Assembly (NCBI RefSeq): GCF_025515205.1
Contig: NZ_JAOPFX010000003.1
Span: 248,001 to 312,000 of the forward strand
Source of the DNA: Microbacterium fluvii
Lineage (GTDB): Bacteria > Actinomycetota > Actinomycetes > Actinomycetales > Microbacteriaceae
DNA: 64,000 nucleotides
Direction of reading: 5' to 3'
Part shown: positions 1 through 64,000 of the stretch, in pieces
Layout of the letters: each line of letters starts with the position of its first letter
Numbering within the stretch: position 1 is the first letter of the stretch
The notes under the pieces: model-generated
What the model saw: only the letters and a program-made list of their open reading frames with translations
What the model was told of the DNA's origin: nothing
Database searches by the model: none
Position numbers and translations under genes: made by a program

Positions 1-1322
1 GTGCCCGTCGCGATGCCGCCGGCGCCGCCGGCGAGCGACTGCGCGCCGTCGGCGAGCTTGTCGATGCCGCCGGCCGCGTCGGAGGCTCCGTCGGCGAGCT
101 TGTCGATGCCGCCCGAGATCTCGCGCGCACCGTCGGCCGAGGCCTCGATGCCGGCCGTGAGCTGCGGGCCGTACTGTGCAAGGCCTGCCACGCCGGCGGC
201 GATCGTGTCGGCGTTGTCGAGCACGCCGGTGACCGAGGGCATCGCCGCGTCGACCTGCGAGGAGATCTCGGCGACGGCGTCGCACAGCTCCTGCGTCCCG
301 CCGTCGGCGAGGCAGTCTGCCGACAGCTGAGACAGCTGGGATGCCGCATCCGTCATGTTCTGCGAGATCTCGTCGCTGTCAGCGGCCAGATCGTTCACGG
401 CCGAGACGACGTCGTCGGGGATGGCGGGGATGATCGAGGCGGCGTCTGCCAGCTGATCGAGGCCGTCGGCGAGCCCGGTGCTGCCGTCGGCGAGCGAGCG
501 CGCGCCGGATGCCCAGTCGTCGAGGCCGTCGGCGGCGGAGCGCGCACCCGAGGCCCACGAGGTCATTCCGCCGGAGAGCTGGGACGCTCCCGAGGCGAGC
601 TGCGACGCTCCGGAGGCCGACTGCGAGGCGCCGTCGGCGATGCCGTTGGCACCGGTGGCGAGCTGCGAGGCGCCCGACGAGAGCTGGCGCACGCCGTCGG
701 CGAGGCTCACGGCACCGTCGGCGGCCTCCGCCGAGCCGTCGGCGAGCTTGTCGGCGCCATCGGCGGCATCCGCGATGCCGTCGCCGAGGGTCGTGAAGCC
801 GAGGAACACGTTCTCGAGGTAGGTCTCCGACAGCTGCTGGCCCATGAGCGAGGCCGCGGCGGCGGTGATCTGGGCCGTGATGGCGTCGTCGACGATCAGC
901 GCGTCGGGCGAGGTCGTGACCTGGATCACGGCGCGCTGCGGGGTGGACCCCGGGGCCGTGGAGGTGGCGGCGGCCGAGAAGTCCTCGGGGATCGTGATGA
1001 CGGCGTCGTACGTGCCGTCGGCCAGCCCCTCCGCGGCGTCGTCCTCGTTGGAGATCGTCCACGTGAGGTTGCTGTCGAGGTCGTCGGAGCCTTCGACCAG
1101 GCCCGCCGTGAGCTGGCGGCCGAGCGGAATGTACTGATCGTCGATCGTCACCGGCTCATCGGAGTTGACGATCGCGGCGCTCATGTTGTCGAGCCGCTCG
1201 ACGGGGTTGTAGAGCGTCGCGATGAGGATTCCGCCGATGATGACGGGAAGCAGCAGCACCCCGGCGAGGGTGAGCCACGTGACGGGCTTTCTCGGGCGGG
1301 CGCGTTCGACCGGAACGGTCAT
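1..1322 (-). CDS. YhgE/Pip family membrane protein (C-terminal part outside window)
   Basis: The reading frame begins at an ATG overlapping the stop of the upstream MMPL gene by four bases (ATGA) and runs off the left edge, so about 440 residues are visible and the C-terminal part is missing. Residues 13-40 form one hydrophobic membrane segment. The long extracellular part that follows becomes very rich in short LADG/ASGA-type repeats from about residue 180, as seen in the phage-infection-protein (YhgE/Pip) family. Family members have one N-terminal and several C-terminal membrane helices; the latter would lie beyond the window. The overlap implies translation from the same mRNA as the MMPL exporter. 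YhgE-like proteins often sit beside transporters or secretion systems, so a role in export or envelope function is inferred. The exact function is unknown. Confidence 0.85.
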   Translation of the reverse strand, partial: MTVPVERARPRKPVTWLTLAGVLLLPVIIGGILIATLYNPVERLDNMSAAIVNSDEPVTIDDQYIPLGRQLTAGLVEGSDDLDSNLTWTISNEDDAAEGLADGTYDAVITIPEDFSAAATSTAPGSTPQRAVIQVTTSPDALIVDDAITAQITAAAASLMGQQLSETYLENVFLGFTTLGDGIADAADGADKLADGSAEAADGAVSLADGVRQLSSGASQLATGANGIADGASQSASGASQLASGASQLSGGMTSWASGARSAADGLDDWASGARSLADGSTGLADGLDQLADAASIIPAIPDDVVSAVNDLAADSDEISQNMTDAASQLSQLSADCLADGGTQELCDAVAEISSQVDAAMPSVTGVLDNADTIAAGVAGLAQYGPQLTAGIEASADGAREISGGIDKLADGASDAAGGIDKLADGAQSLAGGAGGIATG

Positions 1323-4222
1323 GCTTCGACTCCCTTCGAGTCGGTCTGCGCGGAGGCAGTCGTGGGTGTGCGCACGGGATCGCGGCGCAGCACGAGTTCG
1401 GAGACGCCGTCGCGGTGCGCGTCGGCGAAGAAGGCGAGCGCGGCGCCCTCCCGGCGCGCCGAGGCCAGCACGGTGAGGGGGCGCTCGACGCCACGACGGT
1501 CGCGTCGCGGTCCGGACGCGTCGCGCAGCACTGCGGCGGCCTGATCGCGCTCGGCGTCGTCGAGGGTGTCGATGCCGTCGATCACGACGATGCGGGTGCC
1601 GCCGGCCAGCGCCCGCGTGAGCTCCCCTGCCGGGTCTTCCGCGCCCTCGAGCAGGGCGACGCCCACGTGGGCGCGCACCCAGGCCCCGCGGCCGGGCAGC
1701 AGGTGCCCGGCGACGCGCAGGCGCCCCGCCGACGGCTCGATGCGCCCGGCGACGGTCAGCAGCAGCGCCCGCGCCGCCCGCGGGTCGCCGAGGGCGAGCA
1801 GCGTGCCGCCGTGCTCCATGCGGAACCGGGCGCCGGTGAACAGCGGCACCTCTCCGCCCGAGCCCGCGTCGGCGAGCACGGTGAGGCCGTCGGCGACGAC
1901 GGGAGTGGATGCGGCATCCTCCGGCCAGTCCGAGAGCTTCAGCTCGCGCTCCACGGCCTCACCCTCGATGTCGAAGTGGGGGAGCACCCGATCGAGCCAG
2001 CGCGGCATCCACCACGCTTTCTCGCCGAGCAGGGTCATGACCGCCGGCACCAGCGTCATCCGCACGACGAACGCGTCGACGGCGATGCCGACGGCAAGGC
2101 CCAGAGCGATCGGCTTGATCGACGAATCGCCCTCCGGCACGAACGCCGCGAAGACGGCGAACATGATGATCGCGGCCGCCGTGACCACGCGGGCCGACGC
2201 CGTGAACCCGCTGCGCACGGCGCCGATCGCGGTCGCGCGGTCGGCGCGGCCGCCGCGGGCGCGGCTGGTGTGCACATAGTCCTCGCGCATGCGCGAGACC
2301 AGGAACACCTCGTAGTCCATCGCGAGTCCGAACAGCACGCCCATCAGGATGATCGGCATGAAGCTGATCACGGGCCCCGTGCGGGTCACGTGCAGCAGGT
2401 CGGCGCCCCAGCCCCACTCGAAGACGGCGGCGACGACGCCGAACGCGGCCAGCACCGACAGCAGGTAGCCTGCCGCCGCCTTGATCGGCACCCAGATCGA
2501 GCGGAACACGATCATCAGCAGCACGAGCGAGAGCCCCACCACGAAGATGCCGAAGGGCAGCAGCGCCGCGCCGAGGCGGTCGGAGATGTCGATGCCGACG
2601 GCGGTGAAGCCGGTGACCTTGAGGTCGACGCCGTATTCGTCGAGCCACTCGTCGTGGTGCGCGCGCAGTTCGCGCACGAGGTCGGCGGTCGCCGGGTCGT
2701 CGGGGGCCGTCTCGGGGATGATCTGGATGAGCCCGGTGTCGGCGGTCTCGTTGGGGGTGGAAAGGGCCACCTCCTTGACGCCGGGGATCTTCTCGACCTC
2801 CGCGGCGAGATCGTCCATGAGCCCGAGCGGGTCGGTCGAGGTCACGATCGTGCCGGTCATGATGAGCGGGCCGTTGTAGCCGGCGCCGAAGTGCTCGGCG
2901 GTGAGGTCGTAGGCCTGTCTGGCCTGGCTCGAGGTCGGCTGCACACCCGCGTTGGGGAGGGCCAGCGACAGGCTCGCCGCCGGGATGGCGACGACGCCGA
3001 GACCCACGATGACGGCGATGGTGGTGACCAGAGGATGCCGCGTCACCAGCATGACCCAGCGGTTCGGGCGCTGCGCGGCTGCGGCCTTGGCCGCCGCCTT
3101 CTCGGCCTTCGCGGCCTCCTTCTTCGCGTCCGCCCGCTTCTTCTCGGGGGAGGCGGCGCCGCGCCGCGGTCCGACCCCGGCCGACAGCATCCGGTATCCC
3201 CAGCCGGCCACTCGCCCCTTCGCGAACCCGAGCAGGGCGGGGGTGAGGCTGATCGCGACGAGCACGGCGATCGCGACGGTGACGGCGGCGGCGATGCCCA
3301 TCGTCGTGAGGAACGGGATGCCGGCGAAGCCCAGGCCGATGAGGGCGATGAGCACCGTGACGCCGGCGAAGACGACGGCGGAGCCCGCCGTGCCGGTGGC
3401 GCGCGCGGCCGACTCCTCTGGGTCGACGCCGGCGCGCACCTGGTCTTGATGTCGGGCGACGATGAACAGGGCGTAGTCGATGCCGACGGCCAGGCCCAGC
3501 ATGATGGCGAGCATCGGTGTGGTCGACGAGACCGAGGCGAACGCCGTCGACACGTAGATGAGCGCGATGCCCAGACCCACGCCGATCAGAGCGCTCACGA
3601 GCGGGAACCAGGCGACGGCGAACGAGCGGAACGTGACGATGAGCACGAACAGGGCGATCAACACGCCGACCGCCTCGATGAGCGAGAGGGCGGGCACAGA
3701 TGACGAGAACAGGTCACCGCCGAGCGCGACCTGCGAGCCCCCGGGGAGCGAGGCGCCCAGGTCGTCGGCGAGTGCGTTGAGCTCGTCCTTGGTCTCGTCG
3801 CTGACGGCGGTGGACTGACCGTCGAACTGGAGCTGGATGATGGCCGCCGAGTCGTCGTCGGAGACGAGGCCGTCGACGACCTCGCTGAAGGGACTCGTCA
3901 CGGCGATCACGCCGTCGAGGTCTTCGTAGGCGGCGACGGTGTCTTCGATCGCATCTACGTAGGGCTCTTCGTCGACCTGGTCGCCGTCGGCGGCCACGAC
4001 GATCAGCTGCGCGGAGGTGCCGCTGGCCTGCGGGAACGTGCGCTCCAGCAGCAGGATGCCCTCCTGCGCCTCGGTGCCGGGGATCGAGAACGAGTTGTCG
4101 GTGCCCTTCATGAACAGCGCCGCCCCGCCGCCGGCGAGAGCCAGCAGCAGCACCCAGGAGACGAGAACCCGCCACGGGCGGTTGTACGCCCACCGTCCGA
4201 GCGAGTACAGCAGAGTGGACAC
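1319..4222 (-). CDS. MMPL/RND-family transporter with fused degenerate ABC-ATPase-like C-terminal domain
   Basis: This 967-residue protein has a first membrane helix near residue 20, a large extracellular loop, and two blocks of helices. Each block carries the RND/MMPL proton-relay type motif (GLAVGIDYALF and FGLAMDYEVFLVSRMRED). It probably exports lipids, drugs or other hydrophobic compounds using the proton gradient. The start is GTG preceded by GGAGG. Residues from about 753 to the end are not part of a normal MMPL protein. They resemble an ABC ATPase without its catalytic residues: GGTLLALGDPRAARALLL stands where Walker A would be but lacks the GKS, and RIVVIDGID stands where Walker B would be but lacks the glutamate. 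The gene leads an operon with the YhgE/Pip gene and is divergent from a TetR gene that probably represses it. Confidence 0.9.
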   Translation of the reverse strand: MSTLLYSLGRWAYNRPWRVLVSWVLLLALAGGGAALFMKGTDNSFSIPGTEAQEGILLLERTFPQASGTSAQLIVVAADGDQVDEEPYVDAIEDTVAAYEDLDGVIAVTSPFSEVVDGLVSDDDSAAIIQLQFDGQSTAVSDETKDELNALADDLGASLPGGSQVALGGDLFSSSVPALSLIEAVGVLIALFVLIVTFRSFAVAWFPLVSALIGVGLGIALIYVSTAFASVSSTTPMLAIMLGLAVGIDYALFIVARHQDQVRAGVDPEESAARATGTAGSAVVFAGVTVLIALIGLGFAGIPFLTTMGIAAAVTVAIAVLVAISLTPALLGFAKGRVAGWGYRMLSAGVGPRRGAASPEKKRADAKKEAAKAEKAAAKAAAAQRPNRWVMLVTRHPLVTTIAVIVGLGVVAIPAASLSLALPNAGVQPTSSQARQAYDLTAEHFGAGYNGPLIMTGTIVTSTDPLGLMDDLAAEVEKIPGVKEVALSTPNETADTGLIQIIPETAPDDPATADLVRELRAHHDEWLDEYGVDLKVTGFTAVGIDISDRLGAALLPFGIFVVGLSLVLLMIVFRSIWVPIKAAAGYLLSVLAAFGVVAAVFEWGWGADLLHVTRTGPVISFMPIILMGVLFGLAMDYEVFLVSRMREDYVHTSRARGGRADRATAIGAVRSGFTASARVVTAAAIIMFAVFAAFVPEGDSSIKPIALGLAVGIAVDAFVVRMTLVPAVMTLLGEKAWWMPRWLDRVLPHFDIEGEAVERELKLSDWPEDAASTPVVADGLTVLADAGSGGEVPLFTGARFRMEHGGTLLALGDPRAARALLLTVAGRIEPSAGRLRVAGHLLPGRGAWVRAHVGVALLEGAEDPAGELTRALAGGTRIVVIDGIDTLDDAERDQAAAVLRDASGPRRDRRGVERPLTVLASARREGAALAFFADAHRDGVSELVLRRDPVRTPTTASAQTDSKGVEA

Positions 4223-4273
4223 GGCGCCTCCGTGGCGTTCAGGAAGTGTGCATCAGAGCGATGCGAGAAGTCG

Positions 4274-4306
4274 GATACACCGGTGTATCGGATACATGAG
4301 TGTATC
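4274..4306. promoter_or_regulatory. Tandem TetR-type operators between the MMPL operon and tetR
   Basis: A perfect 16-base palindrome, GATACACCGGTGTATC (4274-4289), is followed after one base by a second site with the same outer arms, GATACATGAGTGTATC (4291-4306). The sites are 17 bases apart, lie in the divergent intergenic region, and fit the size and symmetry of TetR-family operators. Binding there could repress both the exporter operon and the regulator gene. This is inference from position and symmetry. Confidence 0.75.
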
Positions 4307-4369
4307 GTAGGAAATCCATCGGGTGTGAAAGCTGAACGCGCGGTGTGAATCGTGACGAGAGGAGAGGCA

Positions 4370-4993
4370 GTGACCGACATCACCGTCGCCCCCTCCCGTC
4401 GCCGAGAGACCACGAGGGCGAAGCTCTTCGAGGCGGCCGCACAGGTGTTCGCCGAGGTGGGGATGGACGCTGCCTCGGTCGAGATGATCTGCGATCGCGC
4501 GGGGTTCACCCGCGGGGCGTTCTACTCCAACTTCGAGTCCAAGGATCAGCTCTTCCTCGAGCTGATCACGCACATGACCGAGGCCAAGCTCGACGAGGTC
4601 GCCGTCCGCGTGCGGGCCATTGAGCCGGGCGAGATCGCCGACCCCGCCGCTCTCGTGCATCAGATCATCGGCGTCTCCGAAGGTGCGGGCATGGAGCCGC
4701 AGCTCGTCAGCGAGCTGCGCACGCAGGCGCTGCGCGATCCGCGGATGGCCGAGGCGTACCTCGCGTGGCACGACGGCATCATCGGCAGAGTCGAGCAGAT
4801 CATCGACGAGGTCACGGCGCTGCACCCCGTGCGCCTGCGCCTGACCGCGCCGCAGGCCGCGCGGCTGCTCGTCGACATCGCCGACGACACGTGCGTCCGA
4901 GCCGCCATCGAGGGGTGCTCGCGCGCTCAGACCGAAGAGCTGCTCAAAGAGCGTCTGCAGCAGATCGTCGTCGCCCTCGTCGACATCGGCTGA
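4370..4993 (+). CDS. TetR/AcrR family transcriptional regulator
   Basis: This 207-residue protein has an N-terminal TetR helix-turn-helix (SVEMICDRAGFTRGAFYSNF), followed by a variable ligand-binding half. The GTG at 4370 is preferred over the in-frame GTG at 4352 because a strong AGAGGAGAGG ribosome-binding site lies at 4357-4366, just upstream of it. The gene is divergent from the MMPL-YhgE operon, and two palindromes of TetR-operator size lie between them. It is therefore probably a local repressor released by a compound that the exporter handles. The inducer cannot be read from the sequence. Confidence 0.9.
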   Translation: MTDITVAPSRRRETTRAKLFEAAAQVFAEVGMDAASVEMICDRAGFTRGAFYSNFESKDQLFLELITHMTEAKLDEVAVRVRAIEPGEIADPAALVHQIIGVSEGAGMEPQLVSELRTQALRDPRMAEAYLAWHDGIIGRVEQIIDEVTALHPVRLRLTAPQAARLLVDIADDTCVRAAIEGCSRAQTEELLKERLQQIVVALVDIG

Positions 4994-4996
4994 GCA

Positions 4997-5989
4997 TCAG
5001 GCCCGTTCGAGCAGCGCGTGGCAGCGCGCGACCCGCTCGAACCACCACTGCGTGCGCTCGGCGTCAGCGGCCACGGCGTCCATCGCGGCGGGTTCGGGCT
5101 CGACCCGCCCGATCGGCAGCATCCCGTCTCGCGGTCGCAGCGGCGCGGCGGTCACGTCGGCGGTGAACAGCGCCGACGTGCCCAGCCCGCAGTCGAAGTC
5201 GAGCTCGGGCAGCGCGGCGGCCAAGGCGACCCCCATCGACAGTCCGATCGAGGTGTCCAGCGCGCTGGAGACGACCGCGGGAAGTCCCGCCTCGGCCACG
5301 ATCGCGAGTGCGCGGCGCACGCCGCCCAGGGGCTGCGCCTTGACCACGAGCAGATCGGCGGCCCCCGCCCGCGCGACGGCGAGGGGATCGGATGCCTTGC
5401 GCACGCTCTCGTCGGCGGCGATCGGGATGCCCATGTGCTTCACGCGGCGGCGGAGCTCGGCGAGTTCGTCGACGCTCGCGCAGGGCTGTTCGACGTATTC
5501 CAGATCGAACTCGGCGAGGGCGTGCACGGCGTGCTCGGCCTCGTCGAGGTTCCACCCGCCGTTCGCATCGACCCGCACGCGCCCCTCCGGACCCATCGCC
5601 GCGCGCACGGCGCGCAGCCGCGCGATGTCGTCGGCGAGGGACTGGCCGCGCTCTGCGACCTTGACCTTGGCGGTGCGGCAGCCGTCGAAGCGAGCGAGCA
5701 CCTCGGCGACGGATGCCGCCGGCACGGCCGGCACCGTCGCGTTCACCGCGATCGTCTCGCGCACGGCCGCCGGCTGCGCGCTCCAGCCGTAGTCGATCGC
5801 CGCGGCGAGCCACGTCGCAGCCTCGACGTCGTCGTATTCGGCGAAGGGCGAGAACTCGGTCCAGCCCTCCGATCCCTCGAAGACGACGGCCTCTCGCACG
5901 TCGACGCCGCGGAAACGGGTGGCCAGCGGCAGCGCGACCACTCGCGCGGAGGCGAGGATCTCGGAGAGCGGGGGGAGTGGTGCGGGCAC
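4997..5989 (-). CDS. menC: o-succinylbenzoate synthase
   Basis: This 330-residue enolase-superfamily enzyme dehydrates SHCHC to o-succinylbenzoate in menaquinone synthesis. Superfamily residues are visible in order: the KVK lysines in AKVKVAERG, the metal ligands in VDANGGW, YVEQPC and AADES, and the second catalytic lysine in VVKAQPLGG. The length is near 320, usual for actinobacterial MenC. The start is GTG and no good ribosome-binding site precedes it. The small gene upstream ends only four bases before the start, so translational coupling is likely. The other men genes lie 11-20 kb away on both strands, so menC is not in a classical men operon. Confidence 0.93.
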   Translation of the reverse strand: MPAPLPPLSEILASARVVALPLATRFRGVDVREAVVFEGSEGWTEFSPFAEYDDVEAATWLAAAIDYGWSAQPAAVRETIAVNATVPAVPAASVAEVLARFDGCRTAKVKVAERGQSLADDIARLRAVRAAMGPEGRVRVDANGGWNLDEAEHAVHALAEFDLEYVEQPCASVDELAELRRRVKHMGIPIAADESVRKASDPLAVARAGAADLLVVKAQPLGGVRRALAIVAEAGLPAVVSSALDTSIGLSMGVALAAALPELDFDCGLGTSALFTADVTAAPLRPRDGMLPIGRVEPEPAAMDAVAADAERTQWWFERVARCHALLERA

Positions 5990-5993
5990 GGCG

Positions 5994-6170
5994 TCAGAAC
6001 CAGTACGACTGGTTCTGCACCTGACGGCCGCGCTCCGATCCGTTCACGCCGTTCGCCTGGCGCTGGGTCGCGACCTCGGCGTCGTGCCGGGCGCGGGCCT
6101 CCTCATGGTTGAGCGGCTTTCCGAAGATCGCGTGCTTCAGGCGGATGAACAGCGAGGGCGTGGCGGTCAT
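5994..6170 (-). CDS. Small hypothetical protein (58 residues)
   Basis: The start is chosen at the ATG at 6170 because an AAGGAGG site precedes it by five bases; a longer reading frame upstream has no such signal. The product is basic and soluble, with the opening MTATPSLFIRLKHAIFGK and a glutamine/asparagine-rich tail ending in SYWF. The opening loosely resembles the cytoplasmic N-terminus of some APC-family permeases, but no membrane segment follows, so no function is assigned. It ends four bases before menC and is probably co-transcribed with it. Confidence 0.7.
   Translation of the reverse strand: MTATPSLFIRLKHAIFGKPLNHEEARARHDAEVATQRQANGVNGSERGRQVQNQSYWF
5997..6015. repeat. Perfect inverted repeat at the small-gene/menC junction
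   Basis: GAACCAGT and ACTGGTTC (8-base perfect arms, 3-base loop ACG) lie over the last codons of the 58-codon gene, ending next to its stop and 8 bases from the menC GTG. In the mRNA this would be a short hairpin just before the menC start, which otherwise lacks a visible ribosome-binding site. A role in translational coupling is inferred. Confidence 0.5.
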
Positions 6171-6243
6171 GGTGGCCTCCTTGACGGCATCTTGCCACAG
6201 CATCCGCTCGGCGCGAAGGGTCGCAGCATCCGATAATGTGTGC

Positions 6244-6273
6244 TTGACGATAGTGTGTGACACACAGTAAGGT
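6244..6273 (+). promoter_or_regulatory. Promoter and operator of the padR operon
   Basis: TTGACG (6244-6249) and TAAGGT (6268-6273) are separated by 18 bases. The spacer contains the palindrome TGTGTG-A-CACACA (6254-6266). The -10 ends seven bases before the ATG at 6281 and no ribosome-binding site is present, so the transcript is probably leaderless. A repressor on the palindrome would block RNA polymerase; PadR autoregulation is the simplest reading. Confidence 0.7.
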
Positions 6274-6280
6274 GTGAGCC

Positions 6281-6616
6281 ATGAGTGAAACGGAAGCGCT
6301 CGAGACCCACCTGCAGGAGCTGCGCCGCGGCACGGTCGTGCTCGCGTGCCTGCGCCTGCTGGCAGAGCCCGGCTACGGCTATGGGCTGCTCGAGCAGCTG
6401 CAGGGTCGAGGCTTCGACACCGACGCCAACACCCTCTACCCCCTGCTGCGGCGCCTCGAGAAACAGGGGCACCTCGTGAGCGAGTGGAACACCGACGAGG
6501 CGAGGCCGCGCAAGTTCTACCGCACGAGTGCCGCGGGGGCGCGACTGGCCGCCGCTCTCACCGACGACTTCCATGCGATCGCCGCGGCGATCGACGCCCT
6601 TCCCGAGGAGGACTGA
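6281..6616 (+). CDS. PadR family transcriptional regulator
   Basis: This 111-residue regulator has the PadR winged helix: the conserved GYGYGLLEQLQGRGF stretch, the ANTLYPLLRRLEKQGHL recognition helix, and the wing region RKFYRTSAAG. The family commonly represses a neighbouring transporter or membrane-protein gene. Here the HAAS-domain membrane protein starts two bases after the stop, and its GAGGAGG ribosome-binding site lies inside the padR 3' end, so the two are translationally linked. A palindrome between the -35 and -10 boxes suggests autorepression. The inducer is unknown. Confidence 0.92.
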   Translation: MSETEALETHLQELRRGTVVLACLRLLAEPGYGYGLLEQLQGRGFDTDANTLYPLLRRLEKQGHLVSEWNTDEARPRKFYRTSAAGARLAAALTDDFHAIAAAIDALPEED

Positions 6617-6618
6617 AC

Positions 6619-7569
6619 ATGAACGAGACGCTGACCGACCGCTATGTGCTGGCCGCCATGCGCACGGTGCCCGAGGCGCAGCGCGCCGACCTGGCCGCCG
6701 AGCTGCGGGCATCGATCGACGACCAGATCGAGGCGCGCGCCGAGTCAGGTGCTGCCCGCGAGGTCGCCGAGCGCGCCGTGCTCACAGACCTCGGCGACCC
6801 CGACAAGCTCGCCGCCGGCTACACCGACCGGCCGCTGCACCTGATCGGCCCGCGGTACTACCTGGAGTGGTGGCGCCTGCTGAAGCTGCTGCTGTGGATC
6901 GTGACCCCTCTGGCCGCCTTCGGCATCGCGCTCGGCCAGACCCTGTCGGGAGCGCCGATCGGCGCGATCATCGGCTCGACGGTCGCCGGGATGCTGGGAG
7001 TCGTCGTCAACCTGTCGTTCTGGACGACCCTCGTCTTCGCGATCGTGGAGCGCAGTGCGCAGGGGGCGAAGGGCATGGCCCTGCCGGCGTGGAGCCTCGA
7101 CCAGCTGCCCCTGCCGCATGAGCGCGGCGCCACCTTCGGCGAGATGCTGGCGAGCCTGATCTTCCTGGTGATCGGCGCCGGCGTCGTGCTGTGGGACCAG
7201 CGGGTGGGCCTCGTCTACGTCGACGGGCAGTGGTACTCGCTGCTGCACCACGACCTGTGGCCCTGGTGGATCGCGGCGCTGCTGATCGTCATGGCGGCCG
7301 AGGCGGTGCTGCAGGTCGTCGTCTACCTGCGCCGTCGGTGGACGTACGGGCTGGCGGCGTTCAACGCCGTGCTCGACGCCGTCGTCGCCATCCCGGCGAT
7401 CTGGCTGCTGGTCGAGGGGCGCCTGCTCGACCCCGCGTTCTGGATCGCGGTCATCCCCGAAGACGGCGTCGAGGTCTTCGGCATCCTCTCGGTGATCGCA
7501 GGCTTCGGCATCGCGGTGATCGCGATCTGGGACGCGATCGACGCCTTCCTCAAGGCCCGCCGCTCCTAA
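6619..7569 (+). CDS. HAAS/permease-prefix-like integral membrane protein, PadR partner
   Basis: This is a 316-residue protein. The ATG at 6619 follows the GAGGAGG site at 6606-6612; an open extension upstream reads through padR in another frame and is rejected. The N-terminal 75 residues are charged and helical (AELRASIDDQIEARAE...ERAVLTDLGDPDKLAAGYTDRPLHLIGP), matching the HAAS-type signalling domain that accompanies PadR regulators. About six to seven membrane helices follow from residue 88. The pair probably forms a sensing or envelope-response module. The transported or sensed molecule is not evident. Confidence 0.8.
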   Translation: MNETLTDRYVLAAMRTVPEAQRADLAAELRASIDDQIEARAESGAAREVAERAVLTDLGDPDKLAAGYTDRPLHLIGPRYYLEWWRLLKLLLWIVTPLAAFGIALGQTLSGAPIGAIIGSTVAGMLGVVVNLSFWTTLVFAIVERSAQGAKGMALPAWSLDQLPLPHERGATFGEMLASLIFLVIGAGVVLWDQRVGLVYVDGQWYSLLHHDLWPWWIAALLIVMAAEAVLQVVVYLRRRWTYGLAAFNAVLDAVVAIPAIWLLVEGRLLDPAFWIAVIPEDGVEVFGILSVIAGFGIAVIAIWDAIDAFLKARRS

Positions 7570-7578
7570 GCTGGAGGC

Positions 7579-8376
7579 ATGCCCCTTCTCGACACTCCGG
7601 TGCGCTTCGGCGTGCAGATTCAGCCCCAGCACTCCACCTATGCGCAGATCCGCGACGCGGTGCTGCGCATGGAAGAGCTCGGCGTCGACATCCTGTTCAA
7701 CTGGGATCACTTCTACCCGCTCTCGGGTGACCCCGACGGGCTGCACTTCGAGTCGTGGACGATGCTCGCGGCCTGGGCCGAGCAGACCGAGCGGGTGGAG
7801 TTCGGCGCCCTCGTCAACTGCAACAGCTACCGCAACGCGGACCTCCAGGCCGACATGGCCCGCACGATCGACCACATCTCGGCCAAGGGCGGCACGGGCC
7901 GGTTCATCTTCGGCACCGGGGCCGGCTGGTTCGAGCGCGACTACGACGAGTACGGCTACGAGTTCGGCACGCCGGGCTCGCGCCTGCGCGACCTCGAGCA
8001 GGGCCTCGCGCGCATCGAGACGCGGTGGGCGAAGCTCAACCCTGCTCCGACCCGCCGCATCCCGGTGCTGATCGGCGGCAAGGGCGAGCAGAAGACGCTG
8101 CGCCTGGTCGCGCGCCACGCCGACATCTGGCACAGCTTCGTCGGCCACGAAGAGCTGCCGCACAAGCTCGACGTCATCGCGAAGTGGGGCGAGACCGAGC
8201 AGCGTGACCTGTCGCAGCTCGTGATCTCGAACGAGCTCCAGGGCCGCGACGCGGCCTTCGCCGACGCCCTGTTCGACGGCGGCGTGCGGCTCTACACGCT
8301 CGGCATGAGCGGCCCCGACTTCGACTACGACCTCGTGCAGCGCTGGCTCGACTGGCGCGACGCCAAGAACGCGTGA
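7579..8376 (+). CDS. F420-dependent LLM-class oxidoreductase
   Basis: This 265-residue protein belongs to the luciferase-like (LLM) TIM-barrel family. It starts with a typical VRFGVQIQPQHSTYAQIRD strand, and the middle carries the GRFIFGTGAGWFERDYDEYG and IPVLIGGKGEQKTLRLVARHAD segments common to F420-using actinobacterial members. It probably transfers hydride between F420H2 or FMNH2 and an unknown substrate. A TAAGCT -10 box at 7567-7572 sits six bases before the ATG, so a leaderless transcript is possible; the GGAGGC in that gap could also act as a ribosome-binding site. The last four bases overlap the metH start (GTGA), so the two may be co-expressed. Confidence 0.88.
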   Translation: MPLLDTPVRFGVQIQPQHSTYAQIRDAVLRMEELGVDILFNWDHFYPLSGDPDGLHFESWTMLAAWAEQTERVEFGALVNCNSYRNADLQADMARTIDHISAKGGTGRFIFGTGAGWFERDYDEYGYEFGTPGSRLRDLEQGLARIETRWAKLNPAPTRRIPVLIGGKGEQKTLRLVARHADIWHSFVGHEELPHKLDVIAKWGETEQRDLSQLVISNELQGRDAAFADALFDGGVRLYTLGMSGPDFDYDLVQRWLDWRDAKNA

Positions 8377-11300
8377 CGGCCGTGCTGCGGCATCCGCTCG
8401 ACATCGCCGCGATCGCGCGCCCCGCCCGATCGGAGGCGCTGCTTCAGGCGCTCGCCGAGCGCGTCGTGATCGCCGACGGCGCGATGGGCACGATGCTGCA
8501 GCGGCACGATCCGACCCTCGACGACTACCAGCAGCTCGAGGGCTGCAACGAGATCCTCAACGTGTCGCGACCCGACATGATCGGCGAGATCCACGACGCC
8601 TACCTCGCCGTCGGCGTCGATGCCGTCGAGACCAACACGTTCGGGGCCAACTGGTCGAATCTGTCGGACTACGGCATCGACGACCGCATCGCCGAGCTCG
8701 CCGAGGCGGGCGCGCACATCGCCCGCGAGCGGGCGGAGGCCGCTGAGACGGCGGACGGGCGGATGCGGTGGGTGCTGGGTTCGATGGGTCCAGGCACCAA
8801 GCTGCCCTCGCTCGGGCACACGACCTACGAGCACCTCAAAGAGACCTTCGCGCTGCAGGCCGAGGGACTCATCGACGGCGGCGCCGACGCGTTCCTCGTC
8901 GAGACGAGCCAGGACCTGCTGCAGACGAAGGCGGCCGTCAACGGCTGCAAGCAGGCGATCGTCGCCCGCGGGGTGCGGCTGCCGATCTTCGTCGAGGTCA
9001 CCGTCGAGACCACGGGCACGATGCTCATGGGCTCAGAGATCGGCGCGGCGCTGACGGCGCTCGAGCCCCTCGGGGTCGACGCGATCGGTCTGAACTGCGC
9101 GACCGGGCCCGCCGAGATGAGCGAGCACCTGCGGCACCTCTCGCAGCATTCGCCCGTCACGATCGCGTGCATGCCCAACGCGGGGCTGCCGGTGCTGACC
9201 GCCGACGGCGCGCACTACCCGCTCTCGCCCGCCGAGCTCGCGACGGCGCACGAGCAGTTCGTCCGCGAGTTCGGCGTGGGCCTGGTCGGCGGATGCTGCG
9301 GCACGACGCCCGAGCACCTCGCTGCGGTCGTCGAACGGCTGCACGGCGGTGACGTTTCGTCTCGCGCCTACGGCGCTCGCTCAACGCCCGGGGGTGGGGA
9401 GCCGGGGGTCGCGTCGCTCTACCAGCACGTGTCGTTCGCGCAGGATGCGGCCTACCTCGCGATCGGCGAGCGCACGAACGCGAACGGCTCCAAGGCGTTC
9501 CGCGAGGCGATGCTCGATGAGCGCTGGGACGACTGCGTCGAGATCGCCCGCAACCAGATCCGCGTCGGGGCGCACCTGCTCGACGTGTGCGTCGACTACG
9601 TCGGCCGCGACGGTGTCGACGATGTGCGCGAGGTCGTCTCGCGGCTGGCCTCGGCATCCACTCTTCCCCTCGTGATCGACTCGACCGAGCCCGCCGTCAT
9701 CGGCGCGGGGCTCGCCCTCATCGGCGGGCGCCCCGTCGTCAACTCGGTCAACTACGAAGACGGCGATGGGCCGTCGAGCCGCTTCGGGCGCATCATGCCG
9801 CTGGTCAAAGAGCACGGCACGGCCGTCATCGCCCTGACGATCGACGAGCAGGGGCAGGCCCGCACCGCCGAAGACAAGCTGCGCATCGCCTCGCGGCTGG
9901 TCGACCAGCTCGTGGGCGAGTGGGGCATGCGCGTCGAGGACATCGTCGTCGACTGCCTGACCTTCCCGATCGCGACGGGCCAGGAAGAGACCCGCCGCGA
10001 CGGCATCGAGACGATCGAGGCGATCCGCGGGCTCGTCGCGAGATACCCCGGCATCAACACGACTCTCGGCGTCTCGAACGTGTCGTTCGGCCTCAACCCG
10101 GCCGCCCGCTCGGTGCTCAACTCGGTGTTCCTCAACGAGGCGCGCGAGGCGGGGCTGTCGTCGGCGATCGTGGATGCCGCCAAGATCGTGCCGCTCGCCT
10201 CCCTCCCCGACGAGCAGCGTCAGGTCGCGCTCGACCTCGTGTGGGACCGCCGCGAGTACGACGCCGACGGCAACCTCGTCTACGACCCGCTCGCCACGAT
10301 GCTCGACCTGTTCGCCGGGGTCGACACGGCGGCCCTGCGCGACCAGCGTGCGGCCGAGCTGGCCGCACTGCCGGTGGGTGAGCGCCTCGAGCGGCGCATC
10401 ATCGACGGCGAGCTCAAGGGTCTCGAGGCCGATCTCGACCTCGCCCGCGCCGGTGGGCTGAAGCCGCTCGAGATCATCAACGACCATCTGCTGGAGGGCA
10501 TGAAGGTCGTCGGCGAGCGCTTCGGCTCCGGCCAGATGCAGCTGCCCTTCGTGCTGCAGTCGGCGGAGGTCATGAAGACCGCCGTCGCCCTGCTCGAGCC
10601 GCACATGGAGAAGAGCGATTCGGCCGGCAAGGGCCGCATCGTGCTGGCGACCGTGCGCGGCGACGTGCACGACATCGGCAAGAATCTCGTCGACATCATC
10701 CTCACCAACAACGGCTACGAGGTGATCAACCTCGGCATCAAGCAGCCGATCGCCGACATCATCGCCGCTGCCGAAGAGCACGACGCCGATGTCATCGGCA
10801 TGAGCGGGCTGCTGGTCAAGTCCACGGTCGTCATGAAGGAGAACCTGCAGGAGCTGCAGTCCCGAGGGCTCGCGAAGCGCTGGCCGGTGCTGCTGGGCGG
10901 CGCAGCCCTCACCCGCGCCTACGTCGAAGACGACCTCGCGGGCCTGTTCGACGGCGAGGTGCGCTACGCGAAAGACGCCTTCGAGGGGCTGACGCTCATG
11001 GAGCCGCTCGTGCGCATCGCACGAGGCGAGGCGGCGGATGCCGTGGGCCTCCCGCCGCTGAAGAAGCGCATCCACCGAGCGGGCTCGCAGCTGACGCTCA
11101 CCGAGCCCGAGGCGATGCCGGCGCGCTCCGACGTGGCCGCCGACAACCCGGTGCCCGCACCGCCCTTCTGGGGCACCCGGATCGTGCGGGGGATCGCCCT
11201 GGCCGACTACGCCGCCTTCCTCGACGAGCGGGCGACCTTCATGGGTCAGTGGGGCCTCAAGCCCGGCCGCGGCGACGACGGCCTGTCGTACGAGCAGCTC

Positions 11301-12008
11301 GTCGAGACCGAGGGACGGCCTCGGCTGCGGTACTGGCTCGACCGGATCCTTTCGGAGGGCATGCTCGACGCATCCGTCGCCTACGGCTACTTCCCGGTGG
11401 TCTCCGACGGCGACGACCTCGTCGTGCTGCACCACGGCGACGACCCGTCGGGCGTGCTCGGGGTGCCGGGGCTGCTGGCCCCAGACGGCGGGTCGGGCGC
11501 GCTGGGCAGCGAGCGCCTGCGCTTCCACTTCCCGCGGCAGCGTCGCGACCGGCACCTGTGCCTGGCCGACTTCGTGCGCTCGCGCGACGCGGGGCAGGTC
11601 GACGTGCTGCCGGTGCAGCTGGTCACCGCGGGAGCCGCGATCGACGCCGTCACCGCGAAGCTCTTCGCCGAAGACAGGTACCGCGACTACTACGAGCTCA
11701 ACGGCCTCGTGATGCAGCTGACCGAGGCGCTCGCCGAGTTCTGGCACGCCCGCATCCGCTCGGAGCTCGGCTTCGCCGCCGAAGACCCGGCCGACACGGC
11801 GGGGCTGTTCAAGCTCGAGTACCGCGGTGCGCGCTTCTCGCTCGGTTACCCGGCGTGCCCCGACATGGAGGACCGCCGCAAGGTCGTCGGGCTGCTGCGC
11901 CCCGAGCGCATGGGCGTCGAGCTGAGCGAAGAGCTGCAGCTGCATCCCGAGCAGTCCACCGACGCGTTCGTCTTCCACCACCCCGAGGCGAAGTACTTCT
12001 CGGTCTGA
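8373..12008 (+). CDS. metH: Cobalamin-dependent methionine synthase
   Basis: This 1211-residue enzyme methylates homocysteine from methyltetrahydrofolate through cobalamin. All four modules are present: the homocysteine-binding barrel (residues about 20-325, zinc ligands in GLNCATG and GGCCGT), the folate-binding pterin domain (about 350-620), the cobalamin cap and Rossmann domain (about 665-890, with the lower ligand motif DVHDIGKN near 764), and the AdoMet reactivation domain (about 930-1205). The GTG start overlaps the preceding stop. The linker after the first barrel, residues about 326-344 (GDVSSRAYGARSTPGGGEPG), is encoded by a palindromic repeat also found in the ECF fusion gene 4 kb away. 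The frame stays intact, so the insertion appears tolerated. The requirement for B12 fits the possible vitamin transporter next door. Confidence 0.96.
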   Translation: MTAVLRHPLDIAAIARPARSEALLQALAERVVIADGAMGTMLQRHDPTLDDYQQLEGCNEILNVSRPDMIGEIHDAYLAVGVDAVETNTFGANWSNLSDYGIDDRIAELAEAGAHIARERAEAAETADGRMRWVLGSMGPGTKLPSLGHTTYEHLKETFALQAEGLIDGGADAFLVETSQDLLQTKAAVNGCKQAIVARGVRLPIFVEVTVETTGTMLMGSEIGAALTALEPLGVDAIGLNCATGPAEMSEHLRHLSQHSPVTIACMPNAGLPVLTADGAHYPLSPAELATAHEQFVREFGVGLVGGCCGTTPEHLAAVVERLHGGDVSSRAYGARSTPGGGEPGVASLYQHVSFAQDAAYLAIGERTNANGSKAFREAMLDERWDDCVEIARNQIRVGAHLLDVCVDYVGRDGVDDVREVVSRLASASTLPLVIDSTEPAVIGAGLALIGGRPVVNSVNYEDGDGPSSRFGRIMPLVKEHGTAVIALTIDEQGQARTAEDKLRIASRLVDQLVGEWGMRVEDIVVDCLTFPIATGQEETRRDGIETIEAIRGLVARYPGINTTLGVSNVSFGLNPAARSVLNSVFLNEAREAGLSSAIVDAAKIVPLASLPDEQRQVALDLVWDRREYDADGNLVYDPLATMLDLFAGVDTAALRDQRAAELAALPVGERLERRIIDGELKGLEADLDLARAGGLKPLEIINDHLLEGMKVVGERFGSGQMQLPFVLQSAEVMKTAVALLEPHMEKSDSAGKGRIVLATVRGDVHDIGKNLVDIILTNNGYEVINLGIKQPIADIIAAAEEHDADVIGMSGLLVKSTVVMKENLQELQSRGLAKRWPVLLGGAALTRAYVEDDLAGLFDGEVRYAKDAFEGLTLMEPLVRIARGEAADAVGLPPLKKRIHRAGSQLTLTEPEAMPARSDVAADNPVPAPPFWGTRIVRGIALADYAAFLDERATFMGQWGLKPGRGDDGLSYEQLVETEGRPRLRYWLDRILSEGMLDASVAYGYFPVVSDGDDLVVLHHGDDPSGVLGVPGLLAPDGGSGALGSERLRFHFPRQRRDRHLCLADFVRSRDAGQVDVLPVQLVTAGAAIDAVTAKLFAEDRYRDYYELNGLVMQLTEALAEFWHARIRSELGFAAEDPADTAGLFKLEYRGARFSLGYPACPDMEDRRKVVGLLRPERMGVELSEELQLHPEQSTDAFVFHHPEAKYFSV
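9351..9394. repeat. Palindromic repeat element captured inside metH
   Basis: The bases GTTTCGTCTCGC (from 9354) and GCTCGCTCAACGCCCGGGGG (ending 9394) flank a seven- to nine-base variable middle. The same two blocks occur at 13261-13426. The copy lies exactly in the linker between the homocysteine and folate domains of MetH and keeps the frame. It is probably a member of a dispersed lineage-specific repeat family. Confidence 0.8.
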
Positions 12009-12015
12009 GACCCGC

Positions 12016-12441
12016 TCAGGGCGACCAGCGCACCGCGGTGTCGCAGAAGACGGTCCCCGTGGCGGCGCGATCCTGCGCGCACGCGCCGTCGACGAGATCC
12101 CGGTCGCCGACGGATTCGGTGAGCACGACGTCGACGTCGACGACGTCGTTGCCCTGGCAGTCCGCCGCCTGGTCGCCGTTGGGCGCGGCATCCACCCGGA
12201 TGACGATGCGGTCGGGTTCATAGGCGATCACGGGCTCGAGCAGCTCACCGGTGACGCCGCTCGCGCATTCCAGGCGGCTCGCGCCGATCGTCAGCGAGGT
12301 GCTCGCCGAGGTCACCGCGGAGCGGAGCTCCCACGTGGCGGGGTCGCCCTCGGTCGTGCTGCACGCCGTGCACACCCCGACAGCCAGGATCGCGAAGAGC
12401 AGTGCGCAGGGCCGGCGGAGGTCGATGCGCGTGGCGGGCAT
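12016..12441 (-). CDS. Putative secreted lipoprotein of unknown function
   Basis: This is a 141-residue protein with a basic N-terminus, a hydrophobic core (ALLFAILAVGV) and a candidate lipobox cysteine at residue 27 (CTAC; the -3 residue is unusual). The mature part is acidic and has six cysteines, counting the lipobox one, that could form disulfides outside the cell. No known domain is recognised. A TAGGGT hexamer (12448-12453) ends six bases from the ATG, predicting a leaderless mRNA. The gene is convergent with metH, with seven bases between the stops, and directly downstream of the ECF fusion gene on the same strand. Confidence 0.75.
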   Translation of the reverse strand: MPATRIDLRRPCALLFAILAVGVCTACSTTEGDPATWELRSAVTSASTSLTIGASRLECASGVTGELLEPVIAYEPDRIVIRVDAAPNGDQAADCQGNDVVDVDVVLTESVGDRDLVDGACAQDRAATGTVFCDTAVRWSP

Positions 12442-12450
12442 GGCCCGACC

Positions 12451-15400
12451 CTACGGCCGATGCGACGCGGTCGCCAGGACTGTGTGGTCCGGTTCCACGG
12501 CGGATGCCGGCGCCACCGGCTTCGCCCGGCGCAGCGCCGCGAGCACGGGGCGGCCGACCACGATGAGGCCGATGACCGTCGTGACGGCGCGAAGGGTGTC
12601 CCAGGTGAGCGTGGAGGTCACGAGGGAGTAGACGAGGAAGTTCGCGAGGTTCTCGCCGACAGATCCGCCGGGGACGTAGGAGATGCTCGTGTCGGCGCCC
12701 ACCGCGAACGGCCAGAACCACATGTTCATGATGAGGCCGAACGCGTACGAGCCGACCACGCCGTAGGCGCACAGCATCCCGATCTCCGCCCAGCCCCGCA
12801 CGCGTCGGGGGAGCAGTCCCGCACCGGCGCCGATCCAGCCGCACGCGAACATCTGGAACGGCAGCCACGGACCGACTCCGCCCCAGACGACCGCCGACAG
12901 CAGGATGGATGCCGCACCCACCAGCAGCCCGAAGCGCGGGCCGTAGGCACGGCCGGCCAGGATCAGCAGCACGAACAGCGCCTCGACCCCGCCGACGCCG
13001 GTGCCGACGATGCGGATGGCCGCGCCGATCGCGGCCAGCACGGCCAGAAGGGCGAGGGTGTGCGCCGAGCGCACCGAGCCGTCGAGAAGGGCGAGCACCA
13101 GCACGACGGCCACGGGTGCGAGCGCGAGGGCGATGTAGGGCACGGCGGCGTGCGCCTGCGCCGGAACCGCGATCGCGACGAGGGGCCACAGGAAGGCGGT
13201 GGCTGCCGCGAGGTTCGCCGCGACGAGGGCGAGGGTGCGCCAGGAGGGGCGTGCGGGTCGCGACGTTTCGTCTCGCTGCGCTCGGGAGGCGTCCGGACGT
13301 GGCGACGTCTCGTCTCGCTGCGCTCGCTCAACGCCCGGGGGTTGCGTTTCGTCTCGCTGCGCTCGGGAGGTGCCCGACTTGTGCTCCCCGGGCGTTGAGC
13401 GAGGAGCGAAGCGACGAGACGAAACGTGCTGTGCCTGCTCCACGACCCCGCCCTCGATCGGCAGCACGCGATCCGCGAGAGCCGCGGCGAGTTCCGCTTC
13501 GTGCGTGGCGAGCACGACGGCGGTCCCCGCATCCGCCTGCGCGACGATCGACCCCGCGACCAGGTCGCGCGCGGCCGCGTCGAGCCCGCGCGTCGGCTCG
13601 TCGATCAGCAGCACGCGGGGCAGGTGCGCCGTCTGCAGCGCGATCGCGAGGCACCGACGCTCGCCGACCGAGAGATCGCGCGGATGCTGTGCGAGCCGCC
13701 GCGCGAACCCGGCGCCGTGCGGGTCGAGGCCGAGCAGGGCTGCGAAGCGCTCCGCAGTGTCGGGCACCGAGGCGCCTCCCGCAAGCGCGCCTCGACGGGC
13801 ACCTCTACCGCTGCCGGTGCCGCGGGGTGCGACCCGGTGGGCGCTGCGGGCGGCGCGATCGGCGTGCCGGCACTCGGCGGCGACCGTGTCGCGCACGAAC
13901 AGGTCGTCGGAGGCATCGGGCACGAGCGCGATCGCCCGATCACGCCAGTCTGCGCGCCGGCCGCCGACCTGCACGGCGTCATCGCTGTCGGCGAGGGCGA
14001 TCGCGGCCAGCAGGCTCGACTTGCCGGCGCCGTTGGGCCCGGTCAGGGCGACGATCTGGCCGGCGTTCACCGCCAGCGCGGCATCCGCGACCGCGACGGT
14101 GTCGCCGTGGCGCACCGTGAGGCCGCGCACCTCGAGCACCGCCCGGGCCGTCGCGGCCGCCGAGGCGGCCGCAGTCTCGCCCTCGGCGCGTCCATTACTC
14201 CTCCTGGTCGATGCCGCGGAGGGCCATTCGGTCCGGATCGGGCCGCTCGCCCCGGTCTCAGGAGGAGTTGTGTCCGCCCCGAGCTCTGAGACCGAGTCCG
14301 CACGCACCACCCCTTCCGAAATGAGCAGCACCTCGTCGGCGATCCCGGCGAGCGCCGCCGTGCGGTGCTCGGCCACCACGACGCACATGCCGGCCTCGTG
14401 CGCGAGGGCGTCGAGCAGCGCCACGATACGGGCGCGGGCGGCGATGTCGAGGTCGGCCAGCGGCTCGTCGACCAGCAGCAGGATCGGCTGCTCCACGATC
14501 GCCGCCGCGATTGCGACGAGAGTCGCCTGACCCGCCGACAGCCCCCGAACGGGCCTGTCGAGCAGCTCGACGATCCCGACCCGCTCGGCGACCTCGGCCA
14601 CGCGCGCCTCGGCGATCACCGGCGCGACTCCTCGCAGCTCCAGCGCGAGCCCGACCTCGTCGCGCACCCGCTCCGTCGCGAACGCGTCGCGCGGATGCTG
14701 CAGCACGACCCCGACCGTGCGCGACGTGTCGCGGGGCGGCACCGTCTGGCGGTCGAGCCCGACCACCCGCATCCGTCCGGTCAGCCACCCGCCGTCCACT
14801 TGCGAGTGCAGCCCCGCGAGGGCGCGCAGCAGCGTCGACTTGCCCGAGCCGGTGGGGCCGGCCAGCAGCACCAGGCGGCCGGTGCCGAGCGACACGTCGT
14901 CGACCGCCACGGTCGGTGACGCGGCGAACCCCGCCGACACCCCCCGCAGCTCCACGGGGTGGTCGCAGTCGCCCTCGCGCGCGCTGCCGGCGTAGCCGCG
15001 CAGCTCGAGGGCCGCGGCCACCGCGGTCGCGCGCTCGAGCGTGCGCTCCAGCACCGGCGCGAGCACGCGCACCCCGCCCCGCTCGCCGCGCAGCCGCCGC
15101 GCGAAGCGTGCCGAGCGCACGGCGTCGGCGAGAGCGGGCAGGGTCGCCCAGGCGATCGACAGCATCCGCGCGACGCCGCGCAGCGGCCCCCGCCGCGCGC
15201 CGCGCGCGATGAGCCGCGGCACGTCGACCAGCGCGTTGAGCACCCCGAACGCGAGGATCGTCGCGGCGATCGGCACGGCGCTGACCGCCGCCGTCCACAC
15301 GCCGTCCAGCGTCGCGGGCCCGAGCAGCTCGACATGCGCGAACGGTGCGGGCAGGCGCAGCACCGGCATCGGCAGCAGCACGAGTCCGCCGCCGTCGGCT

Positions 15401-15492
15401 CCGTGGAACAGCACCCGGTAGACGACCCGCACGACGATGAAGCCCGCCGCCAGCGCGGCGGCGGGCTTCAGTGCCGAGGGGCGCAGGCTCAT
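12451..15492 (-). CDS. Single-chain ECF-type vitamin transporter (EcfT-EcfA-EcfA-EcfS fusion)
   Basis: One 1013-residue protein appears to hold a whole energy-coupling-factor importer. Residues 1-165 resemble EcfT (membrane helices and the arginine-rich coupling segment ARFARRLRGERGG). Residues 178-400 are a first ATPase (Walker A GPTGSGKST, Q-loop LQHP, signature LSAGQ, Walker B LLLVDEPLADLD, H-loop AEHR). Residues 451-690 are a second ATPase (TGPNGAGKSS, LSVGE, VLLIDEPTRGLD, ATHE). Residues 749-990 are a six-helix substrate-binding membrane module with GPWLPFQMFACGWIGAGAG. The linker at 688-748 is built from dispersed repeats. The start is the ATG at 15492, which overlaps the end of the lipoprotein gene by four bases. 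Substrate is not proven; the DUF4430-like partner and metH nearby suggest a cobalamin-type compound. Confidence 0.85.
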   Translation of the reverse strand: MSLRPSALKPAAALAAGFIVVRVVYRVLFHGADGGGLVLLPMPVLRLPAPFAHVELLGPATLDGVWTAAVSAVPIAATILAFGVLNALVDVPRLIARGARRGPLRGVARMLSIAWATLPALADAVRSARFARRLRGERGGVRVLAPVLERTLERATAVAAALELRGYAGSAREGDCDHPVELRGVSAGFAASPTVAVDDVSLGTGRLVLLAGPTGSGKSTLLRALAGLHSQVDGGWLTGRMRVVGLDRQTVPPRDTSRTVGVVLQHPRDAFATERVRDEVGLALELRGVAPVIAEARVAEVAERVGIVELLDRPVRGLSAGQATLVAIAAAIVEQPILLLVDEPLADLDIAARARIVALLDALAHEAGMCVVVAEHRTAALAGIADEVLLISEGVVRADSVSELGADTTPPETGASGPIRTEWPSAASTRRSNGRAEGETAAASAAATARAVLEVRGLTVRHGDTVAVADAALAVNAGQIVALTGPNGAGKSSLLAAIALADSDDAVQVGGRRADWRDRAIALVPDASDDLFVRDTVAAECRHADRAARSAHRVAPRGTGSGRGARRGALAGGASVPDTAERFAALLGLDPHGAGFARRLAQHPRDLSVGERRCLAIALQTAHLPRVLLIDEPTRGLDAAARDLVAGSIVAQADAGTAVVLATHEAELAAALADRVLPIEGGVVEQAQHVSSRRFAPRSTPGEHKSGTSRAQRDETQPPGVERAQRDETSPRPDASRAQRDETSRPARPSWRTLALVAANLAAATAFLWPLVAIAVPAQAHAAVPYIALALAPVAVVLVLALLDGSVRSAHTLALLAVLAAIGAAIRIVGTGVGGVEALFVLLILAGRAYGPRFGLLVGAASILLSAVVWGGVGPWLPFQMFACGWIGAGAGLLPRRVRGWAEIGMLCAYGVVGSYAFGLIMNMWFWPFAVGADTSISYVPGGSVGENLANFLVYSLVTSTLTWDTLRAVTTVIGLIVVGRPVLAALRRAKPVAPASAVEPDHTVLATASHRP
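13261..13426. repeat. Cluster of palindromic repeats encoding the ECF linker
   Basis: Three direct copies of a GTTTCGTCTCGCTGCGCTCG-type unit (13265-13284, 13307-13326, 13346-13365) are followed by an inverted copy (13386-13426). CAACGCCCGGGG near 13329-13340 and CCCCGGGCGTTG at 13387-13398 are reverse complements. The block lies inside the ECF fusion gene, remains in frame, and is translated on the minus strand into repeated RAQRDET peptides between the second ATPase and the S module. Confidence 0.85.
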
Positions 15493-16034
15493 GACGCGGG
15501 GGCTGCGGGCTCCCCGTCGAGGGTGAACAGCAGCTCGAGGCTGTCGCCGGGCTCGACCTGCAGCGTCGACAGGCCCTCTTCGGCATAGCCCCACTCGCCG
15601 CCCGCGGGCTTGACCCACAGCGACCAGTAGGCGAAGGCGGCCGGCATCGAGGCGCACTCCTCGACATAGGCGGGATCTTCCGTCGAGCCCACCGGCTCGG
15701 TCGCCGACGGCAGGCCGTTCACGCGGCAGACCACCTGGTCGCCGTACTCGTCGGTGCCCTCGGTCTCGACGCCGGTCGCGGCAAGCACGTCGGCGGCGGC
15801 GATCGTCGCCTCGGCGGGCACGCAGTACTGGGCGTCCGCTCCGCCGGCCAGAGCCGACGAATCGACGACGAAGGTCACGCCCTCGTCGCCCGCGCAGGGG
15901 GCGCTGGTCGGAGCGGCGGTCTCTTCGGCGGCGCTGCTGCCCGGCTGGGCCGTCGTGGTCGAAGAGCACGCGGCGAGACTGAGGGCGAGCGCCGCGGCGG
16001 CGGCGAGGGCGAGGATGCGGGGCGTCGAAGTCAC
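15489..16034 (-). CDS. DUF4430/transcobalamin-C-like lipoprotein
   Basis: This is a 181-residue lipoprotein with a signal peptide ending in the lipobox LAAC (Cys23), a threonine/serine/alanine-rich spacer, and a globular part. The C-terminal half (WSLWVKPAGGEWGYAEEGLSTLQVEPGDSLELLF) matches the pattern of DUF4430, a domain related to the C-terminal part of transcobalamin that is often found next to ECF transporters. The GTG at 16034 is chosen because a TACGCT -10 hexamer at 16041-16046 ends six bases before it, predicting a leaderless mRNA. The stop overlaps the ECF fusion start by four bases, so the two form an operon. It is likely a surface capture protein for that importer; this role is inferred. 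Confidence 0.75.
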   Translation of the reverse strand: MTSTPRILALAAAAALALSLAACSSTTTAQPGSSAAEETAAPTSAPCAGDEGVTFVVDSSALAGGADAQYCVPAEATIAAADVLAATGVETEGTDEYGDQVVCRVNGLPSATEPVGSTEDPAYVEECASMPAAFAYWSLWVKPAGGEWGYAEEGLSTLQVEPGDSLELLFTLDGEPAAPAS

Positions 16035-16099
16035 CGATCCAGCGTAGGGCGCCGCATCCACCGCCGTCGCCTCGATGACGGCGCGCGTAGGCTGGGGCG

Positions 16100-17002
16100 G
16101 TGAGCGTATCCGAGCTGTTCGACCCGTCCGAATGGGTGCTCGCGCCCGGCGCCGAGGCCTTCACCGACATCACGGCGCACGTCTCGCCCGATGGGCGCAT
16201 CGCCCGCATCGCGTTCGACCGCCCCGAGGTGCGCAACGCCTTCCGCCCGCACACCGTCGACGAGCTGTATCGGGCGCTCGATGCCGCCAGGCAGGACACG
16301 AGGATCGGCGTCGTGCTGCTCACCGGCAACGGTCCGAGCCCGAAAGACGGCGGCTGGGCGTTCTGCTCGGGCGGCGACCAGCGCATCCGCGGGCGCGACG
16401 GCTACAAGTACAGCGACGACGAGGCATCCGTCGCCGATCCCGGCCGGGCGGGGCGCCTGCACATCCTCGAGGTGCAGCGACTCATCCGCTTCATGCCCAA
16501 GGTCGTCATCGCCGTGATCCCCGGGTGGGCGGCAGGGGGCGGGCACTCGCTGCACGTCGTGTGCGACCTATCGATCGCGAGCGCCGAGCACGGCCGGTTC
16601 AAGCAGACCGACGCGGATGTCGGCTCGTTCGACGCCGGCTACGGCTCGGCCTACATGGCGCGCCAGGTCGGGCAGAAGTTCGCACGCGAGGTCTTCTTCC
16701 TCGCCGAGGAGTATTCCGCCCAGCGCGCCTACGAGATGGGCGCCGTCAACCGCGTCGTGCCGCACGCCGACCTCGAGCGCGAGGCGATCGCGATGGCGCG
16801 CACGATCCTGACGAAGTCGCCCACGGCGATCCGCATGCTGAAGTTCGCCTTCAACGCCGTCGACGACGGCCTGGTGGGCCAGCAGGTGTTCGCCGGCGAG
16901 GCCACCCGCCTCGCGTACGGAACCGATGAGGCCGTCGAGGGGCGCGATGCGTTCCTCCAGAAGCGGGAGCCGGACTGGTCGGCGTCGCCCTGGCTGTACT
17001 GA
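16100..17002 (+). CDS. menB: 1,4-dihydroxy-2-naphthoyl-CoA synthase
   Basis: This 300-residue crotonase-fold enzyme closes the second ring of menaquinone from o-succinylbenzoyl-CoA. The diagnostic MenB segment GGWAFCSGGDQRIRGRDGY is present, with the oxyanion-hole glycines near GWAAGGGHSLH and the aspartate/tyrosine pair in FDAGYGSAYMARQVG. A TAGGCT -10 box (16088-16093) ends six bases before the GTG start, so the mRNA is probably leaderless. It is divergent from the lipoprotein-ECF operon with about 65 bases between starts. menE begins two bases after its stop, so the two are co-transcribed. Confidence 0.95.
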   Translation: MSVSELFDPSEWVLAPGAEAFTDITAHVSPDGRIARIAFDRPEVRNAFRPHTVDELYRALDAARQDTRIGVVLLTGNGPSPKDGGWAFCSGGDQRIRGRDGYKYSDDEASVADPGRAGRLHILEVQRLIRFMPKVVIAVIPGWAAGGGHSLHVVCDLSIASAEHGRFKQTDADVGSFDAGYGSAYMARQVGQKFAREVFFLAEEYSAQRAYEMGAVNRVVPHADLEREAIAMARTILTKSPTAIRMLKFAFNAVDDGLVGQQVFAGEATRLAYGTDEAVEGRDAFLQKREPDWSASPWLY

Positions 17003-17003
17003 C

Positions 17004-18155
17004 ATGAAGCTCGAGCCCCTCATCGGCGACGACCCGCGCGACGTGCTGCGGGGTCTGCGCGGCGCGCTGCACGGCGCCGGCCCTGCGCTGGCGCTGGGGG
17101 CTGCGGGGGAGCCGCCCGCCGCGGAGGTCGCCGGCGGCACGGCGGTGGTCGTCACCACGAGCGGCTCCACCGGCATCCCCAAGAGCGTCGTGCTCAGCCG
17201 CGACGCGCTCACCTCCAGCGCCATGGCGACGGCTGCCCGCATCGGCGACGGGGCGTGGCTGCTGGCGCTGCCGGCGACCTACGTCGCGGGACTGCAGGTG
17301 CTCGTGCGCTCGCTCGTCGCCGGCCGCGAGCCCTCGATCCTCGCCGGTTCGTTCTCGCCGGCCGCCTTCGCGGCGGCGGCGAACGGCATGGCCTCGAGCG
17401 TCGGCGGTCAGCGGGTGCCCGCCTACACCTCGCTCGTGCCCGCGCAGCTGGTGAAGCTGCTCGATGCGGCCGATCACGACGCCGACGTGCGCCGCGCGCT
17501 CACCTCGTTCGCGGCGATCCTCGTCGGCGGGCAGGCGCTGCCGCCCGCCGTGCGCGAGCGTGCCGACGCGGCGGGCGTGCGCATCGTGCGCACCTACGGC
17601 TCGACCGAGACCAGCGGCGGCTGCGTCTACGACGGCCGCCCGCTCGACACCGTGCGCATGCGTGTCGTCGACGGCGAGCTGCAGATCGGCGGCCCGACCC
17701 TGGCCGACGGCTACCTCGGCGACGCCGAGCTCACCGACCGCGTCTTCGTGCGCGACGAGGGGCGCTGGTACCGCACCGGCGACGCGGCGCTCATCGACGA
17801 CGGGATGCTGCGCATCCACGGCCGCATCGACAACGTCATCGTCTCGGGGGGCATCAACATCTCGCTCGACCGCGTCGAGCAGGCGGTGCGCGCGATCCCG
17901 GGCCTCGCCCAGGCCGTCGTCGTCGGGGTCGATGATCCGACCTGGGGGGAGGCCTCGGTCGTCGTCGCGCCGCGCGGCGAGGCGCTGCGCCGCAGCGAGG
18001 CCGAGCAGCTCGACCACGCCCGCGCCGCCGTCTCGCAGGCCGTCGGTCCGCACGCGCGCCCGTCGCGGCTCGTGCTCGTCGACGAGCTGCCGGTGCTGCC
18101 CAGTGGCAAGCCCGACCGTGAGGCGATCCGCCGCGCGGTCGCCGCACTGCACTGA
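17004..18155 (+). CDS. menE: o-succinylbenzoate-CoA ligase
   Basis: This 383-residue adenylate-forming enzyme activates o-succinylbenzoate with ATP and CoA, making the MenB substrate. The family P-loop TTSGSTGIPKSV is at residues about 49-60, and the A-motifs RTYGSTETSGG and YRTGDAALIDDGMLRIHGRIDN are clear. The C-terminal lysine of the mobile domain is in LPSGKPDREAIRR. The protein is shorter than the Escherichia coli form but near the usual size in actinobacteria. The start is the ATG two bases after the menB stop; an upstream extension overlapping menB is not used. Confidence 0.94.
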   Translation: MKLEPLIGDDPRDVLRGLRGALHGAGPALALGAAGEPPAAEVAGGTAVVVTTSGSTGIPKSVVLSRDALTSSAMATAARIGDGAWLLALPATYVAGLQVLVRSLVAGREPSILAGSFSPAAFAAAANGMASSVGGQRVPAYTSLVPAQLVKLLDAADHDADVRRALTSFAAILVGGQALPPAVRERADAAGVRIVRTYGSTETSGGCVYDGRPLDTVRMRVVDGELQIGGPTLADGYLGDAELTDRVFVRDEGRWYRTGDAALIDDGMLRIHGRIDNVIVSGGINISLDRVEQAVRAIPGLAQAVVVGVDDPTWGEASVVVAPRGEALRRSEAEQLDHARAAVSQAVGPHARPSRLVLVDELPVLPSGKPDREAIRRAVAALH

Positions 18156-18159
18156 CCCA

Positions 18160-18207
18160 CAGCATCCGCCCCGCCCTCTCCCGCAGCATCCGCCCCTCCC
18201 TCTCCCG
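18160..18207. repeat. 24-base tandem duplication
   Basis: Two copies of a 24-base unit beginning CAGCATCCGCCCC and ending CCCTCTCCCG lie head to tail at 18160-18183 and 18184-18207 with a single G/T difference. They directly follow menE and abut the large inverted repeat. Confidence 0.8.
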
Positions 18208-18271
18208 CAACTTGGCACCTGCTGTCGCTCAGCGGCGCCCGCATGCGGCGACAGCCGCCAAGTTGCGGAGG
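18202..18271. repeat. Long imperfect palindrome between convergent genes
   Basis: CCGCAACTTGGC (18205-18216) pairs with GCCAAGTTGCGG (18257-18268), and inside it CTGTCGC (18222-18228) pairs with GCGACAG (18248-18254). The whole can form a 65-70-base hairpin between menE and the convergent VOC gene. It looks like a dispersed REP-type element and may also stop transcription from both sides. Confidence 0.75.
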
Positions 18272-18279
18272 AGAGAAGG

Positions 18280-18663
18280 TCAGGCGGCGGTGTCGGCGGC
18301 GGTGTCGACGACGCAGAAGCGGTTGCCCTCGGTGTCTTCGAGCACGACCCAGTCGGCATCCTCCGGATAGCCGTGCCAGTCCACTTCGCGCGCCCCCAGC
18401 GCGAGCAGTCGAGTGACCTCCGCCGCCTGATCGTCGGCATAGAGATCGAGATGGATGCGGGGAGGATAGGCCTGCGGATACCCCGTCACCGAGAGGGCCA
18501 CGCTCGCCCCAGGCGCATCCCAGTGCTCCTTGTAGGGCGGGTCGAGGATCACCCAGTCCCCGCTCGGCTCGCCGCGGTTCACGTAGCCCAGCGCCGCGCG
18601 CCAGAACTCGCCGGCCCGCGCGATGTCTTCGACCGTCAGCACGATGGTTCCGATGCTCAGCAT
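18280..18663 (-). CDS. VOC (glyoxalase/bleomycin-resistance fold) family protein
   Basis: This 127-residue protein starts with the typical VOC strand MLSIGTIVLTVEDIARAGEFW and has the second half-module HLDLYADDQAAEVTRLLALGA followed by VVLEDTEGNRFCVV. Potential metal ligands are the histidine of RIHLDLYA and the glutamate of LEDTEGN. The ATG at 18663 follows a G-run usable as a ribosome-binding site; a longer upstream frame is not supported. The family includes enzymes, antibiotic-binding proteins and sensors, so no reaction can be given. It lies between menE and menA but is on the opposite strand. Confidence 0.82.
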   Translation of the reverse strand: MLSIGTIVLTVEDIARAGEFWRAALGYVNRGEPSGDWVILDPPYKEHWDAPGASVALSVTGYPQAYPPRIHLDLYADDQAAEVTRLLALGAREVDWHGYPEDADWVVLEDTEGNRFCVVDTAADTAA

Positions 18664-18733
18664 CCCCCCATTGTCGAGGGCGACGCGCGCCGGGAACACC
18701 CCCTCATCGGCGGGCCGACTAGGATCGCCAGTC

Positions 18734-19711
18734 GTGGCGACGCAGAGCAAGAAGCGCAAGAACCCGGCCCCCCGCAAGGCCTCCACCGGCGGCAATCCCG
18801 CGCGGCCCAAGCAGCACGGCGACCCCCGTCACGTGCAGAAGGCGACGCTCGGCGACTGGATCGGCGCCGCGCGGCTGCGCACGCTGCCGCTGGCGGTCAC
18901 CCCCGTCGTCATCGGCACGGGCGCCGCGCACGTGGTCGATGTGAGCTTCCACTGGGTCATCGCGCTGTGCTGCCTCATCGTGGCCGTGGCGCTGCAGATC
19001 GGCGTCAACTACGCCAACGACTACAGCGACGGCATCCGCGGCACCGACGACCACCGCGTGGGTCCCGCGCGCCTCACCGCGAGCCGCAAGGCGAAGCCTC
19101 GCACGGTGCTCACGGTCGCCCTCGTCTTCTTCGCGCTCGCCGCAGTGACGGGGCTCGCGATCGTCATCCGCACGGGGCAGTGGTGGATGCTGCTGGTCGG
19201 GGCTGCGAGCATCGTCGCCGCCTGGTTCTACACGGGCGGCAAGCGCCCCTACGGCTACGCGGGTCTGGGAGAGGTCTTCGTCTTCGTCTTCTTCGGACTC
19301 GTGGCGACCCTCGGCACGACCTGGGTGCAGGCCTTCGCGCTGCCGCAGGAGGCGTGGCTCGGCGCCGTCGCGGCGGGCCTGTTCGCCTGCGCCGTGCTGC
19401 TGGCCAACAACCTGCGCGACATCGAGCAGGACAGAGCGGCCGGCAAGCGCACGCTGTCGGTGCTGATCGGCCGCCGCGCCACCCAGGTGCTGTTCACCGT
19501 GTTCGTCCTGGTGCCGTTCGCGATCGGCGTGATGCTGGCGCTGTTCTACCCGATCGCCTGGCTCACGCTGCTGGCGCTGCTGGGCGCACTGCCGGCGATC
19601 CTCATCGTCTGGACCTACCGCCAGCCGCGCGAGCTCGTCGTCGCGCTCGGCGTGACCTCGCTCACGTCGTTGGCCTACGGCCTGCTGCTGGCCTGGGCGT
19701 ACTTCGGCTGA
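18734..19711 (+). CDS. menA: 1,4-dihydroxy-2-naphthoate polyprenyltransferase
   Basis: This 325-residue integral membrane UbiA-family enzyme attaches the polyprenyl tail to DHNA, giving demethylmenaquinone. The first aspartate-rich motif NYANDYSDGIRGTDDHR and the second, NNLRDIEQDRAAGKRTL, bind the diphosphate through magnesium, and about eight to nine membrane helices are visible. The N-terminal 45 residues are basic and proline-rich, longer than in many homologues. The GTG at 18734 is chosen because TAGGAT (18720-18725) lies eight bases before it, suggesting a near-leaderless mRNA. The prenyl donor is probably made by the polyprenyl synthase at 26 kb. Confidence 0.94.
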   Translation: MATQSKKRKNPAPRKASTGGNPARPKQHGDPRHVQKATLGDWIGAARLRTLPLAVTPVVIGTGAAHVVDVSFHWVIALCCLIVAVALQIGVNYANDYSDGIRGTDDHRVGPARLTASRKAKPRTVLTVALVFFALAAVTGLAIVIRTGQWWMLLVGAASIVAAWFYTGGKRPYGYAGLGEVFVFVFFGLVATLGTTWVQAFALPQEAWLGAVAAGLFACAVLLANNLRDIEQDRAAGKRTLSVLIGRRATQVLFTVFVLVPFAIGVMLALFYPIAWLTLLALLGALPAILIVWTYRQPRELVVALGVTSLTSLAYGLLLAWAYFG

Positions 19712-19723
19712 GCCGCGGCGCGC

Positions 19724-19999
19724 TCAGCGCTCGGCGGCATCGGATGCCGCATCCTCCACGTCCTCATCGGTCGGGGCCGCGTCGCGGCGGCTCGCGCGGC
19801 GCTCGGCGAGTCCGGCGCTGACCTCGCTCCGAGGGCGGCCCAGGAACAGCACCGACAGGCTCAGCCCGATGAGGGCGGCGAAGATCGCGGCGAGCCAGTA
19901 GTACTCGCGCAGGATCGGGAAGAGCATCATGATGCCGAACGGCACGAGAAAGGCGGCGAGCCGCAGCACGGTGTAGACGACAGCGGAGCGGACCTTCAC
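19724..19999 (-). CDS. DUF4229 domain membrane protein
   Basis: This 91-residue protein has two membrane helices (AAFLVPFGIMMLFPIL and WLAAIFAALIGLSLSVLFL) and a charged cytoplasmic tail rich in Arg, Asp and Glu. It matches DUF4229, a small actinobacterial family usually found near men and cytochrome genes; its function is unknown. A TAGACT hexamer (20006-20011) ends six bases before the GTG start, predicting a leaderless mRNA. It is convergent with menA, with 12 bases between the stops. Confidence 0.85.
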   Translation of the reverse strand: MKVRSAVVYTVLRLAAFLVPFGIMMLFPILREYYWLAAIFAALIGLSLSVLFLGRPRSEVSAGLAERRASRRDAAPTDEDVEDAASDAAER

Positions 20000-20075
20000 C
20001 CCACCAGTCTAAATCGGCACCGAGCCGTGACCTGCGGGCGAGCCGCCGGTGCGACGCGCGCCTAGGATGGGACAC

Positions 20076-20429
20076 GTGCCACGGGTACTGCTGATCCTCG
20101 CCCTGGTGGCGACCGCGTTCTGGGTCTACACCGTCGTCGACTGCGCGGTGCAGCCCCCGACCCGCCACCGCGGTGTGAGCAAGCCGGTGTGGATCCTCAT
20201 CGTCGTGCTGCTGCCGGTGCTCGGCGGCATCCTCTGGTTCGCCGTCGGCCGCGCACGCGCCTCGTCGCTGCGGGTGGGGCTGGCTCCCGACGACGACCCC
20301 GAATTCCTCGGCAGCATCCGCGCGAAGGCCGATCAGGACGAGCGCATCCGCAAGCTCGAAGAGGAGCTGGCGCGCCTCGACGCGGAAGACGACGACGACC
20401 CTCGGCCCTCGAGCGGGACGGCCGGCTGA
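20076..20429 (+). CDS. PLD-nuclease-N-terminal (PLDc_N) domain membrane protein
   Basis: This 117-residue protein has two membrane helices (LLILALVATAFWVYTVVDC and PVWILIVVLLPVLGGILWFAVGR). The joining segment and the GGILWFAVGR ending are characteristic of the PLDc_N/DUF-type small membrane protein family. The tail holds a predicted helix of charged residues (RIRKLEEELARLDAEDDDD). A TAGGAT box at 20063-20068 ends seven bases before the GTG, so the mRNA is probably leaderless. menD starts two bases after its stop, so it leads a short operon. The function is unknown. Confidence 0.85.
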   Translation: MPRVLLILALVATAFWVYTVVDCAVQPPTRHRGVSKPVWILIVVLLPVLGGILWFAVGRARASSLRVGLAPDDDPEFLGSIRAKADQDERIRKLEEELARLDAEDDDDPRPSSGTAG

Positions 20430-20430
20430 C

Positions 20431-22221
20431 GTGCCTGCCGCGTCACCGGCGACGGATGCCGCCGCGGCCCTGCTGTGCGGTCTCGTCGCGCAGGGTGTGC
20501 GTCACGTCGTGCTGAGCCCCGGCTCGCGGTCGCAGGCGCTCGCCCTGGTCGCTGCCGAACTCGAGCGCCGTGGCGAGATCTCGCTGCACGTGCGCATCGA
20601 TGAGCGCGTCGCCGGTTTCACGGCACTCGGCATCGGCCGCGAGAGCGGCATGCCGGCGGTCGTCGTCTGCACGTCGGGCACGGCGGCGGCCAACCTGCTG
20701 CCCGCCGCCCTCGAAGCGCACCATGCGGGCGTGCCGCTGCTGCTGTTGACGGCCGACCGGCCTCCCGAGCTGCGCGGCGTCGGTGCCAACCAGACGACGC
20801 GTCAGCCGGGCATGTTCGCCCCCACCGTGCGGTTCGAAGCCGACCTTCCCGTCCCAGAGACCGTCGACCAGGGCGGCGACAGCGAGCAGTCCGCGATGCT
20901 GCGCGAGGTCGCCGAGCAGGCGCTGAGCGCGGCGCTCGGCGCCGGCACCCGGTCGCCGGGCCCCGTGCACCTGAACCTGCCGTTCCGCGAGCCGCTGGCG
21001 GGCCCCCTGCCGCAGTGGCTGGGCGCTCCTGCGCCGGAGGCACCGGCATCCGTCGATCTCGACGCGGCGCCCGAAGAGCCCGTGCCCGACGACGAGTCGT
21101 TCGGCGCGCTCTACCAGGGCGGCGGCGGCATCGGCGAGTCGGACGTGCCGATCGACACGGCCGATGAGCCGTTCGTGCTCACCCGCGGGCCGCGCACCGT
21201 CGTTATCGCCGGCGCCGATGCGGGTGCGGATGCCGAAGAGCTGGCGCACCTGGGCGGCTGGCCGCTCGTCGCCGAGATCGTCAGCGGCGCGCGCTACGGC
21301 CGCAACCTCGTGCACGGCTATCGCGAACTGCTGCGCGACGCCGACCTCGGTGGACGTGTGGAGCGGGCGGTCGTGCTCGGGCACCCCACCCTCAGCCGCG
21401 AAGTCGTGGCGCTGCTCTCACGCGCCGACGTCGACGTCTACGCCGTCCGCGGTCCTGGCGAGCCCCTCAACCTCAACGGGGCCACCACGCCCGTCGACCT
21501 CGTCGCGGTCGCCGTCGGAGAGACCGACCGGGAGTGGGTGGGCGCATGGCTGCGGGCCTCGCAGGCGGCGGCCGTCGATCTCGCGCCTCCCGCGCCGGAT
21601 GCTGCCGGCCTCTCGTCGGCCGTTCCGGGCGAGCGTCTGCCGGCCATCGCCGCCGAGCTCGCCGTGTTCCGTGCGCCCCTGGACCGCACGACGCTCGTCG
21701 ACGCGGTGTGGCGGGCGACGTGGCCGCACGACCGTCTCGTGTTCGGATCCTCGCGCCTCGTGCGCGTGGCCGACGCGGTGCTGGGCGGCAAGAAGGTGCC
21801 CGTGCACGCCAACCGGGGTCTCGCCGGCATCGACGGCACGATCGCGACCGCGATCGGGGTGGCCCTGGCCAGCCAGCGCGACGGCGCGCCAGGGCTCACC
21901 CGCGTGCTCGTGGGCGACCTGACCTTCTTGCACGACGTCGGGGCGCTGCTGCGCACGCCGGGCGAACGCGAGCCGCGCGTGCAGGTGATCGTCGGCAACG
22001 ACGGCGGCGGCACGATCTTCGACGGGCTCGAGGTCTCGTCGGTCGCCGACGCCGCGGCGATGGAGCGCGTGCTCTACACGCCGCAGACGGCCAGGATCGC
22101 CCAGCTCGCCGAGGCGTACGGCTGGGAGCACCATCGCGTGACGACGCGCGCCGCTCTCGATCAGGCCCTGACGGCGCCCGTCGGCGGCCGGCAGATCATC
22201 GAGGTGCCGCTGGACCGCTGA
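20431..22221 (+). CDS. menD: SEPHCHC synthase
   Basis: This 596-residue thiamine-diphosphate enzyme condenses isochorismate with 2-oxoglutarate, the first committed step of menaquinone synthesis. The N-terminal domain has the catalytic-glutamate region HVRIDERVAGFTALGIG and the CTSGTAAANLLPAALEA loop. The C-terminal cofactor motif is VGNDGGGTIFDGL near residue 520. The GTG start lies just after the stop of the PLDc_N gene. The gene is about 1.7 kb from menF on the opposite strand. Residues 205-255 are rich in Asp, Glu and Gly and look like an insertion compared with compact MenD proteins. Confidence 0.95.
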   Translation: MPAASPATDAAAALLCGLVAQGVRHVVLSPGSRSQALALVAAELERRGEISLHVRIDERVAGFTALGIGRESGMPAVVVCTSGTAAANLLPAALEAHHAGVPLLLLTADRPPELRGVGANQTTRQPGMFAPTVRFEADLPVPETVDQGGDSEQSAMLREVAEQALSAALGAGTRSPGPVHLNLPFREPLAGPLPQWLGAPAPEAPASVDLDAAPEEPVPDDESFGALYQGGGGIGESDVPIDTADEPFVLTRGPRTVVIAGADAGADAEELAHLGGWPLVAEIVSGARYGRNLVHGYRELLRDADLGGRVERAVVLGHPTLSREVVALLSRADVDVYAVRGPGEPLNLNGATTPVDLVAVAVGETDREWVGAWLRASQAAAVDLAPPAPDAAGLSSAVPGERLPAIAAELAVFRAPLDRTTLVDAVWRATWPHDRLVFGSSRLVRVADAVLGGKKVPVHANRGLAGIDGTIATAIGVALASQRDGAPGLTRVLVGDLTFLHDVGALLRTPGEREPRVQVIVGNDGGGTIFDGLEVSSVADAAAMERVLYTPQTARIAQLAEAYGWEHHRVTTRAALDQALTAPVGGRQIIEVPLDR

Positions 22222-22260
22222 GCCCGTGACAGCGGGGCCGCCGGAGGGAACAATGGCGGA

Positions 22261-23124
22261 ATGACCGCGAAGAGCCAGCAGAACTGGGACGCCGACCCCG
22301 CCGAGACCCTGCGCGTGGGGGAGGGATTCTCTCTCGCCGCCGTCGACCCCGACTCCAAGCCCGGCTACGAGGGCGACAAGAAGGACGGCGCGGAAGACCT
22401 GGCCGCCGGCGTCGCCGAGCTCGACGAGCTGCAGGAGAAGCTCTTCGCCGCGAGCCGGGTCGATGCCACCGACGCCTCGGTGCTGCTGGTGCTGCAGGCG
22501 ATGGACTCGGCGGGCAAGGGCGGCATCGTGCGCCACGTGATCGGCGCCGTCGATCCGCAGGGCGTCTCGCTCACGGCGTTCAAGAAGCCCACGGCCGAGG
22601 AGCTCGCACACGACTTCCTCTGGCGGGTCGAGCGGCGCCTGCCCGAGCCGGGGTTCATCGGGGTCTTCGACCGCTCGCACTACGAGGACGTGCTGATCGG
22701 CCGGGTGCGCGAGCTCGCGCCGGCGGACGAGATCGAGCGGCGCTACGGCGCGATCAACGACTTCGAGAAGCGCCTCGTCGACGGCGGCACGCGCGTGGTC
22801 AAGGTCATGCTGCACATCTCGCCCGACGAGCAGAAGGAGCGGCTCATGGAGCGGCTCGACCGCCCAGACAAGCACTGGAAGTACAACCCCGGCGACGTCG
22901 ACGAGCGCGAGCTGTGGCCCGCCTACATGCAGGCCTACCAGACGGTCTTCGAGCGCACCTCGACAGAGCACGCGCCTTGGCACGTCGTTCCGGCGAACGC
23001 CAAGTGGTACGCGCGGCTGGCGGTGCAGGCCCTGCTGCTGCAGGCGCTCGAAGACATCGACCCGCAGTGGCCGGCGGCGACCTTCGACGTCGAGGCCGAG
23101 AAGGCACGGCTCGCCGCGAGCTGA
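22261..23124 (+). CDS. Polyphosphate kinase 2 family protein
   Basis: This 287-residue protein carries the PPK2 signatures: Walker A MDSAGKGGIVRHV at about residue 81, Walker B FDRSHYEDVLIGRV at about 136, and the lid-helix arginines in EQKERLMERLDRPDKHWKYNPGD. The enzyme transfers phosphate between polyphosphate and nucleotides. The single-domain length suggests it phosphorylates nucleoside mono- or diphosphates using polyphosphate. Which nucleotide cannot be told from the motifs alone. It stands alone 40 bases after menD and has no evident operon partner. Confidence 0.9.
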   Translation: MTAKSQQNWDADPAETLRVGEGFSLAAVDPDSKPGYEGDKKDGAEDLAAGVAELDELQEKLFAASRVDATDASVLLVLQAMDSAGKGGIVRHVIGAVDPQGVSLTAFKKPTAEELAHDFLWRVERRLPEPGFIGVFDRSHYEDVLIGRVRELAPADEIERRYGAINDFEKRLVDGGTRVVKVMLHISPDEQKERLMERLDRPDKHWKYNPGDVDERELWPAYMQAYQTVFERTSTEHAPWHVVPANAKWYARLAVQALLLQALEDIDPQWPAATFDVEAEKARLAAS

Positions 23125-23127
23125 CGC

Positions 23128-23889
23128 CTACGCCGGGCGCAGACCGCGGGCGGCCCACGCGGTCGCCGTCACGCTGAAGTGCCCGTCGGGCACGAGCGGC
23201 CGGGCGGCGGCCCGCACGCGCTCGCGGTCGGCGGGCGAGAGCGCCGCGAGCTGGCGCCCGGCCGGGGCGACGCCGAGCGTGTACGGCTCCCACCAGTCGT
23301 CGAAGCCCGCGATCGGCACCTGGACGCTCAGCTCGGCTTCGGTCACCTCGCCACAGCCGGCCTTCTCCAGCAGCGCGCGCAGATCGCCGCGGTGGGCGCC
23401 CACCCGGTGTGACTCGTCTTCGACGTCGTCGACCACGTCGGCCAGCGCCGAGAAGAACAGACTCTGCGGCGCGCGGCCGCCCGCGAAGTCCCAGACGCAC
23501 GCGGCGACCACGCCGCCGGGGCGGGTGACCCGCAGCATCTCGCGGGCGCCGGCATCGGCATCCGCCATGAAGTGCACCACGAGCTGCGCCAGCGTCGCCG
23601 AGAAGACGGCATCGGCGAAGGGCAGTGCCTCGGCGGAGGCGCGGCGGATGTCGGCCAGGGGGAAGCGGGCGGATGCTGCTGCCGCGAAGCTCTCGGAGGG
23701 ATCGACGCCCGACAGCTGCTCCTCGCCTGCCCGCCGGGCGAGCACAGCGGTGAGGGCACCGGGACCGCAGCCGACGTCGAGGAGGGCACCCGGCGGGGGA
23801 GCGGCGAACGCGGCGAAGCGCTCGGCCAGCGGCACCGAGAAGCGCCCCATGAACCGGTCGTACGACTGTGCCGCGACCTCGAACGACAT
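23128..23889 (-). CDS. Class I SAM-dependent methyltransferase
   Basis: This 253-residue protein has motif I as [16 protein letters not shown], motif II as [20 protein letters not shown], and motif III as [17 protein letters not shown], all typical of small-molecule methyltransferases of the UbiE/Methyltransf_11 type. The N-terminus [24 protein letters not shown] resembles that group too. The substrate is unknown; the SAM-binding half is canonical. A TAGACT hexamer at 23897-23902 ends seven bases before the ATG, predicting a leaderless transcript. It lies downstream of menF on the same strand, 24 bases away. Confidence 0.88.
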
Positions 23890-23913
23890 GGCGCGGAGTC
23901 TACGCCCGCGGCC

Positions 23914-25209
23914 TTACGCGAGCGCGTCGACGATGGGACGGAACTTCACCCGCGTCTCGAGCAGCTCGGTCTCGGGGTCGCTGCCGGCCACGATCCCGGC
24001 GCCGGCGTGGGCGACCACAGGGATCGTGTCGCTGAACGCCGCATAGCGGTGCGCGGGGGCCGCGCCGATCTGCGCACACCGCAGCGCGATCGCCCACTCG
24101 CCGTTGCCCGCCGCGTCGATCCACCCGACCGGTCCCGCGTAGCGGCCGCGGTCGAAGGGCTCGAGCCGCCGGATGAGATCCAGCGCCACGGGCGTGGGCG
24201 TGCCGGCCACCGCGGCGGTCGGGTGCAGCGCGGCCACGAGGTCGAGCGCCGACGCGTGGTCGGCGAGCTCGCCCGCGACGTCGGTGGCGAGGTGCCAGAG
24301 GTTCGGCAGCTCGAGCACGAAGGGCTCGTCGTCTGCCCGCAGCCCCCGGGTGTGCGATTCGAGGGCGTCGAGCACGCTGCGCACGGCGTAGCGGTGCTCG
24401 CCGATGTCTTTGCCGCTGTGCGCGAGAGCGGCGGATGCTGCCGCATCCTCGTCGGCGTCCGCTCCGCGCGCGACGGTCCCTGCCAGCACCCGTGCCGTCA
24501 CGGCACCGCCCGAGACGGTCACGAGGGTCTCCGGACTCGCGCCGATGAGGCCGTCGACGGCGAAGGTCCAGGTGTCGGGGTAGCCGTCGGCCAGGGAGCG
24601 GACGAGTCGGCGCAGATCGGCGCCGGCCGGCAGCGTGCCGACGACGTCGCGCGCGAGCACGACCTTCTCGACCTCGCCCGCCGAGATGGCCGCGAGCGCG
24701 CCGCGCACGGCATCCTCGTACCCTGCGGGGTCGAGCGAACCCGGCCCGAGGGTGGCCGACCAGTACGCCCCGAACGGAATCCGCTGCGCGGGGGGCTCGG
24801 CGAGATCGGCATAGGTCGGGCGGATGCGGGTGATCCAGGAGCGCCCCGCATGCCGGCCGACGACCGCACGGGGCACGATGAGACGACTGGTCGCGGTGGA
24901 GCGCTCGTCGAACACGAGCGTGCCGAAGGCGACGAGCCCCGTGCCGGGAAGGCCGACCGGGTCGTCGACGTGCGCTGTCGCGGCGATGCGCCGCCACGCC
25001 TCCGACGGCGAGGGGGCATCTGCCGCGTCGACGCCCGGGGGCAGGTGGATGCCGTGCTCGTAGCCGCCGACACTGCCGAGTCCGACGATCCCGTCGCCTC
25101 GGCGCAGCCAGACCAGCGGATCGCGCGGGTCGGCGTAGGCCAGCAGATCGTCGATCGGGTCGATCTCGCGCGTCTCGACGACGAGTCGAGGAGCAGGCGA
25201 GCCGGTCAC
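23914..25209 (-). CDS. menF: Isochorismate synthase
   Basis: This 431-residue chorismate-binding enzyme makes isochorismate for MenD. The conserved C-terminal segments are visible: [60 protein letters not shown] and the catalytic [16 protein letters not shown]...YAGPVGWID...[10 protein letters not shown]. The GTG at 25209 has GGAGGA directly before it and a TACGAT hexamer at 25216-25221, so it may be leaderless. It is divergent from menG (starts 57 bases apart). The enzyme could also feed a siderophore pathway, but the men context makes menaquinone the likely role. Confidence 0.92.
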
Positions 25210-25266
25210 TCCTCCATCGTAGACGCGGCGCCGAGACCGCCGATCGGCCCGCCTAAGCTTGGTCGG

Positions 25267-25995
25267 GTGAGCGCTGAACCCAACCGGGCCGACCTCGGCA
25301 AAGACCCCGCCCGCGTCAGCGGCATGTTCGACGAGGTCGCCGCGGGCTACGACCGCACCAACACGGTGCTGAGCCTGGGCAACGACAGGCTCTGGCGGGC
25401 AGCCACGACGCGCGCCGTCGCTCCGCGCCGCGGGCAGCGCATCCTCGACCTCGCCGCCGGCACCGGGGCGAGCTCCGTCGCACTCGCCGCCAGCGGTGCA
25501 GACGTGGTCGCCGCCGACTTCTCGGCGGGGATGATCGCCGAAGGCCGGCGTCGGCACGGTCGCATCCCGAACCTCACCTTCGTCGAGGCTGACGCCACGG
25601 CGCTGCCCTTCGGCGACGACGAGTTCGACGCCGTGACGATGTCGTTCGGACTGCGCAACGTCAACGAGCCGAAGAAGGCGATCGCCGAGCTGCTGCGGGT
25701 GACCAAGCCCGGCGGCAGGCTTGTCGTCTGCGAATTCTCGCAGCCGCCCTCTCGCGTCTTCAACGGCTTCTACCGCTTCTACAACGACCGCATCCTGCCC
25801 GTCGTGGCCAAGGCGGTCAGCACCAACGCCGAGGCCTACGACTACCTCAACGAGTCGATCAAGGACTGGCCCGACCAGCGCACGCTCGCCGCGTGGCTGC
25901 GCGAGGCGGGGTGGACCGACGTCGCATGGCGCAACCTGTCGTTCGGCATCGTCGCGCTGCATCGGGCCACCAAGCCGGCAGCATCCGGTCGCTGA
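25267..25995 (+). CDS. menG: Demethylmenaquinone methyltransferase
   Basis: This 242-residue UbiE/MenG-type enzyme performs the last step of menaquinone synthesis. Family motifs are present: [19 protein letters not shown], the SAM loop [34 protein letters not shown] with SFGLRNV, and [14 protein letters not shown]. The GTG at 25267 is used because TAAGCT (25254-25259) ends seven bases before it, typical of the leaderless genes in this window; a longer upstream frame overlaps menF on the other strand and is not credible. The last codons and stop are contributed by the first copy of an 18-base tandem repeat. Confidence 0.95.
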
Positions 25996-26021
25996 GCCTG
26001 TCGCGGTCGCTGAGCCTGTCG
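25986..26021. repeat. 18-base perfect tandem repeat over the menG stop
   Basis: CGGTCGCTGAGCCTGTCG occurs twice head to tail (25986-26003, 26004-26021) and is followed by AAGCG. The first copy supplies the last arginine codon and the TGA of menG. It looks like a short dispersed intergenic element. Confidence 0.8.
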
Positions 26022-26047
26022 AAGCGCGGCCCGGTAGGCTGGACGGC

Positions 26048-27103
26048 GTGACTCCTCCCGTGCCGCGCTCGCGCATCGCAGGCAAGCTGGGCCTGGCCGA
26101 CCGCATCTTCGCCGGCACCCGCGCGCGGGCGCTGCTCGCGGCGGTCGAAGCGGGGCTCGAGCGCGTCGACGCCTCCCTCGGCCACGAACTGCGCAGCGCC
26201 GATCCCATCGCCGATGCCGCAGGGCGCTACCTGTACGAGGCCGGCGGCAAGCGCGTGCGCCCCATGCTGGCCCTGCTCACCGCACAGCTCGGGTCGGGGG
26301 CGACCGATGAGGTCGTGCTGGCCTCGACGGCGCTGGAGATGACCCACCTCGGCTCGCTCTACCACGACGACGTGATGGATGCCGCCGACCGCCGCCGCGG
26401 AGTGCCCAGCGCCCATGCGATCTGGGGCAACAACGTCGCCATCCTCACCGGCGACCTGCTGTTCTCGCGCGCGAGCGTGATCATGTCGCGCCTGGGCGAC
26501 GGCGCGATCCGGCTCCAGGCCGACACCTTCGAGCGGCTCGTTCTCGGGCAGCTGCACGAGACGGTGGGCCCTGCCGAGGGCGCCGACCCGGTGGAGTTCT
26601 ATCTGAAGGTGCTCGCCGACAAGACGGGGTCGCTGATCGCCGCCTCCGCGCAGGCGGGCGTGATCTTCTCGGGGGCTCCCGGGGAGTACGAGAAGCCGCT
26701 CGTCGCCTTCGGCGACCGCGCCGGTGTCGCCTTCCAGCTGCTCGACGACGTCATCGACCTCTCCGACGACGCGGATGAGACCGGCAAGGTGCCGGGCACC
26801 GACCTGCGTGCCGGCGTCGTGACGATGCCCTATCTGCTGCTGGCCCGGCGCACCGACGCCGAATCCGTGGCGCTGCGCGCCCGCATCGACGACGGCGTCG
26901 CCCGCATCGCGAAGGGCGAAGACCCCTCGATCCTCGACGACGACATCGCGGCCCTGCGCGACCACGAGGCCACCGCGGCCACGCTCGCGCTCGCCGAGCA
27001 GTGGTCGCGCGACGCCATCGACGCCCTCTCGCCGCTGCCCGACGGCCCGGTGCGCGAAGCCCTCACCCGCTTCGCGCAGGCCGTGGCCGACCGCAGCAGC
27101 TGA
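26048..27103 (+). CDS. Polyprenyl diphosphate synthase
   Basis: This is a 351-residue trans-prenyl transferase. The first aspartate motif is LYHDDVMDAADRRRG and the second is QLLDDVIDLSDDADE; the substrate arginines are in GGKRVRPML. These features and the size fit long-chain synthases making the heptaprenyl-to-nonaprenyl tail used by MenA. A TAGGCT box (26035-26040) ends seven bases before the GTG, predicting a leaderless mRNA. It follows menG on the same strand after 52 bases. Chain length is set by bulky residues before the first motif and cannot be read with certainty. Confidence 0.92.
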   Translation: MTPPVPRSRIAGKLGLADRIFAGTRARALLAAVEAGLERVDASLGHELRSADPIADAAGRYLYEAGGKRVRPMLALLTAQLGSGATDEVVLASTALEMTHLGSLYHDDVMDAADRRRGVPSAHAIWGNNVAILTGDLLFSRASVIMSRLGDGAIRLQADTFERLVLGQLHETVGPAEGADPVEFYLKVLADKTGSLIAASAQAGVIFSGAPGEYEKPLVAFGDRAGVAFQLLDDVIDLSDDADETGKVPGTDLRAGVVTMPYLLLARRTDAESVALRARIDDGVARIAKGEDPSILDDDIAALRDHEATAATLALAEQWSRDAIDALSPLPDGPVREALTRFAQAVADRSS

Positions 27104-27132
27104 CGCACGAACCCACAACGCAAGGAACACCC

Positions 27133-28506
27133 ATGACCAAGCTCAGGCTGGCCATCGTCGGGGCAGGCCCCGCCGGCATCTACGCGGCCGACATCCTCCT
27201 CAAGGCCGAGCGCAAGTTCGACGTCTCGATCGACCTGTTCGAGCAATTGCCCGCCCCCTACGGCCTCGTGCGCTATGGCGTCGCCCCCGACCACCCTCGG
27301 ATCAAGGGCATCATCACGGCCTTGCGCGAAGTGCTCGACCGCGGCGACATCCGCATCTTCGGCAACGTGCTGTTCGGGCGTGACATCACCCTCGACGACC
27401 TCAAGCAGCACTATCACGCCGTGATCTTCTCGACCGGCGCCATCCGCGACGCCGACCTCGCCATCCCCGGCATCGACGCGGTGGGCTCCTACGGTGCGGC
27501 CGACTTCGTCAGCTGGTTCGACGGCCACCCCGATGTGCCGCGCGAATGGCCGCTGGATGCGGCATCCGTCGCCGTCGTCGGCAACGGCAACGTCGCCCTC
27601 GACATCTCGCGGATGCTGGCCAAGCACGCCGAAGACCTGCTGCCCACCGAGATCCCCGACAACGTGCACGAGGGCCTCGCCGCATCGAAGGTCACCGACG
27701 TGCACGTGTTCGGCCGCCGCGGCCCCGCGCAGGTGAAGTTCACGCCGCTCGAGCTGCGCGAGCTCGGCGAGCTGCGCGACGTCGACATGGTCGTCTACGA
27801 CGAGGACTTCGACTACGACGACGCCGCGAAGGCGGCGATCGCCTCGAACAAGCAGGTCATGGTGATCGACCGCGTGCTGCAGTCGTGGCGCACGCGCGCC
27901 TCGGTCAACAACGCCGGCGGCACCGCATCGCGCCGCCTGCACCTGCACTTCTGGGCGAAGCCGCTCGAGGTGCGCGTCGGCGACGACGGCCGCGTGGCGG
28001 CGCTGCGCTACGAGCGCACGGCGCCCGACGGTCAGGGCGGAGTGGTCGGCACCGGCGAGATCCGCGAGGTCGAGATCCAGGCGATCTATCGCGCCGTCGG
28101 CTACTTCGGCTCGCCGCTGCCCGGCGTTCCCTTCGACAAGCGGCACGGCGTGATCCCCAACCACGAGGGTCAGGTGCTGCAGAAGGACTCCAACGAGCGG
28201 GTGCCTGGCATCTACGCGACCGGCTGGATCAAGCGCGGGCCGGTGGGTCTGATCGGCCACACCAAGTCCGATGCGATGGAGACGATCAGCCACCTCATCA
28301 ACGACCAGGGCTCGTGGTGGAGCCCTGCCGACCCGTCGCCCGAGGCGATCCCGGCACTGCTGGCGTCGCGCGACGTGCGGTGGACCGACCTCGACGGCTG
28401 GCACCGCCTCGACGAGCACGAGATCGCCCTCGGCGAGCCGCACGGCCGGGCGCGCATCAAGGTCGTGCCGCGCGACGAGATGGTGCGCGTCTCGCGCGGC
28501 GAGTAG
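27133..28506 (+). CDS. FAD-dependent ferredoxin-NADP(+) reductase (FprA/adrenodoxin reductase type)
   Basis: This 457-residue flavoprotein has an FAD-binding motif at the N-terminus (AIVGAGPAGIYAADILL), the LFEQLPAPYGLVRYGVAPDHP segment diagnostic of the adrenodoxin-reductase group, and an NADP-binding VVGNGNVALDISRML. It transfers electrons from NADPH to ferredoxins for cytochromes P450 or other acceptors. The ATG at 27133 follows AAGGAAC. It lies 29 bases after the polyprenyl synthase and may be co-transcribed. No ferredoxin gene is in the window, so its partner is encoded elsewhere. Confidence 0.94.
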   Translation: MTKLRLAIVGAGPAGIYAADILLKAERKFDVSIDLFEQLPAPYGLVRYGVAPDHPRIKGIITALREVLDRGDIRIFGNVLFGRDITLDDLKQHYHAVIFSTGAIRDADLAIPGIDAVGSYGAADFVSWFDGHPDVPREWPLDAASVAVVGNGNVALDISRMLAKHAEDLLPTEIPDNVHEGLAASKVTDVHVFGRRGPAQVKFTPLELRELGELRDVDMVVYDEDFDYDDAAKAAIASNKQVMVIDRVLQSWRTRASVNNAGGTASRRLHLHFWAKPLEVRVGDDGRVAALRYERTAPDGQGGVVGTGEIREVEIQAIYRAVGYFGSPLPGVPFDKRHGVIPNHEGQVLQKDSNERVPGIYATGWIKRGPVGLIGHTKSDAMETISHLINDQGSWWSPADPSPEAIPALLASRDVRWTDLDGWHRLDEHEIALGEPHGRARIKVVPRDEMVRVSRGE

Positions 28507-28528
28507 CGGGCCCTCATAGGCTGAGCCC

Positions 28529-29503
28529 ATGAGCCGCTGGCAGCCCGACATCCTCGGTCCTGGCTTCGAGCAGCAGACGCTCGAGCTGGGGGAGGACGCC
28601 GAGGGGCCCGTCGTCGCGACGGTGGTGCGCAGCATCCCGAATCCCGTCATCGCGCTCACCAGACCGCTGCACGACGTCGATGTGCTGAGCGTGCACGGCT
28701 GGTCGGACTACTTCTTCCAGCCCGAGCAGGCCCATTTCTGGACGAGCCTGGGTGCGCGCTTCTACGCCCTCGACCTGCGCAAGTACGGGCGCAGCCTGCG
28801 ACCGGGGCAGACGCCGGGCTTCGTCACGAACCTCGACGACTACGACGCCGACATCGCCGCCGCGCTGACGGCGATGGGCAGGGACGCGGCGACCGGGCGG
28901 CGCCTCGTGCTGCTGGGCCATTCCACCGGCGGCCTCACGCTGTCGCTGTGGGCGGCCAGGTTCGAGCACGAAGTGCACGCGCTCGTGCTCAACAGCCCCT
29001 GGCTGGAGCTCCAGACGGGAGGCTTCGGCCGGCAAGCGCTCGCCCCGATCGTGGGGGTGCGGGCCAAGTACGATCCGCTCGGCACGCAGCCGGTCGTCGA
29101 CCTCGGCTTCTACACGCGCGCGCAGACCGAGGTCGGGGCGCTGCCGGTGCCCGGCTACCGGCAGGAGTGGCGGCCCGAGAGGGGCTTCGCCACCCACCCC
29201 GGCTGGCTCAGCGCCGTGCTGACAGGGCACGCGCAGGTCGCCGCAGGGCTCGGCATCGACGTGCCCACGCTCGTGCTGCTGTCGGCGCGCTCGACCATGG
29301 CGTTCAGCTGGGTCGATGCGATGACCTCGACCGATTCGGTGCTCGTCGTCGACGACATCGCCCGGGCCGCGACGCGCCTGGGGTCGCGCGTGACGATCGG
29401 TCGCATCGACGGCGCGATCCACGACGTGTTCCTCTCGCGGGCGGAGTCCCGCGAAGAGGCGTACGGGATGCTGCGGCAATGGCTCACCCGCTCGGCGCTG
29501 TAG
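28529..29503 (+). CDS. Alpha/beta hydrolase (serine lipase/esterase-like)
   Basis: This is a 324-residue protein of the alpha/beta-hydrolase fold. The nucleophile elbow is LLGHSTGGLTLS (serine near residue 134), an oxyanion region precedes it (DVLSVHGWSDYFFQ), and the probable catalytic histidine lies in RIDGAIHDVFLS. The W-S-D-Y-F segment resembles serine aminopeptidase S33 or lysophospholipase-like members. No signal peptide is visible, so it is cytoplasmic. A TAGGCT hexamer (28517-28522) ends six bases before the ATG, predicting a leaderless mRNA. The substrate is unknown. Confidence 0.88.
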   Translation: MSRWQPDILGPGFEQQTLELGEDAEGPVVATVVRSIPNPVIALTRPLHDVDVLSVHGWSDYFFQPEQAHFWTSLGARFYALDLRKYGRSLRPGQTPGFVTNLDDYDADIAAALTAMGRDAATGRRLVLLGHSTGGLTLSLWAARFEHEVHALVLNSPWLELQTGGFGRQALAPIVGVRAKYDPLGTQPVVDLGFYTRAQTEVGALPVPGYRQEWRPERGFATHPGWLSAVLTGHAQVAAGLGIDVPTLVLLSARSTMAFSWVDAMTSTDSVLVVDDIARAATRLGSRVTIGRIDGAIHDVFLSRAESREEAYGMLRQWLTRSAL

Positions 29504-29593
29504 CGGCGCCCGGCCGGTGAGCCAGGGGGGGGGTTTCGTCCCGGCCGACGGCGTGCCACAGTCGGTGGCATCACGTGACGGGGGGACGTCATC

Positions 29594-32440
29594 ATGCCCG
29601 GCAACAAGAGGCTTTCCGAACTCACCGACTACACGGCGGTGCTGCCCTACGCCAGCGAGCTCTTCGGCGTCTACCAGCCGCTGCTGGGGTGGAAGTCCAA
29701 GCGCATGGCAGCGAGGTTCGACGCGGGCTTCGCTCGCGACCGCCGTCGCGTCATCGATTCCCTCGCGGCACCGCTGGCGCCGCGGGCGCGGGTCACGTAC
29801 AACGAAGACGGCTACCCGAAGATCGATCTGCATGCCGCCGAGCCGGTGGGCGGGCGGACGCGGCGCTTCGACGAGCGCATCCTGCAGCTGATCGCCGATC
29901 GACTCCCGCCGTGGGAGGAGTACCGGCCGGAGGCGTTCGACGAGGTGATCACGCGAGAGGCGGTCGAGGAGCTCTTCGCCCGCGATGTCGCGCCGCTGTA
30001 CGAGGAGCTCGGCTTCAGCGCGGCGCGCGGGCAGAACGAGCAGTTCGCCGCCGTCGTGCGCACCGATCCCCGTCTCGCGCACGCGGCCCTCGAAGAGCGC
30101 CTCGCGCAGGAGTCCCGCGTCGCCGGCGCCGTGCTGCAGCTTCGAGAGGGCGGACAGATCCGGCAGCTCGAGTCGATCTTCTACGCTGTGCACGACGACG
30201 CCGAGCGCTTCGCGGCCCTCGTGCGTCTCGCCGAGGCCGCCGGCCCGCTGGAGGGTCTGTTCGGAATCGACACGCTCGATCCGCAGAGCGCCGAGCAGCT
30301 GCGCCGAGTCGCGCTGTCGCCGATCAGCGTGGTGCACCTGTTCCGCCAGTACTTCTTCGAGCTCGACAGCTTTCTGGGCACTCCGGTCGGGCACGTGTGG
30401 CTCTCGCCGGGCTCGACGGTCGAGCTGATCGAGGTGAGCACCCGCCGCACGCTGGTCGAGCGAGTGGAGGAGTTCGCGACCGAGACCACGATCAAGTCCG
30501 AGTCGGAGCGGGTGGAGGAGGACGAGCTCAGCGAGGCGGTCAAGACCGACAACAAGCAGGATGTGAAGTTCGGCGCGAGCGTCACAGCCTCGTACGCATC
30601 GATCACGGCGAACTCGAGCTTCGACTTCGCCACGACGCAGCAGACTGCGCGAGAAGAGACGCACAAGCGGATGCGGAGGCAGACCGAGAAGCTCTCGAGC
30701 GAGATCCGCAAGAACTACAAGTCGACCTTCCGCACCGTCACCGAGACCACCGACACCTCCAGCAAGCGCTACCTGCTCACCAACAGCGGGACCGACCTGG
30801 TCAACTACGAGCTGCGGCGAAAGATGCGTCAGGTCGCCGTGCAGGTGCAGGACGTCGGAACGTACCTGTGCTGGCAGACCTACGTCGATCGGCCGGGCGA
30901 GACGCTCGGTGTGGCCGAGCTGCTGCACATCGCCAAGCCGCCGGAGCTGGACGGTCTGCACGCGCCCGCCGAGGTGCCGATGCTCAAGGAGTTCCCCGAG
31001 ACCCGCCAGGTCACGATTCCGTTCATCTCGATCAACGACAGCGATGCAGACAACGAGGGGGAGGTGTATCGCGACGGCGGCGAAGTCGACGACTCGGAGT
31101 TCGCCGGAAGCTACGAGCAGATCCAGTCCGACTTCGACATGGAGTTCGTGTGCTCCCGCAGCGGATACGTGCTGGCCGATGTCGAGTTCGACGGCCTGGG
31201 CAAGCCCGTCACCGCGTCACGGAAGGGCGATATCTCCAACGCCGGTGACAAGGCGAAGTTCGTCCTCCACCTCGACTCCGTCGACTTCCAGGGGCAGAAC
31301 AGCGTGCAGGTGCAGCTCACCCTGCACTGGGCTCCCGCTCCAGGGGCCAACACCGAGGCGATCGAGGCCAACAAGAAAGCCAAGGCGGAGTTCAAGGCGA
31401 AGGAGGCCGCTGAGTACCAGAAGGCCTACCTGCAGAACGCCCGCGACCGGGTGAAGCTGACGCACGCGATAACGTCCAGGCCGAGCGAGGAGCTGCGCGA
31501 GGAAGAGCGCATCGTGGTGTATCGAAAGCTCATCCAGGAGCTGCTCACGGCCGGCGTGCCCCAGCCGGACGACCGCACGCGGCACGTCGTGGCCGAGCTG
31601 ATCAATTCCATCTTCGACGTCGACAAGATGCTCTACTTCGTCGCTCCGGAGTGGTGGCGCCCCCGGCTGCGGCGCACGAAGCAGCAGCTCGGTCCGACAC
31701 CCAGCGGCGTCGCCGCGGGGGCCGCGGGCGGAGGTGGCGCCGCCGCGACGGCGACCATCGCCTCGCTCGCGCGGGGGTTCGGCGCCGTGTCGGCCTTCGC
31801 CAAGCCCTCGCCGCTCTCGTCGAGCACCGTGGGGTGGGGCGGTGCGGGCGACGTGGGTCGCGACAACTACTTCATCACCGAGGACTCCCGTCCGGCTCGC
31901 TTCGGCAGTTCGCTGGGATGGCTGCTGCAGCTCGACGGCGACAACCTGCGCAACGCCTTCCTCAATGCGCCGTGGGTGAAGGCCGTGATCCCGATCCGCC
32001 CTGGCAAGGAGGAGGCGGCGATCAACTGGCTCACGGGCGTCGAAGGCATGAACGGCATCGGCGATGACGATCGCTACGAGACCTCCAACCCCGACGAGAA
32101 AGACATCGACGGCAACCCGCTCGACGGTCAGCCGCTGCTGGATGTGATCCACGACCTCGGTGCGAAGGTGCGCCGCAAGCACGAGGAGGCGGTGTCGAAA
32201 GGCACCTTCCCCAAGGCTTCCGAAGTCGCCGACCCTCAATTGGTCGACGAAGACAACGTCGTGACGTCGACACCGATCGATCGGGTCTACGAGCACGGGT
32301 TCTTCCCGCTTCAGGGCGGCTTCCGTGCCAACGTCTCGGACGACTACGAGGTCTTCGATCAATGGCTCGAGATCGTGCCGACCGACCAGGTGGTGCCCGT
32401 CGAGGTGAGCTACGACCCGAAGACCGGCAGACAGCTCTAG
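29594..32440 (+). CDS. Large protein of unknown function (948 residues), first gene of an accessory pair
   Basis: No family is recognised with confidence. Residues 1-265 are mixed helical. Residues 270-430 contain a strand-rich, Ser/Thr-rich stretch (alternating VTASYASITANSSFDF) bracketed by strongly charged helices, an arrangement that could form an amphipathic beta-hairpin. A conserved-looking block YELRRKMRQVAVQVQDVGTY and CWQTYVDRPG follows. Residues 592-625 form a Lys/Ala/Glu coiled coil. Residues 703-735 are a Gly/Ala-rich linker. A C-terminal domain with NAPWVKAVIPIRPGKEEAA ends the protein. There is no signal peptide. Rare codons for this genome type (ATA, AGG, AGA) occur, suggesting acquisition by transfer. 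The next gene starts two bases after the stop, so the two work together. Confidence 0.8.
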   Translation: MPGNKRLSELTDYTAVLPYASELFGVYQPLLGWKSKRMAARFDAGFARDRRRVIDSLAAPLAPRARVTYNEDGYPKIDLHAAEPVGGRTRRFDERILQLIADRLPPWEEYRPEAFDEVITREAVEELFARDVAPLYEELGFSAARGQNEQFAAVVRTDPRLAHAALEERLAQESRVAGAVLQLREGGQIRQLESIFYAVHDDAERFAALVRLAEAAGPLEGLFGIDTLDPQSAEQLRRVALSPISVVHLFRQYFFELDSFLGTPVGHVWLSPGSTVELIEVSTRRTLVERVEEFATETTIKSESERVEEDELSEAVKTDNKQDVKFGASVTASYASITANSSFDFATTQQTAREETHKRMRRQTEKLSSEIRKNYKSTFRTVTETTDTSSKRYLLTNSGTDLVNYELRRKMRQVAVQVQDVGTYLCWQTYVDRPGETLGVAELLHIAKPPELDGLHAPAEVPMLKEFPETRQVTIPFISINDSDADNEGEVYRDGGEVDDSEFAGSYEQIQSDFDMEFVCSRSGYVLADVEFDGLGKPVTASRKGDISNAGDKAKFVLHLDSVDFQGQNSVQVQLTLHWAPAPGANTEAIEANKKAKAEFKAKEAAEYQKAYLQNARDRVKLTHAITSRPSEELREEERIVVYRKLIQELLTAGVPQPDDRTRHVVAELINSIFDVDKMLYFVAPEWWRPRLRRTKQQLGPTPSGVAAGAAGGGGAAATATIASLARGFGAVSAFAKPSPLSSSTVGWGGAGDVGRDNYFITEDSRPARFGSSLGWLLQLDGDNLRNAFLNAPWVKAVIPIRPGKEEAAINWLTGVEGMNGIGDDDRYETSNPDEKDIDGNPLDGQPLLDVIHDLGAKVRRKHEEAVSKGTFPKASEVADPQLVDEDNVVTSTPIDRVYEHGFFPLQGGFRANVSDDYEVFDQWLEIVPTDQVVPVEVSYDPKTGRQL

Positions 32441-32442
32441 AG

Positions 32443-34161
32443 ATGCCCGTGCGGGTGACGGTGGGGTTGGCCGATGCGGTCGCGGTCGCCGCGGTCGGCG
32501 GGGGAACCTGGTCGGTCACCCTCTCCGACAACGGGCGGCCGGTCGCCTCCCAGCCGCCGACGCCCTACTCCGGCGCCGTGCTCACCGCGACCCTGGCAGC
32601 AGCATCCTGGTCGTCGGCGGTCATCGAAGTGAATCCGGTGCGGTATGCGCCGCTGCGTCTCACGGTGAGTGGACGCGATCAGAGCGTGTATCGAGACGAT
32701 CCGCTGTCGGTCGTGACGGCCGGCGCTGACGCGCTCGTCGTGTCGACTCGGCTTCTGCGGCTGCGCGAGAGTAGAGGCGTGCCCATCAGTCCGCAGCCCG
32801 ACCCGGGCATCCTGACCGGACCATGGCTCACGGCGTCGGGAAACCCCGCTCTGCCTTCTGTCGTGTACGGCGATCTGCGGATGCAGTCCTTCGGCGCTCT
32901 GCCGTCGCTCGAGGCGCTGAGCCCTCCCGCGGCCGGGGGCACGGTCTTCGCCGACCCGGACGCGCCCGGTTGGGGCAGGTTCAATCGGATCACCAAGACG
33001 AACCTCGACATGAACCGGGCCGGGGCGCCGCTGCTGCTCGAGTACGGCGATGTCGGCTCGTCGACATCGGGGGCGCGATTCCTCGTGGCGATCTGGGCGC
33101 CGGCGCATGACGCGCGCAAGGCGCCCACGGAGCACGACTTCGTCGCGTTCCTGCACCCGAATACGAGCAAGCCTCCCTTCCCGCCCGCCGGTCACCCCTA
33201 CCGGTCGGGCGGCTACCCCTATGGAGTGGTGCCGGTCCCGCCGCCCAAAGGCGAGCAGCCGAGCGGTCGCACCTTCCAGCCGTACGTCGAGCTCGCGATG
33301 CGCTACCTGGTCGGCTCGTGGGCGAAGTATCGGTGGCCGGGCAACTCGGCGGTCGTGGTGATGCCGATCATGCCCGGTGCCCCGCCGCTCGCCAAGGGGC
33401 AGACCGCGGGTGACGACCAGCTCGACTACGGGCGCCCTTTCCGCGATCGGAGCGGCATGTGGCGACTCGTCGAAGAGGTCAAGTTCTTCCTCCATCGCGT
33501 GCGCTACGGCCTGTCGGCCGACGCGCTGACGCGGTGGTGGGGAGCCGGATCGGGCCCCCCGGTCTCGACGACGGTGACGACGCCGATCCCGGGGACGCGA
33601 CGGATCGCCGTGGCCGCGTACAGCGCGTCGTCGGTTCAGCTCGTCCCGCTGCTGACCTCCGAGGCGCAGGGTCGCCGGTTCGATGCGGCGCTGTGGGGCC
33701 CCTCGCCCACCGTGCAGGCTGTGGCCGACCAGGCCTGGCGCGAGACGTGGGCGCTGGACCCTTTCACCAAGGCGGGGGAGTCGGTCGGCTCGGATGTGTT
33801 CGAGAAGGCACTTCTCGCGTGGCTCGGCGAGAACAACGAGCGACGCTTCGTGCTGGGGGCATCGGGCACCACCACCGCGACCGACCTCGTCACCCGCTTC
33901 CCCGCGCTGGCTGCGGCCGCGACGCGCAGGCCGGTGCTGCGCGGCAGTGATCCCTCTCGTCGCGCCGAGTTCTGGGCGGGGCCATCGAACCGCTGGGTCG
34001 CCTTCGCTGCGAGCAATCCCTATCTCACGGCAGCCGCACCGCCCACGCCTCCGACGCTGCCGACGTATCCCGCGTTTCGCGACGACGACATCCAGCACGC
34101 GTTCATGTTCGAGCTGGCGACCGGCTTCGCCTTCAACTGGACGACCGTGGGACGGCCCTGA
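32443..34161 (+). CDS. Unknown protein with possible alpha/beta-hydrolase-like core (572 residues), second gene of accessory pair
   Basis: The start is the ATG two bases after the preceding stop. Residues 1-110 are strand-rich and resemble a beta-sandwich. The middle has alternating hydrophobic strands (FVAFLHPNT, AVVVMPIMPGAP, RIAVAAYSASSVQLVPLL, FDAALWG) of an order seen in alpha/beta hydrolases. AYSAS would occupy the nucleophile-elbow position, but it lacks the usual glycines, so activity is uncertain. There is no signal peptide or membrane helix. Atypical codons such as AGT and AGA occur (near 32769). The tight coupling to the 948-residue protein suggests a shared unknown function. Confidence 0.72.
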   Translation: MPVRVTVGLADAVAVAAVGGGTWSVTLSDNGRPVASQPPTPYSGAVLTATLAAASWSSAVIEVNPVRYAPLRLTVSGRDQSVYRDDPLSVVTAGADALVVSTRLLRLRESRGVPISPQPDPGILTGPWLTASGNPALPSVVYGDLRMQSFGALPSLEALSPPAAGGTVFADPDAPGWGRFNRITKTNLDMNRAGAPLLLEYGDVGSSTSGARFLVAIWAPAHDARKAPTEHDFVAFLHPNTSKPPFPPAGHPYRSGGYPYGVVPVPPPKGEQPSGRTFQPYVELAMRYLVGSWAKYRWPGNSAVVVMPIMPGAPPLAKGQTAGDDQLDYGRPFRDRSGMWRLVEEVKFFLHRVRYGLSADALTRWWGAGSGPPVSTTVTTPIPGTRRIAVAAYSASSVQLVPLLTSEAQGRRFDAALWGPSPTVQAVADQAWRETWALDPFTKAGESVGSDVFEKALLAWLGENNERRFVLGASGTTTATDLVTRFPALAAAATRRPVLRGSDPSRRAEFWAGPSNRWVAFAASNPYLTAAAPPTPPTLPTYPAFRDDDIQHAFMFELATGFAFNWTTVGRP

Positions 34162-34174
34162 TCAGAAGCGTGCG

Positions 34175-34663
34175 TCAGCGGTAGTTGACGAACTGCAGGT
34201 CCACCTCGAGGTCGGCTGCCTTCAGCATCCGCTGCACTTCCTGCAGGTCGTCGCGCGACTTCGACTGCACGCGCAGCTCGTCACCCTGGATCTGCGACTT
34301 GACCGACTTGGGGCCCTCGTCGCGGATGAGCTTGGAGATCTTCTTCGCGTTCTCCGACGAGATGCCGTCTTTGATCGTCGAGACGATGCGGAACTCCTTG
34401 CCGCTGGCGAACGGGTCGCCCGACTCGAGGCTCTTCAGCGAGATTCCGCGCTTGATGAGCTTGGACTGGAAGACGTCGAGCACGGCCTTGGCGCGCTCCT
34501 CGGTGCTCGCCTTGATGAGCACCGACTCTCCGCTCCACTCGACCGATGCGCCGGTGCCCTTGAAGTCGTAGCGCTGCTCGATCTCTTTGCGGGCCTGATT
34601 GAGGGCGTTCTCCGCCTCCTGGTGGTCGACCTTGCTGACGATGTCGAACGAGGAATCTGCCAT
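34175..34663 (-). CDS. yajQ: YajQ family nucleotide-binding protein
   Basis: This 162-residue protein matches the UPF0234/YajQ family along its length, from [23 protein letters not shown] through ERYDFKGT-type and [17 protein letters not shown] to the QFVNYR ending. Members have two ferredoxin-like domains; some bind cyclic di-GMP and act as regulators, while others bind RNA. Which applies here is not known. A TAGACT hexamer (34670-34675) ends six bases before the ATG, predicting a leaderless mRNA. It is convergent with the unknown gene pair, 13 bases away. Confidence 0.94.
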
Positions 34664-34718
34664 GCCGAGAGTCTAGCCAGCCGGTGCCGCTCAGGGTGGG
34701 GCGTGCCTGCCTGACCAT

Positions 34719-34865
34719 CCGGTCGCCCTATAGTGCGACCGGCGACCCGGGTGTGTCGCACAAGTGGTGGCCTGCGCTCGCGTGAGCCGCAGATTGTGCG
34801 ACTTCGCCGCCGAGCGGGTCTCACAACCGGTCGCCCCACGGCGCGTGAGCCGCAGGTACTGCGAC
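34719..34865. repeat. Cluster of intergenic repeats upstream of yajQ and the FBP gene
   Basis: An inverted repeat CCGGTCGC / GCGACCGG (34719-34726, 34735-34742) is followed by two 22-base units that start CGTGAGCCGCAG and end TGCGAC (34781-34802 and 34844-34865, differing at three positions). CCGGTCGC appears again just before the second unit. The region has no convincing gene; a short minus-strand frame through it only reflects the repeats. Confidence 0.7.
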
Positions 34866-34926
34866 CGGCACGGCACGCGAGCCGGATCCTCTGTTCGGCC
34901 CGAACCCGCCTTCGTAGACTGGGGCG

Positions 34927-35427
34927 ATGCGACCGCTCACCGAAGGGGACCTGCGGGCCGCGTTCGTCAACGCCTCCGCCGAGGAGCTGCGTCTGCTCGA
35001 GCCGCCCCTCGATCTTCCGCTCGTCGACTGGGACCACCTCGATTTCTTCGCCTGGCGCGATCCGCGCACGCGCAGTCGCGGCTACATGGTGGCCGAGATC
35101 GACGGCGAGGCGACGGGCATCGTGCTGCGCCGCGCCGACGGCAACTCGCGCTCGCGCTCGGCGATGTGCGACTTCTGCCACACGATGCAGCCGGGCGACC
35201 AGGTGTCGCTGTTCTCGGCGCGCAAGGCGGGGGATGCCGGAGCCAACGGTGACAGCGTCGGCACGTACATCTGCAGCGATCTGTCGTGCCACGAGAATGT
35301 GCGGATCGCGGCTCCGCTGGCGCCCAGCGAGGTGCGCGCGAGCGTCGACCGGCGCATCGACGGCACCCGCCATCGCGCGGAGTCGTTCGTGCAGCGGGTC
35401 GCCGAGACCGCGGGGAGCAGGCGGTGA
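34927..35427 (+). CDS. FBP-domain (elongation factor G-binding type) zinc-finger protein
   Basis: This 166-residue protein has the treble-clef zinc finger typical of the FBP C-terminal family: MCDFCHTMQPGDQVSLFSA, then YICSDLSCHENVR. Two CxxC-type pairs bind zinc. Related proteins bind elongation factor G and rescue or protect it from fusidic acid, but some actinobacterial members are uncharacterised; the role here is inferred from the finger. A TAGACT box (34915-34920) ends six bases before the ATG, predicting leaderless translation. Its stop overlaps the next GTG start, so it leads a two-gene operon. Confidence 0.85.
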   Translation: MRPLTEGDLRAAFVNASAEELRLLEPPLDLPLVDWDHLDFFAWRDPRTRSRGYMVAEIDGEATGIVLRRADGNSRSRSAMCDFCHTMQPGDQVSLFSARKAGDAGANGDSVGTYICSDLSCHENVRIAAPLAPSEVRASVDRRIDGTRHRAESFVQRVAETAGSRR

Positions 35428-36335
35428 CCGCCCGCGTCGTCGTCGTCGGCGACGCGCTCATCGATGAGCTGCGCGACGACACCGGCGTGCGCGAGTTCGT
35501 CGGCGGCGCGGCCTTGAACGTCGCGGTGGGTCTCGCCCGCCTCGGCGTGCCGACGGCGCTGATCGCCATGGTCGGCGACGACGAGCCCGGCGAGCGCATC
35601 CGCAGCTACCTCGCCGACTTCGATGTCGAACTGCTCGCGAGTCCCTCGCCGCGGGGCAGCTCCCGCGCCGTGAGTGTGCGCAGCGGCGGCGGCGAGCCGC
35701 AGTACGAGTTCAACGCCGCCGCGCAGGGGCGCAGCATCCGCTTCGGCGAACGCGAGCGCGACGCGATCGCCGCGGCCGACATCGTCGCGGTCAGCTGCTT
35801 TCCGTTCGACAACGTCGCGCAGGCCCTCGAGTTGACCCGTGTGTGCGCGGGGACTCAGCTCGCGATCGACCCGAATCCTCGGGAGGGGATGCTGCACGAC
35901 CGGGCCGAGTTCGTGCGGGGCTTCGAGGCGCTCGCCGCCGGCGCGGCCCTGGTGAAGGTCGGCGACGACGACGCGACGCTGCTCTACGGCGAGCCGCTGG
36001 ACGCCATGCGGGCCGACCTCATCGATCGCGGGGTCGGCGTGGTGCTGGCCACCGAGGGCGCGCAGGGAGCGACGGTCGAGACCGACGGCATCGTGGTCAC
36101 CCGGCCGGTGTCGGCGCTGCCGGGCCGGATCATCGACACCATGGGCGCGGGGGATGCGGCCTTCGCCGCCGTCGTCACGACGATGCTCGGCACGCCTCCG
36201 CACGACGCCGACGGGTGGACGAGTGCGCTGCAGCGGGCCATGGACATCGCCGCAGCAACGTGCCGCTTCGAGGGAGCGCTGCTGCGGCTGCCGTCAGCCC
36301 TCGAAGGGCAGGATCTCGACCGCATCGGCACGTGA
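35424..36335 (+). CDS. PfkB family carbohydrate kinase
   Basis: This is a 303-residue ribokinase-fold sugar kinase. The N-terminal PfkB signature is FVGGAALNVAVGLARLG and the C-terminal one is IIDTMGAGDAAFAAVV, whose DTMGAGD holds the catalytic aspartate and anion hole. It probably phosphorylates fructose or a related sugar. The GTG at 35424 overlaps the FBP-gene stop (GTGA). No sugar transporter is adjacent, so the substrate is open. Confidence 0.92.
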   Translation: MTARVVVVGDALIDELRDDTGVREFVGGAALNVAVGLARLGVPTALIAMVGDDEPGERIRSYLADFDVELLASPSPRGSSRAVSVRSGGGEPQYEFNAAAQGRSIRFGERERDAIAAADIVAVSCFPFDNVAQALELTRVCAGTQLAIDPNPREGMLHDRAEFVRGFEALAAGAALVKVGDDDATLLYGEPLDAMRADLIDRGVGVVLATEGAQGATVETDGIVVTRPVSALPGRIIDTMGAGDAAFAAVVTTMLGTPPHDADGWTSALQRAMDIAAATCRFEGALLRLPSALEGQDLDRIGT

Positions 36336-36339
36336 GCGA

Positions 36340-36360
36340 CGCCGATTTCTGACGTCGGCG
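36340..36360 (+). terminator. Hairpin after the PfkB gene
   Basis: CGCCGA (36340-36345) pairs with TCGGCG (36355-36360) just after the kinase stop. No T-run follows, so it may be a weak or factor-assisted terminator. Confidence 0.45.
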
Positions 36361-36369
36361 ATCGCAGAG

Positions 36370-36375
36370 TAGGAT
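36370..36375 (+). promoter_or_regulatory. -10 box of tRNA-Tyr
   Basis: TAGGAT lies 50 bases before the tRNA and is the best -10 hexamer in this gap. No strong -35 was identified. Confidence 0.45.
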
Positions 36376-36424
36376 TGTGGATCGCGCCTCCGATCGACTG
36401 CAAAAGCCGGGCGGGTGCGCACCT

Positions 36425-36506
36425 GGCGAGTTACCCAAGCGGCCAAAGGGATCTGACTGTAAATCAGCCGTCTTAGACTTCGGGGGTTCGAATCCCTCAC
36501 TCGCCA
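36425..36506 (+). tRNA. tRNA-Tyr (GTA anticodon)
   Basis: An 82-base class II tRNA with a GGCGAGT/ACTCGCC acceptor stem, discriminator A, anticodon loop around GTA (stem TCTGA-type with loop CTGTAAA), a variable arm, and the T-loop GGTTCGAATCC. CCA is not fully encoded. Confidence 0.95.
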
Positions 36507-36512
36507 CCCTGT

Positions 36513-36538
36513 GAACGCCCCTCCTCGGAGGGGTGTTC
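36513..36538 (+). terminator. Hairpin terminator after tRNA-Tyr
   Basis: GAACGCCCCTCC (36513-36524) and GGAGGGGTGTTC (36527-36538) pair almost perfectly, with a 2-base gap, seven bases after the tRNA. Confidence 0.75.
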
Positions 36539-36679
36539 TCGTCTGCGGGAGCGGACGACCGTCGCCTCTTCCTCCCCAGGCTCGGCCGCGCCGCATCCGT
36601 CCCCGATAGAGGAGCGACGGCGGCGCGCACCGGCCGGGTCATGCCAGGATGAGGGCACGTACCGCCGAGAGGATCCCGC

Positions 36680-37534
36680 ATGACCGCGCCCGATCAGTAC
36701 CCGCAGCCCCCGCACACCGGCGAACGCAGCGCCCTGGTGCGCGCCGCGATCTGGGTGGCCATCGGCGCACTCATCGCCGCCGCGATCGTGTGCGTCATCT
36801 GGGTGCTCGTCGGCACGCAGAACGGCATCGTCGGCCGCGCGTTCCTCACGATCCTGCTGCTGGCGGCGTTCGGTGGCATCGCGATCCTCGAGGCGCACCT
36901 GGCTGCACGCCGCCCCGCGTGGTTCGCTCTGGCCAGCATGGCCTCGTGGGTCGTCGCGCTCCTGGCAGGCGCGATCCTCATCTGGATGCCGGAGCGCTAC
37001 CTCTTCGGCGGCATCGGCCGGTTCATGCAGTTCCTGCTGATCGTGCTGATCCTGCAGCTGGCGCTCCTGCATGTGCGGCTCTACTCCAAGGCGCTCGCGC
37101 GTTACCGCACGGGGTTCACGCTCACGGTCGCCGTCATCACGATCGCGCTGGTGGTGGGCCTGGCGGCGCTGCTGATCGTTCCGCTGATGTGGTCGGAGTA
37201 TGTGATCTTCCTCGACATCTACTGGCGCATCGTGGTGGCGGTCGCGATCCTCGCGGCCCTCGGCACCGCGCTCATCCCGCTCGTCAACGCACTGTTCGCC
37301 CCGCGCCGGCCCCGGCTCGCGCCACCCGCCGCTGCGGCCTACACGCCGCAGGCGTTCGCCGCCTGGCCCACGTATGTCGACGGCATCACGCCGCTTCCGG
37401 CACTGGTCGACGGGTCGCCCGACTGGAACGCCTATTACACCGGCTACCCCACCGGCTCTCAGCCGCCCGCGCCCGCCCAGGCCGCCGGCTACGAGGGATA
37501 CCCGCCGCCGCCCCCGCTGCCGCCGCGCTCCTGA
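36680..37534 (+). CDS. Hypothetical membrane protein (284 residues, six predicted helices)
   Basis: The ATG at 36680 follows GAGAGGA at 36667-36673. After a short polar N-terminus, about six hydrophobic helices are visible between residues 20 and 210 (for example WVAIGALIAAAIVCVIWVLV, FLTILLLAAFGGIAILEA, FTLTVAVITIALVVGLAALL). The last 70 residues are Pro, Ala and Tyr-rich and cytoplasmic, ending in YPPPPPLPPRS. No known domain is recognised. It stands alone between tRNA-Tyr and the convergent FAD oxidoreductase. Confidence 0.78.
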   Translation: MTAPDQYPQPPHTGERSALVRAAIWVAIGALIAAAIVCVIWVLVGTQNGIVGRAFLTILLLAAFGGIAILEAHLAARRPAWFALASMASWVVALLAGAILIWMPERYLFGGIGRFMQFLLIVLILQLALLHVRLYSKALARYRTGFTLTVAVITIALVVGLAALLIVPLMWSEYVIFLDIYWRIVVAVAILAALGTALIPLVNALFAPRRPRLAPPAAAAYTPQAFAAWPTYVDGITPLPALVDGSPDWNAYYTGYPTGSQPPAPAQAAGYEGYPPPPPLPPRS

Positions 37535-37564
37535 CCGCGTCGGCGCGCACGGCGACGTCGCGCG

Positions 37565-39139
37565 TCACGCCAGCAGCATCTCCCGCACGGCCATGGCCGC
37601 GTTGTGCCCGCCGAGCCCGCTGACGGCGCCGCCGCGGCGTGCGCCCGAGCCGCACAGCAGCACCCGCTCGTGGTCGGTCGCGACTCCCCAGCGCTGCGCC
37701 GGCGTCGACAGGTCGGCATCGTCGTCTGCCCACGGCCACGACAGATCGCCATGGAAGATGTCGCCGCCGATCATGCCCAGCGACCCCTCCAGATCGGCCG
37801 TCGTGCGCGCCTCGATGCACGGGTCGCCCGCGTCGTCGAGCCAGAGGCAATCCTCGAGCGACTCGCCCAGCACGCTGTCGAGCGAGCGCGTCGCAGCCTG
37901 CAGCAGCGCCGCGCGCGCGGCATCCGTGTCGGCGCCGGCGACGAGCCGGTGCGGTACCTGCAGCCCGAACAGCGTCAGCGTCTGCGCACCCGCCGCCTGC
38001 AGCTCTGGCCCGAGAATCGACGGGTCGGTCAGCGAATGGCAGTAGATCTCGGCGGGAAGCGGCGACGGGATGCTGCCGCTGATCGCGGCCGCGTGCGCGG
38101 CGTCGAGCTGGGTGAGGGTCTCGTTGACATGGAAGGTGCCGGCGAACGCGGCCTCGGGGGCGACGCTCGTGTCCCGGAGCCGGGGGAGCCGCCGCAGCAG
38201 CATGTTGACCTTGACTTGAGCGCCCTCAGGTGTGCGCACGTCGTCTTCACCGAGCAGCCGACGCAGCGCCGACGGCCCGACCCCGCTGAGCACGACCCGC
38301 CCGCGGAGCACTTCGGGGCGCTCGCCGCCGACCTCGACTTCACCGTCGGGGTGCACCGAGGTCACCGGCGCGTCGACACGAAGCTCCGCTCCGGCCTCGC
38401 GGGCGGCGCGCTCGAGCTCCGCGGTGACCCGGCCCATGCCGCCCACGGGCACGTCCCAGTCGCCGGTGCCACCGCCGATCACGTGATAAAGAAAGCAGCG
38501 GTTCTGCCGCAGGCTCTCGTCGTCGGCCGTCGAGAACGTGCCGATGAGGCCGTCGGTCAGGGCGATGCCGCGGGCGAGATCGGTCGACAGCGACGAGCGC
38601 AGCAGCCGCCCGAGCGGCCGCTCGACCACATCGCGCCAGAGCGCGTCGTCGCCCAGCGCCGTGCGCAGCTCGTGCCCCGGCCGCAGCGGGTCTGTCATCG
38701 TCGGAAAGATGGTGCGCGCGAGCGGTCCGAGCCGTGCCGAGAACGCGGCGAACCGCTCGGCTTCGGCTGCATCTCCTGTGGCCCGCGCGAACGACGCCGC
38801 CGTGGCGGCGGCATCCGCGTTGTCGACGAGGATGCCGCGCGAGGGGTCGCCGGGGTCGGGGGTGTACGAGGAGTAGCGGCGTCGGCGCAGATCGAAGCGC
38901 AGCCCGAGGTCGTCGATGATCTGCTGCGGCATCAGGCTCACCAGGTAGGAGTAGCGCGAGAGCCTCGCCTCGACGCCGTCCCACGGGCGCTGCGACACCG
39001 CCGCCCCGCCGAGGTGCGCGAGCCGCTCGAGAACGACGGTGCGAAGTCCCGCGCGCGCGAGGTACGCGGCGGCGACGAGGGCATTATGGCCGCCGCCGAC
39101 GATGACGACGTCGTGGGTGACAGGGGAGGCGTCGGGCAT
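37565..39139 (-). CDS. FAD-dependent oxidoreductase (phytoene-desaturase/PYROXD2-like)
   Basis: This 524-residue flavoprotein has the Rossmann motif VVIVGGGHNALVAAAYLARAG and ERLAHLGGA at the N-terminus, and a C-terminal GLGGHNAAMAVREML that closes the FAD site. The arrangement resembles phytoene-desaturase-like and PYROXD2 proteins, whose substrates are mostly unknown. A TACGGT hexamer (39146-39151) ends six bases before the ATG, predicting a leaderless mRNA. It is divergent from the inositol-phosphatase-like gene with about 35 bases between starts. No carotenoid genes are near, so a carotenoid role is not supported. Confidence 0.88.
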   Translation of the reverse strand: MPDASPVTHDVVIVGGGHNALVAAAYLARAGLRTVVLERLAHLGGAAVSQRPWDGVEARLSRYSYLVSLMPQQIIDDLGLRFDLRRRRYSSYTPDPGDPSRGILVDNADAAATAASFARATGDAAEAERFAAFSARLGPLARTIFPTMTDPLRPGHELRTALGDDALWRDVVERPLGRLLRSSLSTDLARGIALTDGLIGTFSTADDESLRQNRCFLYHVIGGGTGDWDVPVGGMGRVTAELERAAREAGAELRVDAPVTSVHPDGEVEVGGERPEVLRGRVVLSGVGPSALRRLLGEDDVRTPEGAQVKVNMLLRRLPRLRDTSVAPEAAFAGTFHVNETLTQLDAAHAAAISGSIPSPLPAEIYCHSLTDPSILGPELQAAGAQTLTLFGLQVPHRLVAGADTDAARAALLQAATRSLDSVLGESLEDCLWLDDAGDPCIEARTTADLEGSLGMIGGDIFHGDLSWPWADDDADLSTPAQRWGVATDHERVLLCGSGARRGGAVSGLGGHNAAMAVREMLLA

Positions 39140-39174
39140 GACGCCACCGTAGCGCGAGGGTTAGCGTGGAACGC

Positions 39175-39975
39175 GTGACCGACGTGCGCGCCCTTCAGCA
39201 GCTGGCCATCGACATCGCGCGCGAGGCCGGTGAGCTCGCCAGGCTGCGGCGCAGCGAGGGCGTGCGCATCGCGGCGACGAAGTCGGCCGTCGCCGACATC
39301 GTCACCGAGGCCGACCGCGAGGTGGAGCGGCTCATCCGCAATCGGCTCGCCGAGGCGCGGCCGGGCGACGGCTTCCTCGGCGAGGAGTCGGGAGCCGAGC
39401 GCGGCATCGGCGATCTCACGTGGGTCGTCGACCCGATCGACGGCACCGTCAACTACGCCTACGGCATTCCGTCGTACGCCGTGAGCATCGCGGCGGTCGC
39501 CGGCGAGCCCGACCCGGCGACCTGGCTCGCGCTCGTGGGGGTCGTCTTCAACCCGGTCACCGGCGAGCTGTTCCACGCGGCGCGCGGCGAGGGGGCATGG
39601 CTCGGCGAGGAGCGGCTCGCGGTGAACGCAGAACCGTCGGCGGCCGGGGCGCTCCTGGCCACCGGCTTCGGCTATGACCCCGCCACGCACGTCGGCGACC
39701 TCGCCCGCGTGGCGCGGGTGATGCCCCTCGCGCGCGACCTGCGGCGGGCGGGAGCGGCCTCGCTCGACTTCGCGTTCGTCGCCGCCGGGCGGCTCGACGG
39801 CTACTTCGAGCGCGGACTGCACCCTTGGGACCACGCGGCCGGGGCGCTGCTGGTGACCGAGGCCGGCGGCATGGTCGGCGGAGCAGGCATCGGCGACACC
39901 CCGAATCGCGACCTCACCGTCGCGTCGGGTCCCGGATTGTTCGCGGCCCTGTCGGCGGCGGCCAAGGGGCACTGA
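39175..39975 (+). CDS. Inositol monophosphatase family protein
   Basis: This 266-residue magnesium-dependent phosphatase has the family motifs GEESG (metal glutamate), WVVDPIDGTVNYAYGIP (metal aspartates) and the C-terminal HPWDHAAGALLVTEAGG. Substrates may be inositol phosphate, histidinol phosphate or similar; the family cannot be split from motifs alone. The GTG at 39175 is chosen over the GTG at 39166 because TAGCGT (39162-39167) overlaps the latter and ends seven bases before the former, fitting the leaderless pattern. Confidence 0.9.
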   Translation: MTDVRALQQLAIDIAREAGELARLRRSEGVRIAATKSAVADIVTEADREVERLIRNRLAEARPGDGFLGEESGAERGIGDLTWVVDPIDGTVNYAYGIPSYAVSIAAVAGEPDPATWLALVGVVFNPVTGELFHAARGEGAWLGEERLAVNAEPSAAGALLATGFGYDPATHVGDLARVARVMPLARDLRRAGAASLDFAFVAAGRLDGYFERGLHPWDHAAGALLVTEAGGMVGGAGIGDTPNRDLTVASGPGLFAALSAAAKGH

Positions 39976-40040
39976 AGCCCGTCCGTCGATCGACGGCGAG
40001 TCGATGGCTCGCGCGCATGGCATTCCCAGGCTCGGGGGAG

Positions 40041-40141
40041 TAGTGTTTACCCATTCGTTACCAACGCCGCCCGAACGGCGTGGGTTCGACACCCGAGATC
40101 CGAACGCTGCCCCCCGGCGCCCGAGCTGAGAGCATCCCCGC
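40041..40141 (+). promoter_or_regulatory. Structured leader upstream of the M23 peptidase gene
   Basis: TAGTGT near 40041-40046 is a plausible -10 box. The about 90-base leader after it holds two small hairpins (ACGCCG / CGGCGT around the loop CCCGAA, and GGGT / ACCC around TCGAC). Cell-wall peptidase genes of actinobacteria often have c-di-AMP riboswitches, but the ydaO-type consensus is not evident here, so no class is assigned. Confidence 0.4.
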
Positions 40142-41461
40142 TTGTCGTTTCACCCCCCTGTGCCCGATTCCGCGCCCACGCGCCGATCGAGCCGCACCTC
40201 CGCGACGCCTGTGCAGGCGCCGTCGGTGCCGTCGGTGACGACCAGGGCAGAGCTCCGCCGGCGCGCTGCCGCCGCGGTGCCGCAGGTCGACGCGCACGTC
40301 GTGACCGACGACGTGACGACGGATGTCGTCGCTCCGGCGCCTGTCGCCGCCGTGCTGTCGCGTCGCGCTCGTCGGGTCGCCACCGCACCACAGGAGATCG
40401 TCGCGGAGCAGGTCGCGCCAGAGCAGGCCGCGGAGCCCGAGACGTTCACTCAGGCGGTCGCCGCCGGTGACCCCGGTCAGGATTACGCCGACCTCGTCTT
40501 CGACGAGCCGTTCCTGCAGGAGCCCGTCGACGTTCCGGAGCCCGAGCGAGAGGCCGAGCCCGAGCCGCAGCACGCGTTCCGTGCGGAGTTCGACGAGTTC
40601 GAGGCCGCGGCCCGGCTCTTCTCCTTCACCGCCGACATCCCGACGCAGAATGCGCCGGCCGACGCCGAGCCCGTCGCTGCGGCCGATGTCGTCGTGCCGG
40701 GGGTGTCGCTCCGACGTGGAGTGTCGCTTCGACGGCTGGCCACGGCATCCTTCTCGATCGGGGTCGTCGGGGTCGTCGGCCTACTGGCCGTCGGAATGAC
40801 CACCCCTGCCGTCGCCGTCGCCGCCGCGAGCGGAACGGCGACCGCGTCGATGTCGGTCGTCGCACCGGCCGGCGACGTCGCCGCAGACGACAGCGAGATC
40901 CAGGCCTACGTCGCTCCGGCCAGCGTCGAGAATGTCGAGCTCTCGCGCAACGAGAACTACTCGATGGTCAGCACGGCGCAGATCGCGCAAGACGACAACA
41001 TCCTCTACCCGTCGGACTTCTACACGAACGATCCGACCTCGAACATCCAGTGGCCGTTCGCGGTCGGCGTCTCGATCTCCTACGGCTTCGGCTGGCGATC
41101 GGGCGCGATGCACGAGGGCGCCGACTTCGTTCCGGGCAACGGCGCCAACGTGCAGGCGATCGCCGACGGCACGGTGCGCATCGCGACCGAGAGCGGCGGG
41201 GCCTACGGTGTCACGGTCGTCATCGACCACATCATCGACGGCAAGCTGGTCTCGACGCGGTACGGACACATGCAGTACGGCTCGCTCAAGGTCTCGGTCG
41301 GCGACAAGGTCACCGTCGGCACCGTGATCGGCAACACCGGCAACACCGGTCGCTCGTACGGCGCCCACACCCACGTCGAGGTTCTGCTGAACGGCACGAC
41401 CCCCACTGACCCGATCGTGTGGCTGCGTGAGTACACCGACGGCACCCACACGGTGGGGTGA
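40142..41461 (+). CDS. M23 family metallopeptidase (LytM-like), membrane-anchored
   Basis: This 439-residue protein has a long Ala, Pro and Glu-rich cytoplasmic N-terminus (residues 1-195), one membrane helix (about 200-225, SIGVVGVVGLLAVGMTTPAVAVAAA), and an extracellular peptidase domain (about 300-430). Zinc ligands are in HEGADF (near 323) and HTHVE (near 410), with the catalytic GHM histidine between them. It probably cuts peptidoglycan cross-bridges. The TTG at 40142 is used; the in-frame GTG at 40160 is an alternative, and neither has a good ribosome-binding site. The unusually long N-terminal part is low complexity. Confidence 0.88.
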   Translation: MSFHPPVPDSAPTRRSSRTSATPVQAPSVPSVTTRAELRRRAAAAVPQVDAHVVTDDVTTDVVAPAPVAAVLSRRARRVATAPQEIVAEQVAPEQAAEPETFTQAVAAGDPGQDYADLVFDEPFLQEPVDVPEPEREAEPEPQHAFRAEFDEFEAAARLFSFTADIPTQNAPADAEPVAAADVVVPGVSLRRGVSLRRLATASFSIGVVGVVGLLAVGMTTPAVAVAAASGTATASMSVVAPAGDVAADDSEIQAYVAPASVENVELSRNENYSMVSTAQIAQDDNILYPSDFYTNDPTSNIQWPFAVGVSISYGFGWRSGAMHEGADFVPGNGANVQAIADGTVRIATESGGAYGVTVVIDHIIDGKLVSTRYGHMQYGSLKVSVGDKVTVGTVIGNTGNTGRSYGAHTHVEVLLNGTTPTDPIVWLREYTDGTHTVG

Positions 41462-41492
41462 CCTGAGGTTCAGAGGTGCCCGTTCGCTCTGG

Positions 41493-41498
41493 TATTCT
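41493..41498 (+). promoter_or_regulatory. -10 box of the tRNA-Thr/tRNA-Met pair
   Basis: TATTCT lies 29 bases before tRNA-Thr, with TTCAGA (41469-41474) 18 bases further upstream as a possible -35 box. Confidence 0.5.
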
Positions 41499-41526
41499 CT
41501 TCTAGTTGCCTGCTTGCGGGCAGCAC

Positions 41527-41598
41527 GCCCCGATAGCTCAGTGGCAGAGCACTTCCATGGTAAGGAAGGGGTCGTCAGTTCAATCCTGACTCGGGGCT
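41527..41598 (+). tRNA. tRNA-Thr (GGT anticodon)
   Basis: A 72-base tRNA with a GCCCCGA/TCGGGGC acceptor stem, anticodon stem CTTCC/GGAAG with loop ATGGTAA, and T-loop GTTCAATC. GGT reads ACC/ACT threonine codons. Confidence 0.95.
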
Positions 41599-41633
41599 CG
41601 CAGCATCCACATCTCGCCGTGCGGATGCGGCGC

Positions 41634-41707
41634 GGCGGGGTAGCTCAGTTGGTGAGAGCGCACGACTCATAATCGTGAGGTCGCGGGTTCAAGCCCCGCT
41701 CCCGCTA
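41634..41707 (+). tRNA. tRNA-Met (CAT anticodon, elongator)
   Basis: A 74-base tRNA with anticodon stem CACGA/TCGTG, loop CTCATAA and T-loop GTTCAAGC. The acceptor stem GGCGGGG/TCCCGCT includes G-U pairs at both ends. The G1-U72 pair and the D-stem suggest an elongator rather than an initiator; a CAT anticodon could also be a modified isoleucine tRNA. Confidence 0.9.
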
Positions 41708-41714
41708 CCGAAAC

Positions 41715-41742
41715 GGGCCCCTTTCCGGGGCCCTTTCTCGTT
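41715..41742 (+). terminator. Intrinsic terminator after tRNA-Met
   Basis: GGGCCCC (41715-41721) and GGGGCCC (41727-41733) form a stem with a five-base loop and are followed by TTTCTCGTT. Confidence 0.85.
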
Positions 41743-41890
41743 GCCGGATCGCGCTGCGTCGCCGCTGCGCGCGAGACCTGCCCTCTGGAGCGAAACCTCG
41801 TCGCAGTGGATCGGTTTCGGGCGGTATAGCGGGTCTCGGCAACCGAAGCGTGCCACGATGGGCGGGGAACCCGACCCGGAAGGGCAGCGG

Positions 41891-42310
41891 ATGGTCGCGA
41901 GTGTCGAATGGCCCGTGCGCACGCGCCCGTGGGAGATCACCGTCGTCGCCGTGCTCGGCTACGCGCAGGCCGCGCTGCAGACGATCGTCGGGCTCGTCCT
42001 GCTCACCCGCCTCACCGATGCAGCCTTCGTGCAGCGCTACGACGCCGACAGCGCCGCGGCCGCCGTCGGGGTGTATCTCATCGTCGCCGGCCTCGTCGCT
42101 GCGACGGTGGCGACCGGCGTGCTTTTCGGCACCTCGCTGATGCGCTGGTTCATGGCGTTCGGGCTGGCACTGGGGGCCGCCTCGTCCGTTCTCACGATGC
42201 TGCGCGGCGGGATGTTCGTCGCCGTCGGGATCGTGCACCTGTGCCTCGTCGTGATCGCCCTTGTGCTGCTGTTCTCGCGGCAGGCGACCCTCTGGATCCA
42301 CCGCCCCTGA
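41891..42310 (+). CDS. Small hypothetical membrane protein (139 residues)
   Basis: The ATG at 41891 is preferred because GGAAGG lies about seven bases upstream; the in-frame ATG at 41858 lacks a signal. Four hydrophobic helices span most of the protein (VVAVLGYAQAALQTIVGLVLL, AAAVGVYLIVAGLVAATVATGVLFG, WFMAFGLALGAASSVLTML, GIVHLCLVVIALVLLF). No family is recognised. It is followed 26 bases later by the DUF2510 gene on the same strand. Confidence 0.72.
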   Translation: MVASVEWPVRTRPWEITVVAVLGYAQAALQTIVGLVLLTRLTDAAFVQRYDADSAAAAVGVYLIVAGLVAATVATGVLFGTSLMRWFMAFGLALGAASSVLTMLRGGMFVAVGIVHLCLVVIALVLLFSRQATLWIHRP

Positions 42311-42336
42311 CAGCGCACCGGGGTAGGGTGGGCGGC

Positions 42337-43149
42337 ATGAGCACGACGCCTCCCGGTTGGTACGACGACGGGCACGGTGCCCTCCGCTGGTGGGACGGCC
42401 AGCAGTGGACGGAGCACGTGGCAGAGCCGGATCCCGAGCCCGCCGCAGATGCCGAGGCTCCGGCCGCCGAGCCCGCGCCGCAGCCGCTCGAGCAGCAGCT
42501 CGGCTTCGCGCCCGTCGAGCCGCAGGCCGGGCCGTCGGCACCGGTGACCGACGTCTCCGCCGAGCCCGCGGCGACCGTTCCGCCGTTGGCGCCGCCCGAC
42601 GGGTACCCCGGCGGCGGGGGGATCTTCACTGCCGCCACCGAGCCGCGCAGGTCGAGGCTGTGGGTCGTCTGGGTCGTGCTGGGCGCCGTGCTGCTGTTCT
42701 TCGTGATCGCCGCCGCTGTGCTCATCCCGCTCGCGCTCCGGTTCTTCTCGGGGGCGGCCGCCGCGGCGCCGGAGAGCGTTGACGAACAGGCCGCCGTCGC
42801 CGCCGTGGAGCTCTACGACCAGGCGTGGAAGGAGGCCGACTGCGACAAGTTCCAGCAGGCCACCACGGCCCGGTTCCGGGCCGATCAGCTGCTCGAGGAC
42901 TGCGCGGTGTTCGAGGAGCAGGCGGGGTACTTCAGCGAGTCGATCGCCTCGTACGAGGTGACCATCACCTCGATCGACGCCGCCGACGACGAGATCGTCC
43001 TCGAGACGACGGAGGACTATTCGGCCTACCTCGACCAGAACGGCGACCCGATCGACGAGCCGCAGGACTACTCGAGCGGCTACCGCTACGTCACCGTGCC
43101 CTCGGCCGACGGATGGGCCATCGACGTGCTGACCTCGACCGACGAGTGA
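42337..43149 (+). CDS. DUF2510 domain membrane protein
   Basis: This 270-residue protein begins with a DUF2510 motif (GWYDDGHGALRWWDGQQWTEHV, residues 6-27), typical of actinobacterial membrane-associated proteins. An acidic proline-rich linker, one membrane helix (about 108-132) and an extracellular domain follow; the latter begins EQAAVAAVELYDQAWKEADCDKFQQ and resembles lumazine-binding or nuclear-transport-factor-2-like folds. Its function is unknown. TAGGGT (42324-42329) ends seven bases before the ATG, predicting a leaderless mRNA. The stop overlaps the GTG of the TSUP permease. Confidence 0.85.
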   Translation: MSTTPPGWYDDGHGALRWWDGQQWTEHVAEPDPEPAADAEAPAAEPAPQPLEQQLGFAPVEPQAGPSAPVTDVSAEPAATVPPLAPPDGYPGGGGIFTAATEPRRSRLWVVWVVLGAVLLFFVIAAAVLIPLALRFFSGAAAAAPESVDEQAAVAAVELYDQAWKEADCDKFQQATTARFRADQLLEDCAVFEEQAGYFSESIASYEVTITSIDAADDEIVLETTEDYSAYLDQNGDPIDEPQDYSSGYRYVTVPSADGWAIDVLTSTDE

Positions 43150-43940
43150 GCGAGGCAGGCGCGCGCCCTCGAACGGCGCGGTTCTTCGTCGCGTGCATCG
43201 TGATCGGCCTGCTCGCCGGACTGCTCTCAGGGCTGTTCGGGGTGGGCGGCGGCACCGTGATCGTGCCGATGCTGGTGATGCTGCTGCGCTTCGACCAGCG
43301 GCTCGCGGCCGGCACCTCCCTCGCGGCGATCGTGCCGACGGCATCCGTCGGAGTCGTCTCCTACGCGGTGCACGGGTCGGTCGCGTGGATCCCGGCGCTC
43401 GTGCTCGCCCTGGGAGCGGTGTTCGGCGCGCAGCTGGGCACCTGGCTGCTGCCGCGCATCTCGCAGACCGCGCTGCGGTGGGGCTTCGTCGTCTTCGTCG
43501 CGGTCACGATCGTCAGCCTCTTCCTCGTCGTGCCCGATCGTGGTGCGACGATCGAGCTGACGCCGTGGTCGATCATCGCGCTGCTCGTGCTCGGCCTGTT
43601 CACGGGGGTGCTCTCCGGGCTGCTCGGCGTCGGCGGCGGCGTCGTCGTCGTGCCGGCGCTGATGGTGCTCTTCGGCGCGAGCGACCTGGTCGCCAAGGGC
43701 ACCTCGCTTCTCATGATGATCCCGACCGCGGTCTCAGGCACCGTCGGAAACGTCCGGCGGCGCAATGTCGATCTGGTCGCCGCCGTCACGATCGGCATCG
43801 CCGCCTGCACGACCACGGCGCTCGGCGCCTGGATCGCGACCCTGCTCGACCCCGTCGTGGCCAACGCGCTGTTCGCGCTGTTCATGACCTACATCGCCGT
43901 CCAGATGGCGGTCAAGGCGGTCCGCGGCCGACGGCGGTGA
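43146..43940 (+). CDS. TSUP/TauE-SafE family permease
   Basis: This 264-residue membrane protein has two halves, each with the TauE/SafE signature (GLLSGLFGVGGGTVIVPMLV and GVLSGLLGVGGGVVVVPALM) and about eight membrane helices. Family members export sulfite, sulfoacetate or other organic anions; no nearby sulfur gene points to a substrate. The GTG start overlaps the preceding stop (GTGA), so it is co-translated with the DUF2510 protein. Confidence 0.92.
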   Translation: MSEAGARPRTARFFVACIVIGLLAGLLSGLFGVGGGTVIVPMLVMLLRFDQRLAAGTSLAAIVPTASVGVVSYAVHGSVAWIPALVLALGAVFGAQLGTWLLPRISQTALRWGFVVFVAVTIVSLFLVVPDRGATIELTPWSIIALLVLGLFTGVLSGLLGVGGGVVVVPALMVLFGASDLVAKGTSLLMMIPTAVSGTVGNVRRRNVDLVAAVTIGIAACTTTALGAWIATLLDPVVANALFALFMTYIAVQMAVKAVRGRRR

Positions 43941-43977
43941 CCATCGGCCCGCCCAGCGCGCTCGATAGACTTGTCGG

Positions 43978-44424
43978 GTGCCAGTGAACCCAGAGCTCGT
44001 CGGGCGTGTCTTCCCCCCGACGGATGCCTACCTGGTCGGCCGCGAGAAGGTGCGCGAGTTCGCGCGCGCCGTCTTCGCCACCGACCCCCAGCACCTCGAC
44101 CCCGCCGCGGCGCAGTCCCTGGGCTACCCCGACGTGGTCGCGCCGCCCACCTTCGCGATGGTGATCCAAGACCTGACTCTGCAGCAGCTTCTCGCCGAGC
44201 CCGACTCGGGCATCGCGCTCGAGCGCACGATCCACGCCGAGCAGCGCTTCCGCTACACGCGGCCAATCGTGGCAGGCGATGAGCTCACCGGGCAGCTGTC
44301 GATCGTCGGCGTGCGCGCGATCGGCAAGGGCGCCATGGTCACCAGCGAGGCCGAGATCACCGATGCGGCCGGAGCCCACGTCGTCACGGCGACCTCGGTG
44401 CTCCTGATCGGAGGCGACGAGTGA
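43978..44424 (+). CDS. MaoC-like/HadA-type dehydratase-fold protein
   Basis: This is a 148-residue hot-dog-fold protein of the FAS1-like dehydratase (UPF0336/HadA) group; the family's AFA/F-region and the APPTFAMVIQDLTLQQLL and EQRFRYTRPIVAGDELTG segments are visible. It pairs with the overlapping MaoC-like gene, as HadA with HadB in actinobacteria. In mycobacteria the pair dehydrates 3-hydroxyacyl-ACP; in mycolate-free Microbacteriaceae its substrate is less clear. TAGACT (43966-43971) ends six bases before the GTG, predicting a leaderless mRNA. Confidence 0.85.
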   Translation: MPVNPELVGRVFPPTDAYLVGREKVREFARAVFATDPQHLDPAAAQSLGYPDVVAPPTFAMVIQDLTLQQLLAEPDSGIALERTIHAEQRFRYTRPIVAGDELTGQLSIVGVRAIGKGAMVTSEAEITDAAGAHVVTATSVLLIGGDE

Positions 44425-44843
44425 GCGCGTCTGCGGGCCTCGGAGCCCTGACGGTCGGCGATGTCGTCGCCGAGCGCAGCATCCATCTCACGCGTGAATC
44501 GCTCGTGCGCTACGCGGGCGCGTCGGGCGACTTCAATCCCATCCACTACCGCGACGACGTCGCGGCCCGCGTGGGACTTCCCGGCGTGCTGGCGCACGGG
44601 ATGCTGACGATGGGCCTGTCGATCGAGACCCTCGTACCGTGGCTCGGCGACTCCGGTCGCATCGTCGAATACGGCGTGCGCTTCACGCGCCCCGTCGTCG
44701 TCGACGCCGACAGCGGCGCCGACGTCTCGGTCGTGGCCACCGTGGGCGTCGTCGACGACGAGACCGCACGCATCGACCTCACCGTCACCGCCGCCGACAC
44801 CACGGTGCTCGGCAAGGCGCAGGTGCGCGTGCGGACCGCCTGA
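44421..44843 (+). CDS. MaoC-like/HadB-type dehydratase
   Basis: This 140-residue hot-dog protein has the hydratase motif YAGASGDFNPIHYRDDVAA, where the aspartate and histidine are catalytic, and the following GVLAHGMLTMGL. It probably forms a heterodimer with the overlapping HadA-like product to hydrate or dehydrate acyl thioesters. The GTG start overlaps the preceding stop. murB follows four bases after its stop, a neighbour order common in actinobacteria. Confidence 0.88.
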   Translation: MSASAGLGALTVGDVVAERSIHLTRESLVRYAGASGDFNPIHYRDDVAARVGLPGVLAHGMLTMGLSIETLVPWLGDSGRIVEYGVRFTRPVVVDADSGADVSVVATVGVVDDETARIDLTVTAADTTVLGKAQVRVRTA

Positions 44844-44847
44844 CGAC

Positions 44848-45984
44848 ATGCCCGAGGTCACGCCGATCCCGCTGGCGCAGCTGACGACGCTGCGCGCCGG
44901 CGGCACCCCCGAGCGGATGATCGACGCCCGCAGCGTCGATGAGCTCGTCGACGCCCTCCGCGACGTCTGGGCGGAACGCGACGAGTGGCTCGTGCTCGGC
45001 GGTGGCTCGAACCTGCTGGCCGGCGACGAGCCCTTCGCCGGCACCGTGATCCGTGTGCTCACGGAGGGAATCGAGCGGCTGCCGTCGCCACGGCCCGGCT
45101 TCGTGCGGCTGCGCGTGCAGGCGGGCCACAGCTGGGATGCCCTCGTCGCCCACTCGGTGGCCGAGGGGCTCTCCGGAATCGCGGCGATGTCGGGCATCCC
45201 GGGAACGGTCGGAGCGGCGCCCGTGCAGAACATCGGCGCCTACGGTCAGGAGATCGTGCAGACCCTCGTCGAGGTCGAGCTCATCGACGAGGCGACCGGC
45301 GAGGTGTCGACGGTGCCCGCCGACGAGCTCGGGCTGGGCTTTCGCACCTCGGTGCTCAAGCAGCATTACGGGTCGGTGCCGACCCGCCCCGCCGTGATCC
45401 TCTCGGTCACGCTCGAACTCGCCGAGGTCGGCTCGGGCGAGTTCCCGGTGCGGGGCGACCAGCTGCGCCAGGCGCTGGGGCTCGCTCCTGACGCGACCGT
45501 GACCCTGCAATGGGTGCGCGAGACGGTGCTGGCCACCCGCGCCCGCAAGGGCATGGTGCTCGACGACGCCGACCCCGACACGCACAGCGCGGGCTCGTTC
45601 TTCCAGAACGCGGTGGTCTCGGCATCCTTCGCCCGCACGCTGCCCGAGGCGTGCCCGAGGTGGCCGATGGCGCAGGTGCGCGAGGCCACTCGGGTGATTC
45701 CGCTGGAGCGCTACGACGGCTACATCGCGCCGCCGGCGTCGGTCGAGCCCGACGTCAAGGTCAGCGCCGCCTGGCTCATCGAGCACGCAGGAGTGCGCAA
45801 GGGATTCCGCCTCGGGCGGTCGCGCGCGGCGCTGTCGACCAAGCACGCGCTCGCGCTCACCAACCGCGGCGGCGCGACGGCAGAGGAGATCGCCGAGCTC
45901 GCGCGCTACGTGCAGGGCCGTGTGCAGTCCGAGTTCGGGCTCATCCTCCAGCCCGAGCCCGTGCTCGTCGGCGTCGAGCTGTAG
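44848..45984 (+). CDS. murB: UDP-N-acetylmuramate dehydrogenase
   Basis: This 378-residue flavoenzyme reduces UDP-GlcNAc-enolpyruvate to UDP-MurNAc for peptidoglycan. The FAD-binding region WLVLGGGSNLLAGDEPF, the GMSGIPGTVGAAPVQNIGAYGQE segment, and the catalytic serine and glutamate region (AGSFFQNAVV; FGLILQPEPVLVG) are present. The length fits the actinobacterial type with an extended central part. It is the last gene of the plus-strand run with the two MaoC-like genes and is convergent with the aminotransferase. Confidence 0.95.
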   Translation: MPEVTPIPLAQLTTLRAGGTPERMIDARSVDELVDALRDVWAERDEWLVLGGGSNLLAGDEPFAGTVIRVLTEGIERLPSPRPGFVRLRVQAGHSWDALVAHSVAEGLSGIAAMSGIPGTVGAAPVQNIGAYGQEIVQTLVEVELIDEATGEVSTVPADELGLGFRTSVLKQHYGSVPTRPAVILSVTLELAEVGSGEFPVRGDQLRQALGLAPDATVTLQWVRETVLATRARKGMVLDDADPDTHSAGSFFQNAVVSASFARTLPEACPRWPMAQVREATRVIPLERYDGYIAPPASVEPDVKVSAAWLIEHAGVRKGFRLGRSRAALSTKHALALTNRGGATAEEIAELARYVQGRVQSEFGLILQPEPVLVGVEL

Positions 45985-45987
45985 CCC

Positions 45988-47190
45988 CTACGAGGCGAAC
46001 AGCTCCTGCAGGCGCTGCACGCCCTCCAGCAGCTGGTCGTCGCCCAGCGCGTACGACAGGCGCAGGTACCCCGAGGGGCCGAACGCCTCACCCGGCACGA
46101 CGGCGACCTCGGCCTTGTCGAGGATCAGGTCTGCCAACTCGAGCGACGTCGTCGGGGTGACACCCCGCCACTCGCGGCCGAGCAGTCCCTGCACGTCGGG
46201 GTAGACGTAGAAGGCGCCGAGCGGGTTCGGCACGGTGACCCCCTCGATCTTCGAGAGCTCCGCCACGATGAGCCTGCGGCGGCGGTCGAAGGCCTGGCGG
46301 AACTCCTCGGCCTCGGTCTGCGGGCCCGTGAGGGCGGCCAGCGCCGCACGCTGGGCGATGTTGTTGACGTTCGAGCTCAGGTGCGACTGCAGGTTGGCGG
46401 CGACCTTGATGGCGTCGGCGGGCCCCACCATCCAGCCGACGCGCCAGCCGGTCATGGCGTAGGTCTTCGCGACGCCGTTGACGAGGATCGTCTGGCCGGC
46501 GAGCTCGGGCACCGCCTCGACGATCGACACGGCCCGCGCGCCCTCGTAGACGAGGTTCTGGTAGATCTCGTCGGTGATGACCCAGATGCCGTGCTCGAGC
46601 GCCCACTGGCCGATCGCCCTGGTCTCCTCCGGTGTGTAGACCGAGCCTGTCGGGTTCGAGGGCGACACGAACACCAGCACGGTGGTGCGGTCGGTGCGGG
46701 CGGCCTCGAGCTGGGCGACCGTGACCTTGTACTCCTGGTCGGCGCCGGCGAACACCTCGACAGGGGTGCCGTCGGCCAGGCGGATCGCCTCGGGGTAGGT
46801 CGTCCAATAGGGAGCCGGCAGCAGCACCTCGTCGCCGGGGTTCACCACCGCCTGGAAGGCCTGGTACACGGCCTGCTTGCCGCCGTTGGTGACGATCACC
46901 TGCGACGGTGCGACCTCCAGGCCCGAGTCGCGCAGGGTCTTGGCGGCGATCGCCTCGCGGAGCACAGGGAGTCCGGCGGCGGGGGTGTAGCGGAAGTTCG
47001 CGGGGTCTTCCAGCGCGTGCGCGGCGGCGTCGACGATGAAGCTCGGGGTGGCGAAGTCGGGCTCGCCCGCCGCGTAGCTGATCACGGGCCGACCGGCGGC
47101 CTGCAGGGCCTTCGCCTTCGCGTCGACCTTGAGGGTCGCCGACTCGGCGATGGCGGACAGCTTGCGAGAGAGGGGAGCGCGTTCGGTCAC
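45988..47190 (-). CDS. aspC: Pyridoxal-phosphate aminotransferase (aspartate aminotransferase type)
   Basis: This 400-residue class I/II aminotransferase contains the cofactor loop [12 protein letters not shown], the PYWTTYPE and [10 protein letters not shown] segments, [13 protein letters not shown], and the PLP lysine in [15 protein letters not shown]. It likely interconverts aspartate and oxaloacetate. TACGCT (47198-47203) ends seven bases before the GTG, predicting a leaderless mRNA. It is convergent with murB. Confidence 0.92.
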
Positions 47191-47236
47191 CCTTGAAAGC
47201 GTAGTGCGGCGCCGCCGCGGGCGCGTGAGTGTTGCC

Positions 47237-47578
47237 TCAGAGATCCAGCGGCCAGTACGCCCGCAGCTCGATCGCGCCCCAGGCGGCCATCGGATGCCGC
47301 GACGCGATCTCGACGGCCTCCTCGAGGTCTGCGCACTCGAGCACGTCGAAGCCCCCGATGAGCTCGTAGCTCTCGGCGAAGGGGCCGTCGCTGACGATCA
47401 CCTCGCCCTTGCGGCGGCGGACGGTCTTGGCCTCGGCGGGCGGGCGCAGCCGGTCTCCCTCGATTCCGCGCCCGGTGTCGTAGACCTCGGCCGACCACTC
47501 CTCGATGGTCACGGGTGCCGGCTCGGCGGCCGGGTCGGTCAGCTCAGGGTCGCTGAGCACCAGCATGAGAAAACGCAT
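47237..47578 (-). CDS. YciI family protein
   Basis: This 113-residue YCII-domain (dimeric alpha/beta barrel) protein has the family's MRFLMLVL opening, the [28 protein letters not shown] core with a conserved aspartate, and the [11 protein letters not shown] helix. Members are often DGPF-domain proteins near sigma factors; here no sigma gene is adjacent. The ATG follows AAAGGA, and TAACGT lies upstream as a -10 candidate. The function is unknown. Confidence 0.85.
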
Positions 47579-47620
47579 CGCAGTGGTCCTTTCGTCAGTT
47601 GCGACGTTACGACCACACGT

Positions 47621-47664
47621 CGAGCCGCAGCATCCGGAATCGACATCCGGGATGCTGCGGCTCG
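47621..47664 (-). terminator. Strong inverted repeat between aceA and the YciI gene
   Basis: CGAGCCGCAGCATCC (47621-47635) and GGATGCTGCGGCTCG (47650-47664) are perfect 15-base arms with a 14-base loop, 22 bases after the aceA stop. No T-run follows, but the stem is very stable and probably ends the ace transcript. Confidence 0.7.
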
Positions 47665-47685
47665 AGAATCCGAGCGGATCGGCGC

Positions 47686-49281
47686 TCAGCCGAACTGGTT
47701 CATCGTGTTGTCCTTGCCGCCGGCCTTGAGGGCGGCGTCGCCGGCGAAGTACTCCTTGTGGTTGTCGCCGATGTCGGACCCTGCCATGTTCTGGTGCTTG
47801 ACGGTCGCGATGCCCTCGCGGATCTCGCGGCGCTGCACGCCCTTGACGTAGGCGAGCATGCCCTCGGTGCCGAAGTAGCCCTTGGCCAGGTCATCGGTCG
47901 ACAGGGCCGCCGTGTGATAGGTCGGCAGCGTGATGAGGTGGTGGAAGATGCCGGCCCTGGCCGAGCCGTCCTTCTGGAACGAGCGGATCTTCTCGTCGGC
48001 CAGCTGGGCCAGTTCGGTCTCGTCGTAGGCGACGTTCATGAGGTCGGCCCGATCGTAGGCCGACACGTCGCGCCCCTCCGCCACGAGCAGGTCGTAGGCC
48101 TGCTGGCGGAAGTTGAGCGTCCAGTTGAACGAGGGACTGTTGTTGTAGACGAGCTTCGCGTTCGGAATCTCCTTGCGGATCTCGTCGACCATGCCGGCGA
48201 TCTGCTCGACGTGGGGCTTCTCGGTCTCGATCCACAGCAGATCGGCGCCGTTGCGCAGGGCCGTGATGCAGTCGAGCACGCAGCGCTCCTCGCCGGTGCC
48301 GCTGCGGAACTGGTAGAGGTTGCTGGCCAGGCGCTTCGGGCGCAGGAGCTTGCCCTCGCGGCGGATGATCACGTCGCCGTCGCCGAGGTCCGCCTCGGTG
48401 ATCTCCTCGACGTCGAGGAACGCGTTGTACTGGTCGCCGAGGTCGCCGGGGGTGCGCGAGACGGCGAGCTTCTGGGTGAGCCCCGCACCCAGCGAGTCGG
48501 TGCGCGCCACGATGATGCCGTTGTCGATGCCGAGCTCGAGGAACGCGTAGCGGACGGCGTTGAGCTTGGCGATGAAGTCGTCGTGCGGAACCGTGACCTT
48601 GCCGTCCTGGTGGCCGCACTGCTTCTCGTCGGAGACCTGGTTCTCGATCTGGATGGCGCAGGCACCCGCCTCGATCATCTTCTTGGCCAGGAGGTAGGTG
48701 GCCTCGGGGTTGCCGAAGCCCGCGTCGATGTCGGCGATGATCGGCACGACGTGGGTCTCGTGGTTGTCGATCTCGGACTGCAGGAACTCCACCGCCGTCT
48801 CGTCGCCGGCCAGGCGTGCGGCGTCGAGCTTGGTGAACAGCAGGTCGAGCTCGCGGGCGTCGGCCTGGCGCAGGAACGTGTAGAGCTCTTCGATCAGGGC
48901 GGGCACCGAGGTCTTCTCGTGCATCGACTGGTCGGGGAGGGGGCCGAACTCCGACCGGAGCGCGGCGACCATCCAGCCCGACAGGTAGAGGTAGCGCTTG
49001 TTCGTCGACTTCAGGTGCTTCTTGATCGAGATCAGCTTTTGCTGCCCGATGAAGCCGTGCCAGACGCCGAGCGACTGGGTGTAGACCGACGAGTCGGCGT
49101 CGTACTCGGCCATGTCGCGGCGCATGATGTCGGCGGTGTACTGGGCGATCTCCAGGCCCGTCTTGAAGCGGTTCTGCGCCCGCATCCGTGCGACGTACTC
49201 GGGGTTGATGGCGTCCCAGCTGCTGCCGTTGCGCTGGGTGAGGGCCTCGATGGCCTCGATGTCGTGCTGATAGGTGGTCAT
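47686..49281 (-). CDS. aceA: Isocitrate lyase (long form)
   Basis: This 531-residue enzyme splits isocitrate to succinate and glyoxylate. The catalytic loop is DEKQCGHQDGKV (nucleophile cysteine), the metal site IIADIDAGFGNPE precedes it, and the C-terminal NNSPSFNW and the helical extension are clear. It is about 100 residues longer than the Escherichia coli type and resembles the longer Pseudomonas-like form by its inserted helical region. The ATG follows AGGAGACGCC. It lies 79 bases after aceB on the same strand, so the glyoxylate shunt is one operon. Confidence 0.95.
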   Translation of the reverse strand: MTTYQHDIEAIEALTQRNGSSWDAINPEYVARMRAQNRFKTGLEIAQYTADIMRRDMAEYDADSSVYTQSLGVWHGFIGQQKLISIKKHLKSTNKRYLYLSGWMVAALRSEFGPLPDQSMHEKTSVPALIEELYTFLRQADARELDLLFTKLDAARLAGDETAVEFLQSEIDNHETHVVPIIADIDAGFGNPEATYLLAKKMIEAGACAIQIENQVSDEKQCGHQDGKVTVPHDDFIAKLNAVRYAFLELGIDNGIIVARTDSLGAGLTQKLAVSRTPGDLGDQYNAFLDVEEITEADLGDGDVIIRREGKLLRPKRLASNLYQFRSGTGEERCVLDCITALRNGADLLWIETEKPHVEQIAGMVDEIRKEIPNAKLVYNNSPSFNWTLNFRQQAYDLLVAEGRDVSAYDRADLMNVAYDETELAQLADEKIRSFQKDGSARAGIFHHLITLPTYHTAALSTDDLAKGYFGTEGMLAYVKGVQRREIREGIATVKHQNMAGSDIGDNHKEYFAGDAALKAGGKDNTMNQFG

Positions 49282-49360
49282 GGCGTCTCCTGCGTCGTGG
49301 GGTCTGGCGTCAAAGGGGTCTGGCGTCGGTGTGTCGTGCGGTCCGATGGCCGGGGGAGTG

Positions 49361-50992
49361 TCACTCGCTCTCGACGAGGAACTTCGCGTAGGCGGGCACC
49401 GTCAAGAACATCGGGAACTCCTGGCCGAGCGAGACCTCGCGGAAGAGCTCCGCGGCGTCGTCGAATCGGTCGCCGTCTCGGCGCTCGACCTCGCCGAGCA
49501 CGCGCTCGATCAGGCCCTCGATGTAGCCGAGGGTGATCTGCGTGCCGTCGTCGGTGGAGCGGTCCTGGTGGATCCACTGCCACACCTGGCTGCGGCTGAT
49601 CTCGGCGGTGGCGGCGTCTTCCATGAGGTTGTCGATCGCGACGGCGCCCAGGCCCCGCAGCCACGCCTCGATGTAGCGGATCGCGACCGACACGTTGCCG
49701 TGCACGCCCTCCGCCGTGATCGGCAGGCCGATGTGCACATCGAGCAGATCCTCCGCGCGCACCGAGACCTCCGGCCGCTGGCGGTCGACCTGGTTGGGCC
49801 GCTCGCCCAGCACTGCGTCGAACTCCGCCCGCGCGACCGGGATGAGGTCGGGGTGGGCGACCCACGTGCCGTCGAAGCCGTCGCCGGCCTCGCGCTTCTT
49901 GTCGGCGGCGACCTTCTCGAACGCGCGCTCGGTCACCTCGGGGTCGCGGCGGTTCGGGATGAACGCGCTCATGCCGCCGATCGCGAAGGCCCCCCGCTTG
50001 TGGCAGGTCTTGACCAGCAGTTCGGTGTAGGCGCGCATGAACGGCACCGTCATGGTGACCTGGCTGCGGTCGGGCAGGACGAAGCGGGCCCCTCGGCCGC
50101 GGTAGTTCTTGATCATCGAGAAGATGTAGTCCCAGCGGCCGGCGTTCAGGCCCGCGATGTGGTCGCGCAGCTCGAACAGGATCTCCTCCATCTCGAACGC
50201 CGCCGGCAGCGTCTCGATCAGCACGGTCGCGCGGATCGTGCCGTGGGGGATGCCGATGTACTCCTCGCTGAAGGTGAACACGTCGTCCCACAGCTTCGCC
50301 TCTTCGCTCGACTCGAGCTTGGCGATGTAGAAGTAGGGGCCGCGGCCGCCCGCGATGAGCTGCTGCGCGTTGTGGAAGAAGTACAGACCGAAGTCGACGA
50401 GCGAGCCCGAGGCGTCGAGCGCCCGGCCGGTGCGGTCGGTGTAGCGGATGTGCTTCTCGACGAGGTGCCAGCCGCGGGGGCGCATCACGATCGTCGGGGT
50501 CTCGGTGGCGGTCACCTCGTAGCGCTTGCCCTCGGGGCTCGTGTACGACAGCTCGCCGCGGATCGCGTCGCGCAGGCTCAGCTGGCCTTCGATGACGTTG
50601 CTCCAGGTCGGGCTCGTGGCGTCCTCCTGGTCGGCCAGCCACACCTTGGCGCCCGAGTTGAGCGCGTTGATCGTCATCTTCTGGTCGGTCGGTCCGGTGA
50701 TCTCGACGCGGCGGTCCTCCAGCCCGGGGCCGGCGCCGGCGACCCGCCAGCCCTCATCCTCGCGGATGTGACGCGTGTCGTCGCGGAACTGCGGGTCGTG
50801 GCCGTTGCCGATCTCGAAGCGGCGACGCATGCGGTCGGCGAGGCGATCGTGGCGGCGCGCCGCGAAGCGGTGGTGCAGCTCGGCGAGGAAGGCGAGCGCC
50901 TCGGTCGTGAGGATCTCGTCGTAGCGGTCGCGGAGGGGCCCGGTGATCTCGATCATGCGGGTGGGCGCGATGCCCGTGGCGGGAGGTGTCAT
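49361..50992 (-). CDS. aceB: Malate synthase A
   Basis: This 543-residue enzyme condenses glyoxylate with acetyl-CoA. Motifs include RGWHLVEKHI, the glyoxylate-binding IPHGTIRATVLIETLPAAFEM, GLNAGRWDYIFS, and the C-terminal SRSQVWQWIHQD. The start is the ATG at 50992, after GGAAGGCAGGGCC; an open extension upstream has no support. It heads the aceB-aceA operon, which diverges from a RamB-type regulator that probably controls it. Confidence 0.95.
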   Translation of the reverse strand: MTPPATGIAPTRMIEITGPLRDRYDEILTTEALAFLAELHHRFAARRHDRLADRMRRRFEIGNGHDPQFRDDTRHIREDEGWRVAGAGPGLEDRRVEITGPTDQKMTINALNSGAKVWLADQEDATSPTWSNVIEGQLSLRDAIRGELSYTSPEGKRYEVTATETPTIVMRPRGWHLVEKHIRYTDRTGRALDASGSLVDFGLYFFHNAQQLIAGGRGPYFYIAKLESSEEAKLWDDVFTFSEEYIGIPHGTIRATVLIETLPAAFEMEEILFELRDHIAGLNAGRWDYIFSMIKNYRGRGARFVLPDRSQVTMTVPFMRAYTELLVKTCHKRGAFAIGGMSAFIPNRRDPEVTERAFEKVAADKKREAGDGFDGTWVAHPDLIPVARAEFDAVLGERPNQVDRQRPEVSVRAEDLLDVHIGLPITAEGVHGNVSVAIRYIEAWLRGLGAVAIDNLMEDAATAEISRSQVWQWIHQDRSTDDGTQITLGYIEGLIERVLGEVERRDGDRFDDAAELFREVSLGQEFPMFLTVPAYAKFLVESE

Positions 50993-51046
50993 GGCCCTGC
51001 CTTCCTGTGTGGTGGTGGTGCGGGGAGGTCCGTGTGACCACTCTGC

Positions 51047-51116
51047 GTGAAGTTCGGAACCCGAGCCGACCAATCACGCTGTGAAGTTTTGCCGTTCTTC
51101 TGCTCGTGTGACACAC
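51047..51116. promoter_or_regulatory. Divergent control region of aceBA and the RamB-type gene
   Basis: GTGAAGTT occurs twice (51047-51054 and 51081-51088, 34 bases apart). The second extends to TTTTGCC, partly resembling the AAAACTTTGCAAA sites of corynebacterial RamB on the reverse strand. A palindrome GTGTG-A-CACAC (51106-51116) lies just before the regulator start. These are candidate regulator sites. Confidence 0.5.
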
Positions 51117-51124
51117 TCTCCGAC

Positions 51125-52591
51125 ATGACGATCATCGAAGACGCGGTCGACGAGGGCGAGGCGGAGGCCGACGCGCTGACCATCGGCCGCCGCATCCGGC
51201 AGCTGCGCACGAGTCGCGGCATGACGCTCGACGAGCTCGCGGAGGCCGTCGATCGGGCCCCCAGCCAGCTCTCGATGATCGAGACGGGCAAGCGCGAGCC
51301 CAAGCTGACGCTGCTGCGCGCGATCGCGAGAACCCTCGGCACGACCCTCGATGCGCTGCTGGAGTCTGAACCCCTCGACGAGCGGGCGACGCTCGAGATC
51401 TCGCTCGAGCGGGCCATGAAGGGCCAGACCTTCTCGGCACTCGGCATCGCACCCTTCCGCATCGGCAAGGCGATCCCCGATGACGCCCTCCGCGCGATGC
51501 TGGCGCTCCAGGGCGAGATCGAGCGGCTGCGCGACGAGCGGGCGGCGACCCCCGAAGAGGCGCGGCGCGCCAACGTGGCTCTCCGCCGTCTCATGCGCAC
51601 GCAGAACAACTACTTCCCCGAGCTCGAGGTGCAGGCGCGGCGCATCCTGGATGCCGTCGACCACCCCGGCGGTCCGCTCACGCAGCGCACAGCATCCGAT
51701 ATCGCCGCCCATCTGGGCTTCACGCTGCACTACGTGCCCGATCTGCCGCAGACCACCCGCAGTGTCGCCGACATCAAGAACGGCCGGCTCTACCTGTCCA
51801 GCCGCCTGACCTCCAAGGGTGATCCGCGCACCGCCGTGCTGCAGGCGCTGTCGAGCCGCATCCTCGGGCACCGCGAGCCCACGAGCTACGACGAGTTCCT
51901 GCGCCAGCGCGTCGAGACGAACTACCTCACGGGTGCGCTGCTGATCCCCGAGGCGCACGCGGTGCCGTTCCTCGAAGACGCCAAGGCCGATCGAGCCATC
52001 TCGATCGAAGACCTCCGCGACGGCTACTCGGTCTCGTACGAGACGGCCGCGCACCGGTTCACGAACCTCGCGACGGTGCACCTGGGCATCCCCGTGCACT
52101 TCCTCAAGGTGCACGAGTCCGGCACGATCACCAAGGCCTACGAGAACGACGACGTCAACTTCCCCACCGACCGCCTCGGCGCGATCGAGGGGCAGATGTG
52201 CTGCCGCAAGTGGACCTCGCGGGTCGTCTTCGACGTCGACGACCACTTCAACCCCTACTACCAGTACACCGACACCGGCAACGGCACGTACTGGTGCACG
52301 GCCAGGGTCGAGAACTCCAGCGAGGGGGCGCACTCGGTCTCGGTGGGCGTGCGTTTCGACGACACCAAGTGGTTCCTCGGGCGCGACACGACCAATCGCG
52401 GAGTGTCGAAGCATTCGGTCGAGGTGTGCTGCCGGCGCGCACCCGCCGAGCTCGAATCGGCATGGCGCGAGAACTCGTGGCCAAATGTTCGCACGCCGCG
52501 GACCCTGCTGGCGACCCTGCCGACCGGCTCGTTCCCCGGCGTCGACACCACCGATCTCTACGAGTTCCTCGAGGCCCACGCGCCGCGGTGA
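51125..52591 (+). CDS. ramB: RamB/ScfR-type XRE regulator of acetate metabolism
   Basis: This 488-residue regulator has an N-terminal XRE helix-turn-helix (IGRRIRQLRTSRGMTLDELAEAVDRAPSQLSMIE), a middle IrrE-like domain, and the cysteine-containing C-terminal short-chain-fatty-acid-regulator domain (GQMCCRKWTSR, VEVCCRRA). This matches corynebacterial RamB and the ScfR group, which control glyoxylate-shunt and acetate genes. Divergent placement from aceB-aceA supports that role. The effector, probably an acyl-CoA or short acid, is not known. Confidence 0.9.
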   Translation: MTIIEDAVDEGEAEADALTIGRRIRQLRTSRGMTLDELAEAVDRAPSQLSMIETGKREPKLTLLRAIARTLGTTLDALLESEPLDERATLEISLERAMKGQTFSALGIAPFRIGKAIPDDALRAMLALQGEIERLRDERAATPEEARRANVALRRLMRTQNNYFPELEVQARRILDAVDHPGGPLTQRTASDIAAHLGFTLHYVPDLPQTTRSVADIKNGRLYLSSRLTSKGDPRTAVLQALSSRILGHREPTSYDEFLRQRVETNYLTGALLIPEAHAVPFLEDAKADRAISIEDLRDGYSVSYETAAHRFTNLATVHLGIPVHFLKVHESGTITKAYENDDVNFPTDRLGAIEGQMCCRKWTSRVVFDVDDHFNPYYQYTDTGNGTYWCTARVENSSEGAHSVSVGVRFDDTKWFLGRDTTNRGVSKHSVEVCCRRAPAELESAWRENSWPNVRTPRTLLATLPTGSFPGVDTTDLYEFLEAHAPR

Positions 52592-52600
52592 GCGAGGGGG

Positions 52601-52652
52601 TTGTGCAAAAACCTGCCGCGTGTATGGTTTTAGGGAAGCGCTGACGCTTCCC
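52601..52652 (+). promoter_or_regulatory. Promoter and operator of the glycoamylase-like gene
   Basis: TTGTGC (52601-52606) and TATGGT (52623-52628) are 16 bases apart. A perfect inverted repeat GGGAAGCG-CTGA-CGCTTCCC (52633-52652) lies over the expected start of transcription and would suit a repressor, most simply the co-transcribed TetR protein. Confidence 0.7.
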
Positions 52653-52680
52653 GCGGGCGCTTTCGATGAGGAGAGCGACG

Positions 52681-54264
52681 ATGAGACGATCCACACGTGC
52701 CCTGATCGCGGCCGCGGCGACGGCCGGGCTGATCGCGACCGCAATGCCGGCGGCGGCGGATGCCGTGGCCACCGGCAGAGGCGACCACGGCGGCGGCTCC
52801 ACCCGCGAGACGCTGGAGAGGTATGCAGAAGACACCTGGGCGTCGCTCGACGCGATGACCGATCCCGACACCGGCCTGGCCGCCGACAACATCGAGGGCG
52901 ACCTCACCGACCCCGGTGCCTACACGTCGCCCACCAACATCGGCGGCTACCTGTGGTCGACGGTCACGGCGCGCGATCTCGGGATCATCGACCGCCGCGA
53001 CGCGCGGGAGCGACTGCGCACGACGCTGACGACGCTCGAACGGCTGGAGCGCAACGAGGCCAGCGGCATGTTCTACAACTGGTACGACCCGGCCACGGGA
53101 GAGAAGCTCACGACGTGGCCCGAATCGGGAGACCCGGTCGAGCCGTTCCTGTCGACGGTCGACAACGGGTGGCTGGCCGCGGCGCTGCGCATCGTCGCCG
53201 AGGCCGAGCCGCGGTTGGCGCGCCAGGCCGACCGTCTCTACGACTCGATGGACTTCGGTGCCTTCTTCGACCCGGCGGGCGCGGCCGGGCTCGAGGCGGG
53301 CACCAACCGCGGCGGATTCTGGGACGCCGAGCCCGCCGGGTGCTCGGTGGCCGCGCCCATGTACAACGGGTCGGGCGAGACGGCCTTCTACACCTGCCAC
53401 CACTACGACACGACCGTCAGTGAGAGCCGCATCGCGACCTACCTCGGCATCATCAACGGGCAGATCCCGTCGACGGCGCTCGCCGGCACGCACCGCACCA
53501 TGCCGCCCGGGTGCGACTGGGCGTGGCAGGAGCAGCTCCCCACCGGCACGACGCGCAGCTATCACGGCTACGACGTGTGGGAGGGGGTCTATTCCTACGA
53601 CGGCATGAGCTTCGTGCCGAGCTGGGGCGGCAGCATGTTCGAGGCGCTCATGCCCGACCTGCTCGTGCCGGAGGCGCAGTGGGGCCACCGCTCGTGGGCG
53701 CTCAATCACTCGATCACGGTCGCCGTGCAAGAGGCGCACGGCGCCGACGCGGGCTACGGGTACTGGGGCTTCTCGCCCGCCAGCAACCCGTTCGGCGGCT
53801 ACTCCGAATACGGCGTCGACCTGGCCGGCATGCGCTCCGACGGCTACGCCTCCGACGTGGAGAAGACCGACGTCGACATCGACCGTCCAGGGTGCACGAT
53901 GGGAACGAACCCCGATCCGACCTTCGGCGACGGCGTCGTCACGCCGCACGCGAGCTTCCTCGCGCTGCCCTACGACCGCGCGGGAGCGCTGAAGAACCTG
54001 CGAGGCATCGAGAACGACCTCGGAGCCTACGGCCCCGGCGGGTTCTACGATTCCGTCGCCGTGCACAGCGGCACGATCGCCGAGCGCTACCTCTCGCTCG
54101 ACCAGTCGATGATCATGGCCGCCATCGGCAACGAGCTGACCGGCGACACGCTCAAGGACTACTTCGTCGACCGGGCCGCGCGGACGCGCCTGGCCCCGGC
54201 GATCCGTGAGCTGGTCTTCAGTGCAGACTGGGGATCGGCGAAGAAGGAGACCGGTGAGCGCTGA
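52681..54264 (+). CDS. Secreted glycoamylase-family protein (GH144-like)
   Basis: This 527-residue protein has a signal peptide (residues 1-28, cut after ADA) and a helical-barrel domain of the glycoamylase/GH144 type. Conserved segments are FYNWYDP, STVDNGWLAAAL, PSWGGSMFEALMPDLL, WGHRSWALNHSITVAVQ, GYGYWGFSPASNPFGGYSEYGVD and TPHASFLALPY. Known members with this pattern degrade beta-1,2-glucans, so an extracellular endo-beta-1,2-glucanase is the best guess. The ATG at 52681 follows GAGGAGAG. It overlaps the TetR gene by 11 bases. Confidence 0.82.
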   Translation: MRRSTRALIAAAATAGLIATAMPAAADAVATGRGDHGGGSTRETLERYAEDTWASLDAMTDPDTGLAADNIEGDLTDPGAYTSPTNIGGYLWSTVTARDLGIIDRRDARERLRTTLTTLERLERNEASGMFYNWYDPATGEKLTTWPESGDPVEPFLSTVDNGWLAAALRIVAEAEPRLARQADRLYDSMDFGAFFDPAGAAGLEAGTNRGGFWDAEPAGCSVAAPMYNGSGETAFYTCHHYDTTVSESRIATYLGIINGQIPSTALAGTHRTMPPGCDWAWQEQLPTGTTRSYHGYDVWEGVYSYDGMSFVPSWGGSMFEALMPDLLVPEAQWGHRSWALNHSITVAVQEAHGADAGYGYWGFSPASNPFGGYSEYGVDLAGMRSDGYASDVEKTDVDIDRPGCTMGTNPDPTFGDGVVTPHASFLALPYDRAGALKNLRGIENDLGAYGPGGFYDSVAVHSGTIAERYLSLDQSMIMAAIGNELTGDTLKDYFVDRAARTRLAPAIRELVFSADWGSAKKETGER

Positions 54265-54904
54265 CGAAGACCTGACGGATGCGGCCGCCCCCGGCGACGG
54301 GGCGGCCGCGCCGGCGCGTGCCACCCGCGCCAAGCGCGGCAGCTACGCGAAGGGGCAGGCTCGACGCCAGCGCATCGTCGACGAGGCGCTGCTCGTGTTC
54401 GCCCGCAGCGGGCTGACCGCCGGATCGATCCGCGAGATCGCCAAACGCGTCGATCTGACCCCTGCCGGAGTGCTGCACCATTTCTCCAGCAAGGAGGAGC
54501 TGTTCGCCGAGGTGCTGCGCCAGCGCGACGAGAAGGTGCGGCAGGCGGCGGGGGATCCCGCCGCGCACACGGTCGTCGAGCAGGCGGCCAAGGTGGTCGC
54601 CCACAACCAGCAGACGCGCGGCCTCACCTCGCTCTACGCGATGGTCTCCGCCGAGGCGACCGACCCGCAGCATCCGTCGCATGAGGAGTTCGCCGAGCGC
54701 TATCGCGCCAGTGCGGCGGGGGCGACCGAGCTGCTGGCCGCCGGCCAGCGCGACGGCGAGGTGCGCGCCGACCTCGACCCCGCGCTCGCGGCTCGCCTGA
54801 TCAGCGCCGTCATGGACGGCATCCAGCTGCAGTGGCTGCTCGACGACGACGTCGACATGAACGCGCTGTTCGCGGAGTTCGTGCGGGGCTACCTGCGCCC
54901 CTGA
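54254..54904 (+). CDS. TetR/AcrR family transcriptional regulator
   Basis: This 216-residue regulator has a TetR helix-turn-helix (TAGSIREIAKRVDLTPAGVLHHFSSKEELF) after a 40-residue low-complexity N-terminus. The GTG follows AGAAGGAGA. It is translated with the glycoamylase gene and is convergent with the GH1 gene. It is probably the local repressor of the sugar genes, which is unusual since LacI regulators are the norm for such loci. Candidate sites are the inverted repeats at 52633 and 59237. Confidence 0.9.
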   Translation: MSADEDLTDAAAPGDGAAAPARATRAKRGSYAKGQARRQRIVDEALLVFARSGLTAGSIREIAKRVDLTPAGVLHHFSSKEELFAEVLRQRDEKVRQAAGDPAAHTVVEQAAKVVAHNQQTRGLTSLYAMVSAEATDPQHPSHEEFAERYRASAAGATELLAAGQRDGEVRADLDPALAARLISAVMDGIQLQWLLDDDVDMNALFAEFVRGYLRP

Positions 54905-54907
54905 CGC

Positions 54908-56062
54908 TCACGGCAGCGCGTTCGCCTTCGCGACCGCGCCCAGCCAGCCCAGGCTCGGCTTGGGCCGGCGCTGGAACGTATCTCGGTCCCACCCGATGAG
55001 CCCGAAGGTCGGACGGTAGGAGCCCCACTCGTAGTTGTCGAGGGCGCTCCAGTGCAGGTAGCCGCGCACGTCGACCCCCTCACGCAGGCAGTCCTGGACG
55101 GCCTCGAGGGCCCCCGTCGTGTAGACGATACGGCGGTCGTCGTCGGCGGTGGCGATGCCGTTCTCGGTCACGTAGACCGGCACGCCCGCGCGCCGCCAGG
55201 CATTGCGGATGCCGTCGCCGACGGCGGGAGGGAAGAACTCCCACCCGGTGAGGGTTCGTTCGACGCCGTCGGGGATGGGAAGGGGCCCGTCGAGGCCGAT
55301 CCTGGTGCGGGTGTAGGCCTGCACGCCGACCCAGTCGTCGCCCGCGGCGGCGTCGAGGAAGACGTCTTCACGCGATCGGCCGTAGTCGGCGGCGACAGCC
55401 TCTGCGCCCGGCTCCGGCTGATACGCCTGGGTCGCGACCGACCAGCCCGCCCGGTGCCCGGCGCCGCGCAGCACCTCGACGGCTCGACGATGTGCGGCCA
55501 CGAGGCGGTCGGTGACGGCGGGCACGCCAGGGGGCAGCCCGATGGAAGGGAAGCCCACCTCGGGGTCTGCGAGCACCGAGACCATGTTCGGCTCGTTGAT
55601 CGTGCACACGAGGTCGACGCCGTCGAGCACGGGCAGGGCCGCCTCGACGTAGCGGGCGAACTGGTCGACGATGCCGTCGTCGAGCCACGCGCCCGCGCGG
55701 GCGACCCACACCGGATGGGTGAAGTGGTGCAGCGTCACCATCGGGGTCAGGTCGCGCTCGCGGGCGGTGTCGACCATGCGCCGATAGTGGTCGAGCGCGG
55801 CGCGCGAGAAGAACCCCCGCTCGGGCTCGATGCGCGCCCACTCGATGCTGAACCGGTACGAGTTCAGGCCCGCCTGCGCGAGCAGCGCCATGTCTTCGGG
55901 GTAGCGGTGGTAGCCGTCGGCGGCGTCGCCAGAGGGCTCGGCCACGGGCGGACCCGGCAGGTGCCCCCACTCGCGCTGCCACCAGTCCGAATTGACGTTG
56001 CCGCCCTCGATCTGGTGCGCCGCCGTGGACGCGCCCCACAGAAAGCCGTCGGGGAAGGTCAT
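54908..56062 (-). CDS. Beta-glucosidase, glycoside hydrolase family 1
   Basis: This 384-residue enzyme has the GH1 N-terminal signature FLWGASTAAHQIEGGNVNSDWW, the acid/base glutamate in CTINEPNM (near residue 155), the nucleophile glutamate in VYVTENGIA (near 298), and HWSALDNYEW. It is shorter than the usual 450 residues but the active site is complete. No signal peptide is present, so it acts on oligosaccharides imported by the adjacent transporter. The ATG follows AAAGGAACCGC, 10 bases after the permease gene. Confidence 0.92.
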   Translation of the reverse strand: MTFPDGFLWGASTAAHQIEGGNVNSDWWQREWGHLPGPPVAEPSGDAADGYHRYPEDMALLAQAGLNSYRFSIEWARIEPERGFFSRAALDHYRRMVDTARERDLTPMVTLHHFTHPVWVARAGAWLDDGIVDQFARYVEAALPVLDGVDLVCTINEPNMVSVLADPEVGFPSIGLPPGVPAVTDRLVAAHRRAVEVLRGAGHRAGWSVATQAYQPEPGAEAVAADYGRSREDVFLDAAAGDDWVGVQAYTRTRIGLDGPLPIPDGVERTLTGWEFFPPAVGDGIRNAWRRAGVPVYVTENGIATADDDRRIVYTTGALEAVQDCLREGVDVRGYLHWSALDNYEWGSYRPTFGLIGWDRDTFQRRPKPSLGWLGAVAKANALP

Positions 56063-56072
56063 GCGGTTCCTT

Positions 56073-56894
56073 TCACTTGATGCCGGTGAGGGCGATGCCC
56101 TGCACGAAGAAGCGCTGCAGGGCGACGAAGACGACGAGCACCGGCACGACCACGACGACGGCTCCCGCCATCATGAGCCCGTACTGTGCGGCGTTCTGGC
56201 CGACCGAATACAGGGCGAGCGCGACCGGCAGGGTGTACTTGTCCTCGGTGGTGGCCACCACGAGGGGCCAGAGGAAGTTGTTCCAGCTGCCCAGGAACGT
56301 GAGGATCGTGAGGGTCGCGACGGCCGGGCCGCACAGCGGCATGATGACGCGCAGGAAGATGCGCCACTCATTCGCCCCGTCGATGCGGGCGGCCTCGATG
56401 ATGTCGTCGGGCAGGCTCAGCATGAACTGCCGCATGAGGAAGACCCCGAGCGGGGTGATCAGGAACGGCAGGATCAGTCCGGGGTAGGTGTTGACGAGCC
56501 CCAGGTTCGCGGTCAGCACGAACAGCGGCACGAAGGTCACCACGCCCGGCACCATGAGGGTCACCAGCACCAGTCCGAAGAGCAGCCGCTTGCCGGCGAA
56601 GTCGAGTTTGGCGAGGGCATAGCCGACCATCGACGAGAAGACGATGTTGCCCGCCGTCACGCACACGGCGACGACGACGCTGTTGGTGAAGTAGGTCGCG
56701 AAATCGAGCCGGCCGAACAGCTGCGTGTAGTTGTCGAGCGTCGCGTCGCGCGGGAGGAACTCGGTGGGGTACTGGCGGATCTCGGCGGTGGTCTTGAACG
56801 AGCCCAGGATCATCCAGACGAACGGCATGATCATGGCCACGAGACCGAGCGTCAGCAGCACATAGAGCCACCAGCGGGGGCGGGTGCGCACCAT
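56073..56894 (-). CDS. Carbohydrate ABC transporter permease (MalG type)
   Basis: This 273-residue inner-membrane permease has six helices and the coupling-loop motif of the sugar family (EAARIDGANEWRIFLRVIMPLCGPAVATL). Its start is only one base from the end of the partner permease, so the two are co-translated. Together with the binding protein it imports an oligosaccharide; the ATPase is not encoded here and is probably the shared MsmK/MsiK type. Confidence 0.93.
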   Translation of the reverse strand: MVRTRPRWWLYVLLTLGLVAMIMPFVWMILGSFKTTAEIRQYPTEFLPRDATLDNYTQLFGRLDFATYFTNSVVVAVCVTAGNIVFSSMVGYALAKLDFAGKRLLFGLVLVTLMVPGVVTFVPLFVLTANLGLVNTYPGLILPFLITPLGVFLMRQFMLSLPDDIIEAARIDGANEWRIFLRVIMPLCGPAVATLTILTFLGSWNNFLWPLVVATTEDKYTLPVALALYSVGQNAAQYGLMMAGAVVVVVPVLVVFVALQRFFVQGIALTGIK

Positions 56895-56895
56895 G

Positions 56896-57825
56896 TCAGT
56901 CCCTCCGTCCGAGCAGGCGGAACTGGATCAGCGACAGCAGCACGATCGCCAGGAACAGCACGTAGCTCGAGGCCGACGCGAACGCGTAGTTGCCGAAGCC
57001 GAACTGGTCGTAGGTGTACATCGCGGTCGAGAGGGTCGCATCCAGCGGCCCGCCCTGGGTCATGACGAACGGCTCCTCGAAGAACTGCAGGAAGCCGATG
57101 CCGGTGATGACGGCGGCGAACAGCATCGTCGGGCGGAGGGCGGGAAGCGTCACGTTGCGAAAACGCTGGAACACGTTCGCGCCGTCGACCATGGCCGCCT
57201 CGTGCTGTTCGCGGGGCACGCCCTGCAGACCCGCGAGGAAGATCACCATGAGCGTGCCGATGTTGCGCCAGACGGCCATCATGATCAGCGCCGGCATCGC
57301 CCAGGTCGTCGACTGCAGCCAATCGGGGCCCTGGATTCCCAGCATCCCGAGAAAGCCGTTGAGCAGTCCGTCCGGCTGCAGGATGAACCGCCACACGATG
57401 GCGATCGCGACGATGCTCGTGACGACCGGCGCGTAGTAGCCGACGCGGAAGACGGTGCGCAGTCGCCGGATGCCCTTGTCGAGGGCGAGCGCCACCAGCA
57501 GTGCGAGGGCCATCGTGACGGGCACGCCCACGAGCACGAAGTACGCCGTGTTGCCGAGGCTCCGGAGGAACCGCGGATCCTGGAAGAGCGCGATGTAGTT
57601 GGCGAACCCGACGATGTTCACGTTCAGCGGGCTGCGCAGGTCGCGCGTGGTCATGTCCGTGAAGCTCATGAACAGGCTCGCCACGATGGGGCCCGCCAGG
57701 AACACCGCGAAGAGGGCGACGAACGGGGCGGCGAAGCCCCACGCCGTGAAGGTCATGCGTCGCCGCCGCCGCCCGGGCCGGGGCGGCGGGGCGACGGTGA
57801 CGGCCGGCGCCGTTGCGATGGCCAT
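56896..57825 (-). CDS. Carbohydrate ABC transporter permease (MalF type)
   Basis: This 309-residue permease has six helices and the EAAMVDGANVFQRFRNVTLPALRPTMLF coupling loop. The 40-residue N-terminus is Pro/Arg-rich and cytoplasmic. It lies six bases after the binding-protein gene and next to the MalG-type gene. Confidence 0.93.
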   Translation of the reverse strand: MAIATAPAVTVAPPPRPGRRRRRMTFTAWGFAAPFVALFAVFLAGPIVASLFMSFTDMTTRDLRSPLNVNIVGFANYIALFQDPRFLRSLGNTAYFVLVGVPVTMALALLVALALDKGIRRLRTVFRVGYYAPVVTSIVAIAIVWRFILQPDGLLNGFLGMLGIQGPDWLQSTTWAMPALIMMAVWRNIGTLMVIFLAGLQGVPREQHEAAMVDGANVFQRFRNVTLPALRPTMLFAAVITGIGFLQFFEEPFVMTQGGPLDATLSTAMYTYDQFGFGNYAFASASSYVLFLAIVLLSLIQFRLLGRRD

Positions 57826-57831
57826 GTCGGG

Positions 57832-59127
57832 TCAGCTGCCGGTGCCGATGGCCTCGGCCTGCTGCTGGATGCTGGCCAGGGCGTCGTCGACGCTCTTGTC
57901 GCCGCGGGTCACCTGCTCGATCTCCTGGTCGATGACCGCCGAAATCTGCGCCCACGTGGGGATCGCCGGGGGAGCCTTGGCGTCGGCCAGCTGCTCGCCG
58001 AACACGCTCGTGTACGGGTCGTCGGCGAACACCGGGTCGTCGAAGGCCGACTGCACGCTGGGCAGATCGGTCGAGATGCCGTACCACTGCACCTGCGTCT
58101 CGGGCTGGCTCAGCCAGCGCACGAACTTCCACGCGGCGTCGCGATTGTCGGCGTCGTCGAACACGGCGAGGTTGCCGCCGCCCGTGAAGCTCGTGCGGCT
58201 CTGGTCGCCTGGCACCATCGCCACGGCGAAGTCGTCTTCGAAGTCGGCGCCGCCCTGCTCCTTGAGCAGGCTCACGTGGAAGGGGCCGGAGTAGAACGCG
58301 GCGACGTCGCCGTCGATGAACTTCTGCTCGATCTCGCCGGTCTCCAGCCGCACGTTCTCGCTGAGCCCGTCGGTGAAGAAGCTGTTGTAGTACTCCAGCG
58401 CCGTCTTCCACGCATCCGTGTCGAACGCGAAGTCGCTGCCGTCGTCGGTGAGCACATCGCCGCCGGCCTGCCACACGAAGGGGAGCAGGTAGAGCGACGA
58501 GTCGAGGCCGCCAGGGGGGAGCGAAAGCCCCGAGCCGGCGCCCTCGTCGACCATGGCCTGGGCGAACGCGGTGAGATCGTCCCATGTCTCCGGCGCCTCG
58601 AGTCCGGCCTTCTCGGCCATATCGGTGCGGTAGTACAGCACCCGGGTGTCGACGTACCACGGCACGCCGTACGAGACCCCGTCGACCTCGGTGGTCCCCT
58701 GCGATCCCTCGAAGAACGCCGAGGGGTCGACGACACCCTCCGGGGTCGGCTCGAAGGCTCCCGTCGAGGCGAACTCGCCGACCCAGGTCGTGCCCAGCAT
58801 CGTCACGTCGGGCGTCTGGCCGCCGGCGATCGCCGTCGCGATGCGGTCGTGGGCGCCGTCCCAGGGGACGGCGGTCACGTTCACGGTCGCGTCGGGATTC
58901 TGCTCCTCGAACTGTGCGGCCAGTTCGTCGAGCACTTCGCCTTCGTTGCCCATCGCCCAGATGTCGATCGTGCCCTCGGCGGGGCTGTCGTCGATCGCCG
59001 CTCCGGCGGATGCGGCCGGTTCGGCGGGGGAGTCGCTGCGGCCGCAGCCGGCCAGTGCCAGAGCTCCGATTCCGAGCAGGGCGGTGGCACTCAGCCACCG
59101 GGTGGTCGTGGATGTCGAGCGGTTCAT
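57832..59127 (-). CDS. Extracellular sugar-binding lipoprotein
   Basis: This 431-residue solute-binding protein of family 1 has a lipoprotein signal with lipobox LAGC (Cys28) and the mature start TIDIWAMGNEGEVLDELAAQFE. The family's WDDLTAFAQAMVDEG and FVRWLSQPETQVQWY regions are clear. The ATG at 59127 follows GGAGG. It heads the operon binding protein - permease - permease - GH1. The sugar is probably a beta-linked gluco-oligosaccharide, given the enzymes around it. Confidence 0.93.
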   Translation of the reverse strand: MNRSTSTTTRWLSATALLGIGALALAGCGRSDSPAEPAASAGAAIDDSPAEGTIDIWAMGNEGEVLDELAAQFEEQNPDATVNVTAVPWDGAHDRIATAIAGGQTPDVTMLGTTWVGEFASTGAFEPTPEGVVDPSAFFEGSQGTTEVDGVSYGVPWYVDTRVLYYRTDMAEKAGLEAPETWDDLTAFAQAMVDEGAGSGLSLPPGGLDSSLYLLPFVWQAGGDVLTDDGSDFAFDTDAWKTALEYYNSFFTDGLSENVRLETGEIEQKFIDGDVAAFYSGPFHVSLLKEQGGADFEDDFAVAMVPGDQSRTSFTGGGNLAVFDDADNRDAAWKFVRWLSQPETQVQWYGISTDLPSVQSAFDDPVFADDPYTSVFGEQLADAKAPPAIPTWAQISAVIDQEIEQVTRGDKSVDDALASIQQQAEAIGTGS

Positions 59128-59210
59128 CGGTCTGACGCCTCCATTGGTGTCGCCGCTTCTGCAGCGCCTTCGCCTCGATCCGCGCGGCAGGAGCGCGCGG
59201 CGGTTCCGAC

Positions 59211-59253
59211 ACTGTACCGCAAAAACTGAACAGGTGGAAGGTATTACACCTTC
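59211..59253 (-). promoter_or_regulatory. Promoter and operator of the sugar ABC operon
   Basis: On the minus strand TTCCAC and TACAGT (59234-59239 and 59211-59216) are 17 bases apart. The inverted repeat GAAGGT-ATTAC-ACCTTC (59237-59253) overlaps the -35 box and the end of the pucR gene. It differs from the repeat at 52633, so more than one regulator may act. Confidence 0.6.
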
Positions 59254-60770
59254 GCCGCGACGAGCGCGGCCCAGAGCTCGGCCCGCACCGGGAACGACGA
59301 GAGGTCGACCTCCAGCAGCGCCTCGGCCTGCGCGAGCCGTGCGCGCACCGTGTGGCGGTGCATCCCGAGGGCGTCGGCTGCCGCGTCGATGCGGGCGTCC
59401 TCGGCCAGCCAGGTGCGCACGGTCGTGATCAGGGCGCTGCCGTGCGCGGCGTCGTGTGCCCGCAGCGGTGCGAGGAACGCCGTCGCAAGCGCGCGCGCCG
59501 CCTCGGTGTCCAGCGCCGTCAGCACGCTCGAGCCGGCGAGGCTGCCGAAATGCGCGACCTGGCCGCCGCCGCGGTGCTGCGCGGTGATCGCTTGGGCGCG
59601 CCCGGTCGAGAAGCCGGAGTACTCGACGGGCGCCGACGCGCCGAGCTGCAGGTCGAAGGCTGCGGCGAACTCGTCGAGCACCGCCGTCTCGGAGGCCGGC
59701 ACGGCGATCACCGTCGACGCGCCGTCGCGCCCGAAGAAAAGCGCGCCGCCGAGGTCGACGGACCGCGCCTCGAGCCACTCGGCGGTGGCGTCGGTCTGGG
59801 TGTCTGCGACGGCGACGACCAGGGGCTCGGGCGGCAGGGCGCCCCAGAGGTCGTGCGCGATGCCGCGCGCGAGGCCGGCGTCGTCGGTCAGCAGTGACGA
59901 CAGCACGGCCGCCCGCACGAGTCCCCGCTCGCGGCGGATGCCTTCGTTCTGCTCGAGGGCGAGGCCGGTCATGGCGGCGACGGCGTTGAAGACCCCACGG
60001 GCCTCCTGGTCGAGCTCTCCCGAGCGCACCGCGAGAGCGCCGCGGAGGTGCCCACCGCGGCCGAGCGTCTGCACGGTGAAGACGTCGTCGCCGACCCGCA
60101 GGCTCGTCGCCGCGAGTGCGCCGCGGCGCAGGACCGCCGCGACCTGCTCGTGCAGACCGGCGCCGGCCGCACCTCGCGCGCGACGCGGATGCTCGCGGCT
60201 CAGCGCGCCCGACGCGTCGTAGAGTCCGACCCACGTGTCGAGCTGTCTGGCCAGCTCCGCAACCGTGGCTCCGAGGCCGTCGGGGCGCAGGGCAGCCAGC
60301 GAGATCGCGCGCTGCGCGGCCAGCGACCAGGTGCGTCGGGCATAGGCCCTCGCGGCGATGGCCTCGGCGTTGGCGCGCGCCACCGCGATGAAGGGCGTGC
60401 GGTAGGGCACTTCGAACAGCGGCAGGCGCTGGGCCGCGCATGCCGCGATGAGCGCGGGCGGGATGCCGTCGCGCACGACCTCGGTGCCGAAGCCGAGTGC
60501 GACGAGGCCTCGCCGCACGAGCCGCTGCACATAGTCGCTCGCGAAGGCGGCTCCCTCGCCGCCCTCGAGGAACTGCCGCCCCGTCGTCAGCAGTGCCATG
60601 CCCTCGGCCAGGAACGGCGTGGGGTCGGCCAGGTCGGTGCTGTGCACCCAGCGGATCGGGCGGTCGAGAGCGCCGGCCTCCAGCGCCCTCTCGTCACCGG
60701 CGAGGGTCAGCGAGAGGTCGGTGCGGCGCAGCAGCGAGCGCAGCGTGGGGGTCTCGGCGACAGCATCCAT
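59244..60770 (-). CDS. PucR family transcriptional regulator
   Basis: This 508-residue regulator has an N-terminal PucR sensory domain (residues about 1-125), a middle GGDEF-like CdaR domain, and a C-terminal PucR-type helix-turn-helix (AAADALGMHRHTVRARLAQAEALL). The ATG follows AAGGA. It is divergent from gabT and the amine oxidase and is likely their activator in response to GABA, putrescine or a product. Two direct repeats in the intergenic region are candidate sites. Confidence 0.92.
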   Translation of the reverse strand: MDAVAETPTLRSLLRRTDLSLTLAGDERALEAGALDRPIRWVHSTDLADPTPFLAEGMALLTTGRQFLEGGEGAAFASDYVQRLVRRGLVALGFGTEVVRDGIPPALIAACAAQRLPLFEVPYRTPFIAVARANAEAIAARAYARRTWSLAAQRAISLAALRPDGLGATVAELARQLDTWVGLYDASGALSREHPRRARGAAGAGLHEQVAAVLRRGALAATSLRVGDDVFTVQTLGRGGHLRGALAVRSGELDQEARGVFNAVAAMTGLALEQNEGIRRERGLVRAAVLSSLLTDDAGLARGIAHDLWGALPPEPLVVAVADTQTDATAEWLEARSVDLGGALFFGRDGASTVIAVPASETAVLDEFAAAFDLQLGASAPVEYSGFSTGRAQAITAQHRGGGQVAHFGSLAGSSVLTALDTEAARALATAFLAPLRAHDAAHGSALITTVRTWLAEDARIDAAADALGMHRHTVRARLAQAEALLEVDLSSFPVRAELWAALVAAKV

Positions 60771-60791
60771 TCGTGTCCTTCTTGTACGGCG

Positions 60792-60857
60792 TGCACATCA
60801 CGTCGAGAAGAATGTACATCGCGTCCAGTGTCGGCGCGCCGTCTCGGACCGTACAGT
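60792..60857 (+). promoter_or_regulatory. Direct-repeat operators and leaderless promoter of gabT
   Basis: TGCACATCACGTC (60792-60804) and TGTACATCGCGTC (60813-60825) are 21 bases apart, two helical turns, differing at two positions. TACAGT (60852-60857) is a -10 box ending six bases before the gabT ATG. The repeats are good candidates for PucR binding. Confidence 0.65.
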
Positions 60858-60863
60858 CGCCCC

Positions 60864-62216
60864 ATGACCACGACGATCTCCACCGCGCCCCTGGGCGGCC
60901 CCACCCTCCCGCAGGAGCGCCGCCTCGTCACCTCGATCCCCGGTCCTCGGTCGCAGGAGCTGCTGGCGCGCAAGGCCGCCGCGGTCGCGGCCGGCGTCGG
61001 TCACACCGCTCCCGTCCACGCCGTCGCTGCCGGCGGTGGCGTGGTCGTCGACGCCGACGGCAACTCGCTCATCGACCTGGGCTCCGGCATCGCCGTGACG
61101 ACGGTGGGCAACGCCCACCCCAAGGTCGTCGAGGCTGTGCAGGCCCAGGTCGCCCAGTTCACCCACACGTGTTTCATGGTCTCGCCCTACGAGTCGTACG
61201 TCGCCGTCGCCGAGGCGCTCAACCGCGTCACCCCGGGCGACCACGCCAAGAAGAGCGCGCTGTTCAACTCGGGCGCAGAAGCGGTCGAGAACGCGGTCAA
61301 GATCGCCCGCAAGTTCACCGGCAAGCCCGCCGTCGTCGCCTTCGACCACGGCTACCACGGCCGCACGAACCTCACGATGGCCCTGACCGCCAAGTCGATG
61401 CCCTACAAGAGCGGGTTCGGCCCGTTCGCCGCCGAGGTCTACCGCGCACCGCTGTCGTACCCGTTCCGCGACGGGCTGACGGGCGCAGAGGCCGCCAAGA
61501 AGGCCATCTCGGTCATCGAGAAGCAGGTCGGCGCCGAGAACCTCGCCGCCGTCATCATCGAGCCGATCCAGGGCGAGGGCGGTTTCATCGTGCCCGCCGA
61601 CGGCTTCCTCCCCGCCCTCGTCGAGTGGTGCCGCGCCAACGGCGTCGTCTTCATCGCCGACGAGATCCAGACCGGTTTCGCACGCACCGGCCGCATGTTC
61701 GCCAGCGAGCTGTTCGGCATCGTGCCCGACCTCATCACGACCGCCAAGGGCATCGCCGGCGGCCTGCCGCTGGCGGCGGTCACCGGCCGCGCCGAGATCA
61801 TGGACGCCTCGCACGCGGGAGGCCTCGGCGGCACCTACGGCGGCAACCCCGTGGCCTGCGCCGCGGCGCTGGCCTCCATCGAGGTGTTCGAGACCGAGGG
61901 GCTCGCGGGCCGCGCGCTCGAGATCGAGACGCTGCTGAAGGCCCGCCTCTCCGAGCTGCAGGCCGGCGACGCGCGCATCGGCGACATCCGCGGCCACGGC
62001 GGCATGATCGCGGCCGAGTTCGTGGACCCCGAGACGAACGAGCCGGATGCTGCGCTGACCGCCGCGATCGCGAAGGCATGCATCGCCGAGGGCGTGATCG
62101 TCCTCACCTGCGGCACCTACGGGAACGTCATCCGCTTCCTCCCGCCGCTGTCGATCACCGACGAGCTGCTCGCCGAGGGCCTGGACGTCGTGGCTGCGGC
62201 GCTGGCCGCATCCTGA
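60864..62216 (+). CDS. gabT: 4-aminobutyrate aminotransferase
   Basis: This 450-residue class III aminotransferase converts GABA and 2-oxoglutarate to succinate semialdehyde and glutamate. The motifs [60 protein letters not shown] and the PLP lysine in [17 protein letters not shown] are all present. TACAGT six bases before the ATG predicts a leaderless mRNA. It is followed by an amine oxidase gene, so the pair could take putrescine to succinate semialdehyde; the aldehyde dehydrogenase step is not in the window. Confidence 0.94.
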
Positions 62217-62248
62217 CCCGAGCACTCGCTCGCAACGAAGGGGTTGTC

Positions 62249-63613
62249 ATGAACGAGAAGAACTGCGATGTCGTCATCGTGGGCGCCGGCGCCGCCGGCC
62301 TCACGGCGGCGAGCCAGCTGAAGAAGGCCGGGCTCTCGGTGCTCGTGCTCGAGGCGCGCGACCGCGTCGGCGGGCGGCTGTGGACCGACGAGATCGACGG
62401 CGCCATGCTCGAGATCGGCGGCCAGTGGGTCTCGCCCGACCAGGAGGCGCTGCTGGAGACCATCGAGGAGCTGGGGCTGGAGACCTACCCCCGCTACCGC
62501 GAAGGCGAGAGCGTCTACGTCGGCCCCGACGGAGCGCTGACCCGGTTCACCGGCGAGATCTTCCCCGTGGGGCCCGAGACCGAGGCCGAGCTCGTGCGCC
62601 TCATCGACAAGCTCGACGCGATGGTCGCCGAGATCGACCCCGATAGGCCATGGGAGCACCCCGACGCCGAAGAGCTCGACCGCATCTCGTTCGAGGCGTG
62701 GCTCGAGCAGGAGACCGACGACCAGGAGGCGCGCGACAACATCGCCCTGTTCATCGCGGGGGCCATGCTCACCAAGCCCGCCTACGCGTTCTCGGCTCTG
62801 CAGGCGCTGCTGATGGCCGCGAGCGCCGGCAGCTTCTCGCACCTGGTCGACGCCGACTACATCCTCGACGCGCGCGTGGTCGGCGGCCTCCAGCAGGTTC
62901 CGCTGCTGCTGGCCGAGCGCCTGGGCGACGACGTGCTGCTCGAGCAGCCGGTCACCGAGGTGCACTGGGGTGCCGAAGGGGGCGTGACCGTCGTCACGGA
63001 TGCCGGGCTCACGGTGCATGCGCGCTTCGCGATCCTGGCCCACGCGCCCGTGCTCTACCCCTGGATCGAGTTCGTGCCACCGCTGCCTCGGCTCAAGCAG
63101 CAGCTGCACCAGCACATCTCGATGGGCTTCGTGATCAAGGTGCACGCCGTCTACGACCGGCCGTTCTGGCGCGAGCAGGGGCTGTCGGGCACGGCCTTCA
63201 GCCCGTACGAGATCTCGCACGAGGCCTACGACAACACCAACCACGGCGATGAGCGCGGCACGCTCGTCGGCTTCGTCTCCGACCGCAACGCCGACGACCT
63301 GTTCCGGGTCTCCGCCGCGGAGCGCAAGGAGCGCATCCTCGAGTCGCTCTCGCACTACTTCGGCGACGAGGCCAAGAGCCCGCTCGTGTACTTCGAGAGC
63401 GACTGGGGCGCCGAGGAATGGACCAGGGGCGCCTACGCCGCGAGCTTCGACCTCGGCGGGCTCAGCCGCTACGGCGCCGACCTGCGCACTCCCGTCGGCC
63501 CGATCCACTTCGCCTGCAGCGACATGGCGGGCGCCGGCTACCAGCACGTCGACGGTGCGATCCGCATGGGTCGCCTGGTCGCGGGCAACATCGTCGCAGA
63601 GGCCCGCTCGTGA
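62249..63613 (+). CDS. Flavin amine oxidase (putrescine-oxidase-like)
   Basis: This is a 454-residue FAD enzyme with the dinucleotide motif VVIVGAGAAGLTAASQLKKAG, RDRVGGRLWTDEID, and a C-terminal FAD segment GAGYQHVDGAIRMGRLVA. It resembles actinobacterial putrescine oxidases, which convert putrescine to 4-aminobutanal. The ATG at 62249 is 32 bases after gabT, and its stop overlaps the next gene's GTG. Other amines such as tyramine are possible substrates. Confidence 0.9.
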   Translation: MNEKNCDVVIVGAGAAGLTAASQLKKAGLSVLVLEARDRVGGRLWTDEIDGAMLEIGGQWVSPDQEALLETIEELGLETYPRYREGESVYVGPDGALTRFTGEIFPVGPETEAELVRLIDKLDAMVAEIDPDRPWEHPDAEELDRISFEAWLEQETDDQEARDNIALFIAGAMLTKPAYAFSALQALLMAASAGSFSHLVDADYILDARVVGGLQQVPLLLAERLGDDVLLEQPVTEVHWGAEGGVTVVTDAGLTVHARFAILAHAPVLYPWIEFVPPLPRLKQQLHQHISMGFVIKVHAVYDRPFWREQGLSGTAFSPYEISHEAYDNTNHGDERGTLVGFVSDRNADDLFRVSAAERKERILESLSHYFGDEAKSPLVYFESDWGAEEWTRGAYAASFDLGGLSRYGADLRTPVGPIHFACSDMAGAGYQHVDGAIRMGRLVAGNIVAEARS

Positions 63614-64000
63614 CCGGCCGCATCGTCGTGGGCTACACCGCGACCAAGACGGGGCGCGATGCCGTCGCCTTCGCCGCCCGCATGGCCGCCGCCGTCGGTG
63701 CTCCGCTCGACGTCGCGATCGTGCTGCCGGCGGCGCGCAGCGTCATCACCCCGCCGGACGCGTCGTACGACCGGATGCTGCGGGAGCAGGCCCAGCGCTG
63801 GATCACGGCCGCGATCGACCGCATCCCCGCCGACGTCACGGCGTACTCGCACATCCGCACGGCGGAGTCGTTCGCCGAGGGGCTCATCGATCTGGCCCAC
63901 GAACTCGGCGCCGGTTCGATCGTCGTCGGTGCGGCAGACGGCGCCTCGCGCGGCGGGCACCGCCTCGGCACGACGACCAGCGAGCTCGTGCACTCCTCCG
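63610..64000 (+). CDS. Universal stress protein family protein (3' end outside window)
   Basis: The GTG overlaps the amine-oxidase stop (GTGA). The 130 visible residues start GRIVVGYTATKTGRDAVAFAARMA and include SIVVGAADGASRGGHRLGTTTSELV, the ATP-type glycine loop of UspA proteins. The end lies beyond the window. Its co-transcription with amine catabolism genes suggests a local accessory role, not a general one. Confidence 0.88.
   Translation, partial: MTGRIVVGYTATKTGRDAVAFAARMAAAVGAPLDVAIVLPAARSVITPPDASYDRMLREQAQRWITAAIDRIPADVTAYSHIRTAESFAEGLIDLAHELGAGSIVVGAADGASRGGHRLGTTTSELVHSS

Follow-up and report, generated by a model that had tools for sequence, protein, structure and literature searches.

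The window that we analysed, a 64,000-nucleotide stretch of the Microbacterium fluvii genome, carries on its minus strand an open reading frame without an internal stop (12451..15492) that encodes a predicted single-chain ECF importer of 1013 residues, T-A1-A2-S. The module order proposed in the earlier note was borne out, in that a CbiQ-type region, two PF00005 stretches and an ECF S part were all found. The lipoprotein gene (181 residues; 15489..16034, minus strand; GTG start at 16034, stop ending at 15489) lies immediately upstream, and it does overlap the fusion gene: the two share the 4 nucleotides ATGA (15489..15492, minus strand), in which the first gene stops and the second starts, an arrangement that suggests translational coupling. 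On the plus strand, metH, encoding the B12-dependent methionine synthase (8373..12008; TIGR02082, 1325.5 bits against a cut-off of 1010.85), converges on the fusion gene as had been described, but it is not directly adjacent, because a 141-residue open reading frame (12016..12441, minus strand) separates the two. MetH is the probable consumer of the imported cofactor.

Could such a long frame have arisen from a sequencing error, or from chance openness in GC-rich DNA? We surveyed 79 loci spanning the module set, taken from the best 80 of 175 matches together with the window. All four modules occur in one open frame at 74 of these loci, in several genera, counting L081, whose contig ends within S. 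Both explanations can therefore be set aside, and the search for further four-module fusions that had been proposed was amply answered. The five broken or split loci are L036, L043 and L086, which we took to be frameshifts, and L067 (also recovered as L174 of G442) and L084, which, with L173 (G367), were counted as three-gene forms in the tree described below. The upstream lipoprotein gene is present at 79/79 loci, and the 4-nucleotide overlap was found at 59 of them, a script having taken as fusion start the candidate closest to the end of the lipoprotein gene.

The T module (residues 1-176; 14965..15492, minus strand) is reduced, as judged by its CbiQ match, the helices of the AF2 model and hydropathy. 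The CbiQ family PF02361 matched residues 59-169 of the fusion marginally, scoring 25.2 bits (cut-off 25) there and 25.6 bits when the genome was scanned; the unfused T protein of a relative (L150) scored 37.9 bits. The model places helices at residues 5-30, 62-88, 105-135 and 141-164, and together with hydropathy it indicates two clear membrane segments and one borderline segment, followed by coupling helices. The two clear segments were present in all 74 fused sequences and the third rose above the threshold in 36; on a stricter hydropathy scale, residues 67-85 formed the sole segment that passed. T components of the ECF class have 4-8 membrane helices in the table of PMC8386196, compared with the two clear and one borderline counted here. 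T was reduced to about 178 residues in the course of the stepwise fusion, a comparison in which the starts of unfused T proteins were chosen by script for a front overhang nearest 55 residues, so that front overhangs and total lengths, but not rear overhangs, are partly assumed.

The two ATPase modules, A1 (residues 177-405; 14278..14964) and A2 (residues 449-690; 13423..14148), both on the minus strand, correspond to the two PF00005 stretches (E = 8e-40), and A1 matches EcfA/CbiO, among other ABC ATPases, in structure. The pair carries Walker A, signature and Walker B motifs, and the motif census, which excluded 6 of 28 four-gene rows in which the pattern matched at most one Walker A motif, found the Walker B sequence DEP in both A1 and A2 of all 28 fused rows. 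According to the same census, the Q-loop Gln of the second ATPase was replaced by Asp or Glu during the stepwise fusion; in A2 of the window, Asp526 occupies this position and is invariant in a 21-row alignment. The A1-A2 linker (residues 406-448; 14149..14277, minus strand) is modelled with low confidence and contains the inverted repeat ACTCCTCCT / AGGAGGAGT. We considered whether this repeat, which comes with an out-of-frame AGGAGGAGTAATG, might be left over from a time when the genes were separate; the stretch AGGAGGAGTAATGG, searched for with as many as 2 mismatches allowed, has no further copy within the window. The A2-S linker (residues 691-754; 13231..13422, minus strand), of mostly low model confidence, holds three copies of a dispersed repeat (13265-13284, 13307-13326 and 13346-13365), and its length ranges from 39 to 253 residues (median 49) among 74 relatives.

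The last module (residues 755-992; 12517..13230, minus strand), recognised from PF12822, the model helices and alignment A3, appears to be an ECF S component, on the evidence of modest Pfam scores. Scanned alone, it passes the PF12822 cut-off of 30.7 with 32.6 bits; the whole fusion scores 29.0, under that cut-off, and the unfused S protein of L150 scores 34.6. The claim that the final 240 or so residues form an S component is thus supported for the window, but among relatives only 6/30 S modules matched PF12822 at E≤0.01; 9/30 matched the riboflavin-type family PF07155 at the same threshold. Alignment A5 was used solely for the C-terminal anchors of relatives. The structure prediction that had been suggested placed helices throughout the S region, with low confidence at residues 751-800 (mean pLDDT of 45-53 per block). 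ABC ATPases and their like filled the list in a fold search with the whole fusion, and an S profile searched against PDB sequences gave no match to CbrT or any other solved S component and a single match at chance level. One cysteine of the module, C884, is conserved across the T-A-A/T-A-A-S clade (37 of 38 rows), and any part for it in B12 binding is speculative.

The lipoprotein has the motif LAAC, which we take to be a lipobox (Cys23); Cys23 and Leu20 are invariant among 21 aligned lipoprotein sequences. In its AF2 model (pLDDT 84.0, pTM 0.74), a transcobalamin beta-domain fold spans about residues 50-174. The best Foldseek match was the beta domain of human transcobalamin, 5no0 (E = 9.7e-3, probability 1.00), in a search whose E-values reached about 1e-2 only. 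VIA-align gave Z scores of 9.7-10.5 against transcobalamin, intrinsic factor, haptocorrin and the bacterial structure 3u7z, compared with 5.7 for the next unrelated fold, and the modelled protein thus shares the fold of these beta domains; it differs from the three carriers named first in being small, bacterial and devoid of an alpha domain. The transcobalamin-like half of the original description was therefore upheld on the fold, but its DUF4430 label was not: no Pfam match to DUF4430 was listed at E≤10 for the lipoprotein and 20 relatives, in a search whose HMMER filters drop most matches above about 0.1, and none was found in four unfused beta-like proteins (L150, L148, L159 and L161). A separate alpha-alpha toroid protein is encoded in the operons of some relatives.

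How did four modules come to share one chain? The fusion is not confined to the M. fluvii genome but marks the last of the steps by which the genes of an ordinary operon were joined, and comparison of the gene arrangements supports the order LIP,T,AA,S to LIP,TAA,S to LIP,TAAS. We built a quick, midpoint-rooted tree of 66 rows: 25 fused loci, the window among them, from the 74 with an open frame; 38 of 40 regions (L167 and L172, with modules missing, were omitted); and the 3 split cases. In this tree, three-gene forms occur within the fused clade. Elsewhere in the order and phylum, among 18 loci chosen for their long S frames, S lies in the ATPase frame in four (L203, L204, L206 and L215); no T was detected in these four, two of which (L203 and L206) could accommodate a diverged T. 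The long frames of the remaining 14 were rejected as fusions and are due to chance. A title and abstract search of the open-licence literature returned no report of a T-A-A-S fusion or of a transcobalamin-like ECF partner, and earlier notice is possible.

What does the transporter carry? The proposed cobalamin or corrinoid substrate gained strong support from four lines of evidence. First, the S module occurs in 44 of 197 Microbacterium genomes, and metH, at the curated cut-off, occurs in exactly the same 44 and in none of the 153 others, a count that ignores phylogeny. Both genes lie on one contig in 43 of the 44 and are convergent in 43/43; because they are neighbours, their co-occurrence does not represent independent gain and loss. 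Across genera, metH was found in the stretch at 60 of 81 loci (some of the 21 lacking it have little downstream sequence), beside 7/7 three-gene relatives and near only 2/28 four-gene operons. The neighbours on the MenB side were also considered as a clue to the substrate and ruled out, being present at 30/81 loci and in Microbacteriaceae only. Second, the corrin-ring gene cbiC was found in 0/44 genomes with the S module, in a search whose control was positive in 7 of 14 genomes, and the host cells appear incapable of making corrin rings. Third, the lipoprotein is predicted to have the fold of a transcobalamin beta domain. Fourth, of 28 relatives with the four-gene arrangement, 10 have a cobalamin riboswitch upstream on the same strand and 18 have none; none was found in the window, nor in 11 related loci, of which 10 are fused, nor in 4 loci of the three-gene form. 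On these grounds, we consider it very probable that the importer carries cobalamin or a related corrinoid. We think it rather unlikely that an incomplete corrinoid or lower-ligand precursor (cobinamide, alpha-ribazole) is carried instead of cobalamin: hosts without cbiC would salvage such compounds, and the fold and riboswitch evidence does not distinguish among corrinoids, but the perfect pairing with metH is most simply explained by delivery of the complete cofactor.

Assembly of the putative cobalamin importer from a single chain is suggested by the open frame. The fused frame might yield separate chains, by an internal start or by linker cleavage, that work as ordinary subunits; the long A2-S linker of low model confidence and the three-gene forms within the fused clade are consistent with this, as is the presence in 59 of 74 fused genes of a candidate start codon, ATG or GTG in frame, after A2 and before the first S helix; in 4 of these genes a Shine-Dalgarno-like stretch precedes it. 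We regard this as improbable, because 15/74 genes have no such codon (TTG was not counted in either figure), 70/74 have no Shine-Dalgarno-like stretch ahead of one, and the frame is conserved despite very different linkers. Least plausible of all is another MetH-linked cargo (folate, methionine or a precursor), with the metH link reflecting methionine metabolism, since the metH neighbour and weak NCBIfam folate-type S component matches (11/30 S modules at E≤1, best 0.01) are opposed by the transcobalamin-beta lipoprotein, the cobalamin riboswitches of relatives and the finding of no other riboswitch class at threshold in the loci scanned.

We thus consider it highly likely, from the sequence evidence, that the locus encodes a dedicated ECF-type cobalamin (corrinoid) importer, made as a single polypeptide, and its lipoprotein partner. 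In operation, the lipoprotein, on the external face of the membrane, would capture B12 and pass it on to S; the ATP used by A1 and A2 would drive the reduced T module, tilting S and freeing B12 inside, where it would supply MetH in a cell that apparently lacks corrin-ring synthesis. With the linker holding it to A2, S could undock locally at most and could not be swapped for another S component. A more detailed picture is offered tentatively, as less likely than not. In it, a natural single-chain ECF importer cycles without S release. Its minimal T would have two or three membrane segments, and one ATP site would be remodelled, with Gln replaced by Asp/Glu in the A2 Q-loop and LSGG by LSAG in the A1 signature. 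A surface-anchored half-transcobalamin would load it, and the ancestral operon would have encoded a split bacterial transcobalamin in full, as an alpha toroid and a beta domain.

ECF-CbrT, described as the cobalamin transporter of Lactobacillus delbrueckii (PMC5997447), resembles this predicted importer in its ECF components (T, two A and S) and in the proposed substrate. As described there, CbrT is one of several S components that use a separate common module (group II), whereas here a dedicated S is part of one chain, a transcobalamin-beta lipoprotein is added, and S had no sequence match to CbrT in the PDB profile search, though the two may be distant homologues. In group I ECF systems, such as the cobalt transporter and BioMNY, the energising module is described as dedicated to one S component (PMC12075633, PMC10368641). 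The present family is alike in this trait, its S being in the same chain or, in relatives, in the same gene cluster, and A1 matches CbiO-type as well as EcfA ATPases. The parts of group I systems are described as separate subunits or with A1 and A2 fused to each other (PMC6828968), whereas the chain found here also includes T and S. BtuM is described as a six-helix membrane B12 carrier with a conserved Cys as cobalt ligand, hypothesised by its authors to act alone without an ECF module (PMC6072759); C884 may be likened to that Cys by description only.

The fused genes and their close three-gene relatives with a free S form a natural matched pair, and a tethered S in a probable B12 transporter provides a natural test of the need for S release in ECF transport. 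The fused family also bears on the minimum size of a working T domain. In Microbacterium, Arthrobacter and their kin, the fusion together with metH is a candidate marker of B12 acquisition.

The fusion is real and conserved. The earlier note had described an ECF transporter with T, A, A and S modules in one polypeptide, an overlapping lipoprotein gene upstream and the gene for B12-dependent methionine synthase as its convergent neighbour, and all three observations were confirmed. On the minus strand, a stop-free ORF of 1013 residues (15492..12451) encodes, by Pfam, a CbiQ-type T (residues 59-169), two ABC ATPases (A1 and A2) and an ECF S, in that order. The lipoprotein gene (181 residues, 16034..15489, minus strand) overlaps it by ATGA, and metH (8373-12008, plus strand) passes its curated model. 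Scanned alone, the S part scores 32.6 bits against PF12822 (cut-off 30.7), and the whole fusion protein scores 29.0, under the cut-off; at E<=0.01, matches to PF12822 are limited to 6 of 30 S modules, and matches to the riboflavin-type PF07155 to 9 of 30. Between the fusion and metH lies an orphan lipoprotein-like ORF of 141 amino acids (12441..12016, minus strand), for which Pfam gives no match at E<=1 and which nothing in the 80 loci compared (the best 80 of 175 relatives) matches at E<=1e-8. Adjoining the 181-residue lipoprotein gene, and divergent from it, are, by eye, menB-, menE- and menA-like genes (16100-19711, plus strand), the first with relatives in 30 of 81 loci (the best 80 of 175 plus the window). 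Three more CbiQ-type T stretches, all higher-scoring, occur in the window's genome (G000:C4:260412, C2:291757 and C1:1614449).

When genome contigs were scanned for the S module, 175 relatives were found, of which the best 80 loci were taken together with the window; 79 of these 81 stretches span the module set, the remaining two being cut contigs. T, A1, A2 and S form a single open frame in 74 of the 79, including one (L081) that leaves its contig within S, and this answers the objection that the fusion might be split by a sequencing error. The lipoprotein gene is directly upstream in 79/79 loci, with the 4-nt overlap in 59/79 when the start closest to the lipoprotein stop is chosen by script. 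Genera with relatives among the best 80 include Microbacterium, Agromyces, Leifsonia, Arthrobacter and Pseudarthrobacter. Median identity to the window in that set is 0.62 for T, 0.56 for A1, 0.51 for A2 and 0.70 for S, and the linkers are highly variable in length (8-66 residues for A1-A2, 39-253 for A2-S). One contig with metH and a Microbacterium-like S module (L089) is titled Stenotrophomonas maltophilia and is probably contamination. In the window, three copies of the 20-base form of a dispersed repeat, AGCGCAGCGAGACGAAAC (17 exact genome sites, 0 in a reversed control), one copy mismatched, lie at 13265-13365 within the translated A2-S linker, where the element seems to have grown. The A1-A2 linker (14149-14277) contains an inverted repeat, ACTCCTCCT/AGGAGGAGT, and after it an ATG in another frame, which resembles a leftover gene start.

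The fusion belongs to a known class of transporter, of which it is a derived form. S relatives turned up in 79 of 297 genomes of the order and in 140 of 396 of the phylum, many of the latter being weak matches that may belong to other S families. Among 40 regions read, 38 had both T and S: 28 in which separate genes encode T, AA and S (four-gene loci), seven with TAA joined and S separate (three-gene) and three with all four modules joined (TAAS). The beta-domain model found its gene in all three-gene and TAAS regions and in some but not all four-gene loci. In a quick tree of 66 rows, a single branch (SH-aLRT 100) sets all 28 four-gene rows apart; among the remaining rows TAAS needs five changes, at least four of them forced by well-supported branches, so S was joined or freed more than once. 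Arthrobacter and Pseudarthrobacter rows are nested among Microbacterium rows, which suggests that the cassette passed between genera by transfer. In two genomes of the genus (G367 and G442) the S frame differs from the TAA frame, and in a distant family (f56: L203, L204, L206, L215) a single open frame spans A1, A2 and S, with T undetected, apparently a separate fusion event. No earlier description of a T-A-A-S fusion was found in a search of an open-licence library whose coverage leaves out two main papers on ECF transporters, from 2009 and 2011.

Several changes accompanied fusion. Unfused T is a long protein (median 367.5 residues, n=28), with a rear extension of ~150 residues bearing four predicted segments in each and a front extension of ~55 residues with 0-2, a front figure partly assumed since starts were picked by script for an overhang of that length; the start of the L149 T is plainly uncertain, and in the L150 T the Pfam CbiQ match begins at residue 12. 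Fused T retains only the middle portion, with two clear membrane segments in 74/74 and a third above threshold in 36/74 (best 80 of 175 plus the window), or one segment on a stricter scale; a published table gives 4-8 helices for T components of this ECF class (PMC8386196). In the motif census (22 unfused rows; 6 of the 28 dropped), the A2 Q-loop is VPQ in 18, VPA in three and VPD in one, and is VPD or VPE in 28/28 TAAS and 10/10 three-gene rows. At the A1 signature, 17/22 unfused rows read LSGG and all 38 fused rows of both types read LSAG. These two elements are parts of one composite ATP site, and that site therefore looks remodelled in the fused clade. Cys884 of the S module is present in 37/38 fused-clade rows versus 3/28 unfused rows; BtuM uses a Cys to bind B12, according to PMC6072759, and a like role for Cys884 is speculation.

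The lipoprotein had been called DUF4430-like, with a transcobalamin-C-like domain. The fold stands: its model (pLDDT 84.0) has a transcobalamin beta domain, 5no0, as its top Foldseek match (E 9.7e-3, prob 1.00), and the first 15 VIA-align rows are transcobalamin, intrinsic factor, haptocorrin and bacterial 3u7z (Z 9.7-10.5), the next row dropping to Z 5.7. As for DUF4430, no sequence match to it was listed among 21 family members.

Five lines of evidence point to B12 as the substrate and support the earlier note's cobalamin or corrinoid reading: the lipoprotein fold, metH co-occurrence, metH adjacency, the absence of cbiC and the riboswitches of relatives. Both the S module and a MetH above the curated cut-off occur in 44 of 197 genomes of the genus, and they are the same 44; 50 further genomes have only partial, sub-cut-off MetH matches. 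Forty-three of the pairs share a contig, all convergent and 8-6060 bp apart, and the other is on separate contigs. An earlier, overlapping sample of 39 genomes gave nine with S and the same nine with metH. Because the genes are linked and ancestry is shared, these co-occurrences are not independent events, and the counts are uncorrected for phylogeny. metH is a conserved neighbour, near 60 of 81 loci (best 80 of 175 plus the window), and near 7/7 three-gene versus 2/28 four-gene loci. The corrin-ring gene cbiC (PF02570) was found in 0/44 S-module genomes, with the control positive in 7/14 reference genomes.

Of the 28 four-gene loci, all scanned, 10 have a cobalamin riboswitch (RF00174 or RF01689) upstream, on the same strand as the operon; none was found in the window, in the four three-gene loci scanned (of seven) or in 11 related loci, 10 of them fused. 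In three loci (L143, by eye, L146 and L148) a beta-domain gene directly follows it. In five others (L150, L158-L161) it leads a gene for a secreted alpha-alpha toroid protein and then one for a transcobalamin-beta-like protein, and the pair may be a bacterial transcobalamin split in two; a five-row toroid profile matches squalene-hopene-cyclase-like chains over part of the length (best E 1.1e-20), and the L150 protein as a single query gave nothing significant. In the last two, L164 (about 11628-12467, minus strand) and L165 (about 4464-5228, plus strand), the following gene encodes a secreted protein unrecognised by the beta-domain model; by eye, it has beta-domain-like segments in swapped order, a possible circular permutation.

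The modules and partner genes of an importer are there; for hand-over, direction and substrate, we infer the following course. Most likely, the lipoprotein would take up B12 at the cell surface and hand it to S, the two ATPases would set the coupling helices of T in motion and tilt S, and the imported B12 would end at MetH. Over the A2-S linker the confidence of the predicted model is very low (mean pLDDT 30-37 per block, residues 701-750), which fits a flexible tether, so that S may be able to move but not to leave. PMC10368641 suggests that in group I transporters the separation of S may be limited, and the authors of PMC12075633 state that their own data give no formal proof that S release is essential. 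With the first observation confirmed and its interpretation supported, the case is stronger than before, and the fused importer bears on whether ECF transporters must release S.
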